From Ruegeria intermedia (GTDB lineage Bacteria; Pseudomonadota; Alphaproteobacteria; Rhodobacterales; Rhodobacteraceae): a DNA stretch of 64,000 bases. This document shows, piece by piece, positions 1 to 64,000 of the stretch (its first letter is position 1; each line of letters begins with the position of its first letter). The translations under genes and the position numbers were made by a program. Location of the stretch: the NCBI RefSeq assembly GCF_900129345.1, contig NZ_FQVK01000009.1, positions 62,001 through 126,000 of the forward strand, written 5' to 3'. The notes beneath the pieces were generated by a model. The model made no database searches, was not told the origin of the DNA, and was given only the letters and a program-made list of their open reading frames with translations.

Positions 1-1345
1 GGCCGTCGGGCAGCAGGCGAATGCCGTTCCTGTCGCGCTTGTCCAGCCCGGCCTCGTCCAGCAGGGCATTGGCCTGGTCGATATCGAACTGTGCCCAGGC
101 CTGCGCGTTTTCTTCACTGTAGAAGGGCGAGGCCGGCAGCACCGACATGGCCGCCGGATGCGCCAGTTTGAAATACAGGGCCTGATTGATGGTCTGCCGG
201 TCGATCGCCAGCGACAGCGCCCGGCGGACGCGCACATCGCGCAGCACGTTGCGCCAGACCTCGTCTTCATAGTTCAGATTGGGATAGATCGCGATCTGCG
301 AGGCGACACCGGTCTTCCACAGAAAGGTCTTGTAGTTGCCCTGCGCCTCGCCCTTTTTCAAGATCGAGGCATCGCGGAAATCAAGCCCGCGACCCTGCAG
401 ATCGGTCTCGCCGGCATTGGCCTTGGCCGCGACCAGGCCGGGGGCGACGATTTCCATCTCGACCACGTCGATATAGGGCAGTTGCACGCCCTTGGCGTCG
501 ATGCGGTGATAATAGGGATTGCGTACGAAATTGTGCCGGATCTTCTTGCCCGAGCTGGCATTCAGCCAGGGCTGAAGCGTCGGCAGTTCGTGGTTGTCGT
601 ACTTGTAGAGGTTGTCCAGCTTGTTGTGCAGCGCGGCCCAGCTTTTGACGCGGGCATCTTCCACCAGGAATGCAAGCTCTTCCTTGTCGGCGTATTTCTC
701 GTGATAGCGTTTCAGGAACTCGGCCGGCCGATAGATGAAGGGCGGACGCGCCTGCGCCAGCGACTGAAGGAAGTTCGGGTTGGGATCTTCCCATTCATAG
801 ATCACCGTCGTCTCATCAGGGAACGAGACCGTGGGAAATTTGCCCTCGACCCGCAGGAAATCGGGCGGACCCGAGGGGCTGAGCAGTTCGTTGTTGGCCA
901 CGTCTTCCCACCAGTACCGGAAATCTTCAGACGTGAAAGGCGCGCCATTGGACCATTTGTGGCCCTTGCGCAGATGCAGCGTGAACTTGCGGTTGTCCTC
1001 GTTCTCGTAGCTGGCCAGCAGGTCGGGCACCAGATTGTAGTCGGCGTCATAACCCACCAACCGCGCATAGCCATAGACCACCATCTGACGGATGTCCTTG
1101 GACCGGGTGACCATGGTGCGCAGGGTGCCGCCCTGTTTGCCGAAGGCGCGGCCCTTGGCCTCGAGGTCGACGATCAGCGGCTCTTGCGGGATACGGTCCT
1201 GTATCGGTGGCAGGTTCCCGGCATCGACCTCGGTTTTCCAGAACGTGCTTTCCTGCAGATCAGGCAGGTTGTCCGCCTGAGCGGCAAGCCCGAAGGCAGA
1301 GGCCAGAACGGTGGCCAGCGTCAGCAATCGAGGGGTCTTAAACAT
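1..1345 (-). CDS. ABC transporter substrate-binding protein, family 5 (partial, C-terminus outside window)
   Basis: The frame reads leftward from an ATG at 1343-1345 and is still open at base 1, so about 448 residues are visible and the C-terminus is missing. Residues 1-24 form a Sec signal peptide (basic start, hydrophobic core, cleavage after A-Q-A). The mature part has the peptide/nickel-binding (SBP_bac_5) pattern: a tract reading LVPDLLASYE, then KFTLHLRKGHKWSNGAPFT and later VRRALSLAIDR. It should be a periplasmic receptor for oligopeptides or a similar solute. Its start overlaps the end of the upstream ABC ATPase gene by 8 bases, which indicates one operon. The permease genes would be expected further left. 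The ligand cannot be told from sequence. Confidence 0.88.
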   Translation of the reverse strand, partial: MFKTPRLLTLATVLASAFGLAAQADNLPDLQESTFWKTEVDAGNLPPIQDRIPQEPLIVDLEAKGRAFGKQGGTLRTMVTRSKDIRQMVVYGYARLVGYDADYNLVPDLLASYENEDNRKFTLHLRKGHKWSNGAPFTSEDFRYWWEDVANNELLSPSGPPDFLRVEGKFPTVSFPDETTVIYEWEDPNPNFLQSLAQARPPFIYRPAEFLKRYHEKYADKEELAFLVEDARVKSWAALHNKLDNLYKYDNHELPTLQPWLNASSGKKIRHNFVRNPYYHRIDAKGVQLPYIDVVEMEIVAPGLVAAKANAGETDLQGRGLDFRDASILKKGEAQGNYKTFLWKTGVASQIAIYPNLNYEDEVWRNVLRDVRVRRALSLAIDRQTINQALYFKLAHPAAMSVLPASPFYSEENAQAWAQFDIDQANALLDEAGLDKRDRNGIRLLPDG

Positions 1346-3110
1346 GGCAACGTACCTTATGGCCGGGCTCCATCTCTACCAGCGAAGGTATCACGGAGTC
1401 TGTAAATCGAAAGGCGTCATCCCAACTGTCCGGTGATCCGGCGCCAAGGGCAACGAGCTTCAGGTCGATGGGGCGGTTGATGTCGGGCTCGGGCTGGGCC
1501 GCGATCAGCGCCTTGGTGTAGGGGTGACGGGGGTTGTAGAACAGGGTCTCGGGCGGGGCCTGTTCGACCACCAGCCCCTGCCGCATCACGGCGACCTCGT
1601 CCGCGATGCGGGCCACCACCGCCAGGTCGTGCGAGATGAAGAAATAGGACAGGTTCAGGCTGTCCTGCAGGTCCTCGAGCAGCGTCAGGATCTGTTCCTG
1701 CACCGAGACGTCCAGTGCCGAGGTCGGTTCGTCGCAGATGATCAGCGTGGGGTCCAGCATCATTGCGCGGGCAATCGACAGGCGCTGGCGCTGGCCGCCG
1801 GAAAAGGCATGCGGATAGCGTTTCAGCATGTCGGCGTTCAGCCCGACGCGTTTGAGCATCTCGGCCGCCTTTTCGCGTTGCTCCGCCGGGGTGCCGATCC
1901 CGTGAATCTCGAGTGGTTCGGTCATCGCGTCCTGAATGCGCATCCGCGGGCTGAGCGAGCTGTAAGGGTCCTGAAACACCATCTGCGCCTTGCGCTGAAA
2001 CAGCGTGCGTTCGGTGCGCGTCATCTGGTGCACCCGGATCGGATCGTCCTGCGACGTGGCGCGAAACAGAACCTCGCCGCCGGGATCGGGCAGTTCGGCG
2101 CCCAGTGCGATGCGCGCGGCCGTGGTCTTGCCCGACCCGCTTTCGCCGACCACGGCCAGGGTCTTGCCCCGCGCCAGCTTGAGGTCGATGCCACGACAGG
2201 CGTGGATCAGCTTGTCGGCCTTCCACCCGCGGCCCGACCGCATCGTGTAGGTCTTGGACACGCCCTTCATCTCGAGGATCAGATCCTCGTTTGGCATGGG
2301 GATGCCCACGGCATCCTTGTCGGGGATTTCCGGCGCGGCGTCGAACAACTGCTGCGTATAGGGATGCGCCGGTTCGCTCAGGATCAACTCGGCGGGGCCG
2401 GCCTCCATCACGCGGCCCTTGTGCATCACGACCACCTGTTCGGCCATGTTGGCCACCACGCCCAGGTCATGCGTCACAAGGATCAGCGCCATCCCGGTTT
2501 CCTGCTGCAGGTCCTTGATCAGCCCCAGAACCTGCGCTTGTGTCGTCACGTCCAGCGCGGTGGTGGGCTCGTCGGCGATCAGCAGGTCGGGCTTGGCCAC
2601 CATGGCCATCGCGATCATCGCCCGCTGCCGCATCCCGCCTGACATTTCAAAAGGATACGAGTCGTAAGCCCGCGCGGGATCGGGAAAGCCGACGCGTTCA
2701 AACTGTTTCAGAACTTCCTTGCGCGCCTCGGATTCCGAGGCCCCGCGGTGCAGCCACAGGACTTCGCTGACCTGGTTGCCGATCTTGTGCAGCGGCGACA
2801 GCGACCGCATCGGCTCCTGAAAGATCATCGAGATCCGGTTCCCCCGGATGTCGCGCATCCTGCGCTCGCCGAGCGTGGCGAGATCAAGCTGATCCTGTCC
2901 GGTGCCGAAGGTGATCGTGCCCTTCCGGATCTGCGCCGCGCGGGGCAGGATACGAAGCACCGCCCGGCATGATATGGTCTTGCCCGACCCGGACTCTCCG
3001 ACCAAGGCCAGCGTCTGCCCGGCCTCGACATCGAAGCTCACATCTTTGACGACGGAATCCCCGTCCCCGAAACCGATGCTCAGGTCTCGGACAGACAGCA
3101 AGACCGTCAT
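1338..3110 (-). CDS. Dipeptide/oligopeptide-type ABC transporter ATPase with two fused nucleotide-binding domains
   Basis: This 590-residue cytoplasmic protein carries two complete ABC ATPase domains in tandem. Domain 1 has Walker A GESGSGKT at residues 38-45, signature MSGGMRQR at 156-163 and Walker B LLIADE near 176-181. Domain 2 has Walker A GESGSGKT at 322-329, signature FSGGQRQR at 436-443 and Walker B LIICDE near 456-461. Both domains also carry the oligopeptide-binding extension with HPYT motifs. It corresponds to DppD and DppF fused, as in YejF or GsiA. It lies directly upstream of, and overlaps, the family-5 binding-protein gene. All catalytic motifs are intact. Confidence 0.93.
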
Positions 3111-3344
3111 GCGGGGGTTCCGCCCGTTTGGCCGCCGGTGGGCATGGCTTTGATCAACTCCCTGTTTTTTTGGTCGCAGTTTCGCGCGCTCGGGGGCGAC
3201 TAGTCAAACACCTTCTTGGGGGAAAACGTCGCGGAATCGCGTCCCTTGGCGCATTGTCCCTACACAAAGGCTTGAGTTTTTGTCATCCAAGGCCCGACCG
3301 GTCTGCGCCAGCGGGCCCGCAAGGTATCACGGAGAGATCAGATC

Positions 3345-3842
3345 GTGCCACATCAGCAAAGCCGCCTGGACCTGTTCATCGACCGCATGGTTTCGCAACG
3401 GGCCTGCCTGGATGCGGCCATTGCCCAGACGTCGGGCATGGCGGGTCCGGTGTTCGAGCTGGGGCTGGGCAACGGGCGGACCTATCACCACATGATCCAG
3501 CGCATCCAGGATCGCCCGGTCTATGTGTTCGAGCGCGCCGTGGCCTCGCACCCCGATTCCACCCCGCCCGAAGACCGTCTGATCCTGGGCGATGTGCGCG
3601 AGACTCTGCCCGCCGCGCTGGATCGGTTCGGCGCGACCGCCAGCCTGATCCACGCCGATCTGGGCGGCCACAACCGCGAAAAGAACGATGCCTTCGCCCG
3701 CTTTGTGTCGCCCCTGATCGAACCGCTGCTGGCCGAGGGCGGGCTGATGGTCTCGAGCGACCGGATGTATTTCGAGACGCTGACGGAACAGCCCCTTCCC
3801 GAAGGCGCGGTGCCAGGGCGCTGCTTCATCTACCGGCGCTGA
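3345..3842 (+). CDS. Class I SAM-dependent methyltransferase-like protein
   Basis: This 165-residue protein starts with GTG, preceded by the ribosome-binding sequence GGAGAG at 3331-3336. An N-terminal glycine-rich SAM-binding motif is visible as VFELGLGNGRTYHHM around residues 36-50. An acidic strand (VYVFERA) and HADLGGHN follow, matching a short class I methyltransferase fold. The substrate is unknown. It is transcribed away from the ABC ATPase gene across a 234-base gap that may contain promoters for both sides, although I could not pick convincing -35/-10 boxes there. Confidence 0.7.
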   Translation: MPHQQSRLDLFIDRMVSQRACLDAAIAQTSGMAGPVFELGLGNGRTYHHMIQRIQDRPVYVFERAVASHPDSTPPEDRLILGDVRETLPAALDRFGATASLIHADLGGHNREKNDAFARFVSPLIEPLLAEGGLMVSSDRMYFETLTEQPLPEGAVPGRCFIYRR

Positions 3843-3934
3843 GCGGCGTTCCGCAGGGTCACATTGCGCGGGGACTCGATCCCGGCATGGTGAGCGGTCT
3901 AACCTTCGCGTGACGTTCACGCAAAGGATCGCCC

Positions 3935-4564
3935 ATGCTGTTTTACGATTGCTCGACCGCCCCGAACCCGCGCCGCGCCCGCATGTTCATCGCCGAAAAA
4001 GGGCTGCAGATCGAAACCCGCGACATCTCGATCGCCAAGGGCGAGCAGTTGAGCGAGGCGTTCCGAAAGGTGAACCCCCGCGCCACCATTCCGGTTCTGG
4101 TCACCGACGAGGGGACCGTTCTGACCGAGAACCTCGGCATCGCCGCCTATCTCGAGGCGCGCTTCCCCGAGCCTCCGTTGATGGGGCGGACACCGGACGA
4201 AAAAGGTCTGGTGCTGATGTGGAACGCGATCGTCGAACAACAGGGCGGGGCGCCCATCGCCGACGCGCTGCGCAACACGCATCCGGCCTTCAAGGACCGC
4301 GCCATTCCCGGCCCGCAGAACCACGCGCAGATCCCGGAGCTGGCCGAACGCGGCCTCGCGCGCGTCGGGGCGTTCTTCGACCTGCTCGAAGAGCGCCTGC
4401 AAGACAGCCCCTTCATCGCGGGCGAGGCGTTTTCGCTGGCCGATATCTCGACCTTCGTGTTCGTGGATTTCGCCCGCGTCATCAAAATGCGCGTCCCCGA
4501 GGGCAACACGGCAACCCGAGCCTGGTTCGACAGCGTGCAGGCGCGGCCCAGCGCCAGCGCCTGA
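3935..4564 (+). CDS. Glutathione S-transferase family protein
   Basis: The 209-residue product has the two-domain GST layout. The N-terminal thioredoxin-like half starts MLFYDCSTAPNPRRARMFIA and includes the cis-proline segment ATIPVL (about residues 52-57) and the glutathione-contacting TENLGIAAYL. The helical C-terminal half contains FIAGEAFSLADISTF, the usual GST C-terminal motif. It probably conjugates or reduces an unidentified electrophile with glutathione in the cytoplasm. A 92-base gap separates it from the methyltransferase gene, so it may have its own promoter. Confidence 0.88.
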   Translation: MLFYDCSTAPNPRRARMFIAEKGLQIETRDISIAKGEQLSEAFRKVNPRATIPVLVTDEGTVLTENLGIAAYLEARFPEPPLMGRTPDEKGLVLMWNAIVEQQGGAPIADALRNTHPAFKDRAIPGPQNHAQIPELAERGLARVGAFFDLLEERLQDSPFIAGEAFSLADISTFVFVDFARVIKMRVPEGNTATRAWFDSVQARPSASA

Positions 4565-4566
4565 CA

Positions 4567-4604
4567 GCACTGTACAGAAATGTCTAGACAGAAGTGAACA
4601 GTGC
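4567..4604. promoter_or_regulatory. 38-bp imperfect palindrome upstream of the methylamine-type operon (candidate operator)
   Basis: Outer arms GCACTGT (from 4567) and ACAGTGC (to 4604) and the core TGTCTAGACA at 4581-4590 share exactly the same centre (between 4585 and 4586). Comparing the two 19-base halves gives 14 matches. A smaller palindrome, CTGTACAG, lies at 4570-4577. The element sits 39 bases before the ATG of the dehydrogenase gene and just after the GST stop codon. The TetR-family protein encoded in the same operon is the obvious candidate ligand; that link is inference. Confidence 0.55.
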
Positions 4605-4642
4605 CCCTAGCGTCCTTTGGGAATCGTCCAGGGGAGGTCGGG

Positions 4643-7045
4643 ATGAAATCGCAGTATCGCGTTGTTGTCATCGGGGGCGGCGTTGTCGGCGCCTCGGTTC
4701 TGTATCATCTGGCCAAGTTCGGCTGGTCGGATGTGGTCATGATGGAACGCCGGCGGCTGGCCTCGGGGTCGTCGTGGCACGCGGCGGGAGGCATCCACGC
4801 GCTGAACGCCGATCCGAACATGGCGGCGCTGCAGGCCTACACGATCGACCTGCTGAGCGAGATCGAGAAGGAATCGGGCCAGAATATCGGTCTGCACATG
4901 ACCGGTGGCCTGACGCTGGCGGGAACCCCCGAACGGTGGGAGTGGTTGCAGGCGAACTACCGCATCTTCCAGTCCATCGGCATCGACGATTGCGAATTGC
5001 TGAGCCCGAAAGAGGCGCAGAAACGCTGCCCGATCATGTCCACCGACGGCATTCTGGGCGCGATGTGGGCCGACCGCGAGGGGTATATCGACACCACCGG
5101 CACCGTGCAGGCCTATGCCAGTGCCGCGAAAAAGCGCGGGGCGGAATACTACGAGGAAACCAAGGTCGAGGAACTGATCCAGACCGCCGATGGCTGGCAG
5201 GTGGTGACCGACCGGGGCACGATCACCTGCGAACATGTGGTCAACGCCGCTGGCCTGTGGGCCAAGCAGGTGGGGCGCATGGCAGGGGTCGAACTGCCGG
5301 TCTCGCCGCTGAAACACCACTATCTGATCACCGACACGGTGCCCGAGGTCGCGGCGGCCGATTTCGAGATGCCGATGACCGTGGATCTCGAGGGCTTCAC
5401 CTACATGCGGCAGGACCAGAAGGGTGTTCTGGTCGGCATCTACGAGGTCGATCACGAGCACTGGGCCATGGACGGCGCGCCGTGGAACTATGGCGAGGAG
5501 CTGTTCCAGGAACAGCTGGACCGCATCGAGAACGAGCTGATGCTGGGCTTCCAGCGCTATCCGGCGATCCAGAACGTGGGCATCAAGACCTGGGTGAACG
5601 GTGCGTTCACCTTCTCGCCCGACGGCAACCCTCTGGTCGGTCCGGTGCCGGGCAAGCGCGGCTATTGGAGCGCCTGCGCGGTGATGGCCGGATTCCTGCA
5701 GGGCGGCGGCGTCGGCAAGACACTGGCCGAATGGATGATCCATGGCGAGCCCGAGGCCGACGCCTGGCCGATGGACGTGGCGCGCTATGGCGACTATGCC
5801 CAGAACAAGCGCTACATCCGCGAGACGACGGGCCAGTTCTATTCCCGCCGTTTCGTGATGACCTATCCGAACGAGCAACTGCCCGCCGGACGGCCGCTGA
5901 AAATGGCACCGGCGCATGATGCGATGACCGAGGCAGGGTGCAAATGGGGCGTCAGCTGGGATCTTGAAGTACCGCTTTATTTCGCGCCGAAAGGGTTCGA
6001 GGAAACCCCGACGCTCAAGCGTTCGAACGCGCATGACATCGTGGCCGAGGAATGCAAAGTGATCCGCGAAGGTGCGGGCTTGCTGGATATTTCGGGCTTT
6101 TCGCGGTTCGAGGTTTCCGGTCCGAACGCAGAAGCCTGGCTGGATATGGTAATGGCCTCCAAGCTCCCCGGCGCGGGTCGTGCGAAACTGGCCCCGATGT
6201 TGGGTGAGGATGGGCGGCTGAAGGGCGATCTGACGGTGCTGAACTGGGGCGACGGGACCTGGTGGATCATGGGCAGCTATTACCTGCGGGCCTGGCATAT
6301 GCGGTGGTTCGACGATCACATGATGGATGGCGTCAATATCCGTGATTTGGGCGAAGAATATTGCGGCTTTGCCGTGGTCGGGCCGAAGTCACAGGCGGTT
6401 GTGGAAAAACTGGCGGAACAGGATATCTCGGGCTTGAAGTTCATGGGGTGCGGCGATTTCGATCTCGGCCTCGTGCGCGCCCGCGTCGCCCGCATGTCGG
6501 TGACCGGAGAAAAGGGCTACGAGATCAACTGCCGCTATGGCGACCATATCGCCCTGCGCCGCGCGCTGCTCGAGGCCGGGGCCAGCGAAGGCATCCGCGA
6601 ATGCGGCTTCAACGCGATGCTCTCGACCCGGTTGGAGAAAAGCTTTGGCATCTGGTCGGCCGAATTCACTCAGGCCTACACCCCCGGCATGACTGGCATG
6701 GACCGCTGGATCGACTGGAACAAGGATTTCGTAGGCAAGGACGCGGCTCTGGCCGAGCGTGAGGGCAACGGCCCGGCGCAGGTTCAGGTCACGCTCGAGG
6801 TGGACGCGCTGGATGCCGACGCCAGCGGGTACGAACCTGTCTGGGCCGGCGACCAGCGCGTGGGTTTCGTGACCTCCGGCGGGTATGGCCACTATATCGG
6901 CAAGTCGCTGGCCATGGCGCTGGTGGACCGCGACAAGGCGCAGCCGGGCACCGAACTGTCGGTGCATGTGGTCGGGGTCGAGCGGTCTGCGCGGGTGATC
7001 GCGCCGTCGCCCTATGACCCCGAAGGCAAGGCGATGCGGGGCTGA
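4643..7045 (+). CDS. FAD-dependent dimethylglycine/sarcosine dehydrogenase-family protein (DAO + GcvT domains)
   Basis: The 800-residue product begins at the ATG preceded by AGGGGAGG at 4630-4637; an in-frame upstream start at 4601 lacks this and overlaps the palindrome. An N-terminal FAD-binding DAO domain has GGGVVG at residues 11-16 and SSWHAAGG at 43-50. H46 aligns with the histidine that binds FAD covalently in dimethylglycine dehydrogenase. The C-terminal half resembles the GcvT aminomethyltransferase fold that binds tetrahydrofolate, with segments such as YEINCRYGDH and RLEKSFGIWSAEF. Such enzymes remove an N-methyl group oxidatively and pass it to tetrahydrofolate. The exact amine is not determined. 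It is the first gene of a run with the MttB-family, TetR and second flavoprotein genes; the next gene starts 2 bases after its stop. Confidence 0.88.
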   Translation: MKSQYRVVVIGGGVVGASVLYHLAKFGWSDVVMMERRRLASGSSWHAAGGIHALNADPNMAALQAYTIDLLSEIEKESGQNIGLHMTGGLTLAGTPERWEWLQANYRIFQSIGIDDCELLSPKEAQKRCPIMSTDGILGAMWADREGYIDTTGTVQAYASAAKKRGAEYYEETKVEELIQTADGWQVVTDRGTITCEHVVNAAGLWAKQVGRMAGVELPVSPLKHHYLITDTVPEVAAADFEMPMTVDLEGFTYMRQDQKGVLVGIYEVDHEHWAMDGAPWNYGEELFQEQLDRIENELMLGFQRYPAIQNVGIKTWVNGAFTFSPDGNPLVGPVPGKRGYWSACAVMAGFLQGGGVGKTLAEWMIHGEPEADAWPMDVARYGDYAQNKRYIRETTGQFYSRRFVMTYPNEQLPAGRPLKMAPAHDAMTEAGCKWGVSWDLEVPLYFAPKGFEETPTLKRSNAHDIVAEECKVIREGAGLLDISGFSRFEVSGPNAEAWLDMVMASKLPGAGRAKLAPMLGEDGRLKGDLTVLNWGDGTWWIMGSYYLRAWHMRWFDDHMMDGVNIRDLGEEYCGFAVVGPKSQAVVEKLAEQDISGLKFMGCGDFDLGLVRARVARMSVTGEKGYEINCRYGDHIALRRALLEAGASEGIRECGFNAMLSTRLEKSFGIWSAEFTQAYTPGMTGMDRWIDWNKDFVGKDAALAEREGNGPAQVQVTLEVDALDADASGYEPVWAGDQRVGFVTSGGYGHYIGKSLAMALVDRDKAQPGTELSVHVVGVERSARVIAPSPYDPEGKAMRG

Positions 7046-7047
7046 TC

Positions 7048-8592
7048 GTGGCGGCGCGGGGCAGGGATCGCCGGCGGCGCGGCCGGGGTGCGGAGGACGC
7101 ACCCGCGACACAGCGGGACGTGAATTATCGCCAGTTGCGCAACCCGTTTCCGGTGATGGAGGTCTTTCCCGCCGACCAGATCGCCGACATGCACGAAACC
7201 GCTCTGCGCACGCTCGAGGAACTGGGCGTCAAGGTCCTGCTGCCCGAGGCGCGGCGCCTCTTTGCCGCTGCAGGCGCGCGGGTGGATGAAGACAGCGAAA
7301 TGGTGTTCATCGGCCGCGATCTGGTCGAGGCTGCGGTGGCCTCGGCCCCGAAATCCATCGCCTGCCGGGCAGGGGCGCGGCATCGCGACTTTACGCTGGA
7401 ACTGGGCAGCCTTGTCTTCCAGCCCGGCGCAGGGGCGCCCAATGCCACCGATCTGGAACGCGGCCGCCGCCCGGCCAGCGGGCAGGATTACCTGGAGTTT
7501 CTGAAGCTCACGCATCATTTCGACGTGTTCCAGATGATCTCGCCACAGGTCGAGCCGCAGGATGTGCCGACCCACCTGCGCCACTATTTCACCACGCAGG
7601 CGCAGGTGGAGTTGACCGACAAGTTCCCGTTCTTCTTCTCGCGCGGGACGCCGCAGGTGATGGATTGTTTCCAGATGCTGGCAGTCGCGCGGGGCCTGTC
7701 GGACGACGAGTTCCACGCCCACCCGCATTGCTACACGATCATCAACACCAACAGCCCGCGCACGCTGGACATTCCGATGGCGCAAGGGCTGATCGATTTT
7801 GCGCGCCACGGGCAGATGTCAATCATCACGCCGTTCACTTTGATGGGAGCGATGGCGCCGATCACGGTCGCGGGCGCGATCACCCTGTCCCATGCCGAGG
7901 CGCTGGCGGCCCTGACGCTGACCCAACTGGCAAAACCCGGCGCGCCGGTCTGCTATGGCACCTTCACCAGCAATGTGGACATGAAATCCGGCGCCCCGGC
8001 CTTTGGCACGCCCTCGCATTTCCAGGCCTCTCTGGCGGCGGGGCAACTGGCGCGGCATCTGGGGCTGCCGTGGCGGTCGGCGGCCGGGTCGGCCTCGAAC
8101 GTCAATGACGTGCAGGCCGCGAATGAAAACCAGTTCGGGCTGTGGGGTTGCCTGATGGCAGGGGCCACGGTGATCATCCATTCGGCCGGGTGGCTGGAAG
8201 GGGGGCTGACCGTGTCATTCGAAAAGCTGGTCTGCGATGCCGAGGTGCTGAACATGGTGGCCGAGCTGTGCGCCGGGGCTCAGGCGGGTTCGGCAGAGAT
8301 CGGGTTCGACACTGCCTTGCGCGAGGTCGAGCCCGGCGGCCATTTCTTTGCCGCCAGCCAGACGATGGAACGCTACACCACCGCGTTCTACGAACCGCTC
8401 CTGCATGACTATGCGAATTTCGGCACCTGGACCGAACGCGGATCGGTCGATGCGAACCACCGGGCAACCGGGGTCTGGCGCGACATTCTGAACAATTTCG
8501 AACCGCCCGAACACGTCCAGCCGGGTCTGGACGCCATGCGCGACTTCATCGCCCGCCGAACCGCCGAAGGCGGCGCGCCGCCGGAGAGTTGA
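7048..8592 (+). CDS. Trimethylamine methyltransferase (MttB) family protein, non-pyrrolysine type
   Basis: The 514-residue protein starts with a GTG two bases after the preceding stop. A very basic, arginine-rich N-terminus is followed by a single MttB-superfamily domain (LRNPFPVMEVF at the start; SVDANHRATGVWRDIL near the end). MttB itself uses an in-frame amber codon for pyrrolysine. Here the frame is read through without any TAG, so this belongs to the non-pyrrolysine branch, in which glycine betaine, proline betaine and carnitine demethylases are known. Those enzymes pass the methyl group to a corrinoid protein. No corrinoid protein or its reductive activator is encoded in the window. Next to two amine flavoenzymes, a role in quaternary or tertiary amine demethylation is likely, but substrate and acceptor are unknown. 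Confidence 0.88.
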   Translation: MAARGRDRRRRGRGAEDAPATQRDVNYRQLRNPFPVMEVFPADQIADMHETALRTLEELGVKVLLPEARRLFAAAGARVDEDSEMVFIGRDLVEAAVASAPKSIACRAGARHRDFTLELGSLVFQPGAGAPNATDLERGRRPASGQDYLEFLKLTHHFDVFQMISPQVEPQDVPTHLRHYFTTQAQVELTDKFPFFFSRGTPQVMDCFQMLAVARGLSDDEFHAHPHCYTIINTNSPRTLDIPMAQGLIDFARHGQMSIITPFTLMGAMAPITVAGAITLSHAEALAALTLTQLAKPGAPVCYGTFTSNVDMKSGAPAFGTPSHFQASLAAGQLARHLGLPWRSAAGSASNVNDVQAANENQFGLWGCLMAGATVIIHSAGWLEGGLTVSFEKLVCDAEVLNMVAELCAGAQAGSAEIGFDTALREVEPGGHFFAASQTMERYTTAFYEPLLHDYANFGTWTERGSVDANHRATGVWRDILNNFEPPEHVQPGLDAMRDFIARRTAEGGAPPES

Positions 8593-8593
8593 G

Positions 8594-9280
8594 ATGAGCA
8601 GCAAACCCATCCTGCATCGTGACGACCCCAAGGCCGAGCCTCTGGTCGGCAACGTCAAGGTCACGCGCGACGATTGGTTGAACGTGGCGATGGACGTGCT
8701 GATCTCGGACGGGGTCGAGCAGGTCAAGGTTCTGAACCTGGCCGACCGCATGGCGGTGTCGCGGTCCTCGTTCTACTGGTACTTCAAATCCCGGCAGCAG
8801 CTGCTGGATGCGCTGTTGGATCGCTGGCAGGCCACCAACACCGCCGCCCTGATCGCGCAGGCCGAGGCCCCGGCCGAGACCATCACCGCCGCCGTCTGCA
8901 ACGTGCATCGCTGCGTGGTCAACACCGCCCTGTTCGACACGGCGCTGGACTTTGCCGTGCGCGACTGGGCGCGGCGGTCGGGCAAGGTGCGGCGCATGCT
9001 GGACCAGTCCGATGCGCGACGCCTGGCCGCGCTGCGCGCCATGTTCGCCCGCCATGGCTACGAGGCGGTCGAGGCCGAGACCCGCGCGCGCGTGCTGTAC
9101 TACATGCAGATCGGCTATGATCTGGCGCAGTTGAACGAGCCATTGGCGACGCGCCTGTCTCTGGTGCCGCACTACCTGTACGTCTTTACCGGGGTCGAGC
9201 CGCGGCCCGAGGAAATCGAGGAATTCAGCGCCTATGCCAAGCGCTGCTGGGAGGGAGGATCAAGCCATGAGCCAGCCTGA
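8594..9280 (+). CDS. TetR/AcrR-family transcriptional regulator
   Basis: The 228-residue protein has a TetR-type helix-turn-helix near residues 45-70 (LADRMAVSRSSFYWYF, then KSRQQLLDALL). An all-helical ligand-binding domain follows. It starts 2 bases after the methyltransferase gene and overlaps the following flavoprotein gene by 14 bases, so it sits inside the operon. It probably represses the operon and responds to an amine-derived ligand. The 38-bp palindrome at 4567-4604 is a plausible binding site. Both links are inference from position. Confidence 0.87.
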   Translation: MSSKPILHRDDPKAEPLVGNVKVTRDDWLNVAMDVLISDGVEQVKVLNLADRMAVSRSSFYWYFKSRQQLLDALLDRWQATNTAALIAQAEAPAETITAAVCNVHRCVVNTALFDTALDFAVRDWARRSGKVRRMLDQSDARRLAALRAMFARHGYEAVEAETRARVLYYMQIGYDLAQLNEPLATRLSLVPHYLYVFTGVEPRPEEIEEFSAYAKRCWEGGSSHEPA

Positions 9281-10571
9281 TGCAATCATCATCGGAACCG
9301 GCGTGATCGGGGCGGCCATCGCGTTCGAGATGGCCAAGGGCGGCTGGAAGACCCTGTCGCTGGACCGCAACGCGCAGGTGGGGCATGGCTCGACCGCCGG
9401 GTCCTGCGCGATCATCCGGATGCATTATTCCACCTTCGACGGCACCGCCTTTGCATGGGAGGGCTATCACTACTGGCGCGACTGGGCCGAGTATCTGGGC
9501 CTGCCCGACGGGGCCGATTTGGCGCAGTTCCGCGAGACCGGGTGCCTTGTCATGAAGACTGAGGCCAACGGCCACCTGTCAAAGCACATGAAATACAGCG
9601 CCGAGTTGGATTGCCCGTTTGAGGAATGGTCCGCCGAAAGGATACTCGACCGCCTGCCGATCTATTCTCTGGACAGTTTCGCCCCGGCCAAACGGATGGA
9701 CGACCCAGCCTTTGGTCAGCCCAATGGCAGCAAGATGCAGGGGGCGGTGTTCTGGCCCAAGGCTGGCTATGTCACCGATCCGGCCCTGTCAGCGCAGAAC
9801 CTGATGCAGGCGGCGATGCAGCGCGGTGCGCAGGTGTTGACCGGGGCCGAGGTCGTCGAAATCTTGCAGGAAGGTGGCAAGGTCAAAGGCGTCCGGCTGG
9901 CCTCGGGCGAAGAGATTCACGCGCCGGTGGTGATCAACGTGGCCGGGCCGGGATCGTCGATCATCAACCGCATGGCCGGGGTGCTGGATGACATGACCAT
10001 CGAAACCCGCCCGTTGCGGCAGGAGGTGGTCCACGTTCCCGCGCCCGAAGGGTTCGATTTCGAGCGTCAGGGCACCATCGTGTCGGACAGCGACATCGCC
10101 TGCTACTGCCGGCCGGAACACGGTAACCACATCCTGATCGGCTCGGAAGACCCGGAATGCGACCCGCATCAGTGGTGCGAGGACGATGTGCACTACAACC
10201 ACGACTTCACCGACCAGTGGACGACGCAGGCCATGCGCTATGCGCAGCGGGTGCCAAGCCTGGGCATCCCCTCGCGGATGCGCGGGGTGGTGGATCTGTA
10301 TGACGCCTCGACCGACTGGATCCCGATTTATGACACATCCAGCCTGCCGGGCTTCTACATGGCCTGCGGGACCAGCGGGAACCAGTACAAGAACGCACCG
10401 ATCGCGGGCAAGATGATGGCGGCGCTGGTCGAGTATTGCGAGGGCGGGGCGGATCATGACGCCCGGCCCCTGCAATTCGAACTGCCCTATATCAAACGCA
10501 CCATCGACGTAGGCTTCTATTCCCGAAAGAGGCCCATCAACACCGAAAGCAGCTTTTCGGTTCTGGGTTAG
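9267..10571 (+). CDS. FAD-dependent oxidoreductase of the DAO (sarcosine oxidase-like) family
   Basis: The 434-residue product starts at the ATG preceded by GAGGGAGGA at 9251-9259, inside the end of the tetR gene. The N-terminal dinucleotide-binding motif GTGVIG lies at residues 10-15, followed by GHGSTAGSCAIIRM, which resembles the FAD loop of sarcosine oxidase-type enzymes. The C-terminal part has FYMACGTSGNQYKNAPIAGK, the usual second FAD contact. It probably oxidises a secondary amine or amino acid and may act on the product of the upstream demethylase. Its 3' end overlaps the convergent ferredoxin oxidoreductase gene by 4 bases. Confidence 0.85.
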   Translation: MSQPDAIIIGTGVIGAAIAFEMAKGGWKTLSLDRNAQVGHGSTAGSCAIIRMHYSTFDGTAFAWEGYHYWRDWAEYLGLPDGADLAQFRETGCLVMKTEANGHLSKHMKYSAELDCPFEEWSAERILDRLPIYSLDSFAPAKRMDDPAFGQPNGSKMQGAVFWPKAGYVTDPALSAQNLMQAAMQRGAQVLTGAEVVEILQEGGKVKGVRLASGEEIHAPVVINVAGPGSSIINRMAGVLDDMTIETRPLRQEVVHVPAPEGFDFERQGTIVSDSDIACYCRPEHGNHILIGSEDPECDPHQWCEDDVHYNHDFTDQWTTQAMRYAQRVPSLGIPSRMRGVVDLYDASTDWIPIYDTSSLPGFYMACGTSGNQYKNAPIAGKMMAALVEYCEGGADHDARPLQFELPYIKRTIDVGFYSRKRPINTESSFSVLG

Positions 10572-13500
10572 GACAGGGCCTGTTCCACGACGGCGCGGGC
10601 CTTGCGCACGGCCTCTTCCCGAACCGGGCCATAGCCGCGGATTTCGTCCGCGGCAGCCAGAGCGTCGGTCCAGGCCGCCTGTCGGTCAGGCGTGAACTCG
10701 CGCTCGGCGCGGTCCAGCAGCGCTTGGTACCAGGCCAGCGTTTCCCGGTGCATACGTGCCTCGCCATGGTAGCCGAAGGGGTTCAAGGCCGTTCCGCGCA
10801 GCGACTTGAACCGGGCCAGATGCCCCATCGCGGAGCGTAGCCACGGACCGAAAACCCGCTTTTGGGGCCGTCCCCGCGCATCCTTGGGTCCGACCAGCAG
10901 CGGCGGCGCCATGTGATACTTGACCTTGAAATCGCCCTCGAACTGTTCCGACAGTTCCTTGGCGAAGGCCGCCCCGGTCATCAGCCGCGCCACTTCGAAC
11001 TCGTCTTTGTAGGCCATCAGCTTGAACAGGTTGCGCGCGACGGCGCGGATCAGATCCTCGGGTGCCTCGGGCTGGGCCGCGCGGAACCTGGCGATACGGT
11101 CGGTGTATTGCTTGGAATAGGCCGCGTTCTGATACTCGGTCAGGAAGGCCGCGCGCCGGTCGATCATCTGGTCCAGCGTTTCGACCTCGGGCCGCGGGTC
11201 CGTGTAGCCGTCCAGCCGTGCGGGGTCGGCCGCGATGCAGCGGCCGATGGCAAAGGCCAGCCGGTTCTTCTCGACCGCCACGCCGTTGAGCAGGATCGCC
11301 TGCCCAAGGGCAGACTCGGAGACGGGAACCAGCCCCTTCTGCCACGCATAGCCCAGCATCATGACGTTGGCGAACACCGCGTCGCCCAGCAACGCCTCGG
11401 CGGCGGCGTTGGCGTCAAAGCCGCTGACATGATCGGGGCCCACGACATTCGCGATGGCGGTCTCGCGCGCGTCCACTTTCAGCTGCGCGTCGCGGCGCAG
11501 AACCAGGTCGCCCGTGGGCATCTCGGCCCGGTTCAGCACGACCTGAGTGCCCTTGCGATAGTGGGCCGAGGCCTTTGGGGCCGAACTGACGACGATATCA
11601 CAGCCGATCACCGCATCCGCGCTGCCCTGGTCGATCCGCACCTGGTTCAGCGCCTCGGGCGCGGTGCCAAGACGGATATAGCTGAGAACGGTTCCGAATT
11701 TCTGCGCAAACCCGGTGAAATCCAGCACCGACGCGCCCTTGCCCTCCAGATGCGCGGCCATGGTGATCAGCGCACCGACGGTGACGACGCCGGTGCCGCC
11801 CACCCCGGTGACGAGCAGGTCGAACGGCTCGGTAAGTGGTGGCAGTTGCGGGGTGGGCAGGTCGGCCTCGAGCGCGCTCAGCTCGAGCTTGACCGCGCGC
11901 TTGCGCCGCGTGGCGCCCTCGACGGTGACGAAACTGGGGCAGAAGCCGCCCAGGCAGGAATAGTCCTTGTTGCAGGTGGACAGGTTGATCTTGCGCTTGC
12001 GCCCGAACGGGGTTTCGCGCGGCTCGACGCTCAGGCAGTTGGATTCGACCGAGCAGTCCCCGCAGCCTTCGCAGACCAGATCGTTGATCCAGACGAACCG
12101 CTTGGGGTCCTCCATCGTGCCGCGCTTGCGGCGGCGGCGTTTTTCGGTGGCGCAGGTCTGTTCGTAGATCAGGACGGTGACGCCCGGCGTCTCGCGCAGT
12201 TCGCGTTGCAGGCTGTCCAGTTCCGCCCGGTCGTGGAACGTGGTTTCCGACGGGAAATCCGCGTGGTGGAATTTCGAGATGTCGTCAGACACGATGGCGA
12301 TCCGTTCCACTCCCTCGGCGCGGCAGGTCTGGGCGATGCCGGCCACGCTGACCGGGCCGTCCACCGGCTGGCCACCGGTCATGGCCACGGCGTCGTTGTA
12401 GAGGATCTTGTAGGTGATGTTGGTCCCGGCCGCGACCGCCTGCCGGATCGCCAGCGAGCCCGAGTGATACCAGGTGCCCTCGCCGAGGTTCTGGAAGATG
12501 TGCTTGCCGCCGTTGAACTTGGACGCCACCACATGCGGCACGCCTTCGCCGCCCATCTGGGCATAGCCGACGGTGTGGCGGTCCATCCACGAAGCCATGA
12601 CGTGACAGCCGATGCCGCTGCCCGCGATCGAGCCGTCGGGCACTTTGGTCGAGGTGTTGTGCGGACAGCCCGAGCAGAAATAGGGCGTGCGGGTCGCGCC
12701 GGGAACGTTGATCAGTTGCGGCGGCTGGTCCGTCAGCGCCTTGGCCTTGGCGGGCAGGCCTTCCTCGGGGAAAAACCGGTGCAGACGGTCGGCCACGATG
12801 GGCACCAGCATCAGCGGGCTGAGTTCACCCGTCCAGGGGATCAGTGGCTCACCGTGGCTGTCGTATTTGCCCACCATCCTGTGCGGCTTGTCGCCGGGCC
12901 AGTCATAGAAATACTCCTTGAACTGGCTTTCGATGATGCCGCGCTTTTCCTCGACCACCAGAACCTCGGCCTTGCCCTTCACGAAGCGCAGCGCGTTGCG
13001 CCGGGCCAGCGGCCAGACCATGCCGACCTTGTAGATGTCGATGCCCAGACGGCGGCAGGCGGCCTCGTCCAGCCCCAGCAGGCGCAGCGCCTCCATCAGG
13101 TCCAGATGCGCCTTGCCGGTGGTGACGAAGCCGAACTTGGCGTGGTCGATGTCATAGATGCGCTGGTCGATCGGGTTGGCCTCGGCAAAGGCGCGTACGG
13201 CGCGCAGCTTGTGCTGGATGCGGGTCTCGATCTCGGGCGAGGGCAGGTCGGCGGCGCGCACGTGCAACCCGCCGGGGGGCAGGTCGATCTCGGGCAGGAT
13301 GAACTGACGGTCGGGGCGCAGCTCGACCGAGCGGGCGCTTTCGACGGTCTCCGAGATCGCCTTGAACCCGACCCAGGTGCCGGAGAACCGCGACAGCGCA
13401 AAGCCGTATTCGCCGAATTCTAGATACTCCTCGACCGAGGCGGGGTTCAGCGTGGGCATGAACCATGCCATGAAGGCCACGTCGGACTGGTGCGGCATCG

Positions 13501-13975
13501 AGGAGCTGACGCAGCCATGGTCGTCGCCGGCCACGACCAGCACGCCGCCCTTGGGCGCCGAGCCATAGGCGTTGCCGTGCTTCAGCGCATCGCCCGAGCG
13601 GTCGACTCCCGGCCCCTTGCCGTACCACATCGAGAAGATGCCTTCGAATTCGCACTGCGGGTCCAGCGTCGCCTGCTGCGCGCCCAGAACGGCGGTTGCG
13701 CCCAGGTCTTCGTTCACGGCGGGCATGAACGTAATGCGGTCGGATTTCAGCCGTTCGCGCGCGCGCCACAGCTCCAGGTCCAGCCCGCCCAGCGGCGAAC
13801 CGCGATAGCCCGAGACGAACCCGCCCGTGTTCAGCCCGGCATCGCGGTCGCGCCGCGCCTGATCCATCAGGATGCGCGCCAGCGCCTGCGTGCCCGTCAG
13901 GAATACCCGGCCGGTGGTCTGGTCATAGCGGTCTGCAAGTTGATAGGTCCGAAGGGCGCTGTCGTGGTGGCTCAT
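10568..13975 (-). CDS. Indolepyruvate ferredoxin oxidoreductase, fused alpha/beta-type single chain
   Basis: This 1,135-residue protein has the single-chain layout seen in many proteobacteria. The N-terminal part contains the pyruvate-binding and thiamin-diphosphate domains (GEGTWYHSGSLAIRQAV followed by ILYNDAVAMTGGQPVDG). Next is a cysteine-rich iron-sulfur segment (CEGCGDCSVESNC, then CNKDYSCLGGFC). The C-terminal part holds the gamma-type POR domain (LVTGVGGTGVVTVGALI). It oxidatively decarboxylates aryl or branched-chain 2-oxoacids to acyl-CoA in the cytoplasm. The divergent Lrp-type gene and the inverted repeat at 14074-14087 suggest local control by amino acids. It could act on the 2-oxoacids of aromatic amino acids, but specificity is not visible. 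Confidence 0.93.
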   Translation of the reverse strand: MSHHDSALRTYQLADRYDQTTGRVFLTGTQALARILMDQARRDRDAGLNTGGFVSGYRGSPLGGLDLELWRARERLKSDRITFMPAVNEDLGATAVLGAQQATLDPQCEFEGIFSMWYGKGPGVDRSGDALKHGNAYGSAPKGGVLVVAGDDHGCVSSSMPHQSDVAFMAWFMPTLNPASVEEYLEFGEYGFALSRFSGTWVGFKAISETVESARSVELRPDRQFILPEIDLPPGGLHVRAADLPSPEIETRIQHKLRAVRAFAEANPIDQRIYDIDHAKFGFVTTGKAHLDLMEALRLLGLDEAACRRLGIDIYKVGMVWPLARRNALRFVKGKAEVLVVEEKRGIIESQFKEYFYDWPGDKPHRMVGKYDSHGEPLIPWTGELSPLMLVPIVADRLHRFFPEEGLPAKAKALTDQPPQLINVPGATRTPYFCSGCPHNTSTKVPDGSIAGSGIGCHVMASWMDRHTVGYAQMGGEGVPHVVASKFNGGKHIFQNLGEGTWYHSGSLAIRQAVAAGTNITYKILYNDAVAMTGGQPVDGPVSVAGIAQTCRAEGVERIAIVSDDISKFHHADFPSETTFHDRAELDSLQRELRETPGVTVLIYEQTCATEKRRRRKRGTMEDPKRFVWINDLVCEGCGDCSVESNCLSVEPRETPFGRKRKINLSTCNKDYSCLGGFCPSFVTVEGATRRKRAVKLELSALEADLPTPQLPPLTEPFDLLVTGVGGTGVVTVGALITMAAHLEGKGASVLDFTGFAQKFGTVLSYIRLGTAPEALNQVRIDQGSADAVIGCDIVVSSAPKASAHYRKGTQVVLNRAEMPTGDLVLRRDAQLKVDARETAIANVVGPDHVSGFDANAAAEALLGDAVFANVMMLGYAWQKGLVPVSESALGQAILLNGVAVEKNRLAFAIGRCIAADPARLDGYTDPRPEVETLDQMIDRRAAFLTEYQNAAYSKQYTDRIARFRAAQPEAPEDLIRAVARNLFKLMAYKDEFEVARLMTGAAFAKELSEQFEGDFKVKYHMAPPLLVGPKDARGRPQKRVFGPWLRSAMGHLARFKSLRGTALNPFGYHGEARMHRETLAWYQALLDRAEREFTPDRQAAWTDALAAADEIRGYGPVREEAVRKARAVVEQALS

Positions 13976-14073
13976 GGCTGGGGTCCGCGCGTTGGGTTGA
14001 ACCCGAGAATACTGGACCGATCTGCGCGAAAAATCGTTTCATTTTGTCCGGCGTGAGGGGCGTTATCTGAAGA

Positions 14074-14087
14074 ATTTGTTCACAAAT
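14074..14087. promoter_or_regulatory. Inverted repeat ATTTGT-TC-ACAAAT in the lrp/ferredoxin oxidoreductase intergenic region
   Basis: A perfect 6-bp inverted repeat with a 2-base spacer lies 27 bases before the ATG of the Lrp-type gene, in the 139-base divergent intergenic region. The AT-rich character and symmetry fit an Lrp/AsnC-type operator for autoregulation and control of the divergent oxidoreductase. The assignment rests on position and symmetry only. Confidence 0.45.
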
Positions 14088-14114
14088 CAGGAAATTTGGA
14101 AATAAACTGGTCGC

Positions 14115-14576
14115 ATGTTGGAACTGGACGACAGAGATCGCCGCATTCTGGCGCTTTTGCAGAAGAACAGTCGTATGTCGAATGCCGATCTGGCGGATGC
14201 CGTCGGCATGTCGGCCTCGGCCCTGTGGCGGCGGGTGCGCGCGCTGGAAGAGGCGGGTGTCATCGAACGCTATGGCGCGGTCGTGAACCCGGCCGCGATG
14301 GGGTTGGGATTCGAGGCGATCGTGCATGTGCATCTGACCCGTCACGACCCGGACAGGATCGTGGAATTCATCCGCGCGATCGAGATGTGCAAAGAAGTGC
14401 AGGAGTGCTATTCCACCACCGGCCAGGCCGATTACCACCTGCGGGTCCTGTGCCGCGACCTGGCGGCCTACAATGGGTTTCTCGAGAATTTCCTGTTTCG
14501 GTTGCCGGCGGTTGCCAGTGCGCAGACGAATGTCGTGCTGCGTCCGGTCAAGCGCAACCGGCCTGTCGAACTGTGA
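14115..14576 (+). CDS. Lrp/AsnC-family transcriptional regulator
   Basis: The 153-residue protein has the AsnC-type N-terminal helix-turn-helix (LDDRDRRILALLQKNSRMSN, then ADLADAVGMSASALWRRVRA). A C-terminal RAM/ACT-like effector domain follows, with VHVHLTRHDPD and CYSTTGQADYHLRVLC. It is divergent from the indolepyruvate ferredoxin oxidoreductase gene, a common arrangement in which the regulator controls the enzyme. It ends directly against the convergent DUF3307 gene with no spacer. Confidence 0.9.
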   Translation: MLELDDRDRRILALLQKNSRMSNADLADAVGMSASALWRRVRALEEAGVIERYGAVVNPAAMGLGFEAIVHVHLTRHDPDRIVEFIRAIEMCKEVQECYSTTGQADYHLRVLCRDLAAYNGFLENFLFRLPAVASAQTNVVLRPVKRNRPVEL

Positions 14577-14969
14577 TCATCCGGGCACGAACTCGACCCA
14601 TGCCCAGGCCATGCCGACATAGGTCAGGTTGTGCAGAAACTGATCCAGCCCCGCCGCGCGCCAATAGGCCGCCTGGTTGGGTTGCAACTGTTTCTTGTCG
14701 GAATAACTGGCCTTGGCGAAGTCGATGTTGAAGTGGATGATCCATTCCAGCGCCACGATCACCAGAATGAAGGACCACGGGGCGCCGAAGATCACGAACA
14801 CGATGACCGAGCCGATGACATGCACCAGCGCATGCTGGGCGCGCCCGGCATGGAAATAAACCCCGCGCCCCGACAACATCTTGGGGGTCTGGAGGTAGAA
14901 GTCGGCAAACATGTGCTTGACTTGAAGCAACGCAACCAAAAGCAGCACTGTGCCCAATGTGGCAGGCAA
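14577..14969 (-). CDS. DUF3307-family integral membrane protein
   Basis: I place the start at a TTG (14967-14969) because GGGAGG stands a few bases upstream; a longer TTG start at 15011 is possible. This gives 130 residues. The sequence shows about three or four hydrophobic stretches (LGTVLLLVALLQVKHMFADF, LVHVIGSVIVFVIFGAPW, ILVIVALEWIIHFNID) and the family-typical ADFYLQ and HFNIDFAKA motifs. It sits in the inner membrane. No function is established for the family. Confidence 0.75.
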   Translation of the reverse strand: MPATLGTVLLLVALLQVKHMFADFYLQTPKMLSGRGVYFHAGRAQHALVHVIGSVIVFVIFGAPWSFILVIVALEWIIHFNIDFAKASYSDKKQLQPNQAAYWRAAGLDQFLHNLTYVGMAWAWVEFVPG

Positions 14970-15028
14970 ATGAACCCTCCCGATATCATCCCCACCGCAG
15001 ATTAGGTGCAAATTCCCGCGTTCGCAAA

Positions 15029-15040
15029 TGAACTAGTTCA
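15029..15040. promoter_or_regulatory. Perfect 12-bp palindrome TGAACTAGTTCA in a divergent intergenic region
   Basis: The palindrome lies between the DUF3307 gene (minus strand) and the large ABC-like gene (plus strand), 55 bases upstream of the latter's proposed ATG. It could be an operator serving either gene. The protein that binds it is unknown. Confidence 0.4.
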
Positions 15041-15094
15041 CACAAGCCGAATTCGATGCCCGGCACCTGAAACCGTTTGCGTCGCCGATTGCGT

Positions 15095-18000
15095 ATGCTG
15101 TATCTTCGGCCTGCTTTGTTCAAACGAACGTTGCCAGTTTCGAGTTTTGGTTCATCAGCAGGGGCAGGCGCCATAGAACGTTCGATTTTCGGGTTTATCT
15201 GGAAGTACTCCAAACGCGATCAGCTGATCCTGTTGGCCGTGACGGCGACCCTTTTCCCGCTGCTGTATCTGACGCTGGAACTGCCCAAACGCATCATCAA
15301 CGATGCGATCGGCGCCTCGAGCGAGGTGGTCGAGGTCTGGGGCTTTGCCCTGGAACAGACGACATTCCTGGTCATCCTGTGTTTTGCCTTTCTGGCCGCC
15401 GTTCTGGCGCATGGCCTGATGAAAATGCGCATCAACACCATGAAGGGCGTCCTGAGCGAGCGTATGCTGCGCCGGCTCCGCTATCGGCTGATCCGGCGGG
15501 CGCTGCGATTCCCGCAGCCCTATTTCGAACGGGTCAGCCAGGGCGAGCTGGTGTCGATGATCACCGCCGAAAGCGAGCCCATGGGCGGCCTGATGGGAGA
15601 CGCGATCAGCCAGCCGGTGCTGCAGGCCGGGCAGATGCTGACCATCCTGTCCTTCCTGTTTCTGCAAAGCGTCTGGTTCGGTCTGGCCGCGGTGGCGCTG
15701 ATCCCGGTGCAGGCCTGGCTGATCCCGCGGCTGCAACGGCAGATCAACCTGCTCAACAAGCGCCGCATTCAACAAGTCCGCGTTCTGGCCGCCCAGATCG
15801 GCGAAAACGCGGCCGGCGCGGCCACCCTGCGCCAGAACGGCGGGTGGCGCTATCGCCTGGCGTTGATCTCGGCGCAGCTGGGCCGGTTGTTCGGCATCCG
15901 GTTCGAGATCTACCAGAAAAAATTCTTCATGAAGTTCATCAACAACTTCATCACCCAACTGACGCCGTTCATGTTTTACCTGGTGGGCGGTCTGCTGGTG
16001 CTGCAGGGGGCGGTATCGTTGGGCGCGCTGGTGGCCGCCCTGGCCGCGTACAAGGACCTGAGTTCGCCCTGGAAGGAACTGCTGACCTACTACAACCAGA
16101 CCCAGGACATGTCGCTGCGGTGGGAGGTGGTGATCGAACGCTTCGCCCCCCAGGGGATGCTGGATGAAAGGCTGTTCGAGGGCACGCCCGAGGACGTTCC
16201 GCGCCTGAAGGGCGACATCGTGCTGGATCAGGTGACGGTGCGCGATCTGGACGGGAACCAGATTCTGGACGATCTGAACCTGACCTTCGGTGCCGGCCGG
16301 ACCATTGGCATCGCCGCCCCCAGCGAGGAGGACCGCCGCGCGCTGGCCGATCTGCTGACGCGCGAGATCCTGCCCGGATCGGGCAAGGTCACGGTCGCGG
16401 GGCGGGACTTGTCGGGCCTGCATCAGGCGGTGATCGCCGCTCGGATCGGACATGCGACCTCGCGCCCGGTGATGTTTCAGGGGACCCTCGGCGACAACGT
16501 GATGATGCCGTTGCGGCAGCGACCGTTGACTCCTCCGCCCGACGATCCCGACTTTCAGGAAACGCTGCGCGCCGGCAACAGCCCCGATTCGCTCGACGCC
16601 GAATGGCTGGATCCGTCGCTGGCCGGGTTTGAAACCACCCAGGACCTGCGCGAGTGGTGGCTGAAGCTGATCGAGGGGATGGGTTCGGGGCCGACCCTGT
16701 TCCAACGCGGGGCCGAGCAGGTGTTCGATCAGGACCTGCACCCCGAACTGGCCGCCCGATTGATCGAACTGCGGCCGGTGGTGCAGGATGCCATTCGGAA
16801 GGCCGGTCTTGAACAGCAGGCGCTGCTGTTTGACCGTGCGTCCTACAATTCGGCGCTGCCCGTGGCCGAAAACCTGCTGTTTGCGGTTCCGCGCGTTCCG
16901 GTGACCCAGCAGTTGCTGGCGCGGCAGACCGTCTTTCTGGGTCAGTTGCGCGACCTGGGGCTGGACGAGACGCTGGTGGCGCTGACGCGCGACGTGATCG
17001 AAATGCTGCGGCAGATCTTCGGGTTGGATGGAACCGACCACCCGCTGTTCCGGAAACTGGGGCTCGAGGCCGCGACCTATGAGGCGGCGGTCGAACTGGT
17101 CGAACGCACGCGCGAGAGCGGGGCTGCCGGGCTGGATGACGAACAACTGGCCAGCTTGCTGGCGGTGCCGTTCGTGATCTCGGCCGAGCAGATCGGGCCG
17201 GCCTTTTCTGACGAATTGAAGAACCGCATTCTGGAATTGCGCCACAGCCATTCGCACAAGCTGATGGAGCGGTTGAACGACGTGTTTGCGCCGCTGGATC
17301 CCGGCCAATTCGCCCCGGGCCTGACGGTGTTGGAGAACGCGCTGTTCGGCAAGGTCAGCCAGATCGGCGGCGCCCGCTCGGACGAGGTGCGCAAACTGGT
17401 CGCCGATGTGCTGGCCGAAAACGGCGCGCGCCCGATGGTAATCGAACTGATCTATGACATCCCGGTCGCGCTGGGTGGGCAGAACCTGCCGGCGGCCTTG
17501 TCCGAGCCGCTGGCCTTCACCCGCGCCACGATCAAGAAGCCCGACATTCTGATCCTGGAAAACGCGCTGGCCAGCTATGGCATGGAAACCCAGATCGCGG
17601 TGTTCCGGAACCTGCGGGCGCTTCTGCCCGACACCACGATCATCTACCTGAACGATCAGTTCCAGAACCCCGACGTGTTCGACATGTATGTCGAAATCCG
17701 GCAAGGTCGGGTCGTGTCAGATCAAGGTGCATCCGAATCCGAAGGCGAAGGCGCGGCCTCGGCGGATCTGGTCCGCAAGCTGCGCGCGCTGGAACAGACG
17801 CCGTTGTTTTCCGGGTTGGATCGGCGGCAGCTGCGCCTGCTGGCCTTCGGGGCGCAATGGTATCGCGCCAGCGCCGGAGAGGTCGTGTTTCTGAAGGACG
17901 ATCAGCCTACCGACGGGGCCTATATGATCATCGAGGGCGAGGCGGGCTTGTACCTGCCGCAAGAGGGCGGCCCCGGCCAATTGGTGACCCGCGTCGGGCC

Positions 18001-18181
18001 GGGCACTCTGGTCGGCGAACTGGGGTTGATCCGCAAGGAACCCCGCGCGCTGAGCATGGTGGCCGAAACCGATCTGACCTGTCTGCGCATCGGCGAAGAA
18101 GAGTTCCTGGCCGTGGTCGAAAACGACGCTGCGACGGCGTTCAAGTTGATGCAGGTGATCGCGGGGTATGTCTCGCGCTGA
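15095..18181 (+). CDS. ABC exporter-like membrane protein with degenerate ATPase domain and C-terminal cyclic-nucleotide-binding domain
   Basis: About 1,028 residues from the ATG at 15095; upstream TTG codons are alternatives and the start is uncertain. Residues 1 to about 330 form a type-IV ABC exporter transmembrane domain with several hydrophobic helices. The following domain aligns with an ABC ATPase (GDIVLDQVTVRDLDGNQILD) but lacks every catalytic signature. The Walker A place reads IAAPSEEDRRAL with no GKS/T. The Q-loop glutamine is absent (ATSRPVMFQG). The signature place reads LGGQNLPAALSEPLAFTRA, Walker B reads ILILENALAS, and the H-loop reads YLNDQFQNPD. The Q-loop and signature places are separated by about 330 residues, far more than normal, so an insertion of a few hundred residues is present. 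Residues about 900-1,025 form a Crp-like cyclic-nucleotide-binding fold (FLKDDQPTDGAYMIIEGEAG). It is unlikely to be an ATP-driven pump of the usual kind; it may be a regulated scaffold or receptor. Confidence 0.8.
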   Translation: MLYLRPALFKRTLPVSSFGSSAGAGAIERSIFGFIWKYSKRDQLILLAVTATLFPLLYLTLELPKRIINDAIGASSEVVEVWGFALEQTTFLVILCFAFLAAVLAHGLMKMRINTMKGVLSERMLRRLRYRLIRRALRFPQPYFERVSQGELVSMITAESEPMGGLMGDAISQPVLQAGQMLTILSFLFLQSVWFGLAAVALIPVQAWLIPRLQRQINLLNKRRIQQVRVLAAQIGENAAGAATLRQNGGWRYRLALISAQLGRLFGIRFEIYQKKFFMKFINNFITQLTPFMFYLVGGLLVLQGAVSLGALVAALAAYKDLSSPWKELLTYYNQTQDMSLRWEVVIERFAPQGMLDERLFEGTPEDVPRLKGDIVLDQVTVRDLDGNQILDDLNLTFGAGRTIGIAAPSEEDRRALADLLTREILPGSGKVTVAGRDLSGLHQAVIAARIGHATSRPVMFQGTLGDNVMMPLRQRPLTPPPDDPDFQETLRAGNSPDSLDAEWLDPSLAGFETTQDLREWWLKLIEGMGSGPTLFQRGAEQVFDQDLHPELAARLIELRPVVQDAIRKAGLEQQALLFDRASYNSALPVAENLLFAVPRVPVTQQLLARQTVFLGQLRDLGLDETLVALTRDVIEMLRQIFGLDGTDHPLFRKLGLEAATYEAAVELVERTRESGAAGLDDEQLASLLAVPFVISAEQIGPAFSDELKNRILELRHSHSHKLMERLNDVFAPLDPGQFAPGLTVLENALFGKVSQIGGARSDEVRKLVADVLAENGARPMVIELIYDIPVALGGQNLPAALSEPLAFTRATIKKPDILILENALASYGMETQIAVFRNLRALLPDTTIIYLNDQFQNPDVFDMYVEIRQGRVVSDQGASESEGEGAASADLVRKLRALEQTPLFSGLDRRQLRLLAFGAQWYRASAGEVVFLKDDQPTDGAYMIIEGEAGLYLPQEGGPGQLVTRVGPGTLVGELGLIRKEPRALSMVAETDLTCLRIGEEEFLAVVENDAATAFKLMQVIAGYVSR

Positions 18182-18187
18182 TCCCGG

Positions 18188-18529
18188 TCAGCTTTGCGGC
18201 TTGCAGTACAGCGAATACAGCAGATCGATGACCTGCGAAGTGTTTCCGTCTGCAAGTGAATAAAAGACCGTCTTGCCCTGACGTCGTGTCGATACCAGCC
18301 CTTCGGCCCGCAGCCGCGCCAACATCTGGCTGACCGCGGCCTGCCGCAGATTCAGCAGTTTTTCCAGCTCTCCCACCGATTTTTCGCCGGCGCTCAGGTG
18401 GCACAGGATCATAAGCCGCCCTTCATGGGCCAGGGTCTTGAGGAACGCGGCGGCCTGAGTCGCGCTTGCGGCCATGTCCGAGGCCGGTTCGGCGGGCTGA
18501 AATGTTCGGTCTGTTTCTGGACGGGTCAC
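18188..18529 (-). CDS. ArsR-family regulator resembling the persulfide sensors SqrR/BigR
   Basis: The start is placed at the GTG of 18527-18529, with AAGG upstream, giving 113 residues; an in-frame ATG at 18475 gives 95. The winged helix-turn-helix is clear (VGELEKLLNLRQAAVSQMLA, then RLRAEGLVSTRRQGKTVFYS). Two cysteines stand out: C43 in LMILCHL and C109 in LYSLYC, 66 residues apart. In Rhodobacter SqrR the sensing pair is C41 and C107, also 66 apart. A role as repressor responding to reactive sulfur is therefore likely. No sulfide oxidation gene lies beside it. It follows the enolase-superfamily gene on the same strand with a 61-base gap. Confidence 0.82.
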   Translation of the reverse strand: MTRPETDRTFQPAEPASDMAASATQAAAFLKTLAHEGRLMILCHLSAGEKSVGELEKLLNLRQAAVSQMLARLRAEGLVSTRRQGKTVFYSLADGNTSQVIDLLYSLYCKPQS

Positions 18530-18590
18530 GATACACCTTGCAGCGCTGAAGATCGGGCCGGGCCTGTATGCACCAAGCCGCCCGGCCTTG

Positions 18591-19823
18591 TCACCCCTCG
18601 GTTGCCGGGGCGCCGCCCTGGAAAGCATTGCCGTTGACATAATCGCAGGGGTCTTCCTGCATCTGCAGGTGCAGGCCGTCGCCGGAATAGGGGTGTGCAC
18701 GGGCCAGTTCCTCGTCGACCTCGATGCCCAGGCCGGGGGCGTAAGGCGGCTCGACAAAGCCGTTCTCGACCCGGATCGAGCCCTTGATCAGCCGGTCATG
18801 AAACGGCGTTTCGATGGTCTCGAGCAGCAGCAGGTTGGGGATCGAAGTCGCGAGATGGACGTTGGCGGCCCATTCCACCGGCCCGGCATAGAGATGCGGC
18901 GCCATCTGCGCGTTGAAGACCTCGGCCATGGCGGCGACCTTCTTCATCTCCCAGATCCCACCGGCCCGACCCAAGGCGGGCTGCAGGATCTCGGCCGCAC
19001 CGGCGCGCAGAACCGCGCCGAATTCGGCCTTGGTGGTCATCCGCTCGCCCGTGGCCACGGGGATGCGGACATTGCGGGCGACGCGGGCCATGTCCTCGAT
19101 CATGTCCGGGGGGGTAGGCTCTTCGAACCACAGCGGCGAGAAAGGCTCGATTGCCTGCCCAAGGCGGATGGCGCCCGCGGTGTTGAACTGGCCATGGGTG
19201 CCGAACAGCAGGTCGGCCTTGTCGCCCACGGCGTCACGGATCGCCTTGCAGAAGGCCACCGACATCGAGATGTCGGACATGGCGGGCATATGCCCGCCGC
19301 GCATCGTGTAGGGGCCGGCCGGGTCGAACTTGACCGCGGTAAAGCCGCGCCGGACCATTTCGGCGGCGCTTTCCCCGGCCTGTTCGGGCGAGGTCCAGAA
19401 ATCGGTCAGATTGTGCTGGGGCAGCGGGTACAGATAGGTGTAGGCGCGGATGCGGTCGTTCATCCGGCCGCCGATCAGAGCGTATACCGGGCGGTCCCGG
19501 TCCTTGCCCAGAATGTCCCAACACGCGATTTCCAGCCCCGAGAATGCGCCCATCACGGTCAGGTCGGGGCGCTGGGTGAAGCCGCTGGAATAGGCGCGAC
19601 GGAACATCAGCTCGATATTCTCGGGGTTTTCGCCGGCCATGTGGCGGTCGAACACGTCACGGATGACGTGTTTCATCGCCTCGGGACCGACCGAAGAGGC
19701 ATAACATTCGCCCCAGCCCGTGATGCCGGTATCGGTGGTGAGTTTCACCAGAATCCAATAGCGCCCGCCCCAGCCCGGCGCGGGCGGGGCGGTCACGATT
19801 ATGTCGAGATCCTGCAGTTTCAT
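18591..19823 (-). CDS. Mandelate racemase/muconate lactonizing enzyme family protein (enolase superfamily)
   Basis: The 410-residue protein has the enolase-superfamily capping domain followed by a barrel. Segments typical of the barrel's acid-base and metal sites are visible: FTAVKFDPAGPY, WFEEPTPPD (metal ligand), VATGERMTT (metal ligand) and NAQMAPHLYAGP near the C-terminus. It probably acts as a sugar-acid dehydratase or cycloisomerase with Mg2+. The exact substrate cannot be read off. It lies 31 bases downstream of a zinc alcohol dehydrogenase gene on the same strand, so the two may work in one catabolic route. Confidence 0.87.
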   Translation of the reverse strand: MKLQDLDIIVTAPPAPGWGGRYWILVKLTTDTGITGWGECYASSVGPEAMKHVIRDVFDRHMAGENPENIELMFRRAYSSGFTQRPDLTVMGAFSGLEIACWDILGKDRDRPVYALIGGRMNDRIRAYTYLYPLPQHNLTDFWTSPEQAGESAAEMVRRGFTAVKFDPAGPYTMRGGHMPAMSDISMSVAFCKAIRDAVGDKADLLFGTHGQFNTAGAIRLGQAIEPFSPLWFEEPTPPDMIEDMARVARNVRIPVATGERMTTKAEFGAVLRAGAAEILQPALGRAGGIWEMKKVAAMAEVFNAQMAPHLYAGPVEWAANVHLATSIPNLLLLETIETPFHDRLIKGSIRVENGFVEPPYAPGLGIEVDEELARAHPYSGDGLHLQMQEDPCDYVNGNAFQGGAPATEG

Positions 19824-19854
19824 CCGGTCTCCTCCCGCCGGTGGTCCGGAGCCG

Positions 19855-20949
19855 TCAGCCCCGGTCGAAAACGATGACGTTGCGCTTGGCCGACCCGGTC
19901 TTGGTGTCCTCGATGGCCTCGTTGATCTGTTCCAGCGTCCAGCGCCCCGAGATCAGCTCGTCCAGCTTCAGTCGCCCCTGTTCGTACAGGTCGATCATCC
20001 ATGGAATGTCGCGCTGGATCACCACGTCGCCCATCTTTGACCCGACCATGCCCTGACCCAAAGCCGCCAGAATGACCGGCTCATAGCTGGATTGCGCGCC
20101 GGAATGCGGCATGCCGATCATCACCGCCTTGCCACCGCGACCCAGATAGCGGGGCGCCTGATCATAGGCGGGGATCGCACCGACGGTGATCAGAGCCGCA
20201 TCGGCCCCGCGACCGCCCAGCGCCTTGTAGGCCGCCTTCCACGGTTCTTTCAGCGTGGCCAGAACCCCATGCGTGGCACCGAATTCCTTGGCGATTTCCA
20301 GCTTTTCCTCGGTCATGTCCACGGCCACGATCCGCCGGGCCCCGGCCAGCCGCGCGCCCTGGATGGCGTTCAGGCCCACCCCGCCGGCGCCGATGACCAC
20401 AACATCCTGACCCGGGCGCAACTGCGCGGCGTTGACCGCTGCGCCCACGCCGGTGATCACCCCGCAGGACAGCAGGCTGGCCACGTCCTTGGGCATCGTG
20501 TCGGGAAGCTTGACGATCTGGCGGTGGCTGACCACCACCTTTTCGGCAAAGGCACCACAGGCCATCGCCTGTTCCAGCGGCCCGCCATCCGCCGTGCGCA
20601 GCGGGCCCTTGACCGTGTCATAGGGCGTTTCGCAGATCACCGGCTTGCCGCTGGCGCAGGAAGGGCAGGACCCGCAGGCGCGGATCAGGGTCACCACGAC
20701 CGCATCGCCCACCTTGAACCCTCCACTCGCTTCTCCGACGGCCGAGACCACACCGGCGGCCTCGTGCCCGTAGACGGCGGGCAGAAAGCCGCCCCAGGCA
20801 CCGCTGGCATAGGTGATGTCGGAGTGGCAGATCGCCACCGCATCCAGCGTGACCTCGACCTCGCTCATGCCGGGCGGTGCGATCTGGATGTCTTCGATGA
20901 CAAGCGGTTCGTTGAAGGCGCGGCATACGGCGGCTTTGATGGTCTGCAT
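19855..20949 (-). CDS. Zinc-dependent alcohol dehydrogenase (MDR family, class III-like)
   Basis: The 364-residue protein shows the medium-chain dehydrogenase pattern: catalytic zinc ligands in AICHSDITY and YGHEAAGVV, structural zinc cysteines in CGSCPSCASGKPVIC, and the NAD-binding GAGGVGLNAIQ. It oxidises an alcohol or reduces an aldehyde using NAD(H), probably in the cytoplasm. It is the first gene of a short minus-strand run with the enolase-superfamily gene, suggesting a shared catabolic pathway. Confidence 0.9.
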   Translation of the reverse strand: MQTIKAAVCRAFNEPLVIEDIQIAPPGMSEVEVTLDAVAICHSDITYASGAWGGFLPAVYGHEAAGVVSAVGEASGGFKVGDAVVVTLIRACGSCPSCASGKPVICETPYDTVKGPLRTADGGPLEQAMACGAFAEKVVVSHRQIVKLPDTMPKDVASLLSCGVITGVGAAVNAAQLRPGQDVVVIGAGGVGLNAIQGARLAGARRIVAVDMTEEKLEIAKEFGATHGVLATLKEPWKAAYKALGGRGADAALITVGAIPAYDQAPRYLGRGGKAVMIGMPHSGAQSSYEPVILAALGQGMVGSKMGDVVIQRDIPWMIDLYEQGRLKLDELISGRWTLEQINEAIEDTKTGSAKRNVIVFDRG

Positions 20950-21029
20950 GGATCCCTCGTTTGGTTTGGGCCACGGTGGCGTTTGAAGCCGTGGGCTGCA
21001 AGACGGAAAACGTCATTCCCATGTCGTTG

Positions 21030-22229
21030 TTACGTATCGGAAGCCCTTGCGCGCAAAAACAACGCGAACCCGGCCAGCATCAGGCCCATCGCCAGCAGGA
21101 ACGGCGCCCCCGGCAGATAGAGCGCGGCATCGGACCGGGCGAATTGCGCGAACACCGCCGTCATGACCAGTGGAGAAAGGATCATCGACAGCGCGTGCAG
21201 GGCGGCCAGCACGCCTTGCAACTCGCCTTGTTGCGAATCCGGCGTGGCGCGCGACATCTGCGCCTGCAGCGCCGGGGTGACCATTGCGCCCAAGGCCGTG
21301 ATCGGGATCAGTATCAGGGCGATGATGCCATTGGTCAGAAAACCCAGCAGCAGAAAGCTGACGATCTCGAACACCATGCCCAGCAGGATCGTCCTGCGCT
21401 CGCCCAGATACCGGGTGGCCGGGCGGATCAGCCCGCCCTGAACGGCAGCCATGCCCAGCCCGTAGACGGCCAGAGACAGCCCGATCATCTGGGTCGACCA
21501 GCCGAACCGTTCGACCGTGAAATAAGACCAGATGGCCGGATAGACATAGATCGACACCGAATACAGGAAATAGACCCACAGCAGCGGCCGGATACCGGGC
21601 AGGCCGGCGATCGCGCGCAGGGCGCTGTCGGGGCGGGCGCGACGCCACTGAAACGGGCGGCGGTTTCTGTCGGTCACCGTTTCCGGCATGACCAGCAACC
21701 CAAGGCAGAAATTCAGCACCGACAGCCCCGCGGCGGCCCAGAATGGCGCGCGTGTGCCATATTCGCCCAGCAGCCCGCCCATCAGCGGCCCCAGCACGAA
21801 GCCGACCCCGAACGCCGCGCCCAACAGCCCGAAATTGGCCGCCTTTTCCTGGGGTTTCGACACGTCCGCAATGAAAGCCGCGGCAGTGGAATGCGTGGCC
21901 GCCGTGATGCCGCCCAGAATGCGCCCGGCCAGCAGCAGCCAGATGCTGCCCGCAATCGCCATCACCACATAGTCCAGTGCCATCATCAGCAGCGACACCA
22001 GCAGAACGACCCGGCGCCCATAGGCATCGGACAGATTTCCCAGAACCGGACCGAACAGGAATTGCATGGCCGCGAAGGCGGTGCTGAGGATGCCGCCCCA
22101 GATGGCGGCCGAGGCCAGAGACCCGCCCTGCACCTCGACGATCAGCTGCGGCATGATCGGCATGATCAGACCGATGCCCATTGCATCGATCATCACGGTT
22201 CCGAACGCAAAAAGAAATGGAAGCCGCAT
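21030..22229 (-). CDS. MFS transporter of the TCR/Tet family
   Basis: From the ATG at 22229 the product has 399 residues; a longer frame from an ATG at 22274 would add 15 residues. About twelve hydrophobic helices are visible. The MFS motif A GNLSDAYGRRVVLL is at about residues 64-77 and the start MRLPFLFAFGTVMIDAMGIG matches the TetA group. It should be an inner-membrane proton-driven drug or metabolite exporter. Sequence alone does not show that it confers tetracycline resistance. A 10-bp hairpin lies just upstream (22283-22306). Confidence 0.87.
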   Translation of the reverse strand: MRLPFLFAFGTVMIDAMGIGLIMPIMPQLIVEVQGGSLASAAIWGGILSTAFAAMQFLFGPVLGNLSDAYGRRVVLLVSLLMMALDYVVMAIAGSIWLLLAGRILGGITAATHSTAAAFIADVSKPQEKAANFGLLGAAFGVGFVLGPLMGGLLGEYGTRAPFWAAAGLSVLNFCLGLLVMPETVTDRNRRPFQWRRARPDSALRAIAGLPGIRPLLWVYFLYSVSIYVYPAIWSYFTVERFGWSTQMIGLSLAVYGLGMAAVQGGLIRPATRYLGERRTILLGMVFEIVSFLLLGFLTNGIIALILIPITALGAMVTPALQAQMSRATPDSQQGELQGVLAALHALSMILSPLVMTAVFAQFARSDAALYLPGAPFLLAMGLMLAGFALFLRARASDT

Positions 22230-22282
22230 GCCTGTGCCAATCGTTGTTTTTCGGGCCGAGCCTAGTGAGGCCATGCCGGTCT

Positions 22283-22306
22283 GGAAACCCGCTCGGGCGG
22301 GTTTCC
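22283..22306. other. 10-bp perfect stem-loop between hydrolase and MFS genes
   Basis: GGAAACCCGC (22283-22292) and GCGGGTTTCC (22297-22306) pair perfectly around a TCGG tetraloop. It stands 31 bases after the stop of the minus-strand hydrolase gene and about 50 bases before the MFS start. There is no T-run on either strand, so it is not a standard intrinsic terminator. It might protect mRNA ends or attenuate read-through. Confidence 0.5.
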
Positions 22307-22337
22307 GGCGGCAAACGGCGTGTGACGTACGGTCATT

Positions 22338-23060
22338 TCACGGGCGCTGGAGCCGGGCGGCCAATTCGCTCAGTTGCTGTGCAAGATGTCCGGGTCGCGA
22401 AAAGAAGGGCGAGTGTGAACTGTCGATGGAAAGGCGCAGATCCGGTGGTGCGATCCGGCTCATGTCCTCTTGGTATTCCGGTGGAATGGTCCGATCGTCG
22501 GTGGCGCGGATATAGGCCTTGGGAACGCGGGCAAACCCGCCGTTCAGGTCCAATGGCGTGTCCTGGGGGCGGATGGCCTGAGGGCACAACCGCGCAAGGG
22601 CATAGCGCACCGTTTCGGGCGCGCAGTCATGATAGAAGATGCCCTGCACCCGTTCCGGCAGGACGGTGTAGGACAGGCCATCGGCCGATTTTTCAACGGC
22701 ATCCGCAATGAGTTGCCGCGGAGACTGCCGGCGCATGTCGATCATCGAAAAGCCGGGCCGGGGCACGTAGGCACACAGATATATCAACGCCCGCATCCGG
22801 TCGGGCGCATGGTCGGCTGCCGCGCTGATCGGATAACCACCCCAGGAATGCCCGACCAGGATGGTGTCGGGCGTGGACGCCGCAAGCACCGCGTCGCGGC
22901 AACCCTCAAGGGTGACGGCCGATACCGGCGTCGGGTCCGCGCCGTGGCTGGGCAGGTCGATGGCGCGCGCGCCGTGTCCCAGCGCCCTGAGTTCGGGGAT
23001 CAGGTCGCGCCAGCACCAAGCGCCGTGGCATGACCCGTGGATCAACAGAAACTTCGCCAC
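22338..23060 (-). CDS. Alpha/beta-fold hydrolase (esterase, salicylate methylesterase/hydroxynitrile lyase-like)
   Basis: The 240-residue protein begins MAKFLLIHGSCHGAWCW, the oxyanion-hole motif of the family, and has the nucleophile elbow GHSWGG with S72. The C-terminal catalytic histidine is in SSHSPFFSRP. It probably hydrolyses a small ester; the substrate is unknown. It lies 13 bases downstream of the PcaD-like gene on the same strand. Confidence 0.85.
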   Translation of the reverse strand: MAKFLLIHGSCHGAWCWRDLIPELRALGHGARAIDLPSHGADPTPVSAVTLEGCRDAVLAASTPDTILVGHSWGGYPISAAADHAPDRMRALIYLCAYVPRPGFSMIDMRRQSPRQLIADAVEKSADGLSYTVLPERVQGIFYHDCAPETVRYALARLCPQAIRPQDTPLDLNGGFARVPKAYIRATDDRTIPPEYQEDMSRIAPPDLRLSIDSSHSPFFSRPGHLAQQLSELAARLQRP

Positions 23061-23073
23061 CGGAGCCTCCTTC

Positions 23074-23862
23074 TCAGACGTGCCCGGTTTCGGCCAGAAA
23101 ATTCGACAGCAGCGCCGCGTAGTCGCCGGGCCGTTCGACGCAGGGCAGGTGCCCGGCCTTGCGGATCAACTCGAACCGCGAGCCGGGGATCAGATCGACC
23201 GTTTCTCGCACAAGGTCCGGGGGTGTCGATCCGTCCTCGGACCCGGCGATGCCCAGGGTCGGCAGGCGCAGCCCGCTGGTGGGCGTGTAGAAATCGGTTC
23301 CCGATATCGCGGCGCAACAGCCCAGATATCCGTCGAGTGGCTGCCGAACCATCATGTTGCGCCACAGGTGGACGTCCGGCGAGGACCGGAACGCCTTGGA
23401 GAACCACCGCTCCATCGTCGCGTCGGCCAGGGCTTCGATCCCGCCTTTGCGCGCGGCCGCGATCCGGTCGGCCCAGATTGCCGGCGTGCCGATCTTGGCT
23501 GCCGTGTTCGACAGCACCATCGCCCGGATCTGGTCCATCCGTTTCACGGCCAGTCCCTGAGCGATCATGCCACCGATGGACAGCCCGACGAAGACGCAGT
23601 CGCGGACCTGAAGGTGATCCAGCAACCGCTCGGCATCGCGCACCAATGCGCCCATCGAATAGGGGCCGGGCGGCTGCGAAGACAATCCATGCCCGCGCTT
23701 GTCATAGCGGATGATGCGCAGACCATCGGGCAGCAGCGGCAGGATCGGGTCCCACAGGCGCATGTCGGTCCCCAGCGAGTTTGCAAAGACGACGGGCGCC
23801 CCTTTGGGGTCTCCGTCCTCGTGATAGTGCAGCTTGACCTCTCCGAAATCCGCGATGTGCAT
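23074..23862 (-). CDS. pcaD: 3-oxoadipate enol-lactonase-like alpha/beta hydrolase
   Basis: The 262-residue protein matches PcaD in length and pattern: FANSLGTDMRLWDP near the start, nucleophile S95 in GLSIGG, an acid in GSEDGSTPP and histidine in RKAGHLPCVE. PcaD opens 3-oxoadipate enol-lactone in the beta-ketoadipate pathway. No other pca gene (pcaB, C, G, H, I, J) is in the window, so it may act in another route; the symbol is given on sequence resemblance only. It shares a strand with the neighbouring hydrolase genes. Confidence 0.75.
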   Translation of the reverse strand: MHIADFGEVKLHYHEDGDPKGAPVVFANSLGTDMRLWDPILPLLPDGLRIIRYDKRGHGLSSQPPGPYSMGALVRDAERLLDHLQVRDCVFVGLSIGGMIAQGLAVKRMDQIRAMVLSNTAAKIGTPAIWADRIAAARKGGIEALADATMERWFSKAFRSSPDVHLWRNMMVRQPLDGYLGCCAAISGTDFYTPTSGLRLPTLGIAGSEDGSTPPDLVRETVDLIPGSRFELIRKAGHLPCVERPGDYAALLSNFLAETGHV

Positions 23863-23929
23863 CTGGGCGACCTTTTATTGGGTTTCTGCAGCGTTTGCCG
23901 CACCTTATGGCATTTGGCCTGACCGCCTG

Positions 23930-24904
23930 TCAGGTCAGGAATTCCAACGCCTTGGCAAAGACCTGCGGATCGACATTCCCGCCCGAGGCCACGACGATCA
24001 CCGCATCGCCCGCGATCTCGTCCTTTCGGAACAGCGCCGCCGCCAGAGACACTGCGCCGCCGGGTTCCAGCACGATCTTCAGGCGCAGAAAGGCCTGGGC
24101 CATCGCCTGCAGCGCTTCGGCCTCGGACACCGCCAGACCGGGCCCGCACAGGCGGTTGAGGATGGGAAAGGTGATCTCGCCGGGTTGCGGCGTCAGGATC
24201 GCGTCGCAGATATTGCCGGCGGTGGCCGCATTCGCCTGAATGCAGCCTGCGGCCAGCGAGCGTTTCACATCGTCGAACCCCTCGGGCTCGCAAGGGCGGG
24301 CGCGCAGGCCGGACGCGTGCCGGTCCAGCGCCAGGGCCACGCCTGCGGTCAGCCCCCCGCCGCCGCAGCACACCAGAACATCGGCGGTCTCGACCCCCAG
24401 ATCGCGGGCCTGCTGCGCCAGTTCCAGGCCGACGGTGCCTTGCCCGGCGATCACCTGCGGTTCGTCATAGGGGCGGATCAGGGTCAGGCCGCGCTCGGCG
24501 GCCAGTGCCTCGCCGATGTCCTCGCGGCTTTCGGAGGCACGGTCATACAGCACCACCTCGGCCCCCAGCGCACGGGTGTTCTCGATCTTCAGCCGGGGCG
24601 CGTCCGAGGGCATCACGATGACCGACCGGGTGCCATGCAGCGTTGCCGCGTGTGCCACCCCCTGCGCGTGATTGCCCGAGGAATAGGCGATCACGCCGCG
24701 TTTGCGGGCCGCGTCGTCCAGCGCGGAAATGGCCGACCAGGCCCCGCGAAACTTGAAGCTGCCGGTGTGCTGCAGGCATTCCGGTTTCACCAGCACCCGG
24801 CGCCCCGCGATCTGGTCCAGAAAGGGCGAAGTCAGCAGAGGCGTCCTGCGCACATGGCCGGACAGATGGTCGGCGGCGGCTTCGATCAGGTCAATGGTGC
24901 TCAT
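23930..24904 (-). CDS. PLP-dependent threonine/serine dehydratase family protein
   Basis: From the ATG at 24902-24904 the product has 324 residues. The pyridoxal-phosphate lysine is K51 in GSFKFRGA, and the phosphate-binding glycine loop reads CCGGGGLTAG. The length and absence of a C-terminal ACT domain match the short catabolic dehydratases or serine racemase-like enzymes. It deaminates threonine or serine, or possibly a hydroxy-amino acid. Its ATG overlaps the TGA of the preceding hydrolase gene (ATGA), indicating translational coupling. Confidence 0.87.
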   Translation of the reverse strand: MSTIDLIEAAADHLSGHVRRTPLLTSPFLDQIAGRRVLVKPECLQHTGSFKFRGAWSAISALDDAARKRGVIAYSSGNHAQGVAHAATLHGTRSVIVMPSDAPRLKIENTRALGAEVVLYDRASESREDIGEALAAERGLTLIRPYDEPQVIAGQGTVGLELAQQARDLGVETADVLVCCGGGGLTAGVALALDRHASGLRARPCEPEGFDDVKRSLAAGCIQANAATAGNICDAILTPQPGEITFPILNRLCGPGLAVSEAEALQAMAQAFLRLKIVLEPGGAVSLAAALFRKDEIAGDAVIVVASGGNVDPQVFAKALEFLT

Positions 24905-25728
24905 GCCAGTTCCAATGTCTTGCGGATGATGTCGAGGGATTGCGGCTCGTCCAGAAACGGGACATGGCCGCGATCGGGCACGTCGCCCGTGATCAGGCCG
25001 GGATGGCGCGCGCGCATGGCATCGACCGTTTCGCGGCTCAGAAGGTCCGAGTTGGCGCCGCGGATCACGCCGGTGGGGGTGTCGTGCAAGGCGTCGAACA
25101 GGGGCCACAGGTCCGGGGTTTCGCCGGTTTCGATCTGTTCCAGCAGGGCGGTGCGCAGGGCCGGGTCATAGCGCAGGGCCAAACCATCGGCCGTTTCCTC
25201 GTACTGGAACGCGGCCTGTTTGCGCCAGACCGCAAGCGGAACGCCGGGGAATTGCGGCTCCATCATCTGTTTCAGGACCGCAGCCGCCTGATCGAGCGTT
25301 TTCGACACCGGCTTGCGGCCCACATAGTCGATGATCCGGGCGATGCCCTGCGGTTCGATCACCGGGCCGACATCGTTCAGGATCACGGCGGCCAGACGGT
25401 CGGGATGGGTGGCGGCCAGCGTCATGGCGATCAGCCCGCCGCGCGAGGTGCCCAGGATGCTGACCCGGTCGAGTCCCAGATGGTCCAACAACGCGACCAC
25501 GTCCTGCGCCTCTTGCGCGACGGTATAGTTGCGGTAGTCGGGGTCGTGGTCCGATTGCCCCCGGCCGCGGTAATCCAGCGCGATCATGCGCAGATCGGCG
25601 ACATGCGGTGCCAGGAACGAGAAATCGAGACTGTTGCGGGTCAGCCCGGCCAGGCACAGCAGCGGCTGCCCCTGGCCGGTGTCCGCGTAGTAAAGGTTCA
25701 GGCCATCGGCAGTCGTGAAACGCGGCAT
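24901..25728 (-). CDS. Alpha/beta-fold hydrolase
   Basis: The 275-residue protein has the oxyanion region CLAGLTRNS, the segment DYRGRGQSD and the nucleophile elbow GTSRGG with S95. The catalytic histidine is in VPDRGHVPFLDEP. I chose the ATG at 25728 rather than the adjacent GTG at 25731 because it overlaps the upstream TGA by one base (TGATG), a coupling arrangement. It sits between the haloacid dehalogenase-like and dehydratase genes in a tightly packed minus-strand operon. Substrate unknown. Confidence 0.85.
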   Translation of the reverse strand: MPRFTTADGLNLYYADTGQGQPLLCLAGLTRNSLDFSFLAPHVADLRMIALDYRGRGQSDHDPDYRNYTVAQEAQDVVALLDHLGLDRVSILGTSRGGLIAMTLAATHPDRLAAVILNDVGPVIEPQGIARIIDYVGRKPVSKTLDQAAAVLKQMMEPQFPGVPLAVWRKQAAFQYEETADGLALRYDPALRTALLEQIETGETPDLWPLFDALHDTPTGVIRGANSDLLSRETVDAMRARHPGLITGDVPDRGHVPFLDEPQSLDIIRKTLELA

Positions 25729-26414
25729 CACAAGCCCGCCAGTTCGGGGATGCGCGTCAGATCGGACAGCACATGCGCCGGTGTCCAGGGCAGCCGGTCC
25801 ATCGGTTCGCCGGCGCGGTTCACCCAGGCCGTGACGAAGCCGTATCCGCTGGCGCCGGCGGCGTCCCAGCCGTTCGAGCTGACGAACAGCACCTCGGACC
25901 GGTCGCAGCCGAACCGCTCGGCGACCAGATCATAGACCCTGGCATGGGGTTTGAACACGCCGACGCTTTCGACCGACAGCACATCGTCCAGCAACGCGCC
26001 GATGCCCGCCGACCGGACGGCGGCGTCAAGCATCGGTGGCGAGCCGTTCGACAGGATCGCGGTCTGCATTCCGCCGGATTTCAGGGCCTTCAGCATCGCG
26101 GGCACTTCGGGGTAGGCCTGAAGCTCCCAATACAGATCCAGCAGGCGCTGGCGCAGGTTCGGGTCGCCCTGCAGACCGGTCGCCTCGAGCGCCCAGTCCA
26201 GCCCGTCCTGCGTGACGTCCCAGAAATCGGCATGGGCGTCGGCGACGGCGCGCAGCCATGTGTATTGCAACTGTTTCAGGCGCCAGTGATTGGCAAGCGC
26301 GGGCCATTTGGCCTGCAACGCTTCAAAGCCGGGCTCGGCCGCCGCCTGCCGCGCCGCGGCGGCCACGTCGAACAGGGTGCCGTATGCGTCGAAAACGCAG
26401 GTCTTGATTGCCAT
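25728..26414 (-). CDS. Haloacid dehalogenase type II ((S)-2-haloacid dehalogenase-like) HAD hydrolase
   Basis: The start is the ATG at 26414 preceded by GGAGGATCAC, giving 228 residues. The HAD nucleophile is D9 in VFDAYGTLFD. Further family motifs are LQYTWLRA, ILSNGSPPML, FKPHARVYDL and FVSSNGWDAAGA, which match the L-2-haloacid dehalogenase subgroup rather than generic phosphatases. It would hydrolyse short 2-haloalkanoates in the cytoplasm, although many relatives have no proven substrate. It is the first gene of the three-gene operon down to the dehydratase. Confidence 0.85.
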   Translation of the reverse strand: MAIKTCVFDAYGTLFDVAAAARQAAAEPGFEALQAKWPALANHWRLKQLQYTWLRAVADAHADFWDVTQDGLDWALEATGLQGDPNLRQRLLDLYWELQAYPEVPAMLKALKSGGMQTAILSNGSPPMLDAAVRSAGIGALLDDVLSVESVGVFKPHARVYDLVAERFGCDRSEVLFVSSNGWDAAGASGYGFVTAWVNRAGEPMDRLPWTPAHVLSDLTRIPELAGL

Positions 26415-26542
26415 GTGATCCTCCGCCGTGGTTGCGCGCAGGTTTGCACAACCGCTCAAGTGGGAAAAGCGCAAAAGGGTTTACAACGGCGCGGCAGGCT
26501 CTAGGTTGGGCGGCTCTTTCTACTTCAAGGCCGGAGGCCACC

Positions 26543-26971
26543 ATGACCGCAATCAAACAAGGCGACACCGTTCGCATTCACTACACCGGCACTTTGCAGG
26601 ACGGCAAAGTCTTCGACAGCTCGGAAGGGCGCGAGCCGCTGGAATTCGCGGTCGGGTCCGGCCAGATCATTCCGGGGCTGGATTCGGCCCTGCCGGGGAT
26701 GGAAGTCGGCGACAAGAAGCGGGTCGAAGTGGCGTGCGAAGACGCCTATGGCCCGGTGAACCCGGCGATGCGTCAGGACATCCCGCGCGAAGGCATTCCG
26801 GCCGACATTCCGCTGGACCCGGGCACCCAGTTGCAGATGCAGACCCCGGACGGACAAGCCTTGCCGGTCACCGTGGTCGAGGCCACCGACACCACCGTCA
26901 CGCTGGATGCCAACCATCCGCTGGCCGGGCAGGACCTGACCTTCGACATCGAGGTCGTTTCGGTCAACTGA
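26543..26971 (+). CDS. FKBP-type peptidyl-prolyl cis-trans isomerase (SlyD-like)
   Basis: The 142-residue protein starts IKQGDTVRIHYTGTLQDGKV and shows GREPLEFAVGSGQIIPGLD, the FKBP core. An inserted flap domain around residues 70-125 (PREGIPADIPLDPGTQLQMQ) is characteristic of SlyD. The C-terminus lacks the histidine-rich metal-binding tail of E. coli SlyD. It acts as a cytoplasmic folding helper. It is divergent from the dehalogenase gene; the ribosome-binding site is CCGGAGG before the ATG. Confidence 0.9.
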   Translation: MTAIKQGDTVRIHYTGTLQDGKVFDSSEGREPLEFAVGSGQIIPGLDSALPGMEVGDKKRVEVACEDAYGPVNPAMRQDIPREGIPADIPLDPGTQLQMQTPDGQALPVTVVEATDTTVTLDANHPLAGQDLTFDIEVVSVN

Positions 26972-26982
26972 TCGATCCGGGC

Positions 26983-27177
26983 TTAGAACCCGGGTACCAG
27001 ATCCAACAGCGACCCAACCGCAGACCGCAGCTGCGGTTGGGTATAGAACACCCACAGGATCAACAGTGTCGTGAGGGTCAGCAGCAGTTTGCGCGCACGC
27101 TCGCCGAGGAACCCATCCTTTCGACGGGTCTGTTGCGCGCGTGGGCTGCTGGCGATTATCCGGTCAAGTTTGCTCAT
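26983..27177 (-). CDS. Small hypothetical membrane protein
   Basis: This 64-residue frame starts with ATG preceded by GGCAGG. A basic N-terminal half (QQTRRKDGFLGERARK) is followed by one predicted transmembrane helix (LLLTLTTLLILWVFYTQPQ). GC-biased third positions support coding. I do not recognise a family. It is convergent with the FKBP gene and contains the perfect stem-loop at 27012-27042 in its C-terminal coding part. Confidence 0.6.
   Translation of the reverse strand: MSKLDRIIASSPRAQQTRRKDGFLGERARKLLLTLTTLLILWVFYTQPQLRSAVGSLLDLVPGF
27012..27042. other. 12-bp perfect stem-loop near the 3' ends of the FKBP and small membrane protein genes
   Basis: ACCCAACCGCAG (27012-27023) pairs perfectly with CTGCGGTTGGGT (27031-27042) across a 7-base loop. 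It lies 40 bases after the FKBP stop codon and inside the convergent 64-residue frame. No T-run follows on either strand. It may act as a transcription barrier between convergent genes. Confidence 0.55.
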
Positions 27178-27236
27178 GTGCCGAAACCTGCCGCCGAAAA
27201 TTGGTCAAAACTTGGCGGCGGCAGGGAAAGATCGAG

Positions 27237-28028
27237 TCACATGAAATCGGGCTGCGGCATGCCCAGAACGTGGAACCCGCCATCGACGCGGATGATCTCG
27301 CCGCTGGTGCAGGCGCCGGCATCCGACGCCAGGTAGACGGCGGTGCCGCCCACGGCTTCGAGCGTGGCGTTCGAGCGCAGCGGCGCGTTCTGGTCGCAGA
27401 ACTTGTAGGTCTTGCGCGCACCACCGATGGCCGCCCCGGCCAGCGTCTTCATCGGGCCGGGCGAGATCGCGTTGACCCGAATGCCGTCCGGGCCCAGGTC
27501 GTTGGCCAGATAGCGGGTCGCCGATTCCAGCGCCGCCTTGGCCACGCCCATCACGTTGTAGTTGGGAACCACCCGATTCGACCCCTGATAGGTCAGGGTC
27601 AGCAGGGTGCCGCCATTGTCCTTCATCATCGGATAGGCGCGACGCGCGACTTCGATTAAGGAATAGGCCGACACATCCAGCGAGTGCTTGAAATTGGCCC
27701 GCGTCGTGTTCAGGAACCGGCCGGTCAGTTCGGTCTTGTCCGAATAGGCGATGGCGTGGACCAGAAAGTCGATCGTCGGCCAGCGCGCGGACAGTTCGCC
27801 AAAGGCCCGGTCCAGCGAGGCGTCGTCGGTCACGTCGGCATCGACCATGAAGTCGCTGCCCAGGCTTTGCGCCAGCGGTTCAAGCCGCTTGCCGAAGGCT
27901 TCGCCCTGATAGGTGAAGGCCAGTTCGGCCCCGGCCTCGTGCATGGCCTTGGCGATGCCCCAGGCGATCGAGCGGTCATTGGCCACGCCCATGATCAGGC
28001 CGCGTTTTCCCTTCAGACAGTTCGACAT
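27237..28028 (-). CDS. fabI: Enoyl-[acyl-carrier-protein] reductase (NADH), FabI
   Basis: The 263-residue protein begins MSNCLKGKRGLIMGVANDRS, the FabI nucleotide-binding start, and has the substrate/cofactor segment SYQG-like TYQGSNRVVPNYNVMGVAKA with the YxxxxxxK catalytic pair (Y-N-V-M-G-V-A-K). The C-terminus has INAISPGPMKTLAG. It reduces the enoyl-ACP double bond in the last step of each fatty acid elongation round. The ATG at 28028 is preferred; a GTG at 28037 overlapping the fabB stop is possible. It is the last gene of fabA-fabB-fabI. Confidence 0.95.
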   Translation of the reverse strand: MSNCLKGKRGLIMGVANDRSIAWGIAKAMHEAGAELAFTYQGEAFGKRLEPLAQSLGSDFMVDADVTDDASLDRAFGELSARWPTIDFLVHAIAYSDKTELTGRFLNTTRANFKHSLDVSAYSLIEVARRAYPMMKDNGGTLLTLTYQGSNRVVPNYNVMGVAKAALESATRYLANDLGPDGIRVNAISPGPMKTLAGAAIGGARKTYKFCDQNAPLRSNATLEAVGGTAVYLASDAGACTSGEIIRVDGGFHVLGMPQPDFM

Positions 28029-28033
28029 GTCGA

Positions 28034-29263
28034 TCACCCGTTATACTTGGACAGAATCATGGAGCCATTCGTGCCGCCAAAGCCGAAGCTGTTGGTCATG
28101 ACACTGTCCAAACCTGCGTTTTCAACCACTTGCGTGGCAATTTCGCCGGGCTGAATGCCTTCGGCCAATGTGTCGACGTTGATCGACGGTGCAATGAAAT
28201 CATGTTCCAGCATCAGCAGGCTGAAGATCGCCTCGAGCGCGCCCGCCGCGCCCTGCGCATGGCCGGTCATCGACTTGGTCGATGAAATCGGCGGCACGCT
28301 GCCCTCGCCGAAAATGCGGCGCACGGCCTCGACTTCGCCCACGTCTCCGACCGGGGTCGAGGTGCCGTGCGCGTTGATATACGAAACCTTCCGGCCTTCG
28401 GGCAGGGTCTGCAGGGCCAGGCGCATGGCCCGCTCTCCGCCTTCGCCCGACGGGGCGACCATGTCATGGCCGTCGGACGTCGCGGCAAAGCCGGTCACCT
28501 CGGCATAGATCCTGGCGCCGCGCGCCAGTGCGTGGTCCAGATCTTCCAGCACGACGATGCCTCCGCCGCCGGAAATGACAAAGCCGTCACGGTCCTGATC
28601 GAACGCGCGCGAGGCTTTCTGGGGCGTGTCGTTGTACTTGGACGACATCGCGCCCATCGCGTCGAACAGGCAGGACAGGGTCCAGTCCAGCTCCTCGCCG
28701 CCGCCGGCGAACATCACGTCCTGCTTGCCCATCATGATCTGCTCGGCTGCATTGCCGATGCAGTGCAGCGAGGTCGAGCAGGCCGAGGTGATCGAATAGT
28801 TGATGCCCTTGATCTTGAAGGCGGTGGCCAGGTTTGCCGAGATGGTCGAGCACATGCATTTCGGCACGGCGAACGGGCCGATCCGCTTGGTCGCACCGGT
28901 CTTCAGAACGGTCTGATGCGCCGTCAGCATGGCGCTGGTCGACGGTCCGCCCGACCCGGCGACAAGGCCGGTGCGCGGGTTCACGACCTGGTCTTCGGCC
29001 AGGCCGGCATCGGCGATCGCCTGGCTCATCGCGATATGCGCATAGGCGGCGCCGGGGCCCATGAAGCGCAGGGCCCGCTTGTCGACATGTTCGGCCACGT
29101 CGATCTTGAGCGATCCGGCGACCTGACTGCGAAAGCCGTGTTCGGCCATCTGCGCGTTGGCCTCGATGCCCGACTTGCCAGCCTTGAGCGAGGCAAGAAC
29201 TTCCTCGGCATTGTTCCCGATCGAGGACACGATCCCCAATCCGGTGACGACGACGCGACGCAT
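28034..29263 (-). CDS. fabB: 3-oxoacyl-[acyl-carrier-protein] synthase I, FabB
   Basis: The 409-residue protein starts MRRVVVTGLGIVSSIGNNAE. The condensing-enzyme triad is visible: C162 in SACSTSLHC, and histidines in INAHGTSTPVGD and SMTGHAQGAAG. FabB elongates fatty acids and is needed for unsaturated fatty acid formation, consistent with its place directly downstream of fabA (47-base gap) and upstream of fabI (5-base gap). A longer upstream frame overlaps fabA and was not used. Confidence 0.95.
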   Translation of the reverse strand: MRRVVVTGLGIVSSIGNNAEEVLASLKAGKSGIEANAQMAEHGFRSQVAGSLKIDVAEHVDKRALRFMGPGAAYAHIAMSQAIADAGLAEDQVVNPRTGLVAGSGGPSTSAMLTAHQTVLKTGATKRIGPFAVPKCMCSTISANLATAFKIKGINYSITSACSTSLHCIGNAAEQIMMGKQDVMFAGGGEELDWTLSCLFDAMGAMSSKYNDTPQKASRAFDQDRDGFVISGGGGIVVLEDLDHALARGARIYAEVTGFAATSDGHDMVAPSGEGGERAMRLALQTLPEGRKVSYINAHGTSTPVGDVGEVEAVRRIFGEGSVPPISSTKSMTGHAQGAAGALEAIFSLLMLEHDFIAPSINVDTLAEGIQPGEIATQVVENAGLDSVMTNSFGFGGTNGSMILSKYNG

Positions 29264-29310
29264 AAGCGTACTCCTGTGTTCCGTTCCCTGTCGATTGCCG
29301 TCAGCTGGGG

Positions 29311-29820
29311 TCAGCTTTCGGACAATGCAACCTTCATGTCCTTGACCTGATAGATGACTTCGCCATCCGCCTCGACCCGGCCATCGGCCACTCCCATGGT
29401 CAGGCGGCGGGTCTGCACGGCCTTGGTGAAATCGACGTAGTAGGTCAGCATCTTGCGGTCGGGGCGCACCATGCCGGTCAGCTTGACCTCGCCCACGCCC
29501 AGCGCATAGCCACGACCCTGCCAGCCCCGCCAGCCCAGGTTGAACCCGGTCAGCTGCCACAGGCCATCCAGGCCCAGACAGCCGGGCATGATCGGGTTGC
29601 CGGGGAAGTGGCATTCAAAGAACCACAGGTCGGGGGTGATGTCGAATTCGGCAACCACATGGCCCTTGCCGTGCGCGCCCCCGTCGGCCGAGATCTCGGT
29701 GATCCGGTCCATCATCAGCATCGGCGGAGCGGGCAGCTGGGCGTTGCCGGGGCCGAACAATTCGCCGCGGGCGCATTTCAGCAGATCGTCCTTGTCAAAG
29801 CTGCTAGGGAATTGGGCCAT
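29311..29820 (-). CDS. fabA: 3-hydroxydecanoyl-[acyl-carrier-protein] dehydratase/isomerase, FabA
   Basis: The 169-residue protein has the FabA hot-dog fold. The catalytic pair is H71 in [10 protein letters not shown] and D85 in [11 protein letters not shown], matching H70 and D84 of E. coli FabA. It dehydrates 3-hydroxydecanoyl-ACP and isomerises the trans-2 to the cis-3 double bond, starting unsaturated fatty acid synthesis. It is the first gene of fabA-fabB-fabI and is divergent from irr; the 187-base gap holds a palindrome and a direct repeat. Confidence 0.96.
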
Positions 29821-29927
29821 TCTGCCGCGTCTCCTGCCTGGGGTCAGTTGGTTCAATCTGGCCTCGTCTAGCACCCGTTTGCAAGGTCCTGCAAGAGCGC
29901 CCGAACACATCGGGCGGATGGGGGTGG

Positions 29928-30005
29928 TCGGATTGCGAATGAATTTCAATTGAAATTGCCGACGGACGGCACTTATATATTGGATCAGACAATCGGATTG
30001 CGAAT
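29928..30005. promoter_or_regulatory. irr/fabA intergenic control region: 16-bp palindrome flanked by a 13-bp direct repeat
   Basis: A perfect palindrome AATTTCAATTGAAATT occupies 29942-29957. The sequence TCGGATTGCGAAT occurs twice in the same orientation, at 29928-29940 and 29993-30005, the second copy ending two bases before the irr ATG. The region lies between divergent fabA and irr. It is a likely binding site for Irr itself or a fatty-acid regulator. It does not match the classic Irr ICE motif, so the binding protein is open. Confidence 0.5.
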
Positions 30006-30007
30006 TC

Positions 30008-30427
30008 ATGACGGATCAAAGCCGGGACATTGCGACGAACTGGTTGGTGCACGCCGGGCTGCGCCCGACGCGTCAACGGGTTGCCTTGGCCGAACTGCTT
30101 GTCGGAGACGGGCAGCACCGCCATGTCACGGCCGAAAGCCTGTTCGAGTCGGCCAAGAAGAGGGGCGATTCCGTTTCCCTGGCCACCGTCTACAACACGC
30201 TGCGCGCCTTCTGCGATGCGGGTGTGCTGCAAGAGATCACGGTGGACGGGTCCAGAAGCTATTTCGACACCAACACCCATGACCACCCCCATTTCTTCTG
30301 GGAAGACGAGGGCCGGCTGAGCGATGCGCCCTCGGACCAGTTGGTGATCCAACGTCTGCCCAAGGCGCCCGAAGGGGTCGAGATCGCATCCGTCGATGTG
30401 GTCATCCGTCTGCGCAAGAAAGCCTGA
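30008..30427 (+). CDS. irr: Iron response regulator Irr (Fur superfamily)
   Basis: The 139-residue protein has the Fur-type winged helix ([16 protein letters not shown], then [20 protein letters not shown]) and the Irr-typical histidine region [13 protein letters not shown] with H91, H93 and H95. It lacks the C-terminal CxxC zinc sites of Fur. In alphaproteobacteria Irr represses or activates iron and heme genes and is degraded when it binds heme. No clear Shine-Dalgarno sequence precedes the ATG. Its divergence from fabA is a recurring layout in the group. Confidence 0.93.
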
Positions 30428-30538
30428 AGAGCCCGGCTGCTTCGTCCTTGGCGGCTGCGGCATTGCATCCCGGAACTTTCAGTTGAACCGAGCCGTCGAT
30501 CATGCACAGATCGCCGCGCACGTCAGCCGGAGTTCACA

Positions 30539-31336
30539 ATGCCACACCCCCTTGTCACCCCTCAGATGATCGACGCCTTTCAGAAGGACGGCGTGGTTCT
30601 TGTCAAAGGCCTGTTCGCCGACCACGTCCAATCCCTGCGTGATGGGGTGGCCCTGAACATGGAGCAGCCCGGCCCCTATGCCTCGGAAAACAGAAAAGAG
30701 GGTGAGACGGGCCGGTTCTTCGACGATTACTGCAACTGGTCGCGCATTCCGCAGTTTCAGGAGGTCATCCAGTCCTCGCCCCTGGCCGAGGTCGCTGCCG
30801 ACCTGATGCAGTCCGAAACCGTGCAGATGTTCCACGACCATGTGCTGGTGAAAGAGCCGGGCACCTCGATGGCCACGCCGTGGCATCAGGATGGGCCCTA
30901 CTATTTCGTCGAGGGGCGGCAGACGATCAGTTTCTGGTCGCCGCTGGATCCGGTGCGCGAGGCCACGCTGCGGTGCGTCGCCGGCTCGCATCTGTGGGAA
31001 AAAGAGGTTCTGCCGACGCGCTGGGTTTCGGAGGAGGGGTTTTTCCCCGACGAAGGCCAGTACATCCCGGTGCCCGACCCCGAGGCCGAAGGCATGCGGA
31101 TCGTCGAGTTCGAGATGGAGCCGGGCGACGCGGTCGCCTTTCATTTCCGCACCCTGCACGGCGCGCGGGGCAACCGCTCGGACCGGCGTCGGCGGGCGTT
31201 TTCGGTGCGTCTGGTGGGCGATGACGCGCGCTATGTCGCGCGTCCGGGGCGGACCTCGCCACCTTTTCCGGGACATGACATGCGGCCGGGGCAGCGCCTG
31301 CGCGAGGACTGGTTTCCGATCCTGCTGAGGCGCTGA
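30539..31336 (+). CDS. Phytanoyl-CoA dioxygenase (PhyH) family protein
   Basis: The 265-residue protein has the Fe(II)/2-oxoglutarate dioxygenase facial triad: H116 and D118 in TPWHQDGPY, and the distal histidine in FRTLHGARGN (H207). A downstream arginine (RAFSVRLVGDD) would bind 2-oxoglutarate. It hydroxylates an unidentified small molecule in the cytoplasm. A CCGGAG ribosome-binding site precedes the ATG. It follows irr with a 111-base gap, so it may be transcribed separately. Confidence 0.88.
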   Translation: MPHPLVTPQMIDAFQKDGVVLVKGLFADHVQSLRDGVALNMEQPGPYASENRKEGETGRFFDDYCNWSRIPQFQEVIQSSPLAEVAADLMQSETVQMFHDHVLVKEPGTSMATPWHQDGPYYFVEGRQTISFWSPLDPVREATLRCVAGSHLWEKEVLPTRWVSEEGFFPDEGQYIPVPDPEAEGMRIVEFEMEPGDAVAFHFRTLHGARGNRSDRRRRAFSVRLVGDDARYVARPGRTSPPFPGHDMRPGQRLREDWFPILLRR

Positions 31337-31346
31337 AGGCGCGGCT

Positions 31347-32210
31347 TCAGAACCACTGGCCCGGCTCGATCAGGCCCAGTTCGAGCAGTTGGTTGGAATT
31401 CCACTGGAACGGAACCGAGTTGGGCCAGCGAAAGCTGGTGATCGGGCCGCCCGGCCCGGACGTGCTGCACAGCGCCTTGGCCGCGCGGAACGAACAGATG
31501 GCCGCGGTCAGGTTATGGTGCCAGGGGCAGGCATAGGTGTTGTGTTCGGGCTCGTTGAAGCTGTGATCGGGCAGAAGTGTCAGCCCTTTGCGGGTCTTGA
31601 ACAGGCCGATGCGGTCGATGCGTCGCCGCTCGTAGGGGATGCGGTCCTCGAACCGCCAGCGCAGCCCGCCCGACATGTCCAGCTGGCGTTCCAGCGGGGT
31701 GCCGTCCCGGTCGTGCCGGCTGTGGGCGTAGTATCCGGTGCTGTCCAGCATGGCGTGATCGGGGGCGACCCCGTTGGGATGTGCGTTCAGGTCGTCGGCA
31801 TAGATGTCGATGACATGGCACAGCATCGCATCGCGGCGTTCTTCGGCGTGAAAGGTCAGCATCTCGCCGATCGAGCGCGTTTCGCAGAAGGGAAAGAACA
31901 GGTATTCCGAGTTGTAGCAGTAATACATCCAGATCGACGGCGCCGCGCGGATGATGCGGTTGATGGCGTCAAAGACCGCTTCGCGCGGGGTGCAGCGCAT
32001 GGACACCCGGTGGACGCGCTGGGCAAGGTCGGGGGCCATCGCGAAATCCGACGGCATGAAGGCGATCACCGATTTGAACCCGAGGTCGAGGTGATGGCGC
32101 AGCGTGCCGTCGATTTCCACGTCGTCCTCGGCAAAGATCAGAGCCACCGGCCCCTTGGACAGGGCCGCCCGCCCGGATCCGAGGAAATCATCGAGAGAAT
32201 CGTGCTGCAT
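31347..32210 (-). CDS. Conserved hypothetical protein, possibly glycosyltransferase family 2-like
   Basis: The start at 32208-32210 (ATG, 287 residues) is tentative; the frame is open further upstream. The sequence has no signal peptide or membrane helix. The pattern YYCYNSEYLFFPFCETRSIG followed by EMLTFHAEERRDAMLCHVID resembles a family of alphaproteobacterial GT2-like proteins, in which an acidic metal-binding motif is expected at the place here reading CYNSEY. The C-terminus has EHNTYACPWHHNL. Function unknown; a sugar or surface-polymer role is only a guess. It is divergent from miaB. Confidence 0.6.
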   Translation of the reverse strand: MQHDSLDDFLGSGRAALSKGPVALIFAEDDVEIDGTLRHHLDLGFKSVIAFMPSDFAMAPDLAQRVHRVSMRCTPREAVFDAINRIIRAAPSIWMYYCYNSEYLFFPFCETRSIGEMLTFHAEERRDAMLCHVIDIYADDLNAHPNGVAPDHAMLDSTGYYAHSRHDRDGTPLERQLDMSGGLRWRFEDRIPYERRRIDRIGLFKTRKGLTLLPDHSFNEPEHNTYACPWHHNLTAAICSFRAAKALCSTSGPGGPITSFRWPNSVPFQWNSNQLLELGLIEPGQWF

Positions 32211-32331
32211 CGCCTGTTTGTGTCTGCCTCGCTGGAATTGTCTGCCAAATTCGGGTAATTGCGCCGGCATTGCAAGCGGCGTTCGATGCGTATAGACGAC
32301 GCCGGTCCAGCGAACGCAAAAGGCCCAGCCC

Positions 32332-33651
32332 ATGTCCGAACCGAAAAAGCTGTATATCAAGACCTATGGCTGTCAGATGAACGTCTATGACAGCGAACGC
32401 ATGTCCGAGGCATTGGGCGGGCAGGGCTATGTGGAAACGCAGTCGCCCGAAGATGCGGACATGATCCTGCTGAACACCTGTCACATCCGCGAAAAGGCGG
32501 CCGAAAAGGTGTATTCCGAACTGGGCCGCTTCAAGGGGTTGAAGGCCGAAAAGCCCGATCTGAAGATCGGCGTGGCGGGCTGTGTTGCGCAGGCCGAGGG
32601 CGAAGAGATCATGCGCCGGCAGCCGCTGGTCGATCTGGTCGTCGGGCCGCAAAGCTACCACCGCCTGCCCGAACTGGAAGCCAAGGCGCGTGCGGGCGAA
32701 AAGGCGCTGGATACCGATTTCCCCGAAGAGGACAAGTTCGAGAAGCTCAAGAACCGACCCAAGGCCAAGCGCGGCCCGACGGCGTTTCTGACCGTGCAGG
32801 AAGGCTGTGACAAGTTCTGCGCCTTCTGCGTCGTGCCCTATACCCGCGGGGCCGAGGTCAGCCGGCCCGCCGACCGTATCCTGCGTGAGGCGCAGGACCT
32901 GGTCGAACGTGGCGTGCGCGAGATCACGCTGCTGGGCCAGAACGTCAACGCCTATCACGGGGCAGGTCCGAACGGTGACATGACCCTGGCCGGGCTGATC
33001 TGGGAATTGAACAAGATCGACGGGCTGGAACGCATCCGCTTCACCACATCGCATCCCAACGACATGACCGACGACCTGATCGAGGCGCATGGCACCTGCG
33101 AAAAGCTGATGCCCTATCTGCACCTGCCGGTGCAGTCCGGTTCGGACAAGATCCTCAAGCGGATGAACCGCAGCCACACCGCCGAAAGCTATCTGCATCT
33201 GATCGAGCGGATCCGGGAAGCGCGCCCCGATATCCTGATGTCGGGCGATTTCATCGTGGGCTTTCCCGAAGAGACCGAAGAGGATTTCCAGGCCACGTTG
33301 GATCTGGTCGAGCAGGTCCGCTACGGCTATGCGTATTCGTTCAAGTACTCGACCCGGCCGGGCACGCCCGCGGCCGAGCGCCCGCAGGTCGATCCGCAGG
33401 AGGCGGACGACCGACTGCAGCGCCTGCAGGCCCTGATCACCCGGCACCAGCGCGAAGTTCAGGATGCCATGGTCGGCCGCACCGTGAACGTCCTGTTCGA
33501 GAAACCCGGCCGGCTGCCGGGACAGATGGTCGGAAAATCCGAGTACCTGCACGCGGTGCATGTCAGCGGAGGCGAACTGTCCGCCGGCGATCTCCGGCCG
33601 GTTCGGATCACGGCGTCGGGGGCGAACTCGCTTGCGGGCGCGCTGCTCTGA
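32332..33651 (+). CDS. miaB: tRNA-2-methylthio-N6-dimethylallyladenosine synthase MiaB
   Basis: The 439-residue protein has the three parts of MiaB. The N-terminal UPF0004 domain has cluster cysteines C14 (YGCQMN), C50 (NTCHIR) and C84 (AGCVAQ). The radical-SAM core has C159, C163 and C166 in [19 protein letters not shown]-terminal TRAM domain (residues about 375-436) binds tRNA. It adds a methylthio group to i6A37 in tRNAs. Two [4Fe-4S] clusters and SAM are needed. It stands alone between divergent and downstream genes of unrelated function. Confidence 0.96.
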
Positions 33652-33828
33652 TCCGGTGTTGAAAGGTTGCCGCACCCGGGGATTTGACACGCTGTTTCCA
33701 AATTTACCCTTGATTTAGCCTTTGCTCCTATGATCCGAGGAGGGCCAGTCGAGTGTTGGGCTGGCATGGCCCGGTTTGGGATTAGGCGCTCTGGGGCGGT
33801 GTCCGTCACGGGGCGAAGGAGGTGGCGA

Positions 33829-34593
33829 GTGAAGCGAGCATGGGGCGCGTACGCACAGCAGGCGAGGGTGTTTCTGGCAGGCGCGGTTGTGGTGGCAATG
33901 GCCGGAACGTCGACGACGGCCGGTGACCTGGGCGGAAATGTCCGCGATCCTCAGGTGGTCGGACCTCAGCGCTACGCGGACGATGTCAGCGCCTTCTATG
34001 TCGGGATCAGCGGGGCCTATGGGGCTGGCGGGTCAGATCGGTTTGGTCTGACCACGCCCATCCGTACCTTCCCCATCGGAGCGCTGGATCTGAATGGGTA
34101 CTATGGCGGGATCCGCGGTGGTTGGCGCGGTGTCGTTCCCGCCACGGGGGGGCGAGATTATGTCTACGGTTTCGAGGTCGGGTACGACTGGTCCGGTCTG
34201 GACGATGACACGGTGACGGATATTGCCGGTACGGTGGTTCGCGGCGGGTCGGAAATCAGCAACGTGATGTCCGTTCGTTTCAAGAACGGCCTGACCAACC
34301 CCAGTGGCACGGTGCTTTACTTCCTGACGTTGGGGCTGGTCTATGGCGACATCACGACCACCAACAGCATCACCAGCGGTGGGACCACGCAATCATTCGA
34401 CAACACCGACAGCCGAAACGGTTTCACGGCCAGCATCGGCGCCGAGCACCAGTTGGGCAACAACTGGTCCGTCACCGGTGAGATCGAGTATGTTCAATTC
34501 CAGTCGAAAGTCGTCGATTTCGGTTCGGGTTTCTCGACGAAATCCACACCCAGCTACAAGGGGCTCAGGTTTGGTCTGAACTATCGGTTCTGA
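33829..34593 (+). CDS. Outer membrane beta-barrel protein
   Basis: I place the start at the GTG of 33829-33831, preceded by a strong AAGGAGGT, giving 254 residues. Residues 1 to about 33 are a signal peptide (basic start, then VFLAGAVVVAMAG). The mature part has alternating hydrophobic beta strands (AFYVGISGAYGAGG, FTASIGAEHQLGNNW, YKGLRFGLNYRF) and ends in phenylalanine, the outer-membrane insertion signal. It resembles small opacity-type or porin-like barrels. Function unknown. A TATGAT box at 33729-33734 lies upstream but I see no well-spaced -35. Confidence 0.8.
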   Translation: MKRAWGAYAQQARVFLAGAVVVAMAGTSTTAGDLGGNVRDPQVVGPQRYADDVSAFYVGISGAYGAGGSDRFGLTTPIRTFPIGALDLNGYYGGIRGGWRGVVPATGGRDYVYGFEVGYDWSGLDDDTVTDIAGTVVRGGSEISNVMSVRFKNGLTNPSGTVLYFLTLGLVYGDITTTNSITSGGTTQSFDNTDSRNGFTASIGAEHQLGNNWSVTGEIEYVQFQSKVVDFGSGFSTKSTPSYKGLRFGLNYRF

Positions 34594-34732
34594 CACCGTG
34601 TCGGGCATTGTGCCCGCGCATTCGGTGTCGGCGGATTTGTTCACACCCGAGCAATTTCCTGAAACTGTGGCTTGCGCCCACCGATCCTTGTTGTCTACGC
34701 TTGGGATGACAACGCCAAGACAGGAGAACGGA

Positions 34733-35755
34733 TTGGCCATCGGTGCCCTGACCCCACCGCAAGACGAAATGCCCCAAGGCGAGGCGTTTCTGGAATTTCC
34801 CGACAACCGGCTGTTGATTGATCTTTGCGGTGAATATGATCGCAATCTGGCTGACATCGAAAGCAAGCTGACCGTTCAAATCGTCCGCCGCGGCAATCAA
34901 CTGGTGGTGATGGGCGACGAGGAGGCGCAGAAACAGGCGATCGAGGTTCTGCAGGCCCTGTACGCCCGGCTGGAAGGTGGCCGCGATGTCGCAGCCGCCG
35001 ATGTGGATCGCGAATTGCGGATGGGCAACTCCGAGGATGGAACCGGCGCGCGCGATGGCGACCAGCTCGAGATGTTCAAGGGCGGACCGGTCGAGATCAA
35101 GACGCGCAAGAAGCTGGTTGAACCCCGGACCGACGCACAAAGGGCCTATGTCCAGTCCCTGTTCCAGAACGAGCTTGCCTTTGGCATCGGGCCGGCCGGA
35201 ACGGGCAAGACCTACCTGGCCGTGGCGGTCGGTGTGTCGATGTTCATCGGCGGGCACGTGGATCGGATCATCCTCAGCCGCCCGGCCGTCGAGGCGGGCG
35301 AGAAGCTGGGCTATCTGCCGGGCGACATGAAGGACAAGGTCGACCCGTACATGCAGCCGCTGTATGACGCGTTGAACGACTTTCTGCCGGGCAAGCAACT
35401 GGCCAAGCTGATCGAAGAAAAGCGGATCGAGATCGCGCCGCTGGCCTTCATGCGCGGACGCACCCTGTCGAATGCCTTCGTCGTTCTGGACGAGGCGCAG
35501 AACGCCACGACCATGCAGATGAAGATGTTCCTGACCCGCTTGGGCGAGGGCAGCCGGATGGTCATCACCGGGGACCGGTCGCAGGTCGACCTGCCGCGCG
35601 GGGTTGCCTCGGGGCTTGCCGATGCGGAACGGTTGCTGAAGACGATCCCGAACATCGGCTTCAACTACTTCACCTCGAAGGACGTTGTGCGCCACCCGCT
35701 TGTCGCCGCGATCATCGAGGCGTATGAGGCCGACTCGGGCCGGGAAGCCGGCTGA
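34733..35755 (+). CDS. phoH: PhoH family ATPase (PhoH-like protein)
   Basis: The TTG at 34733 is preferred as start because AGGAGA is placed five bases upstream; an ATG at 34706 is the alternative. The 340-residue product has an N-terminal KH-like segment and the PhoH P-loop domain, with Walker A GPAGTGKT at residues 153-160 and Walker B VVLDEAQN further on. It hydrolyses nucleotides and is associated with RNA metabolism. It is the first gene of phoH-ybeY-corC-lnt, an order conserved across alphaproteobacteria. Confidence 0.92.
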   Translation: MAIGALTPPQDEMPQGEAFLEFPDNRLLIDLCGEYDRNLADIESKLTVQIVRRGNQLVVMGDEEAQKQAIEVLQALYARLEGGRDVAAADVDRELRMGNSEDGTGARDGDQLEMFKGGPVEIKTRKKLVEPRTDAQRAYVQSLFQNELAFGIGPAGTGKTYLAVAVGVSMFIGGHVDRIILSRPAVEAGEKLGYLPGDMKDKVDPYMQPLYDALNDFLPGKQLAKLIEEKRIEIAPLAFMRGRTLSNAFVVLDEAQNATTMQMKMFLTRLGEGSRMVITGDRSQVDLPRGVASGLADAERLLKTIPNIGFNYFTSKDVVRHPLVAAIIEAYEADSGREAG

Positions 35756-35790
35756 AATCCGACAGCCCGTCGGCCGTGGAGCAGTGCGAC

Positions 35791-36285
35791 ATGAACCTGG
35801 AGATCTCCATCGAGGATACCCGCTGGCAGCGGTTGGAGGCGCTGTCCCGCCGGGCGGTTTCGGCAACGCTTGCGCATCTGGGGCTGGATGCCGATTTGTG
35901 CGAGGTCAGCATTCTGGGCTGCGACGATGCCCGGATCGCCGGGCTGAATGCCGAATTCCGAGGCAAACCCGCACCCACGAACGTGCTGAGCTGGCCGGCC
36001 GAGGAACTGGCCCCCGAAAGTCCGGGTGCCACCCCGCCTTTGCCGGAACCGGATTTCACGGGCGAGATCGCGCTGGGCGACATCGCGATCTCGTTCGATA
36101 CCTGCCGGCGCGAGGCGGAAGAGGCCGGAAAATCGATGGACGACCATGTCACGCATCTGATCGTTCACGGAATGTTGCATTTGTTGGGCTATGACCACGT
36201 TCGTGACCAGGACGCCACTGTGATGGAGCGGTGCGAAATCGAAATACTTGGCAAAATGGGTATCGGTAACCCATATAATGCGTGA
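35791..36285 (+). CDS. ybeY: Endoribonuclease YbeY (rRNA maturation factor)
   Basis: The 164-residue protein carries the zinc motif HGMLHLLGYDH with H126, H130 and H136. It contributes to 16S rRNA 3'-end processing and 70S quality control. The ATG at 35791 is preferred over the upstream GTG at 35776 because GGAG is suitably spaced. It follows phoH by 35 bases, in the standard operon order. Confidence 0.94.
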   Translation: MNLEISIEDTRWQRLEALSRRAVSATLAHLGLDADLCEVSILGCDDARIAGLNAEFRGKPAPTNVLSWPAEELAPESPGATPPLPEPDFTGEIALGDIAISFDTCRREAEEAGKSMDDHVTHLIVHGMLHLLGYDHVRDQDATVMERCEIEILGKMGIGNPYNA

Positions 36286-36321
36286 CATGGGGCCTTGTGC
36301 CCGATCAACTGGAACAGGAAA

Positions 36322-37206
36322 ATGGGCGACATAGACGGCAGTTCTGGAGCAGCGCAAAGCGCGCATTCCCGGAACGGCGACGAAACCAAAGAGAAAAGCG
36401 GGCTTTTCTCGCGATTGCTGGAAGCCTTCTCTGCAAACAGCGATGACAAGGGCGGCGCGGTCAACGGGCACGCGGCCGAAACGGCGCAGCCACGCGGCAT
36501 GATCAACCTGCGGCGGATGCGGGTAGAGGACGTGGCCATTCCGTCGGCAGATATCGTCTCGGTTCCCGTAACGATCGGCAAGGATGAACTGGCGCAGGTC
36601 TTCCGCGAGAGCGGCCTGTCGCGTATCCCGGTCTATGAGGGCACGTTGGACACGCCGCTTGGCTTTGTCCACCTGAAGGATTTCGCGCTGACCCACGGGT
36701 TCAATGGCGGTACCACGCCGTTCGACCTGCGCTCGATGCTGCGGCCGCTTCTGTTCGTGCCGCCGTCGATGCCGATTGGCGTTCTACTGGCCAAGATGCA
36801 GACCGAGCGGCGCCACATGGCGCTGGTGATCGACGAATATGGCGGTGTTGACGGCCTGGTGACCATCGAAGACCTGATCGAACAGGTCGTCGGCGAAATC
36901 GAAGATGAACATGACGCCGACGAAGACCAGATGTGGGTCCAGGAGCGGCCCGGCTGCTACATCGTGCAGGCCAAGGCGCCGCTTCAGGAATTCGAGGCCG
37001 AGATCGGCCGGTCTTTGACCAATCACGAGGACGTGGACGAGGAAGAAATCGAAACTCTGGGCGGTCTGGTCTTCATGCTTTCAGGGCGCGTACCGGCGCG
37101 GGGCGAGGTGGTCCAGCACCCCGACGGGCCGGAATTCGAGGTGATCGATGCCGACCCGCGCCGGATCAAGCGTTTGCGCGTGATGGTGCCGGACATGGCT
37201 GCATGA
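36322..37206 (+). CDS. corC: CorC/HlyC-type CBS-domain protein
   Basis: The 294-residue protein has two CBS domains (about residues 68-190; VVSIPSAD-like VEDVAIPSADIVSVPV and IDEYGGVDGLVTIEDLIEQ), an acidic linker (GEIEDEHDADEDQ) and a C-terminal CorC_HlyC transporter-associated domain. It lacks the N-terminal DUF21 membrane domain, so it is the soluble CorC form. It is thought to support divalent-metal homeostasis. Its 3' end overlaps the lnt start by four bases (ATGA). Confidence 0.9.
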   Translation: MGDIDGSSGAAQSAHSRNGDETKEKSGLFSRLLEAFSANSDDKGGAVNGHAAETAQPRGMINLRRMRVEDVAIPSADIVSVPVTIGKDELAQVFRESGLSRIPVYEGTLDTPLGFVHLKDFALTHGFNGGTTPFDLRSMLRPLLFVPPSMPIGVLLAKMQTERRHMALVIDEYGGVDGLVTIEDLIEQVVGEIEDEHDADEDQMWVQERPGCYIVQAKAPLQEFEAEIGRSLTNHEDVDEEEIETLGGLVFMLSGRVPARGEVVQHPDGPEFEVIDADPRRIKRLRVMVPDMAA

Positions 37207-38705
37207 ACCCAGCAAAGCGGTGGTCGCGCGCCGTGCGGTACCTGGTGGCCTCCGGTCTGGGTGTGGGTGCCGCATTCGGTCTGGCACCCTTCGGGTATTG
37301 GTGGGCCACCGCGGTATCGTTGGTTCTGTTGACTCCGCTGTTCTTGGCCAGCGAGTCCCGCGCGCGCGCGGCCGCGGTCGGCTGGTTTTTTGCGACCGGT
37401 TATTTCGCGCATGCGCTTTCGTGGATCGTCGAGCCGTTTCTGGTCGAGCCCGAACGCCATGGCTGGATGGCGCCGTTTGCGCTTGTGTTCATGGCGGGCG
37501 GGCTGGCCCTGTTCTGGGCGCTGGCGTTCGGGCTGGCGCATCGGGGGCGGGGAACGGCGGTCCGCCGGGCCATTTTGCTGGCGCTGGCCGTGTCCCTGGC
37601 CGAGTTTGCGCGCGGATATGTTCTGACGGGGTTCCCCTGGGCGGGTCTGGCGCAGATCTGGGTGGATACGTATGCCGCGCAGGTCTTGGCTCTGGTCGGT
37701 CCTTATGGTCTGGGTGCGCTGACCCTGTTGTTGTTTCTGCCGCTGGGCGCTGCGCTGGCTGGCGATCGTCCGGCGCGGGATGCGATGGGGCCTCTGGTCG
37801 CGATTGCGGTCTGTGCCGGGCTGGCTGCGGCCTATGCCGCCATGCGGCCACCGGTTGCCCAGACCGGCAAGACCGTACGCCTGAACCAGCCAAATGCCCC
37901 GCAGCACCAGAAATGGGACCCGGCCTTCACGCCCGTGTTCTTTGCGCGCCAGATCGAGTTCACGGCCGCCGAACCCAGGCCCGACCTGATCGTCTGGCCG
38001 GAAACCTCGGTGCCGGCCTGGCTGGACAGCGCGCAGCCCTATCTCGACACCATTGCCGATGCCGCGCAGGGCAGCCCGGTGGTTCTGGGGATACAGCGGG
38101 CCGATGGGCCGCGCATCTACAACTCGCTGGTGTATCTGGATGAAACCGGAAAGCGGGCAGGCCTGTATGACAAACATCATCTGGTGCCGTTCGGCGAATA
38201 CATCCCCTTGGGCGATTTGCTGGAGCAATTCGGACTGAGCGGCCTGGCCGCCACGACCGGAAGCGGATTCAGCGCCGGCCCCGGTCCGCGCCTGTTGCGG
38301 GCCGGAGATCTGGGGGCCGTTCTGCCGCTGATTTGCTACGAGGCCATCTTTCCGCAGATCGCCGCCGCGCCCGAACGGCCCAGCCTGCTGTTGCAGGTCA
38401 CCAACGACGCCTGGTTCGGAACGCGGTCGGGCCCGTTCCAGCACCTGGCCCAGGCCAGGATGCGTGCGATCGAACAGGGGCTGCCGCTGGCCCGGTCCGC
38501 CAATACCGGCGTTTCGGCGATGATCGACCCGCTGGGAAACGTGACCGCTGCGCTGCCGCTGGGCCAGGCGGGGCATGTCGATGCCGGCCTGCCGGCGCCG
38601 CTGCCGCCGACCCCCTATTCGCGGATCGGGGATTTGCCGGTGTTTCTGCTTGTGGCGGGCCTGTTCGTGCTGCTTGGGCGCAACGTTCGGTCTGTCCGCG
38701 AATAA
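37203..38705 (+). CDS. lnt: Apolipoprotein N-acyltransferase Lnt
   Basis: The 500-residue protein has about six to seven N-terminal transmembrane helices and a periplasmic nitrilase-like domain with the catalytic triad E267 (VWPETS), K324 (YDKHHLVPFGEY) and C378 (LICYEA). It transfers the third acyl chain to diacylated lipoproteins in the inner membrane. A final hydrophobic helix lies near residues 478-492. It is coupled to corC through an ATGA overlap. Confidence 0.95.
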   Translation: MNPAKRWSRAVRYLVASGLGVGAAFGLAPFGYWWATAVSLVLLTPLFLASESRARAAAVGWFFATGYFAHALSWIVEPFLVEPERHGWMAPFALVFMAGGLALFWALAFGLAHRGRGTAVRRAILLALAVSLAEFARGYVLTGFPWAGLAQIWVDTYAAQVLALVGPYGLGALTLLLFLPLGAALAGDRPARDAMGPLVAIAVCAGLAAAYAAMRPPVAQTGKTVRLNQPNAPQHQKWDPAFTPVFFARQIEFTAAEPRPDLIVWPETSVPAWLDSAQPYLDTIADAAQGSPVVLGIQRADGPRIYNSLVYLDETGKRAGLYDKHHLVPFGEYIPLGDLLEQFGLSGLAATTGSGFSAGPGPRLLRAGDLGAVLPLICYEAIFPQIAAAPERPSLLLQVTNDAWFGTRSGPFQHLAQARMRAIEQGLPLARSANTGVSAMIDPLGNVTAALPLGQAGHVDAGLPAPLPPTPYSRIGDLPVFLLVAGLFVLLGRNVRSVRE

Positions 38706-38712
38706 TTACCGA

Positions 38713-38741
38713 TTGACCGCCTGTTTCTGGGGGCGTATCCC
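38713..38741 (+). promoter_or_regulatory. Predicted sigma-70-type promoter of metK
   Basis: A -35 TTGACC (38713-38718) and a -10 TATCCC (38736-38741) are separated by exactly 17 bases. The implied start of transcription, about 38747-38750, falls right at the 5' edge of the riboswitch, which supports the assignment. Confidence 0.6.
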
Positions 38742-38750
38742 GTCGGATGC

Positions 38751-38796
38751 CCGTCACAACGGCTTCCTGGCGTGACGGGGAAAATCTTAATGGAGC
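38751..38796 (+). promoter_or_regulatory. SAM/SAH riboswitch in the metK leader
   Basis: The 46-base element matches the published SAM/SAH class. Stem P1 is a perfect 7-bp helix, CCGTCAC (38751-38757) with GTGACGG (38772-38778). Its loop contains AACGGCTTCCTGGC, the conserved ligand-binding core. TGGAGC at 38791-38796, which includes the metK ribosome-binding site, can pair with GGCTTCC at 38761-38767 to form the H-type pseudoknot. Ligand binding would sequester the Shine-Dalgarno sequence seven bases before the metK ATG and block translation. Confidence 0.95.
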
Positions 38797-38802
38797 GCTT
38801 TC

Positions 38803-39984
38803 ATGTCCCGACAGAACTACACCTTTACTTCGGAATCCGTTTCCGAAGGGCATCCCGATAAGGTCTGTGACCGTATTTCCGATGCAGTCCTCGATGCCTT
38901 TCTGAGCGAAGAGCCCGAAGCGCGCGTCGCGTGCGAAACCTTTGCCACCACCGATCGCGTGGTGATCGGGGGCGAGGTCGGGCTGTCGGATCAGGAGCGG
39001 CTCCATGACTTCATGGGCCGGATCGAAGAGATCGCGCGCGCCTGCATCAAGGATATCGGGTACGAGCAGGACAAGTTCCACCACGAAACGGTCGAGGTGA
39101 CGAACCTGCTGCATGAACAATCCGCGCATATCGCACAAGGGGTGGATGCCTCGGGCGACAAGGATGAAGGCGCGGGCGATCAGGGTATCATGTTCGGTTA
39201 CGCCACCACGGAGACCCCGGCCTTGATGCCGGCGCCGATCCAGTATGCGCATGCAATCCTGCGCCGCCTGGCCGAGGTCCGCAAAAGCGGGGCCGAGCCT
39301 GCGCTGGGTCCCGACGCCAAGTCGCAGCTGTCGGTGATCTACCGCGATGGCAAACCGGTGGGCGTCAGCTCGATCGTGCTGTCCACGCAGCATCTGGACG
39401 AAGCGCTGACCTCGGACGACATCCGCCGGATCGTCGAACCCTATGTGCGGGACATCCTGCCCGAAGGCTGGCTGACCGATCAGACCGAATGGCATGTGAA
39501 CCCCACCGGCAAGTTCGTCATCGGAGGCCCCGATGGCGATGCGGGCCTGACGGGGCGCAAGATCATCGTCGATACCTATGGCGGTGCGGCTCCGCATGGG
39601 GGCGGGGCGTTTTCGGGCAAGGACCCGACCAAGGTCGACCGGTCGGCGGCCTATGCCGCGCGGTATCTGGCCAAGAACGTCGTGGCCGCCGGCATGGCCG
39701 AGCGTTGCACCATCCAGCTGAGCTATGCGATCGGCGTGTCCAAGCCGTTGTCGATCTATGCCGACACCCATGGCACCGGACAGGTTGCCGACGCCGAGAT
39801 CGAACGGGCCGTCGGGCAGGTGATGGACCTGACCCCGCGCGGCATCCGCGAACATCTGCAACTGAACAGGCCGATCTATCAGCGCACCGCGGCCTATGGG
39901 CATTTCGGACGCGACCCCGAAGCCGATGGCGGCTTCAGCTGGGAGCGGACCGATCTGGCGCAGGCGCTGAAAAAGGCGGTCTGA
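38803..39984 (+). CDS. metK: S-adenosylmethionine synthase MetK
   Basis: The 393-residue protein has the MetK motifs [20 protein letters not shown] near the start, [14 protein letters not shown] in the middle and [16 protein letters not shown] with the P-loop-like region in the C-terminal half. It makes SAM from methionine and ATP in the cytoplasm. Translation is probably feedback-controlled by the SAM/SAH riboswitch in its leader. trmB, a SAM-using enzyme, follows 127 bases downstream. Confidence 0.97.
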
Positions 39985-40111
39985 GCCGGCATTTCGTAAA
40001 AGTCTACGGCAGGGCGCGTCCGATGTGGCGCGCCTTTTCCGTTCCGAAGGGCGCCCGTCCGGCGCGGTCCGCCCCTTGCAACGCAAACCTTACCGCAGTA
40101 AGGGCACCGGC

Positions 40112-40822
40112 ATGAGCACCCAGCCACCCGAACGCCCCCGCAGAAACTTTTATGGCCGCTTCAAGGGCAAGACCCTGAAGCCCAGCCAAAAGACCTATCT
40201 GTCCGAGGACCTGGCCGCCCTGTCGCCCGGCGCGGTGGACTGGGACAGCAACCCTGACCGCACCCCGATCGACCTGGACGCGCTGTTCGGCGGCAAACCG
40301 GTATGGCTTGAGGTCGGGTTCGGCGGCGGCGAGCATCTGGTGCATCAGGCACAGCGGAACCCCGATATCGGCATCATAGGGGCCGAGCCGTTCATCAACG
40401 GCGTGGCCATGTTGTTGGGCAAGATCCGCCGGGCCAAGGTGTCCAACCTGGCGGTGCATCCCGGCGATGTGCGCGACCTGTTCGACGTGCTGCCCGATGC
40501 CAGCATTTCGCGCGCGTTTTTGCTCTATCCCGATCCGTGGCCCAAAAAGCGGCACCACCGCCGCCGCTTCGTGACGCCCGAGCATCTGGAGCCGCTGGCA
40601 CGTGTGCTGAAACCGGGCGCGATTTTCCGCGTGGCAACCGACATCCCGGACTATGTCCGCCAGACGCTCGAAGAGGTGCCCCGCGCCGGTTTCGAATGGC
40701 TGGCCGAGGGTCCCGAGGATTGGCGCAAGCCATGGGACGACTGGATTTCCACCCGCTACGAGCAGAAGGCCCTGCGTGAAGGCCGCACGCCGCACTACCT
40801 GACCTTCCGCCGCAACGGGTGA
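40112..40822 (+). CDS. trmB: tRNA (guanine-N7-)-methyltransferase TrmB
   Basis: From the ATG at 40112 the product has 236 residues. It shows the TrmB SAM-binding site [17 protein letters not shown], the family motif IGAEPF and the catalytic segment [15 protein letters not shown]. The C-terminus has [17 protein letters not shown], another TrmB signature. It methylates G46 in the variable loop of tRNAs. A longer in-frame start at 40025 lacks supporting evidence. Confidence 0.95.
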
Positions 40823-40890
40823 TTGCGGCTGGACGCTGCGGCGCCAATTCGCTAATCGGCAGGGGCACTGATAGCGCAAAAGGAGCCCTC

Positions 40891-42237
40891 ATGTCCGGAC
40901 ACGGCACGCCCATCCCGATGACCTCGCATCCCTGCGGCCCGCTGACCGGCACGGCCGAAGTGCCGGGCGACAAGTCGATTTCGCACCGCTCTCTGATCCT
41001 CGGGGCGATGGCCGTGGGCGAGACCCGGATCTCGGGCCTGCTGGAAGGCGAAGACGTTCTGGACACCGCCAAGGCGATGCGCGCCTTCGGGGCCGAGGTG
41101 ATCTCGCACGGGAATGGCGAGTGGACGGTGCATGGCGTCGGCGTGGGCGGCTTTGCCGAGCCGGATCAGGTGATCGACTGCGGCAACTCGGGCACGGGCG
41201 TGCGCCTGATCATGGGTGCGATGGCGACCAGCCCGATCAGCGCGACCTTCACCGGCGATGCCAGCTTGAACAAGCGCCCGATGGCGCGGGTGACCGATCC
41301 GTTGGCGCTGTTCGGGGCACAGGCCGTGGGCCGCTCGGGCGGGCGCCTGCCCATGACCATCGTCGGCGCGGCCGATCCGGTGCCGGTGTGGTACGAGGTG
41401 CCGGTGCCCTCGGCCCAGGTGAAATCCGCCGTTCTGCTGGCCGGCCTGAACGCGCCCGGCAAGACCGTGGTGATCGAGAAGGAAGCCACCCGAGACCATT
41501 CCGAACGGATGCTGGCCGGGTTCGGCGCCGAAATCACCGTCGAGGATACCGACGAAGGCCGGGTCATCACATTGACCGGCCGGCCTGAGTTGAAACCGCA
41601 GGTGATCGCCGTACCGCGCGACCCCTCCAGCGCGGCCTTCCCGGTCTGCGCGGCGCTGATCACGCCGGGATCGGACGTTCTGGTGCCCGGCATCGGCCTG
41701 AACCCCACGCGCGCCGGCCTGTTCACCACGCTGCGCGAGATGGGCGCCGATCTGACCTATGAGAATATGCGCGAGGAAGGTGGCGAGCCGGTCGCCGACC
41801 TGCGCGCGCGCTACTCGCCCGACATGAAGGGCATCGACGTCCCGCCCGAACGCGCAGCCTCGATGATCGACGAATACCCGGTGCTGTCGGTGGTTGCGGC
41901 CAACGCCACCGGCAAGACGATGATGGGCGGCGTCAAGGAACTGCGCGTCAAGGAAAGCGACCGCATCGACGCCATGGCGCGTGGCTTGCGGGCCAACGGT
42001 GTCACGGTTGACGAGGGCGATGACTGGTGGTCGGTCGACGGGCTGGGCATCGGCGGCGTTCCCGGCGGCGGCACCTGCGAAAGCTTTCTGGACCATCGCA
42101 TCGCCATGTCGTTCATGGTGATGGGTATGGGCGCGCAACAGGCGGTCTCGGTCGATGACGGCGGCCCCATTGCGACCTCGTTCCCGATCTTCGAGCCGTT
42201 GATGAACGGCCTGGGTGCCAAGGTCGAACGCACATGA
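40891..42237 (+). CDS. aroA: 3-phosphoshikimate 1-carboxyvinyltransferase (EPSP synthase)
   Basis: The 448-residue protein starts after AGGAG. It has the substrate motif [10 protein letters not shown] (K28, S29, R33), the loop CGNSGTG at residues 97-103, [10 protein letters not shown], and LRVKESDRI near the C-terminus. Overall it resembles class II (Agrobacterium CP4-like) enzymes. At the place where the CP4 enzyme has alanine 100, this protein has glycine 101. It makes EPSP in the shikimate pathway. The stop overlaps the cmk start (ATGA), the usual aroA-cmk coupling. Confidence 0.96.
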
Positions 42238-42851
42238 GCTTTACCGTCGCCATCGACGGCCCGGCCGCGGCGGGCAAGGGCACGATCTCCAAGGCTGTGG
42301 CCGCGCATTTCGGGCTGGCGCATCTGGATACCGGGTTGCTCTATCGCGCGGTCGGTCGGCGCACGCTGGACGGCACCGACCCGGTCGAGGCGGCGCGGTC
42401 CCTGACGGCCGAGGAGTTGGAGCAGGGCGACCTGCGCACCGCCGAGATCGCGCAGGCGGCGTCGAAAGTGGCGGTGCTTCCCGAGGTGCGCGCAGCTCTG
42501 GTCGATTTCCAGCGCAGCTTTGCCCGACGGGCCGGCGGCGCGGTGCTGGACGGGCGCGATATTGGCACGGTGATCTGCCCCGAGGCCGAGGTGAAACTGT
42601 TCGTCACCGCCAGCCCCGAAGTGCGCGCTGAACGGCGCTATCTGGAACTTGTGGGGAAGGGCGCGGATGTGACCCGCGCGCAGGTTCTGGCCGATGTCCG
42701 CGAGCGCGACGCGCGGGATGCCGAGCGCAGCACGGCCCCGATGAAACCGGCCGACGATGCCGTTCTTTTGGACACCACGGACCTGAGCATCGAGGCCGCT
42801 TTGGAAAAGGCGATCGCCGTCATTCAGGAGAAGCTGCCCGCAGGCGGCTGA
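42234..42851 (+). CDS. cmk: Cytidylate kinase
   Basis: The 205-residue protein has the P-loop GPAAAGKGT at residues 9-17, the substrate segment [13 protein letters not shown], and [15 protein letters not shown]. It phosphorylates CMP and dCMP. It is coupled to aroA by a 4-base overlap and is followed by the rpsA leader, the order found across many proteobacteria. Confidence 0.95.
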
Positions 42852-43150
42852 GATCGCGGACAAACCGTTGGAATTTGCAGACTGCGAACGACAGGGTGAC
42901 CGCCCGTGCCTGCATAGCATCGCCGAATGCGCCGGAATCGCCCGGAAACCCTTGCGGTACGGCCGCCAAGTTGCTACAGAGCGCCCGTCGACAAGGCAAT
43001 TTGAGCCATAAAACAATGAGACGAGCAGGGTCGGACACAGCCGGCCCTCTTTGTTTTGTGGCACTGTTTCAGGTTGCCGGACCAACTCCAAGACCGGCGG
43101 AGACAACCGCTCGGCCAGAAAAAACGTTATGCAAAGGAAAACAACGCCAC
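42852..43150 (+). promoter_or_regulatory. rpsA leader region with candidate promoter and stem-loop
   Basis: This 299-base gap holds no supported gene, although the rpsA frame stays open through it. A candidate promoter is TTGCGG (42952-42957) and TACAGA (42975-42980) with a 17-base spacer. Downstream is a two-tier hairpin: outer arms AAAACAA (43010-43016) and TTGTTTT (43051-43057), inner arms AGGGTCGG (43027-43034) and CCGGCCCT (43041-43048). The AAGGA Shine-Dalgarno lies near 43133. A structured leader fits feedback control of ribosomal protein S1, but this is inference. Confidence 0.45.
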
Positions 43151-44827
43151 ATGGCTAACGCAACCATGGAGGAATTCGAAGCCCTCCTGAACGAAAGCTT
43201 CGAAATGGACACCCCCGAAGAGGGTTCGGTTGTCAAAGGCAAGGTCATCGCGATCGAAGCGGGCCAGGCCATCATCGACGTCGGCTACAAGATGGAAGGC
43301 CGGGTCGATCTGAAAGAATTCGCAAATCCCGGCGAAGCCCCTGAAATCGCTGTCGGCGACGAGGTCGAAGTGTACCTGCGCGCCGCAGAAAACGCCCGTG
43401 GCGAAGCCGTCATCTCGCGTGAGATGGCCCGCCGCGAAGAGGCCTGGGACCGTCTGGAAAAAGCCTATGCCAACGACGAGCGCGTCGAAGGTGCCATCTT
43501 CGGCCGCGTCAAAGGTGGCTTCACCGTGGATTTGGGCGGCGCAGTCGCGTTCCTGCCCGGCAGCCAGGTTGACGTGCGCCCCGTGCGCGACGCCGGCCCG
43601 CTGATGGGTCTGAAGCAGCCGTTCCAGATTCTGAAAATGGACCGTCGCCGTGGCAACATCGTCGTGTCGCGCCGCGCCATCCTGGAAGAATCGCGTGCCG
43701 AACAGCGCGCCGAAGTCATCGGCAACCTGTCCGAAGGCCAGACCGTCGAGGGTGTCGTCAAGAACATCACCGAATACGGTGCCTTCGTTGACTTGGGCGG
43801 CGTTGACGGCCTGCTGCACGTCACCGACATGGCATGGCGCCGTGTGAACCACCCGTCGGAAATCCTGTCGATCGGCGAAACCATCAAGGTTCAGGTCATC
43901 AAGATCAACAAGGAAACCCACCGCATCAGCCTGGGCATGAAACAGCTGCAGGAAGATCCGTGGGATCTGGTTGCCGCCAAATACCCGCTGGGTTCGGTAC
44001 ACAAGGGCCGCGTCACCAACATCACCGATTACGGCGCCTTCGTCGAGCTGGAGCCCGGTGTCGAAGGTCTGGTGCACGTGTCCGAGATGTCCTGGACCAA
44101 GAAGAACGTCCACCCCGGCAAGATCGTTTCGACCAGCCAGGAAGTCGACGTCATGGTTCTGGAGATCGACAGCGCCAAGCGTCGCGTGTCTCTGGGCCTC
44201 AAGCAGACTCAGCGCAACCCGTGGGAAGTGTTCGCAGAAACCCACCCCGAGGGCACTCAGGTCGAAGGCGAGGTCAAGAACATCACCGAATTCGGTCTGT
44301 TCATCGGCCTGGAAGGCGACATCGACGGCATGGTTCACCTGTCGGACCTGTCGTGGGACGAGCGCGGCGAGGATGCCATCCAGAACTACCGCAAGGGCGA
44401 CGTCGTTCAGGCGGTCGTTTCGGAAGTTGACGTCGAGAAAGAGCGTATCTCGCTGTCGATCAAAGCTCTGGGCGGTGACAAGTTCGCCGAAGCCGTGGGC
44501 GGCGTGAAGCGTGGCTCGGTCATCACCGTCGAAGTGACCGCGATCGAAGATGGCGGCATCGAGGTGGAATACGAAGGCATGAAGTCCTTCATCCGCCGTT
44601 CGGACCTGAGCCGCGACCGTGCCGAACAGCGCCCCGAGCGTTTCTCGGTCGGTGACAAGGTCGATGTCCGCGTCACCAACGTCGACAGCAAGACCCGCCG
44701 TCTGGGCCTGTCGATCAAGGCGCGCGAAATCGCCGAAGAGAAAGAGGCCGTTCAACAGTACGGCTCGTCGGACTCGGGCGCATCGCTGGGCGACATTCTG
44801 GGCGCCGCGTTGAAGTCGGGCGACTAA
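43151..44827 (+). CDS. rpsA: 30S ribosomal protein S1
   Basis: From the ATG at 43151 the product has 558 residues made of six S1 RNA-binding repeats, the middle ones clearly repeating motifs such as VKNITEYGAFVDLGGVDGLL, VTNITDYGAFVELEPGVEGL and VKNITEFGLFIGLEGDIDGM. It brings mRNA to the 30S subunit. An in-frame start further upstream at 42875 is ignored because homologues begin at MANATMEEFEALLNESF. An intrinsic terminator follows 31 bases after the stop. Confidence 0.97.
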   Translation: MANATMEEFEALLNESFEMDTPEEGSVVKGKVIAIEAGQAIIDVGYKMEGRVDLKEFANPGEAPEIAVGDEVEVYLRAAENARGEAVISREMARREEAWDRLEKAYANDERVEGAIFGRVKGGFTVDLGGAVAFLPGSQVDVRPVRDAGPLMGLKQPFQILKMDRRRGNIVVSRRAILEESRAEQRAEVIGNLSEGQTVEGVVKNITEYGAFVDLGGVDGLLHVTDMAWRRVNHPSEILSIGETIKVQVIKINKETHRISLGMKQLQEDPWDLVAAKYPLGSVHKGRVTNITDYGAFVELEPGVEGLVHVSEMSWTKKNVHPGKIVSTSQEVDVMVLEIDSAKRRVSLGLKQTQRNPWEVFAETHPEGTQVEGEVKNITEFGLFIGLEGDIDGMVHLSDLSWDERGEDAIQNYRKGDVVQAVVSEVDVEKERISLSIKALGGDKFAEAVGGVKRGSVITVEVTAIEDGGIEVEYEGMKSFIRRSDLSRDRAEQRPERFSVGDKVDVRVTNVDSKTRRLGLSIKAREIAEEKEAVQQYGSSDSGASLGDILGAALKSGD

Positions 44828-44858
44828 GACCGGCCCATCGGCACAGACCCGAATTGGC

Positions 44859-44893
44859 GGCCCCGCACATCCGTGCGGGGCCGTTTCTTTTTC
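44859..44893 (+). terminator. Intrinsic terminator of rpsA
   Basis: A perfect 10-bp stem, GGCCCCGCAC (44859-44868) with GTGCGGGGCC (44873-44882), closes an ATCC loop and is followed by GTTTCTTTTTC. Confidence 0.9.
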
Positions 44894-45045
44894 GAATCAA
44901 TGCGTTCTGAAAATCCGGGTTAATCGGCATTAGGTTCGTGCCTGATTGCCCGAAATTACATGCGGGCGCGCGAATTTCCTGTTCTTTTCTGCAAATTGCG
45001 CCTTGGACGGCCAGAGTTTGCGTTCCCCATGCCGGCGTTTTTTCC

Positions 45046-45051
45046 TATACT
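45046..45051 (+). promoter_or_regulatory. Candidate -10 box of the ihfB promoter
   Basis: TATACT stands 49 bases before the ihfB ATG, in the 207-base gap after the rpsA terminator. The base run at the -35 position (TTCCCC, 17 bases upstream) is weak. The rest of the gap (44894-45100) shows no other feature I can support. Confidence 0.4.
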
Positions 45052-45100
45052 GCCCAAACCAGTAGACGAGACGACACGGTGACCTGGGAGGGTAGCACGC

Positions 45101-45385
45101 ATGATCCGTTCAGAACTGATTCAGAAGATTGCCGACGAAAACCCGCATCTGTACCAGCGCGATGTCGAGCGGATCGTGAATACCGTTTTCGAAGAAATCA
45201 CGGATGCCATGTCACGTGGCGACCGTGTCGAGCTGCGCGGTTTCGGCGCTTTTTCGGTGAAGAAACGGGATGCCCGCGTCGGCCGCAATCCGCGCACCGG
45301 TGAAACCGTTCAGGTCGAGGAAAAATGCGTGCCGTTTTTCAAGACGGGGAAGTTGCTAAGGGACCGTTTGAACGGTAAGGCGTGA
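45101..45385 (+). CDS. ihfB: Integration host factor subunit beta
   Basis: The 94-residue protein has the DNABII fold with the signature [20 protein letters not shown], where the beta-arm proline that intercalates into DNA is in RNPRTGE. The start [20 protein letters not shown] is IHF-beta-like rather than HU-like. It bends DNA at specific sites together with IHF-alpha. The place downstream of rpsA is the canonical proteobacterial location. Confidence 0.95.
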
Positions 45386-45389
45386 CCTC

Positions 45390-45743
45390 ATGATGCGCTA
45401 CATTCGATACGGGTTCCTGGCCGCGCTGGGAATCGTTCTGGTCTCGGTCTCTTTGGCCAACAGGCAAATGGTTCAACTGAAGCTGATGCCGGATGCCTTG
45501 GCCGAGTTGCTGGGCTTCAACCTTTCGACGAACCTGCCCCTGTTTCTTGTGGTTCTGGGCGGCGTGGTGGCCGGCCTTGTCATCGGTTTCCTGTGGGAGT
45601 GGCTGCGCGAGCACAAGCATCGCCGTGATGCGTCGGTGAAGTCCACCGAGGTGCGCAAGCTTGAGCGCGAGGTCAAAAAGCTGAAGAAAAAGCAGAATCA
45701 AGGCGAAGACGACGTGCTTGCCCTGCTGGATGAGGCCAGCTGA
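45390..45743 (+). CDS. lapA: LapA domain-containing inner membrane protein
   Basis: The 117-residue protein has two transmembrane helices (residues about 6-22 and 48-68) and a cytoplasmic C-terminal coiled coil ([16 protein letters not shown]). This matches LapA (YciS), which with LapB controls LpxC turnover and lipopolysaccharide synthesis in enterobacteria. No lapB lies beside it here. It starts 4 bases after ihfB, in an ihfB-lapA pair. Confidence 0.8.
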
Positions 45744-45751
45744 GCGTCCTC

Positions 45752-46396
45752 ATGTCCGGCGAAATCAGCGTCAAGATCTGCGGCCTGACCGCTCCGGATG
45801 CGTTGCTTGCTGCCGTTGACGCGGGCGCGCGCTATGTGGGATTCGTGTTTTTTCCGAAATCTCCGCGCCATCTGGAACCCGCCGCAGCGCGCGATTTGGC
45901 AAGCCAAGTGCCCGTAGGGGTGGCCAAGGTGGCCTTGACGGTCGATGCCACCGATGCCGAGCTGGACCGGCTTCTGGAGACTGTTCCATTGGACATGCTT
46001 CAGCTTCACGGCAAGGAAAGCCCCGCGCGCGTCGCCGAGATCCGCAGCCGTTACGGCCTGCCGGTGATGAAGGCCATCGGCATCGCGGACGCGGCGGACC
46101 TGGCGGCGATCGACCTCTATTCCGATGTGGCCGACCAGTTGCTGATCGATGCCAAGCCTCCCAGGAACGCCGATCTTCCGGGGGGCAATGGGTTGGCCTT
46201 CGATTGGCGGCTGCTGGCCGGGCGCAAATACTGGCGCCGACCCTGGATGCTGGCCGGGGGGCTGACGCCTGACAACGTGGTCGAAGCGGTGCGGATGACC
46301 GGCGCACGGCAGGTCGATGTCTCGTCGGGCGTGGAATCGGCGCCGGGCGTCAAGGACCCGGCTCGGATCGAAGCTTTCATTCGCGCGACGCGATGA
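45752..46396 (+). CDS. trpF: Phosphoribosylanthranilate isomerase
   Basis: The 214-residue single-domain protein has the TrpF barrel signatures: VKICGLT with the catalytic cysteine, [23 protein letters not shown] and [14 protein letters not shown]. It isomerises N-(5-phosphoribosyl)anthranilate in tryptophan synthesis. It lies 8 bases after lapA and 120 bases before trpB. Confidence 0.95.
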
Positions 46397-46516
46397 CCGC
46401 CCCCGGGGCCTTTGTCGCCGGGCTGACCGGTTTGCCTCCCCCCGATTGCCGCGATTTGCGATGGCAAATCCTGCCGCCAGCACCTATGAACGTTGGGCAA
46501 GATGATGGAGACCACC

Positions 46517-47764
46517 ATGGCCAATGATCTGTTCAATTCCTTCATGTCCGGCCCGGATGAAAACGGCCGCTTCGGCATCTTCGGCGGGCGGTTCGTCAGC
46601 GAAACGCTGATGCCGCTGATCCTGTCGCTGGAGGAGGAATACGAGAAGGCCAAGACCGACCCGAGTTTCTGGGCCGAGATGGACGATCTGTGGGCCAACT
46701 ATGTGGGCCGTCCCTCGCCCCTGTATCATGCCGAGCGCCTGACCGAGCATCTGGGCGGTGCCAAGATCTATATGAAGCGCGACGAGCTGAACCACACCGG
46801 CGCGCACAAGATCAACAACGTGCTGGGCCAGATCATCCTGGCGCGCCGCATGGGCAAAACCCGGATCATCGCCGAGACCGGGGCCGGGCAACACGGTGTC
46901 GCCACCGCCACCGTCTGCGCCAAGTTCGGCCTGAAATGCGTGGTTTACATGGGCGCGCATGACGTCCAGCGGCAGGCGCCCAACGTGTTCCGCATGCGCT
47001 TGCTGGGGGCCGAGGTGGTTCCGGTGACCTCGGGCCGCGGCACCCTGAAGGACGCGATGAACGACGCGCTGCGCGACTGGGTGACCAACGTGCGCGACAC
47101 TTTCTACTGCATCGGTACGGTCGCCGGGCCGCACCCGTATCCGGCGATGGTGCGCGACTTCCAGTCGATCATCGGCAAGGAAGCCAAGGAACAGATGATG
47201 AAGGCCGAGGGGCGCCTGCCCGACACGATCATCGCGGCGATCGGGGGCGGTTCGAACGCCATGGGGTTGTTCTATCCGTTTCTTGACGACAAATCGGTCA
47301 ACATCATCGGCGTCGAAGCGGGCGGCAAGGGCGTCAACGAAAAGATGGAGCACTGCGCCTCGCTCACCGGCGGCCGGCCGGGTGTTCTGCATGGCAACCG
47401 GACTTATCTGCTGCAGGATGACGACGGCCAGATCCTCGAGGGGTACTCGATTTCGGCCGGGCTCGACTATCCGGGCATCGGCCCCGAACATTCCTGGCTG
47501 CACGAAATCGGGCGCGCGCAATACGTGTCGATCACCGACAAAGAGGCGCTCGAGGCGTTCCAACTGTGCTGTGCGACCGAGGGCATCATCCCCGCGCTCG
47601 AACCCAGCCACGCGCTGGCGCATGTCATGAAGATCGCGCCGGATCTGCCCAGGGATCACATCATCTGCATGAACATGTGTGGACGCGGCGACAAGGATGT
47701 TCAAACGGTTGCCAAGTACCTAAACTTCGACATGTCCGATACCGAGGGTCGCGACGCGGGCTGA
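46517..47764 (+). CDS. trpB: Tryptophan synthase beta chain
   Basis: From the ATG at 46517 (preceded by GGAG) the product has 415 residues. The PLP lysine is K98 in [11 protein letters not shown], and [13 protein letters not shown] is the phosphate-binding loop. It makes tryptophan from indole and serine. trpA is not adjacent but lies about 4.6 kb away on the opposite strand. A strong terminator follows. Confidence 0.96.
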
Positions 47765-47783
47765 GGCCAATCTGATGACTTGG

Positions 47784-47814
47784 ACCCGGCACGCTGTGAT
47801 CGTGCCGGGTTTTT
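47784..47814 (+). terminator. Intrinsic terminator of trpB
   Basis: A perfect 10-bp stem, ACCCGGCACG (47784-47793) with CGTGCCGGGT (47801-47810), closes a 7-base loop and is followed by TTTTC on the plus strand. It lies between the convergent trpB and DUF2237 genes. Confidence 0.9.
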
Positions 47815-47824
47815 CATTCCCGGT

Positions 47825-48205
47825 TCACCGTCCGCCATCTGCGCGGTGGGTGGCCAGAACGTGCAGCGGCACGATTTCCAGCGCGCGCTGGTGAGTCGCC
47901 TCGAGATGAACCTTTGGCGCGCAGCCCTCGTCATGCGCCTGCAGGAACCGACCGGCGCACAGGCACCAGCGGTCGCCGGGCTTCAGGCCCGGGAAATCGA
48001 ATTCGGGCCGGGGCGTGCTGAGATCGTTGCCGACATATTTCGAATAGGCCAGAAACTCGGCCGTCATCACCGCGCAGACCGTGTGGCTGCCGCGATCCTC
48101 GGGGCAGGTATTGCACGCCCCGTCGCGAAAGAACCCGGTCAGCGGTTTCCGCGAACACGGGGCCAGTACCCCGCCCAATACGTTGATGCTGTCCTGTTTC
48201 TGCAT
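47825..48205 (-). CDS. DUF2237 family protein
   Basis: The 126-residue protein begins MQKQDSINVLGGVLAPCSRK and contains CNTCPEDRGSHTVCAVMTAE, typical of DUF2237. Several conserved cysteines (C-N-T-C, W-C-L-C) suggest metal or redox chemistry, but no function is established. It follows the serine hydrolase gene on the same strand by 9 bases, so the two may be co-transcribed. Confidence 0.88.
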   Translation of the reverse strand: MQKQDSINVLGGVLAPCSRKPLTGFFRDGACNTCPEDRGSHTVCAVMTAEFLAYSKYVGNDLSTPRPEFDFPGLKPGDRWCLCAGRFLQAHDEGCAPKVHLEATHQRALEIVPLHVLATHRADGGR

Positions 48206-48214
48206 GACCCCATC

Positions 48215-49378
48215 TTACAGGCTTTGGGCGATCTTGCGGAACATTTCGATGTTCTGTTCGTTGACGCCGGGCTCGCGGAACTTCCGATCAGCCCCCGTGG
48301 CCACGATCAGCACGCCGCGGGGTTGGTCGAAATACATGTATTGCCCATAGACGCCGCGGGCCAGAAACTCGCCTTCGTGCGCCCCGACCGGGATCCACCA
48401 TTGATAGCCATAGCCGATCTTTCCCGGTTCGGTCGGAGCGCTGGGCCAGGTCGATTCTTTGATCCACTCGGCCGGCACGATCTGGCGGCCCTCGCGCAGC
48501 CCGTTCTGCAGGATCATCTGCCCAAACCGCGCATAGTCGCGGGTGGTGAAGTTCAGCCCGCCCAGCACGAAGGCCACGCCGGCCCCGTCGGTGACATAAT
48601 AGCCGTCACGCTCCAACCCCAGCGGCTGCACGATTTTCTCGGTCAGCAGGTCGGGAATGCTGCGACCGGTGGCGCCGCGGATCACCATCCCCACGACATG
48701 GGTGTCGATGGAGACATATTGCCAGACCTCGCCGGGGGCGGCGAAACTGTCCTTGAGCGAGGCGGCGAAATCATCCAGCTCTCCGCCCAGGGCGACCACG
48801 CGCCCCATCCGGTTGATGTCGGAATTGGGGTCCAGGTAGTCTTCGTCAAAAGTCACGCCGCTGGCCATGTTCAGCACATTGCGGATCGTGGCGGATTCGT
48901 AGGCGCTGCCCTTCAGCTTGGGCGCGTATTTGACCACCGGATCGTCCAGTGACGCGATGGCCCCTTCGTTCATCACGATGCCGAACAGCGCCGACAGATA
49001 GCTTTTGGCCATCGACCAGGAAATGCGCCGGTCATCCGGCCCGGTGCCCAGATAGTATTCTTCGAACCGGATCTGGCCGTCCTGCATCACCAGCAGGGAT
49101 GTCACGGCCCTCTGCTCGATCCAGTCCCGGCCGCCCTCGGGCAGGTCGTAGGCGGGGCCATAGGGCAGCTCCCATGTGGGGCCATTGCCGCGGGGCAGGG
49201 GGACGGTCAGAAAAGCCTGATCCATATGCGAGAAGTTGTGGACGATCTTTTCCTCGGAAAACAGAGAGTTCACGGCCAGCAACCGCTGGATCTCTTCCCG
49301 TTTCCAGACGCCGACGACCGCGGCGGCCAGCACCAGCATCAGCACGATGCGCAGCAGCCATTTCAGGACCGTTTTCAT
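48215..49378 (-). CDS. Beta-lactamase-related serine hydrolase (class C fold)
   Basis: From the ATG at 49378, preceded by GGGGAGG, the product has 387 residues. One N-terminal membrane anchor (residues about 5-24) is visible. The penicillin-binding-type nucleophile motif SxxK is S122-M-A-K125, and the Y-x-S/N equivalent is YVS in EVWQYVSIDTH. It probably acts as an esterase or peptidase in the periplasm. The sequence does not show that it degrades beta-lactams. Confidence 0.85.
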   Translation of the reverse strand: MKTVLKWLLRIVLMLVLAAAVVGVWKREEIQRLLAVNSLFSEEKIVHNFSHMDQAFLTVPLPRGNGPTWELPYGPAYDLPEGGRDWIEQRAVTSLLVMQDGQIRFEEYYLGTGPDDRRISWSMAKSYLSALFGIVMNEGAIASLDDPVVKYAPKLKGSAYESATIRNVLNMASGVTFDEDYLDPNSDINRMGRVVALGGELDDFAASLKDSFAAPGEVWQYVSIDTHVVGMVIRGATGRSIPDLLTEKIVQPLGLERDGYYVTDGAGVAFVLGGLNFTTRDYARFGQMILQNGLREGRQIVPAEWIKESTWPSAPTEPGKIGYGYQWWIPVGAHEGEFLARGVYGQYMYFDQPRGVLIVATGADRKFREPGVNEQNIEMFRKIAQSL

Positions 49379-49456
49379 GCTTCCCTCCCCTTTTGACGGC
49401 ATTGGAGCGCGATGCCGTTCAATCCGCAATCGCTACGTTGCGGCAGGTTTCGGGGC

Positions 49457-50137
49457 CTATTTGAACTTGTCCAGCAGCTTCTGCATCGCAGTGCGCGTGT
49501 CGGCCTCGGGCGCGGTGGGCTGGGCGGCCGGTTTGGGCGCGGGCTTGGGGGGCGTGGTCGAGCTGCGCGGCGGCGCGGTGCGCAGGGCGACGGCATTCAT
49601 GAACTTGGCCGTGTCGCCCTCGGCCAGATGCACGGCGCCATCGGAAACCCCGCGCAGAACGTCTTCCAGCCACTGGGAATCAGCCTTGGCGAAGTCGCCC
49701 AGCACGTAGGCCGAGACCAGTTCCTTGCGGCCGGGATGCCCGATGCCCAGTCGCACCCGGTCATAGGCCGCGCCGATATGGTCATGGATCGACCGCAGGC
49801 CGTTGTGACCCGCATGTCCGCCGCCCGATTTGGCGCGCACCTTGCCGGGGGCCAGGTCCAGCTCGTCGTGGAACACGGTCACGTCGGTCGAATCGAGCTT
49901 GTAGAACCGCATCGCCTCGCCCACGGACTGGCCCGACCGGTTCATGTAGGTCATCGGCTTGAGCAGCAGAACCTTTTCGCGGCCAAGCCGGCCTTCGGAA
50001 ACCTCGCCCTGGAACTTGGACCGCCACGGGCCAAAGCCGTGCGCGTCGGCGATGGCGTCCACGGCCATGAAGCCGATATTGTGCCGGTTCCTGGCGTATT
50101 TCGCGCCCGGGTTGCCCAGTCCGACGAACAGTTTCAT
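49457..50137 (-). CDS. pth: Peptidyl-tRNA hydrolase
   Basis: From the ATG at 50137 the product has 226 residues. It has the Pth motifs [18 protein letters not shown] with catalytic H19, [10 protein letters not shown], and [10 protein letters not shown] with D91. It releases tRNA from stalled peptidyl-tRNA. The C-terminus carries a proline/alanine-rich extension ([18 protein letters not shown]), longer than in E. coli. It sits downstream of rplY, a common pair, with an intrinsic terminator between them. Confidence 0.95.
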
Positions 50138-50203
50138 CCTTGGTTCCTTGCGTTGCACGGCATGTTGGTTGCACCGATCAGGTAAACAAGCCCAATCGTT
50201 GGT

Positions 50204-50240
50204 TCAAACAAAAAAAACGGGGCGCCCTGCAGCGCCCCGT
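50204..50240 (-). terminator. Intrinsic terminator of rplY
   Basis: Read on the minus strand, a 9-bp stem (ACGGGGCGC at 50232-50240, GCGCCCCGT at 50217-50225) closes a 6-base loop and is followed by a long T-run (plus-strand A-run, 50209-50217). It separates rplY from pth. Confidence 0.9.
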
Positions 50241-50269
50241 TCAAAATTCGGACAATTCCCGGATGGGAT

Positions 50270-50917
50270 TTATTCCTTGTCCTCTCCGACGACTTCGACG
50301 GCATCGGCTGCGACGTCTTCGCCCTCTTCGTCATCATCGGTGACCAGGCCGGTCGGGGCCGAGATGTTGGCGATCACGAAGTCACGGTCGATGGTCGGCT
50401 TGGTGCCGTTGGGCAGCTCGACCGACGAAATGGTCACGACGTCGTTGATGTTCAGGCCGGTCAGATCGACGGTGATCTTTTCCGGAATGTCACCGGCGGT
50501 GCAGACCAGTTCGACCTCGGGGCGGACGACGGTCAGAACGCCGCCCTTCTTGATGCCGGGGGCCGCGTCTTCGTTGATGAACTCGACCGGGATGTACAGC
50601 GCGATCTTGCTGGTGCGGCGCAGGCGCATCAGGTCCAGGTGGGTCGGCAGGTCCTTGACGACGTCACGCTGCACGTCGCGGCAGATGACGCGGACGTCTT
50701 CGTGGCCTTCGACCTTCAGGTTCCACAGGGTCGACTTGAAGCGGCCCGCCTTCAGGCGCTTGAACAGTTCGTTGAACGGAATCTGGATCGGCAGCGGGTC
50801 TTTGTCGCCACCGAATACGATGCCCGGAACCATGCCGTCGCGGCGTGCCTGACGAGCGGCGCCCTTGCCCGTCCCCGTCCGTTCCAGAGCCACGAGATCA
50901 GGAATCTCACCAGCCAT
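50270..50917 (-). CDS. rplY: 50S ribosomal protein L25 (CTC-type, with C-terminal domain)
   Basis: The 215-residue protein has the N-terminal 5S rRNA-binding L25 domain ([20 protein letters not shown]) and the longer C-terminal TL5/CTC domain ([20 protein letters not shown]). It ends in an acidic tail ([16 protein letters not shown]). It binds 5S rRNA in the large subunit. It is the longer form common in alphaproteobacteria. Confidence 0.95.
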
Positions 50918-51027
50918 GATAAATCTCCAATGTTAGGGCAGGGTGCCTCCAAGGCTGTCACCCCGCGTGAAGCGGCGTCCTTAGACCGAATCCGGCCATT
51001 TGGAAAGGGGTAAAAACGATTCCCGCG

Positions 51028-52194
51028 TCATTCCTGCCAGCGGCCGCAGAAATCCTGCGGGACAAGCAGGTTGTGCGGCCCCAGATCGGCCACGTTGCGC
51101 TCGCCGCACAGGGCCATGGTGGTGTCCAGTTCCTTCTGGATCACTTCCAGCGCGGTGGTCACCCCCTTTTGGCCCATCGCGCCCAGCCCGTAGACGAAAG
51201 CGCGCCCGATATAGGTGCCCTTGGCCCCCAGAGCCAACGCCTTGAGGACGTCCTGCCCCGAGCGGATGCCGCTGTCGAGATGCACCTCGACGTCGCCGGC
51301 CACCGCATCCATGATCCGCGGCAGCATCCGGATCGAGCTGAGCGCACCGTCCAGCTGCCGCCCGCCGTGGTTCGAGACCACGATGGCGTCGGCGCCCAGC
51401 TTGGCCGCCATCTTGGCGTCTTCGGGATCAAGGATGCCCTTCAGGATCACCTTGCCGCCCCATTGCTCCATCAGTTTCTCGATCTTCTTCCAGTCGAGAC
51501 TGGGGTCGAACTGTTCGGCGGTCCAGGCGCCCAGCGACGAGGCATCCGAGATGCCCTGAACATGGCCCACGATATTGCCGAACTCGCGCCGTTTCGCGCC
51601 CAGCATCTCGATGCCCCAGGCCCATTTGGTCATCAGGTTGGCGATCGTTTTGGCCGTCAGTTTCGGCGGGGCGGACAGGCCGTTCTTCAGGTCTTTGTGC
51701 CGCTGGCCGAGGATTTGCAGATCAAGGGTGATGACCAGGGCCGAGCAGTTGGCATCCTTGGCGCGCTGGATCAGGCGGCGGACGTAATCCTCGTCCTTCA
51801 TGGTGTACAGCTGGAACCAGAACGGCGCGCAGGTATGTTCGGCCACATCCTCGATAGAATTGATCGACATGGTCGAGAGCGTGAAGGGCACACCGAAATC
51901 CAGCGCGGCCTTGGCGGCCTTCATTTCACCATCCGCATGCTGCATCCCGGTCAGGCCCACGGGCGCCAGGGCCACCGGCATGGCAACGTCCTGTCCGATC
52001 ATCTGCGACGCGGTCGAGCGGCCGGACATGTCCACCGCAACCTTCTGGCGCAGGCGGATGTCGTGGAAATCCGCGCTGTTGTCGCGGAAGGTCTGTTCGG
52101 TCCAGCTGCCGCTTTCGGCATAGTCATAGAACATCCGGGGCACTCGGCGTTCATAGATGCGTTTGAGGTCGTCGATATTGGTAATGACAGGCAT
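51028..52194 (-). CDS. lldD: FMN-dependent alpha-hydroxy acid dehydrogenase (L-lactate dehydrogenase-like)
   Basis: The 388-residue protein has the alpha-hydroxy acid oxidase barrel. FMN and catalytic motifs are visible as PVALAPVGLTGMQHADGE, WFQLYTMKDE-like FWFQLYTMKDEDYVRRLIQR, and VVSNHGGRQLDGA with the catalytic histidine. It oxidises L-lactate or a related 2-hydroxy acid and probably feeds electrons to the membrane quinone pool. The lldD symbol is a family-level guess. Confidence 0.88.
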   Translation of the reverse strand: MPVITNIDDLKRIYERRVPRMFYDYAESGSWTEQTFRDNSADFHDIRLRQKVAVDMSGRSTASQMIGQDVAMPVALAPVGLTGMQHADGEMKAAKAALDFGVPFTLSTMSINSIEDVAEHTCAPFWFQLYTMKDEDYVRRLIQRAKDANCSALVITLDLQILGQRHKDLKNGLSAPPKLTAKTIANLMTKWAWGIEMLGAKRREFGNIVGHVQGISDASSLGAWTAEQFDPSLDWKKIEKLMEQWGGKVILKGILDPEDAKMAAKLGADAIVVSNHGGRQLDGALSSIRMLPRIMDAVAGDVEVHLDSGIRSGQDVLKALALGAKGTYIGRAFVYGLGAMGQKGVTTALEVIQKELDTTMALCGERNVADLGPHNLLVPQDFCGRWQE

Positions 52195-52290
52195 GGCCGC
52201 GCCCTTCTGCAGATTGGTTAGGTTTCTTTACCAATTCTTCCGCCGCGGCGCAACGGTCAGTTGCGCAAGTGGTCAGATGGGTCATGGGCG

Positions 52291-52327
52291 CAAAGAAAAA
52301 CCGCCGCAGGTGCAGCCCACGGCGGTT
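52291..52327 (-). terminator. Intrinsic terminator of trpA
   Basis: On the minus strand AACCGCCG (52320-52327) and CGGCGGTT (52299-52306) pair around a 13-base loop and lead into TTTTTCTTTG (52291-52300). It lies 24 bases after the trpA stop codon. Confidence 0.85.
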
Positions 52328-52350
52328 GAAATCTGTCTTGGGTTTCAGCC

Positions 52351-53142
52351 TCAGGCGCTGTGGGCGCCGTCTGCCAGCGATTTCACGAAGTCCAGTACCT
52401 CGGCCACGGGTTTGCCGGCGGCGATCTGACTGACGATGGCCGAGCCGACCACCGCCCCGTCGGCGACGCCGGCGATGGCGCGGGACTTCTCGGGCGTGTT
52501 GATGCCGAACCCCACGATCACCGGAAGATCGGTCGCCGCCTTGATGCGCGTGACCTCGGGGCCGACATCGGTGGCCTCGGCTTCGGCCGCGCCCGTGATG
52601 CCGGTGATCGAGACGTAGTAGACAAAGCCCGAGGTGTTCTGCAGCACCCGCGGCAGGCGCTTGTCATCGGTTGTGGGCGTGGCCAGCCGGATGAAGTTCA
52701 GCCCGGCCGCCTGCGCGGGCAGGCACAGTTCGTCGTCTTCCTCGGGCGGCAGGTCGACGACGATCAGGCCATCGATGCCGGCCTCTTTGGCGTCGGCCAG
52801 GAATTTGTCCACCCCACGGCTGTAGATCGGGTTGTAATAACCCATCAGCACGATCGGCGTGGTGTCATCGGTTTCCCGGAACGCCTTGGCCAGGTCCAGC
52901 GTGCGCTGCAGCGTCATGCCGCCGTCCAGCGCCCGTTGACCAGCCGCCTGAATGGTGGGGCCGTCGGCCATCGGATCGGTGAAGGGCAGGCCCAGTTCGA
53001 TCACGTCGACACCGGCGCCCGGCAGGCCGCGGACGATTTCAAGCGAGGTGTCATAGTCGGGATCCCCGGCCATGACATAGGCGACAAAGGCCTTTTTTCC
53101 CTCGGCCTTCAGGGCGGCGAACTTGGCGTCGATACGGGTCAT
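52351..53142 (-). CDS. trpA: Tryptophan synthase alpha chain
   Basis: From the ATG at 53142 (AAGGATCG upstream) the product has 263 residues. The catalytic acids E49 ([11 protein letters not shown]) and D60 (MADGPTIQ) are at the same positions as in E. coli. It cleaves indole-3-glycerol phosphate and channels indole to TrpB. It lies apart from trpB and on the opposite strand. Confidence 0.96.
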
Positions 53143-53220
53143 GGACGATCCTTGCATACAGGTTTGGACCCGATGTGCAGAAACTTTGGCCGAAAATCAA
53201 TCCCGTCCTGACCGCCGGGG

Positions 53221-53706
53221 TCAGAAGTTCAGATGATACCGCAGCTTAAGAGCGTTCACCCCGGGATTCTTTTCCTGTGTACTGGCATTCGATTTATGGG
53301 TGATTGCCATCGATACGGCGTTGCCGCCGTCCAGCGTATAGCCGACGCCCAGCAGGCTGCGGATCTGAAAGCTGCCGCCCAGGTCATTCAGCGCCAGCGA
53401 CTCGTTGTAATAGCCGGGCATGACGCTGCCTTCCAGGAACCACCGGTCGCCAAAGGTGTAGGTGCCGACCAGACCGACCCCGATGTGGCTGTCGCCGTCT
53501 TTGTCCGACGAAATCGCCGCACCCCAGGTCGCGCTGAAGCGTTCGGCCTGATGGAACGGCCGGTGCTGATACTCCAGCGAGAAAATAGCTTGATCTACAG
53601 ACAGGCTGTCCGAGAAATCGGCATACCCGGCCCCAAAGATGATGGTTTGCGCCGGTGCTATGGTCGCAAAGGCTGAAAGCGCGGCTGAGGCAAGAAGGTT
53701 TTTCAT
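53221..53706 (-). CDS. PagL-like outer membrane acyloxyacyl hydrolase family protein
   Basis: The 161-residue protein has a signal peptide (cleavage after A-P-A, about residue 19) and then beta strands ending in NALKLRYHLNF with a terminal phenylalanine, as in PagL lipid A 3-O-deacylase. The H-x-S-N-A motif appears as H137-K-S139-N-A. The third catalytic residue of PagL, glutamate 12 residues after the serine, is here N151. It may therefore lack the deacylase activity or use another residue. It is in the outer membrane. Confidence 0.75.
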   Translation of the reverse strand: MKNLLASAALSAFATIAPAQTIIFGAGYADFSDSLSVDQAIFSLEYQHRPFHQAERFSATWGAAISSDKDGDSHIGVGLVGTYTFGDRWFLEGSVMPGYYNESLALNDLGGSFQIRSLLGVGYTLDGGNAVSMAITHKSNASTQEKNPGVNALKLRYHLNF

Positions 53707-53900
53707 TTCAAATCATCACCGTTGAGGAACTCGGATCGTAGATAGGAACCGTATGTCGGTGAGTTCAACACGAGAAGACGCACGATTCCGCGAAATATCG
53801 TGATGTTGCCGATGGGACTCAGCCGGGCGGCGGGCCAGCGCCTTGCGGATTCCTCGCGACATGCATAGAAGCAGCCGTCGAATGGCATCAGGAGGCCGCA

Positions 53901-54998
53901 ATGGGTTTCAAAATGGGTATCGTGGGTCTGCCGAATGTCGGCAAATCGACCCTGTTCAACGCGCTGACCAAGACCGCGGCCGCGCAGGCGGCGAATTTCC
54001 CGTTCTGCACGATCGAACCCAATGTGGGCGACGTGGCGGTGCCGGACGCGCGTCTGGACAAGCTGGCGGCCATTGCCAAGTCCAAGCAGATCATCCCGAC
54101 CCGGATGACCTTCGTGGACATTGCCGGCCTGGTCAAAGGCGCCTCGAAGGGTGAAGGTCTGGGCAACCAGTTCCTGGCCAATATCCGCGAAGTGGACGCC
54201 ATCGCCCACGTCCTGCGCTGTTTCGAAGATGGCGACGTGACCCATGTCGAAGGCCGCGTCGACCCGGTGGCCGATGCCGAGACCATCGAGACCGAACTGA
54301 TGCTGGCCGATCTGGAAAGCATCGAAAAGCGCCGCGCCAACCTGGTGCGCAAGCTGAAGGGCAACGACAAGGAAGCCCAGCAGCAGGACCGCCTGCTGGC
54401 CGCCGCGCAACAGATGCTGGAGGACGGCAAGCCCGCCCGCCTGGTCGAGGTCAGCGACGAGGACGCGAAGGCCTGGAAGAACCTGCAACTGCTGACGACC
54501 AAGCCGGTTCTCTATGTCTGCAACGTCTCCGAGGAAGACGCAGCCACAGGCAACGAGTATTCCGAACGTGTCGCCAAGATGGCGGCCGAGCAGGGCAATG
54601 CCCACGTCATCATCAGCGCCAAGATCGAGGAAGAGATCAGCCTGCTGGAGCCCGACGAGGCACAGATGTTCCTGCAGGAGATGGGGCTGGAAGAACCCGG
54701 CCTCGATCGCCTGATCCGCGCGGGTTATGACCTGCTCAAGCTGGAAACCTATTTCACCGTCGGCCCGAAAGAGGCCCGCGCCTGGACCATCCGTCGCGGC
54801 ACGCTGGCCCCGCAGGCCGCGGGCGTGATCCATGGCGATTTCGAAAAGGGCTTCATACGCGCCGAGACCATCGCCTATGACGACTTTGTCGCCTTCAACG
54901 GCGAACAGGGCGCCAAAGAGGCGGGCAAGATGCGGGCCGAAGGTAAAAGCTATGTCGTCAAGGATGGCGACGTGATGCACTTCCTGTTCAACACCTGA
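53901..54998 (+). CDS. ychF: Redox-regulated ATPase YchF (Obg family)
   Basis: The 365-residue protein has the P-loop GLPNVGKST at residues 9-17, [13 protein letters not shown], and [19 protein letters not shown]. Unlike most Obg-family proteins it prefers ATP. A coiled coil and a C-terminal TGS domain ([20 protein letters not shown]) follow. It binds ribosomes and is linked to oxidative stress. AGGAGG precedes the ATG. Confidence 0.95.
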
Positions 54999-55070
54999 TC
55001 GCGAAACCTCTTTTACCGGCGGGCATTCCCGGTATCCTGCGGGCATCCTCCGCAACCCCGAGGCCCGCCC

Positions 55071-55952
55071 GTGTTCGACCTTCGCGACCTGCACCTGCTG
55101 TCCGCGCTTGCGCGGCATCGCCATTTCGCCAAGGCGGCCGAGGAATGCGGAATCTCGCAGCCCGCGTTCTCGATGCGTATCCGCAACCTCGAGGATCGGC
55201 TTGGCGTATCCATCGTGCGCCGGGCCAACCGGTTTCAGGGCCTGACCGAAGAGGGCGAGATGATCGTCCGCCGCGCTCGCCGCATACTGGATGACGCCAA
55301 GGCGCTGGAGCAGGAGGTGCAGGCGATCAAGGGCGAGATCACCGGCACGCTGATCCTTGGCGTGATTCCGACCGCCATCGCCTTTACCGGACGCCTGATC
55401 AAACATCTGCAGGCAGCCCACCCCCGTATCCTGTCGCGGATCGAGACCATGTCGGCCACCGCGATCCAATACCGGCTGGACGAGGGCAGCATCGATGCCG
55501 GGATCACCTATGGCGACAGCATCGGCACCGACCTGCGCCATGTTCATCCGCTGTATGAAGAGACCTATGTGCTGCTCGTCCCCCAGCACATGACGCAGGA
55601 AGCCGGCCCGATCCCTTGGGCACGCGTAGCCGAGTTCCCGCTCAGCCTGCTGGAGCCGCAGATGCAGAACCGGCGCATTCTCGACAGGATTTTCGCCGAA
55701 CAAGGGCTACATCCTCATGTAGTGGCCGAAACCAGCGGGTTCACCGCCTCGATGGTCATGGCGCGCGAAGGGCTGGCGGCAACGGTCGTGCCGCGCGTTC
55801 TGGTGCGGGCGCTGGGCGATCTGAAGGGGACGCGGGTTCTGCCTCTGGTCGACCCGGTGGTCAGCAAACCGATCTGTCTGGCGACCCTGGCGCGCGACCC
55901 GGAACTGCCGACGGTCGATGCCTTGCGACGGGTGGTGACGTCTTTGCGGTGA
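55071..55952 (+). CDS. LysR-family transcriptional regulator beside the formate dehydrogenase genes
   Basis: The 293-residue protein starts with GTG and has an N-terminal winged helix-turn-helix (LHLLSALARHRHFAKAAEEC, GISQPAFSMRIRNLEDRLG) followed by a periplasmic-binding-like effector domain. It lies 86 bases upstream of the fds genes on the same strand, as formate dehydrogenase regulators often do. It may activate them in response to formate or a related signal; this rests on position. AT-rich sequence just before the fds start (55970-56010) could hold its binding site. Confidence 0.85.
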   Translation: MFDLRDLHLLSALARHRHFAKAAEECGISQPAFSMRIRNLEDRLGVSIVRRANRFQGLTEEGEMIVRRARRILDDAKALEQEVQAIKGEITGTLILGVIPTAIAFTGRLIKHLQAAHPRILSRIETMSATAIQYRLDEGSIDAGITYGDSIGTDLRHVHPLYEETYVLLVPQHMTQEAGPIPWARVAEFPLSLLEPQMQNRRILDRIFAEQGLHPHVVAETSGFTASMVMAREGLAATVVPRVLVRALGDLKGTRVLPLVDPVVSKPICLATLARDPELPTVDALRRVVTSLR

Positions 55953-56038
55953 TAAGCCGTCGTTATCGTGCCATTCGGTTTTGCGATTTGACGATATGAA
56001 TTGCTGATGAGACACGGGGCCTCAATTCGGAGGGCATC

Positions 56039-57742
56039 ATGGCACCATTGGATACCAAGCCATCAGGCGCGCCAAAGGGCGTCTGGAAGTCAGGTAAAGG
56101 CAAGGGGCGGCACACGCCCAAGGGCCGTCAGTTCACGGACGAAGCGCAGGCCGAGATTCAGCGCCTGCTGGGCGACCGCCCGCGCCGCCGCGACCTGCTG
56201 ATCGAGTTTCTGCACCTGATCCAGGACACGCACGGCCATATCAGCGCCGACCACATCGCGGCGCTGGCCGTCGAGATGCGGATCGGTCAGGCCGAGATCT
56301 ATGAGACCGCGACCTTCTATGCCCATTTCGACGTGGTCAAAGAAGGTGAAACACCGCCCCCCGCGCTGACCATTCGGGTCTGTGATTCCCTGTCCTGCGA
56401 AATGGCCGGCGCGCAACAGTTGAAAAAGGCGCTTGAAGACGGGCTGGACCCCTCCGAAGTGCGCGTTCTGCGCGCGCCCTGCATGGGGCGCTGCGACACC
56501 GCGCCGGTTTTGGAGATCGGGCACAACCATATCGACCACGCGACCCCCGAAAAGGTGCAGGCCGCCATCGCGGCCGGGGACACCCACGCCCATCTGCCCG
56601 AGTATGAAACCTTCGCGACCTATGTCGAGAACGGCGGCTACGCCAAGCTGAAAGAACTGCGCGAAGGCGGCGACTGGGAAGCGGTTCAGGAACAGGTTCT
56701 GGCCTCGGGCCTGCGCGGTTTGGGCGGTGCCGGGTTCCCGTCCGGCAAGAAATGGGGCTTTGTCCGCATGAATGACGGCCCGCGTTACCTGGCCGTGAAC
56801 GGGGACGAGGGCGAGCCGGGCACCTTCAAGGATCGCTATTATCTGGAACGCACGCCGCATGTCTTCCTCGAAGGCATGCTGATCGCCGCCTGGGCGGTCG
56901 AGGCACAGACATGCTTCATCTACATGCGCGACGAATATCCAGCCGTTCTGAAAATTTTGCGGCGCGAGATCGCGGCGCTGGAACAGGCCGGGATCGTCGA
57001 GAAAGGTTATATCGACCTGCGCCGCGGCGCGGGCGCCTATATCTGCGGTGAAGAATCCGCGATGATAGAGTCGATCGAGGGCAAGAAGGGCCTGCCGCGT
57101 CACCGCCCGCCTTTCGTGGCGCAGGTCGGCGTATTCGGCCGCCCGACGCTGGTGCACAACGTGGAAACGCTCTACTGGGTGTCCAAGATCTGCCGGGAAG
57201 GCCCGGAAATTCTCAGCTCGGTTGAAAAGAATGGCCGCAAGGGGCTGCGCAGCTATTCGGTCTCGGGCCGGGTGGCGAAACCCGGCGTCTACCTGCTGCC
57301 GGCAGGCTCGACCATTCTTGACGTGATTGAGGCCGCCGGGGGCATGGCCGAGGGCCACGTCTTCAAGGCGTATCAACCGGGCGGGCCGTCGTCGGGCCTG
57401 CTGCCCGCGTCGATGGACGACATCCCGTTGGACTTCGACACTCTGCAACCGCACGGCACCTTCATCGGGTCCGCCGCGGTGGTGGTTCTGTCCGATCAGG
57501 ACACCGCGCGCGATGCGGCGCTGAACATGCTGCGTTTCTTCGAGGACGAAAGCTGTGGCCAGTGCACGCCCTGCCGGGCGGGCTGCGAAAAGGCTGTGAA
57601 GCTGATGCAGGCCGAGACGTGGGACACCGACCTGCTGGAAGATCTGTGCCAGGTGATGGGCGATGCCTCGATCTGCGGTCTGGGGCAGGCGGCCCCGAAC
57701 CCGATCCGCCTGGTCATGAAACATTTCGCCGAAGAAATCTGA
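56039..57742 (+). CDS. fdsB: NAD-dependent formate dehydrogenase, fused gamma and beta subunit (FdsG-FdsB)
   Basis: The 567-residue protein joins two subunits that are separate in other Fds enzymes. Residues 1 to about 180 are a NuoE-like domain, with the [2Fe-2S] cysteines C115, C120, C148 and C152. From about residue 215 a NuoF-like domain follows, with the FMN/NAD site GLGGAGFPSGKKW (227-239) and [4Fe-4S] cysteines C506, C509, C512 and C546. It passes electrons from the molybdenum subunit to NAD+. The N-terminal 35 residues are basic and unstructured. It is followed 11 bases later by fdsA. Confidence 0.93.
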   Translation: MAPLDTKPSGAPKGVWKSGKGKGRHTPKGRQFTDEAQAEIQRLLGDRPRRRDLLIEFLHLIQDTHGHISADHIAALAVEMRIGQAEIYETATFYAHFDVVKEGETPPPALTIRVCDSLSCEMAGAQQLKKALEDGLDPSEVRVLRAPCMGRCDTAPVLEIGHNHIDHATPEKVQAAIAAGDTHAHLPEYETFATYVENGGYAKLKELREGGDWEAVQEQVLASGLRGLGGAGFPSGKKWGFVRMNDGPRYLAVNGDEGEPGTFKDRYYLERTPHVFLEGMLIAAWAVEAQTCFIYMRDEYPAVLKILRREIAALEQAGIVEKGYIDLRRGAGAYICGEESAMIESIEGKKGLPRHRPPFVAQVGVFGRPTLVHNVETLYWVSKICREGPEILSSVEKNGRKGLRSYSVSGRVAKPGVYLLPAGSTILDVIEAAGGMAEGHVFKAYQPGGPSSGLLPASMDDIPLDFDTLQPHGTFIGSAAVVVLSDQDTARDAALNMLRFFEDESCGQCTPCRAGCEKAVKLMQAETWDTDLLEDLCQVMGDASICGLGQAAPNPIRLVMKHFAEEI

Positions 57743-57753
57743 GGGAGACAGCC

Positions 57754-60537
57754 ATGCTTGACGCAAGCGAAACCAAGACCGTCACCTTCAACCTGAACGG
57801 CGAAGACGTGACGGTGCCCGAGGGCACCACGATCTGGGAAGCGGCCGACGGCAAGGGCCTGGTCATCCCGCATCTGTGCCACAAACCCGCGCCGGGCTAT
57901 CGCCCCGACGGCAACTGCCGCGCCTGCATGGTCGAGGTCGAGGGCGAGCGTACGCTGGTTGCCTCGTGCATCCGCCCGGCGGCCGAGGGGATGGTGGTGA
58001 AAACCGACACCGACCGCGCCGAGAAATCGCGCGCGCTGGTGATGGAACTGCTGGTGGCCGACCAGCCGGAACAGCCGCACGATGCATCCAGCCATTTCTG
58101 GGACATGGCGAGGCTGAACGATGTCAGCGACAGCCGCTTTCCGGCGAAAGAGCCCGAGAAGATCCCGCTGCTGGATGACAGCCATGTGGCGATGCGGGTC
58201 AATCTGGATGCCTGCATCAACTGCAACCTCTGCGTACGCGCCTGCCGCGAGGTGCAGGTGAATGACGTGATCGGCATGGCCGGTCGCGGGCATACCGCGC
58301 AGGTGGTGTTCGACCAGAACGACCCGATGGGCGAGTCGACCTGCGTCGCCTGCGGCGAATGCGTTCAGGCCTGCCCGACCGGCGCGCTGATGCCGGCCAC
58401 CGTGCTGGACGACCAGCAGTGCGGTGACAGCAAGGATTACGACAGCGAGACCGAAAGCGTCTGCCCGTTCTGCGGGGTGGGCTGCAAGGTCAGCCTCAAG
58501 GTCAAGGACGGCAAGGTCAAATATGTCGAGGGCGTCAACGGCCCCGCCAACGAAGGCCGCCTGTGCGTCAAAGGCCGGTTCGGGTTCGATTATATCCACC
58601 ACCCGCACCGCCTGACCAAGCCGCTGATCCGGCGCGAGGATGCACCGCCCAAGGGGTTGAACGTCGATCCCGCCGATTGGAGCACGCATTTCCGCGAAGC
58701 GACCTGGGACGAGGCGCTGGACCTGGCCGCCAGGGGGCTGATGAAGCTGCGGGATGAGGATCCGCGCAGCGTGGCGGGCTTTGGCTCGGCCAAATGCACC
58801 AACGAAGAGGCCTATTTGTTCCAGAAGTTCATCCGCCAGGGCTTTGGCCACAACAACGTGGACCACTGCACGCGGCTGTGCCACGCCTCGTCGGTGGCGG
58901 CGCTGATCGAGAACGTGGGCTCGGGCGCGGTGACCGCGACCTTCAACGAGATCGAAAACGCCGATGTTGCGATCATCATCGGCGCCAACCCGATCGAGAA
59001 CCACCCCGTCGCAGCCACCTATTTCAAGCAGTTCGCCAAGCGCGGCGGCAAGCTGATCGTGATGGACCCGCGCGGCGTCGGCATGCGCAAGTTCGCGACC
59101 GAGATGCTGCAGTTCCGGCCCGGCGCCGATGTCTCGATGCTGAACGCGATCATGAACGTGATCGTCGAGGAAGAGCTGTATGACAGCCAGTACATCCACC
59201 GCTGGACCGAGAACTGGGAGGCCGAGAAGGAGCACCTGCGCCAGTTCACCCCGGAAAAGATGGCCCCGATCTGCGGCATCGAACCGGACCAACTGCGCCG
59301 CGTTGCCCGGATTTTCGCCAATGCGAATGCGGGTCTGATCTTCTGGGGCATGGGCGTCAGCCAGCATATCCACGGCACCGACAATTCGCGCTGCCTGATC
59401 TCGCTGGCGCTGATGACGGGCAATGTGGGCAAGCCCGGCGCGGGTCTGCACCCGCTGCGCGGGCAGAACAACGTGCAGGGGGCCTCGGATGCCGGCCTGA
59501 TCCCGATGTTCCTGCCCGACTACCAGTCGGTCACCGACGACGCCGTTCGGGCCAGGTTCAGCCGGGTCTGGAACTCGGGCGACTTCTCGAACGAGAAGGG
59601 CCTGACCGTGACCGAGATCATCGACCACGCCTATGCGGGCAAGATCAAGGGCATGTACATCCTGGGCGAAAACCCGGCCATGTCCGACCCCGACGTGAAC
59701 CACGCCCGCGAGGCATTGGCCAAGCTGGACCTGATGATCGTGCAGGACATCTTCCTGACCGAAACGGCGAACTATGCCGACATCATCCTGCCGGCCTCGG
59801 CGCTGTATGAAAAGAACGGCACGGTGTCGAACACCAACCGTCAGGTGCAGCGCGTGCGCCCCGCGGTGCCGCCGCCGGGCGAGGCGCGCGAGGATTGGGC
59901 GATCACCGTCGATCTGGCGCAGCGCATCGGTCTGAACTGGGATTACACGGATGTCTCGCAGGTCTTTGCCGAGATGAAGCTGACGATGGCTTCGCTGGAC
60001 AACATCACCTGGGAGCGGCTCGAGACCGAGAGCATCACCTATCCGTCGCTGTCCGAGACCGATCCGGGCCAGTCCATCGTGTTCGGCGACGGCTTCCCGC
60101 GCCCCGATGGCCGTGCGAAATTCACCCCGGCCAGCATCATCCCCCCGGATGAGGCCCCGGACGAGGAATTCCCCATGATCGCCACCACCGGGCGGCAGTT
60201 GGAACACTGGCACACCGGGTCCATGACCCGTCGCGCCAAGGTTCTGGACGCGGTCGAGCCCGAGGCGAACTGTTCGATGAACCCGCGTACGCTCAAGCTG
60301 ATGGGGATCGAACCCGGCGAGATGGTGCGTCTGACCACCCGGCGCGGCTCGATCGAGATCATGGTGCGGGCCGACCGGGCGATCGCCGAGGACATGGTGT
60401 TCATCCCCTTCGCCTATGTCGAGGCGGCGGCGAACATCCTGACGAACCCGGCCATCGATCCCTATGGCAAGATCCCCGAGTTCAAGTTCTCGGCCATCCG
60501 TGTCGAAAAGATCGAGGACGCCATCGCGGCCGAGTAA
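57754..60537 (+). CDS. fdsA: NAD-dependent formate dehydrogenase alpha subunit (molybdenum)
   Basis: The 927-residue protein has an N-terminal [2Fe-2S] domain (C42, C55, C58, C72), two [4Fe-4S] sites (C154/157/160/164 and C197/200/203/207), and the [4Fe-4S] site C237, C240, C244 and C271 of the molybdopterin domain. The Mo ligand is C376 in HCTRLCHASS. It oxidises formate to CO2 with a bis-molybdopterin guanine dinucleotide cofactor. It is soluble and has no twin-arginine signal, so it is cytoplasmic. No fdsC or fdsD follows; an intrinsic terminator does. Confidence 0.94.
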   Translation: MLDASETKTVTFNLNGEDVTVPEGTTIWEAADGKGLVIPHLCHKPAPGYRPDGNCRACMVEVEGERTLVASCIRPAAEGMVVKTDTDRAEKSRALVMELLVADQPEQPHDASSHFWDMARLNDVSDSRFPAKEPEKIPLLDDSHVAMRVNLDACINCNLCVRACREVQVNDVIGMAGRGHTAQVVFDQNDPMGESTCVACGECVQACPTGALMPATVLDDQQCGDSKDYDSETESVCPFCGVGCKVSLKVKDGKVKYVEGVNGPANEGRLCVKGRFGFDYIHHPHRLTKPLIRREDAPPKGLNVDPADWSTHFREATWDEALDLAARGLMKLRDEDPRSVAGFGSAKCTNEEAYLFQKFIRQGFGHNNVDHCTRLCHASSVAALIENVGSGAVTATFNEIENADVAIIIGANPIENHPVAATYFKQFAKRGGKLIVMDPRGVGMRKFATEMLQFRPGADVSMLNAIMNVIVEEELYDSQYIHRWTENWEAEKEHLRQFTPEKMAPICGIEPDQLRRVARIFANANAGLIFWGMGVSQHIHGTDNSRCLISLALMTGNVGKPGAGLHPLRGQNNVQGASDAGLIPMFLPDYQSVTDDAVRARFSRVWNSGDFSNEKGLTVTEIIDHAYAGKIKGMYILGENPAMSDPDVNHAREALAKLDLMIVQDIFLTETANYADIILPASALYEKNGTVSNTNRQVQRVRPAVPPPGEAREDWAITVDLAQRIGLNWDYTDVSQVFAEMKLTMASLDNITWERLETESITYPSLSETDPGQSIVFGDGFPRPDGRAKFTPASIIPPDEAPDEEFPMIATTGRQLEHWHTGSMTRRAKVLDAVEPEANCSMNPRTLKLMGIEPGEMVRLTTRRGSIEIMVRADRAIAEDMVFIPFAYVEAAANILTNPAIDPYGKIPEFKFSAIRVEKIEDAIAAE

Positions 60538-60565
60538 GTCCTGCCACCACTCACCAAAACCCTGA

Positions 60566-60594
60566 AAGGGCGGGCCAGCGTGCCCGCCTTTTTC
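60566..60594 (+). terminator. Intrinsic terminator of the formate dehydrogenase operon
   Basis: GGCGGGC (60569-60575) pairs with GCCCGCC (60582-60588) around a 6-base loop; the stem can be extended with AAG/TTT and leads into TTTTTC. It lies about 30 bases after the fdsA stop codon. Confidence 0.85.
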
Positions 60595-60654
60595 TTGGCT
60601 TGACAGATGCTTGCAGCCAGCCAACCCTTGGGCCGCGTAATCCCGGAGGAGTTC

Positions 60655-61440
60655 ATGGCCCGCCGTTTCGTCGATCTGTCCGTTCCGCTGGAAACCGGCA
60701 TCGTGTCGGACCCGCCGATCATGCTGCCGCAGATCGAATACATGAGCCACGACCAGACGGCCGAGCAGGTGATGGCCTTTTTCCCCGGCCTGAAGAAAGA
60801 GGACCTGCCCGGCGGTGAGGGCTGGGCCATCGAACGGCTGCAGATCGCCACCCACAACGGCACCCACCTGGACGCGCCGTACCATCACCACTCGACCATG
60901 AACCGGGGCGAGCGGGCGATCACCATCGACGAGGTTCCGCTGGAGTGGTGCATGAACCCGGGCGTGAAGCTGGATTTCCGGCATTTCGAGGATGGCTACG
61001 TCGTCACCGCCGCCGATGTCGCGGCCGAGCTGAAGCGGATCGGGCATGACCTGCAACCGCTGGATATCGTCGTGGTCAACACCTCGGCCGGCACCTGTTA
61101 TGGCCAGCCGGATTACCTGATGAAAGGCTGCGGAATGGGGCGCGAGGCCACGCTGTACCTGACCGAGCGCGGCGTGCGCGTGACCGGCACCGACGCCTGG
61201 AGTTGGGACGCGCCCTTCCCGCTTACCGCGCAGGAATACGCGGAAACCCAGGATCCTTCGATCATCTGGGAGGGGCATCGCGCGTCGATGGAGATCGGCT
61301 ATTGCCACATGGAGAAGCTGACCAATCTGGAAAGCCTGCCGCCCACGGGGTTCGAGATCTCGTGCTTTCCGTTCAAGATCAAGGGCGCCTCGGCCGGGTT
61401 CATCCGCGCGGTGGCGATCTTCGAGGAGGACGACGAATGA
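60655..61440 (+). CDS. Cyclase-family protein (kynurenine formamidase-like metal hydrolase)
   Basis: From the ATG at 60655, preceded by CGGAGGA, the product has 261 residues. The family metal-binding motif HxGTHxDxPxH is present as H67-N-G-T-H71-L-D73-A-P-Y-H77. Relatives are kynurenine formamidase and isatin hydrolase. It hydrolyses an unidentified amide, ester or lactone in the cytoplasm. It is coupled to the thioesterase gene by an ATGA overlap, so the two should work on related substrates. A TTGACA hexamer at 60600-60605 could be its -35 box, but the -10 is poor. Confidence 0.87.
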   Translation: MARRFVDLSVPLETGIVSDPPIMLPQIEYMSHDQTAEQVMAFFPGLKKEDLPGGEGWAIERLQIATHNGTHLDAPYHHHSTMNRGERAITIDEVPLEWCMNPGVKLDFRHFEDGYVVTAADVAAELKRIGHDLQPLDIVVVNTSAGTCYGQPDYLMKGCGMGREATLYLTERGVRVTGTDAWSWDAPFPLTAQEYAETQDPSIIWEGHRASMEIGYCHMEKLTNLESLPPTGFEISCFPFKIKGASAGFIRAVAIFEEDDE

Positions 61441-61958
61441 CCTCGCAATCCAAACCCTTGGGCGGCCATGACGGCCCGTACCCCGTACCGGTCGAAATCA
61501 CCGGTTTCACGGTCCAACCCGATTGGATTGACTATAATGGCCATATGAATGTGGGGTATTATGGCGTGGTGTTCGATCTGGCCTTCGAACGGCTGTTGGT
61601 CGATCACCTGGGCCTGGGCGAACCACAGGTCGCGGCGCTGGGGCAGGGGCCGTACATCCTGCAATCGCATCTGCATTTCCTGCGCGAGGTTCGCGAGGGC
61701 GAGGCGCTGGTTTTCCGGTTTCGGATGCTGGACGCCGATCACAAGCGCGGTCATTATTTCGCGCAGATGGTGTCGGCCGAAGGCGGCACGGTCTGCGCCA
61801 CGCAAGAGGCCCTGTTCATGAATGTCAGCCACACGACAGGCCGGTCGGAATCCTACCCGGACTGGGCTGCGGCGCGGCTGGCGCGGATGGTGGCCGATCA
61901 CGCGGGCCTGGAACCCGCGCCGCAGATCGGGCAGCCGATCGGCATCCGAAGGTCCTGA
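61437..61958 (+). CDS. Hot-dog-fold thioesterase family protein
   Basis: The 173-residue protein has WIDYNGHMNVGYYGVVFDLA, the 4-hydroxybenzoyl-CoA thioesterase signature, with D32 as the catalytic acid, and LHFLREVREGEALVFRFRM in the second half. It would hydrolyse an acyl-CoA. Its ATG overlaps the stop of the cyclase-family gene, indicating translational coupling. Confidence 0.87.
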   Translation: MTSQSKPLGGHDGPYPVPVEITGFTVQPDWIDYNGHMNVGYYGVVFDLAFERLLVDHLGLGEPQVAALGQGPYILQSHLHFLREVREGEALVFRFRMLDADHKRGHYFAQMVSAEGGTVCATQEALFMNVSHTTGRSESYPDWAAARLARMVADHAGLEPAPQIGQPIGIRRS

Positions 61959-61979
61959 TGGGCCCCGCTGAGCGACGCT

Positions 61980-64000
61980 TCAATAGTCGCGGTCGAAAAA
62001 GATGCCGATCCCGGTTTCCCCCTTGCCATCCACCGTGCCGCGAACGGTGACATTGTCAGTGACGTCAAGGTTCAGGTTCACCTCGGTATCGCCCTCGGTG
62101 TTCACGGTGAAATCAGTATAGAGGTTGTCGCTCAGATAGGCGCCGGCGCCCAGCCGCCCGCCGCCGCCTTCGGTCGCGCCGACATCGACCGTATCCAGCC
62201 CCGTCATTTCGCGGACGCCCTTTGTGGCATCGCCACCCGCACCGCTGAGCTGCGCCAGCGAAGCCGCCATCTGCGCGATCACGAAGGGCGACAGTTCGGA
62301 AAACCGGTTGCCGAACAGCAGCATGGCCAGCGCCTCTTCGGCCGGGCGTTCGGGGTCGGAAAACACGTCGACGGCGGGGGCGTCCAGCGGCCCGGCGATC
62401 TCGATCGTCGCGGTCCCGTCCGAGGTGCTGGCCGAGGATTCGAATTCGATATACGGCGTCAGGTCGCCCTGCAGGCTGACGATGCCTTTGGTCAGGGCCA
62501 GCCGGCGCCCGAGAATGTCCAGATTGCCCCGGATCAGGTCGATCTGGCCCGAAGGCACGACGGCGGCGGTGGTGCCCCTGATGAAGATCGCGCCGCCAAG
62601 CTCGGCGTTGACACCACGCCCGCGCACGAAGACCGCCTTGGGCGCAAGCAGGCTGATGTCCAGCGCGATGCGCGACTTGCCTTTCTTGGCGCTCTGGGTT
62701 TCGACCAATTGGGCCCGCTGGCGCGTGGCAAGGCTGGCGGCCGGTTCACCCACATGCTCGATCACCGGGATGGGCGCGGCGCCGACGGCCCCCGAGGCGG
62801 CCGCCAGGTTGATGTTGGTTTCGCCGAAGGTGATCTGCCCGGCCAGCGTGCTGTTGCCGGCCAGCGCACCGGTCATGGCAATCTGCCCGTTCAACGTGGT
62901 TTCGTACAGCAGGTTGTCGGTCAGCACCAGGTTGTTGATCGCGGTGGTGATCTGCGCATTGAAGGGCGGTGTCAGATCGACGGGGCCGCTGACGGTGAAC
63001 CCGCCGCCCGCCCGCATGCCGCCATTCAACGCGATCGTCGCGCGGCTTTGGGCCAGATCGATCCGGCCGGTGATGCCGGTAATGGTCTGACCGGCGGTGG
63101 GGATGGCCAACGAAGTATCCGACGTCGTGACCGAGCCGCTGAGCGCGTCCAGCGAGGGCTGGCCCTTGAGGGCCAGATCGAACCGGGCCGAACCCTCGAT
63201 CTTGTTCGGGGTAAGGAACGTATTAGCGATGCCAAGATTTACGCCGCCCTGCGCGGTGATGTCGGCCGTGCCCGCGGCCTCGGAATAGGTGCCTTTGACG
63301 GTGCTGTTGATCTCGGCCGGGCCGGTCGCGGTGGCGTCGATCGTCCAGACACCATCGTCACGCCGGGCATTTCCCGTGGCGGTGACGCTGCCGGGGAAGT
63401 CCGGCGCGAAACGTTCGATCCGGTCGAACCTGGCGTCAAAGTCAAGATCGGCGGACCCATCCGTGTTGACCGCTCCGACAAGCGCCGCGAATGAGCTGTC
63501 CGGCCCTTGCAGACGCGCCGACCCTTCCACCCCCGAAGCCGTGGGCGCCACGTTGCCGTCCAGTTTCAATGGCCCCGAAATCGTGTTCGAGACGCGCGCC
63601 AGATCGTCCAGAGCGGCCGAGAAACTCAGCCCGCCGGATGCCCGGTCCAACTGCCCCGAGGCATTTGCCGTCAGCGCGCTGCCCGCCAGCCGGAATGTGC
63701 GGATGTTCAGGCCCTGGTCGTCGTTCGCCGCATCCACGGTCAGGGTCGTGCGACCCGGCACCAGCGCGTCGGCCATCGCAACCCCGGTCTGGATGTCGTC
63801 GGCCCTGACGGTTCCGCGAATGTCGAAGGTCCGGCTGTCTCTCGCGGCCTTGCCCGACAGATCCACCGACACGGCCCCGGCCAGGGGGCGGCCTGCCAAT
63901 GCCGCGAACATCGACAGGTTCGGGATTTCGGCCTTGGCCCGGCCATCGATGGCCAATGTCCCGGTTGGGTCGTCGATGGTGGCAGCGATCTCGGCCTGCG
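61980..64000 (-). CDS. tamB: Translocation and assembly module protein TamB (partial, N-terminus outside window)
   Basis: About 673 residues of the C-terminal part are visible; the frame is still open at base 64000. The sequence is a long repetitive beta-strand protein (ITGITGRIDLAQSRATIALN, LRLQ-like GSARLQGPDSSFAALVGAVN) ending in the TamB/DUF490 domain, with GNLDILGRRLALTKGIVSLQ, LAMLLFGNRFSELSPF and GAYLSDNLYTDFTVNTEGDT near the end. TamB spans the periplasm and helps outer-membrane protein or phospholipid traffic together with TamA. tamA would be expected upstream (to the right). Confidence 0.92.
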   Translation of the reverse strand, partial: QAEIAATIDDPTGTLAIDGRAKAEIPNLSMFAALAGRPLAGAVSVDLSGKAARDSRTFDIRGTVRADDIQTGVAMADALVPGRTTLTVDAANDDQGLNIRTFRLAGSALTANASGQLDRASGGLSFSAALDDLARVSNTISGPLKLDGNVAPTASGVEGSARLQGPDSSFAALVGAVNTDGSADLDFDARFDRIERFAPDFPGSVTATGNARRDDGVWTIDATATGPAEINSTVKGTYSEAAGTADITAQGGVNLGIANTFLTPNKIEGSARFDLALKGQPSLDALSGSVTTSDTSLAIPTAGQTITGITGRIDLAQSRATIALNGGMRAGGGFTVSGPVDLTPPFNAQITTAINNLVLTDNLLYETTLNGQIAMTGALAGNSTLAGQITFGETNINLAAASGAVGAAPIPVIEHVGEPAASLATRQRAQLVETQSAKKGKSRIALDISLLAPKAVFVRGRGVNAELGGAIFIRGTTAAVVPSGQIDLIRGNLDILGRRLALTKGIVSLQGDLTPYIEFESSASTSDGTATIEIAGPLDAPAVDVFSDPERPAEEALAMLLFGNRFSELSPFVIAQMAASLAQLSGAGGDATKGVREMTGLDTVDVGATEGGGGRLGAGAYLSDNLYTDFTVNTEGDTEVNLNLDVTDNVTVRGTVDGKGETGIGIFFDRDY

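Follow-up and report, generated by a model that had tools for sequence, protein, structure and literature searches.

The gene studied here lies on the forward strand of a 64,000-nucleotide stretch of Ruegeria intermedia DNA (the window) and encodes a member of a large, conserved proteobacterial family of pseudo-ABC exporters. The 1028-residue protein keeps the exporter fold in its predicted model, has lost every ATPase motif, carries a long insertion in its nucleotide-binding domain (NBD), and ends in a cyclic-nucleotide-binding domain (CNBD). We favor, at slightly less than an even chance, the reading that it acts in an envelope-glycan pathway as a pseudo-ABC exporter under cyclic-nucleotide control, a gate or receptor and not an ATP pump. 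The features on which the analysis rests are as follows.

15095..18181, + strand: pseudo-ABC exporter gene with CNBD, 1028 aa, intact frame
15185..16144, + strand: transmembrane domain, type IV exporter fold, residues 31-350
16202..16504, + strand: degenerate NBD, N-terminal half, residues 370-470 (sequence and fold matches)
16310..16339, + strand: Walker A position, IAAPSEEDRR, residues 406-415 (alignments)
16436..16729, + strand: repeat copy R1, about residues 448-545, Q-loop side and first helical unit (hhalign)
16505..17452, + strand: insertion between Q-loop and signature, residues 471-786 (alignments)
16817..17014, + strand: repeat copy R2, about residues 575-640 (hhalign)
17282..17479, + strand: repeat copy R3, about residues 730-795, reaching into the signature place (hhalign)
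17453..17734, + strand: degenerate NBD, C-terminal half, residues 787-880 (sequence and fold matches)
17471..17500, + strand: signature place, LGGQNLPAAL, residues 793-802 (alignments; LPAAL opposite LSGGQ)
17549..17575, + strand: Walker B place, LILENALAS, residues 819-827 (alignments)
17756..18178, + strand: C-terminal CNBD, residues 888-1028 (Pfam cNMP_binding, E 2.2e-16; aligned to stand-alone CNBDs)
18014..18055, + strand: phosphate-binding cassette GELGLIRKEPRALS, residues 974-987 (Glu and Arg kept)

Domain organization of the 1028-residue protein

The membrane domain matches Pfam ABC_membrane at 59.9 bits (cut-off 28), the fold of an ABC NBD is recognized behind it, and the predicted single-chain model of the protein shows that the exporter fold is retained, with TM287/288 and TmrAB among its fold matches. 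An antisense open frame of 849 aa (15155-17704, - strand) was not taken as a gene, since such a frame is expected from the GC-rich third positions. Within the NBD, the alignments place IAAPSEEDRR, which has neither the Gly frame nor the Lys of GxxGxGK[ST], at Walker A; LPAALSEP opposite LSGGQKQR at the signature; and LILENALAS, without the D-E pair, at Walker B. The Q-loop Gln is replaced by S456 and the H-loop His by D854. The initial annotation had described an ABC exporter fold without a recognizable nucleotide site in which all ATPase motifs are lost, and both statements are borne out by the predicted fold and the alignments.

The same annotation had placed the Q-loop and the signature about 330 residues apart and had deduced an insertion of a few hundred residues, which agrees with the spacing of 330 to 340 that we find. 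From the Q place to the signature Leu there are 342 residues, as against 56 in a canonical exporter; by other marks the spacing is 329 here and 297-412 in 27 relatives of the protein. Compared with a canonical type IV exporter, roughly 285 extra residues thus lie between Q-loop and signature. Profile comparisons with hhalign relate the parts of this region to one another: R2 to R3 (probability 97.8, E 7e-13), R1 to R3 (88.7, E 2.5e-6), and R1 to R2 (88.9 over 27 columns). The canonical Q-loop-to-signature segment aligns with the start of R1 (95.9, 25 columns) and with R3 through the signature (97.0, E 1.1e-10, 62 columns), and weakly with R2 (36.9). We read the insertion as extra copies of the Q-loop-to-signature segment, helical subdomain included, a reading that covers the copies but not the helices between them. 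Modelled alone, the insertion reaches a pLDDT of 91.4, and a comparison of this model with PDB folds gave no significant match.

The C-terminal CNBD, also claimed from the outset, is confirmed by a cNMP_binding match of 60 bits (cut-off 27.5) and by a cassette that keeps both the Glu and the Arg of the phosphate-binding site. The cassette reads GELGLIRKEPRALSMVA in the window protein, and GEIAILCDVPRTATVRA is an example from the stand-alone CNBDs of relatives.

Motif loss across the family

To the family as defined by a profile running from the Q-loop to the end of the protein belong members in 131 of 385 genomes of the class (E≤1e-60). In a sample of 398 genomes of the phylum, 31 have a match at E≤1e-30, all within the class of the window organism. 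A scan of named genomes yielded at least 531 confirmed relatives among at least 591 pattern matches; the 80 that were kept include metagenome bins of Gamma- and Betaproteobacteria, with bin labels taken as given. In two long members, L121 and L160 (1386 and 1417 aa), the membrane domain is preceded by about 500 residues that have no Pfam match and may be real or simply an open upstream frame.

The 198 members were reduced to 138 distinct ones that share no more than 86% identity, and motif states were counted in these; the counts depend on one alignment. The Walker A Lys is absent in 61 and kept in 77, where it is followed by Asp or Glu (53), by Ser or Thr (10), or by another residue (14); the Lys column holds Arg in 45 members. 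Walker B has both Asp and Glu in 6 members, Glu only in 63, Asp only in 29, and neither in 40. All five motifs are lost in 38. A search of these homologues for intact motifs was therefore largely negative, since none of the 138 retains K, Q, D-E and H together, but it did find partial survivors: K-S/T in 10, D-E in 6, and both in 3 (L084, L085 and L216). A fused CNBD is absent from 113 of the members, whose median frame is 908 aa.

On the family tree (FastTree, no outgroup), the 18 rows from the window's taxonomic family (f1) form one group with a support of 100, within which two paralogue groups have supports of 95 and 99. The motifs are gone in all 18 rows. Because both supported paralogue groups lack them, the loss probably predates the duplication that produced the two groups. 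Over the whole tree, the state in which all five motifs are lost needs at least 9 changes and CNBD fusion needs 2. The 25 CNBD-fused rows plus L211 and L231 group weakly (support 52), and this group contains L084 and L085, which still carry GKS and D-E.

These partial survivors bear on the alternative that the protein is still an ATP-using transporter of unusual chemistry, in which members with GxxGSGK[DE], LSxxQ and a Walker B Glu would bind ATP without a Ser/Thr-Mg site and the window's clade would be the extreme end of the range, with residual ATP binding. The 67 members with a Lys followed by a residue other than Ser or Thr, the 63 with a Walker B Glu and no Asp, the three with both K-S/T and D-E, and the ABC_tran matches of less degenerate members (L053, 7.7e-19; L091, 1.8e-20) speak for this account. 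A Walker A Lys survives in 77 of the 138 members and a Walker B Glu in 69, so that outside the window's clade ATP may still be bound or slowly hydrolyzed. For the window protein itself we regard this alternative as unlikely: its Walker A place has neither the Gly frame nor the Lys, the replacement is itself conserved (SEEDR is identical in 33 of 33 rows of the genus), the state of complete loss, seen in 38 of the 138 members, changes at least 9 times on the tree, and the rhizobial members (R. etli, S. meliloti) are also without the Walker A Lys and the Walker B D-E.

Quite unlikely, in our judgment, is that the protein forms the silent half of a heterodimer in which a conventional ABC half-exporter encoded elsewhere in the genome does the ATP work. 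Heterodimeric exporters with one degenerate site are known, among them MsRv1273c/72c (PMC12038006); TM287/288 and TmrAB are themselves fold matches, and conventional half-exporters exist in the same genus. However, the good site of such a heterodimer needs the partner's Walker motifs together with the signature of this chain, which is likewise lost, and no half-exporter gene was seen next to it in the window, in Ruegeria TM1040, in R. etli or in S. meliloti; for these two reasons we hold a heterodimer, whose partner could still be encoded elsewhere, to be less likely. The 590-aa ABC genes at 1338-3110 of the window and downstream of the A. lipoferum member do not supply the missing half, since each encodes a peptide-import-type ATPase that has two NBDs but lacks a membrane domain.

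Selection, possible cyclic-nucleotide input and glycosyltransferase neighbours

Orthologues of the gene, at 79-86% identity, are present in all 36 other genomes of the genus. From 36 pairs with dS of 0.05-1.0, drawn from 33 rows of the genus, we obtained a dN/dS of 0.087 for the whole protein, with regional values of 0.049 for the membrane domain, 0.129 for the N half of the NBD, 0.096 for the insertion, 0.086 for the C half of the NBD, and 0.059 for the CNBD. For the 12 codons of the Walker A stretch, too few to rely on, the ratio over 30 pairs is 0.031. Identities of membrane domain and NBD are 0.923 and 0.826 for this gene, as against 0.928 and 0.888 for a canonical exporter from the same 12 genomes. 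The pseudo-NBD is thus looser than a canonical NBD, yet not free of constraint. The proposal that the gene is intact and not decaying is upheld by these data, and the purifying selection that was to be looked for is found in the overall ratio; SEEDR at the Walker A place is invariant.

All 37 genomes of the genus, that of the window included, hold a second full-length paralogue at 51-54% identity. One copy, a full-length pseudo-ABC protein with CNBD (L031 4929-8159, - strand; G000:C20:25430-28441), is followed in an order that can be read as on a Ruegeria plasmid (L155), where the paralogue's counterpart precedes a CAAX-type protease gene, accD, and a folC-like gene. The paralogue's CNBD cassette is weaker (GDL..PRQ). 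Further copies lie on other contigs: L035 (G020:C6) is broken into separate frames, and L036 (G029:C3) is a 411-aa frame with the membrane domain only. We also observed an orphan ABC-exporter membrane domain of 313-314 aa without an NBD (L037 4965-5909, - strand; G000:C24), which matches Pfam ABC_membrane at 1.4e-10 and nothing else and adjoins a gene read as EF-P; matches at 24-28% identity, in comparably short frames, occur in all 37 genomes.

The CNBD is not always part of the same chain. We examined 132 loci with flanking DNA, 130 of them with a full member, using heuristic gene calling and with some genomes counted twice: the CNBD is fused in 19 of the 130, a same-strand CNBD gene follows immediately downstream in 62, a CNBD is seen in neither place in 46, and 3 loci end too soon. 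The first locus set contains 23 stand-alone CNBD proteins, with a median length of 152 aa. In some lineages a cyclase gene is close by: on plasmids of R. etli, R. johnstonii and S. meliloti, a nucleotidyl cyclase, a solute ABC system, three glycosyltransferases, the family member and the CNBD gene stand together, and relatives of this rhizobial cyclase gene occur in 11 of the 132 loci. By tblastn, the S. meliloti 1021 member maps to 842126-844432 of pSymB, a stretch that covers residues 134-903 of the family query. The Ruegeria intermedia genome encodes 7 class III cyclase domains. A CNBD that is fused or neighbouring, together with a cyclase gene nearby in some lineages, strengthens the hypothesis, put forward in the initial annotation, that the protein may be a second-messenger-gated receptor, scaffold or channel. 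As a whole that interpretation is partly supported, and the observation beneath it is confirmed.

In a metagenome bin of Rhodospirillales (L208 9917-13633, + strand), a pseudo-ABC exporter with CNBD carries a degenerate GGDEF domain (DDLEF) behind the CNBD. This output-like architecture, and a CNBD that is better conserved than the NBD in the window protein, would fit a second-messenger-responsive scaffold or sensor whose membrane domain moves nothing and which assembles or regulates glycosyltransferases. We consider this very unlikely, because the membrane domain is the most conserved part of the protein and as conserved as that of the true exporter from the same 12 genomes. That the gene is simply decaying, as the loss of all catalytic motifs and the broken copy L035 might suggest, has practically no chance of being correct, given an orthologue in every genome of the genus, purifying selection, and the absence of the motifs from both supported f1 paralogue groups.

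The genomic neighbourhood connects the family with glycosyltransferases. Among the first 40 loci, 16 have a divergent GT28-like glycosyltransferase gene immediately upstream, with GT4 genes two or three genes away, and 23 have a CNBD gene immediately downstream. The label GT28 reflects matches below threshold (19.6 bits against 22; 28.6 against 195.9 for the NCBIfam MJ1255 family). Recurring neighbours are a histidine phosphatase, a second GT28-like gene, a Methyltransf_17 gene, and a polysaccharide-deacetylase-like gene, the last named by our own reading without a Pfam match. Of the 104 loci longer than 15 kb, 74 contain GT28-like or GT4 genes and 30 show no glycosyltransferase. Of the 131 genomes with the pseudo-ABC family, 124 also have the GT28-like family, as do 3 of the 254 without it; over the 385 genomes of the class, both are found in 124, the protein only in 7, the glycosyltransferase only in 3, and neither in 251 (agreement 375/385). 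Relatedness was corrected solely by counting taxonomic families, which gives 52 with both, 2 with the protein only, 1 with the glycosyltransferase only, and 118 with neither. This co-occurrence suggests a link between the pseudo-ABC family and envelope glycan.

The window's own genome has a complete glycosyltransferase cluster. It occupies about C9:48.6-55.3 kb of the same contig, outside the window, and lies upstream of the pseudo-ABC gene, which starts at C9:77095, by some 22 kb. The GT28-like gene and the pseudo-ABC gene are divergent on one contig, 14.5-23.7 kb apart, in 36 of the 37 genomes of the genus, and on different contigs in the 37th; this arrangement suggests that the window gene corresponds in position to the family genes linked to glycosyltransferases. 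Between the cluster and the pseudo-ABC gene is a second Methyltransf_17-like gene (3345-3842 of the window, + strand; E 1.1e-70 with its own profile). In S. meliloti, smb20804 and smb20805 may be near the family locus, and no link is claimed. PMC5539429 credits both genes with an effect on the KPS capsule.

Proposed mechanism and comparison with known systems

If the protein is a cyclic-nucleotide-controlled gate or receptor, it would dimerize as exporters do, either with itself or with the genome's second paralogue. ATP hydrolysis would not power this dimer, since Walker A, Walker B and the signature are missing from both composite sites however such proteins pair. Instead, a cyclic nucleotide (or a similar second messenger) bound to the CNBD would move the pseudo-NBDs, which the extra helical units make larger, and this motion would shift the membrane domain between states. 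The GT28-like/GT4 cluster would make a surface glycan or glycolipid, and the switch might then control the passage of this product or its synthesis. Several findings count against this best reading: many members of the family at large keep the Walker A Lys or the Walker B Glu; the glycosyltransferases of the genus are some 15-24 kb away and not adjacent to the pseudo-ABC gene; the second paralogue sits by accD/folC, without glycosyltransferase genes; the CNBD is neither fused nor adjacent in 46 of 130 loci; 30 of 104 long loci have no glycosyltransferase in view; and the rhizobial cyclase relative occurs in just 11 of 132 loci.

A broader proposal, which we regard as possible but doubtful, is that a widespread class of ABC exporters gave up ATP and now serves as a second-messenger-gated passage or receptor for envelope glycan. 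A cyclic-nucleotide sensor, in cis or in trans, would operate the NBD dimer as an allosteric clamp, the dimer having grown through tandem duplication of the Q-loop-to-signature segment, and several lineages would have lost the ATP site completely and independently. The family offers a natural series, from K-S/T plus D-E through K-D/E to nothing left, in which the exporter frame stays and the engine is removed, and this makes it testable whether a second messenger alone can gate ABC membrane domains. It also points at a glycosyltransferase cluster that is widely shared in Alphaproteobacteria, genetically tractable rhizobia included, seemingly with its own cyclic-nucleotide input. In public annotation the members go by names such as 'ABC transporter transmembrane domain-containing protein' and 'ABC transporter ATP-binding protein', and among the papers listed from the open-licence literature, which takes in few subscription papers, none describes the family or its glycosyltransferase cluster.

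It is instructive to compare the window protein with systems that share parts of its design. SUR and CFTR are ABC proteins whose role is regulation or gating and not pumping, and they keep ATP binding; they have no family link to the window protein beyond the ABC fold. In SthK, one of the bacterial CNBD channels, a CNBD works a membrane pore, and the stand-alone CNBD of one relative (L107) matches SthK by sequence, although there is no family link to the pseudo-ABC exporter beyond that domain. The type IV (ABCB-like) exporters MsbA, PCAT1, ComA and TM287/288 differ from the window protein, which has no Walker A, Q, signature, Walker B or H; it scores 106.6 bits against the NCBIfam MsbA model (TIGR02203), whose cut-off is 602.

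MsRv1273c/72c (PMC12038006) resembles the window protein in that loss of catalytic residues is tolerated in an exporter frame. There, however, one composite site works, whereas the window chain has no motif left to contribute to either site and has no partner gene beside it. Nearest in architecture among the systems found is HetC of Nostoc, which PMC10986499 describes as a CNBD-containing peptidase ABC exporter whose CNBD is required and binds ppGpp in vitro and whose ATPase is essential. As in the window protein, ABC exporter and CNBD are on one chain. In contrast to HetC, which as described there has a C39 peptidase, an N-terminal CNBD and an essential ATPase, the window protein has no peptidase (no Pfam match to a C39 domain at E≤1), a C-terminal CNBD, no ATPase motifs, and a repeated NBD segment.
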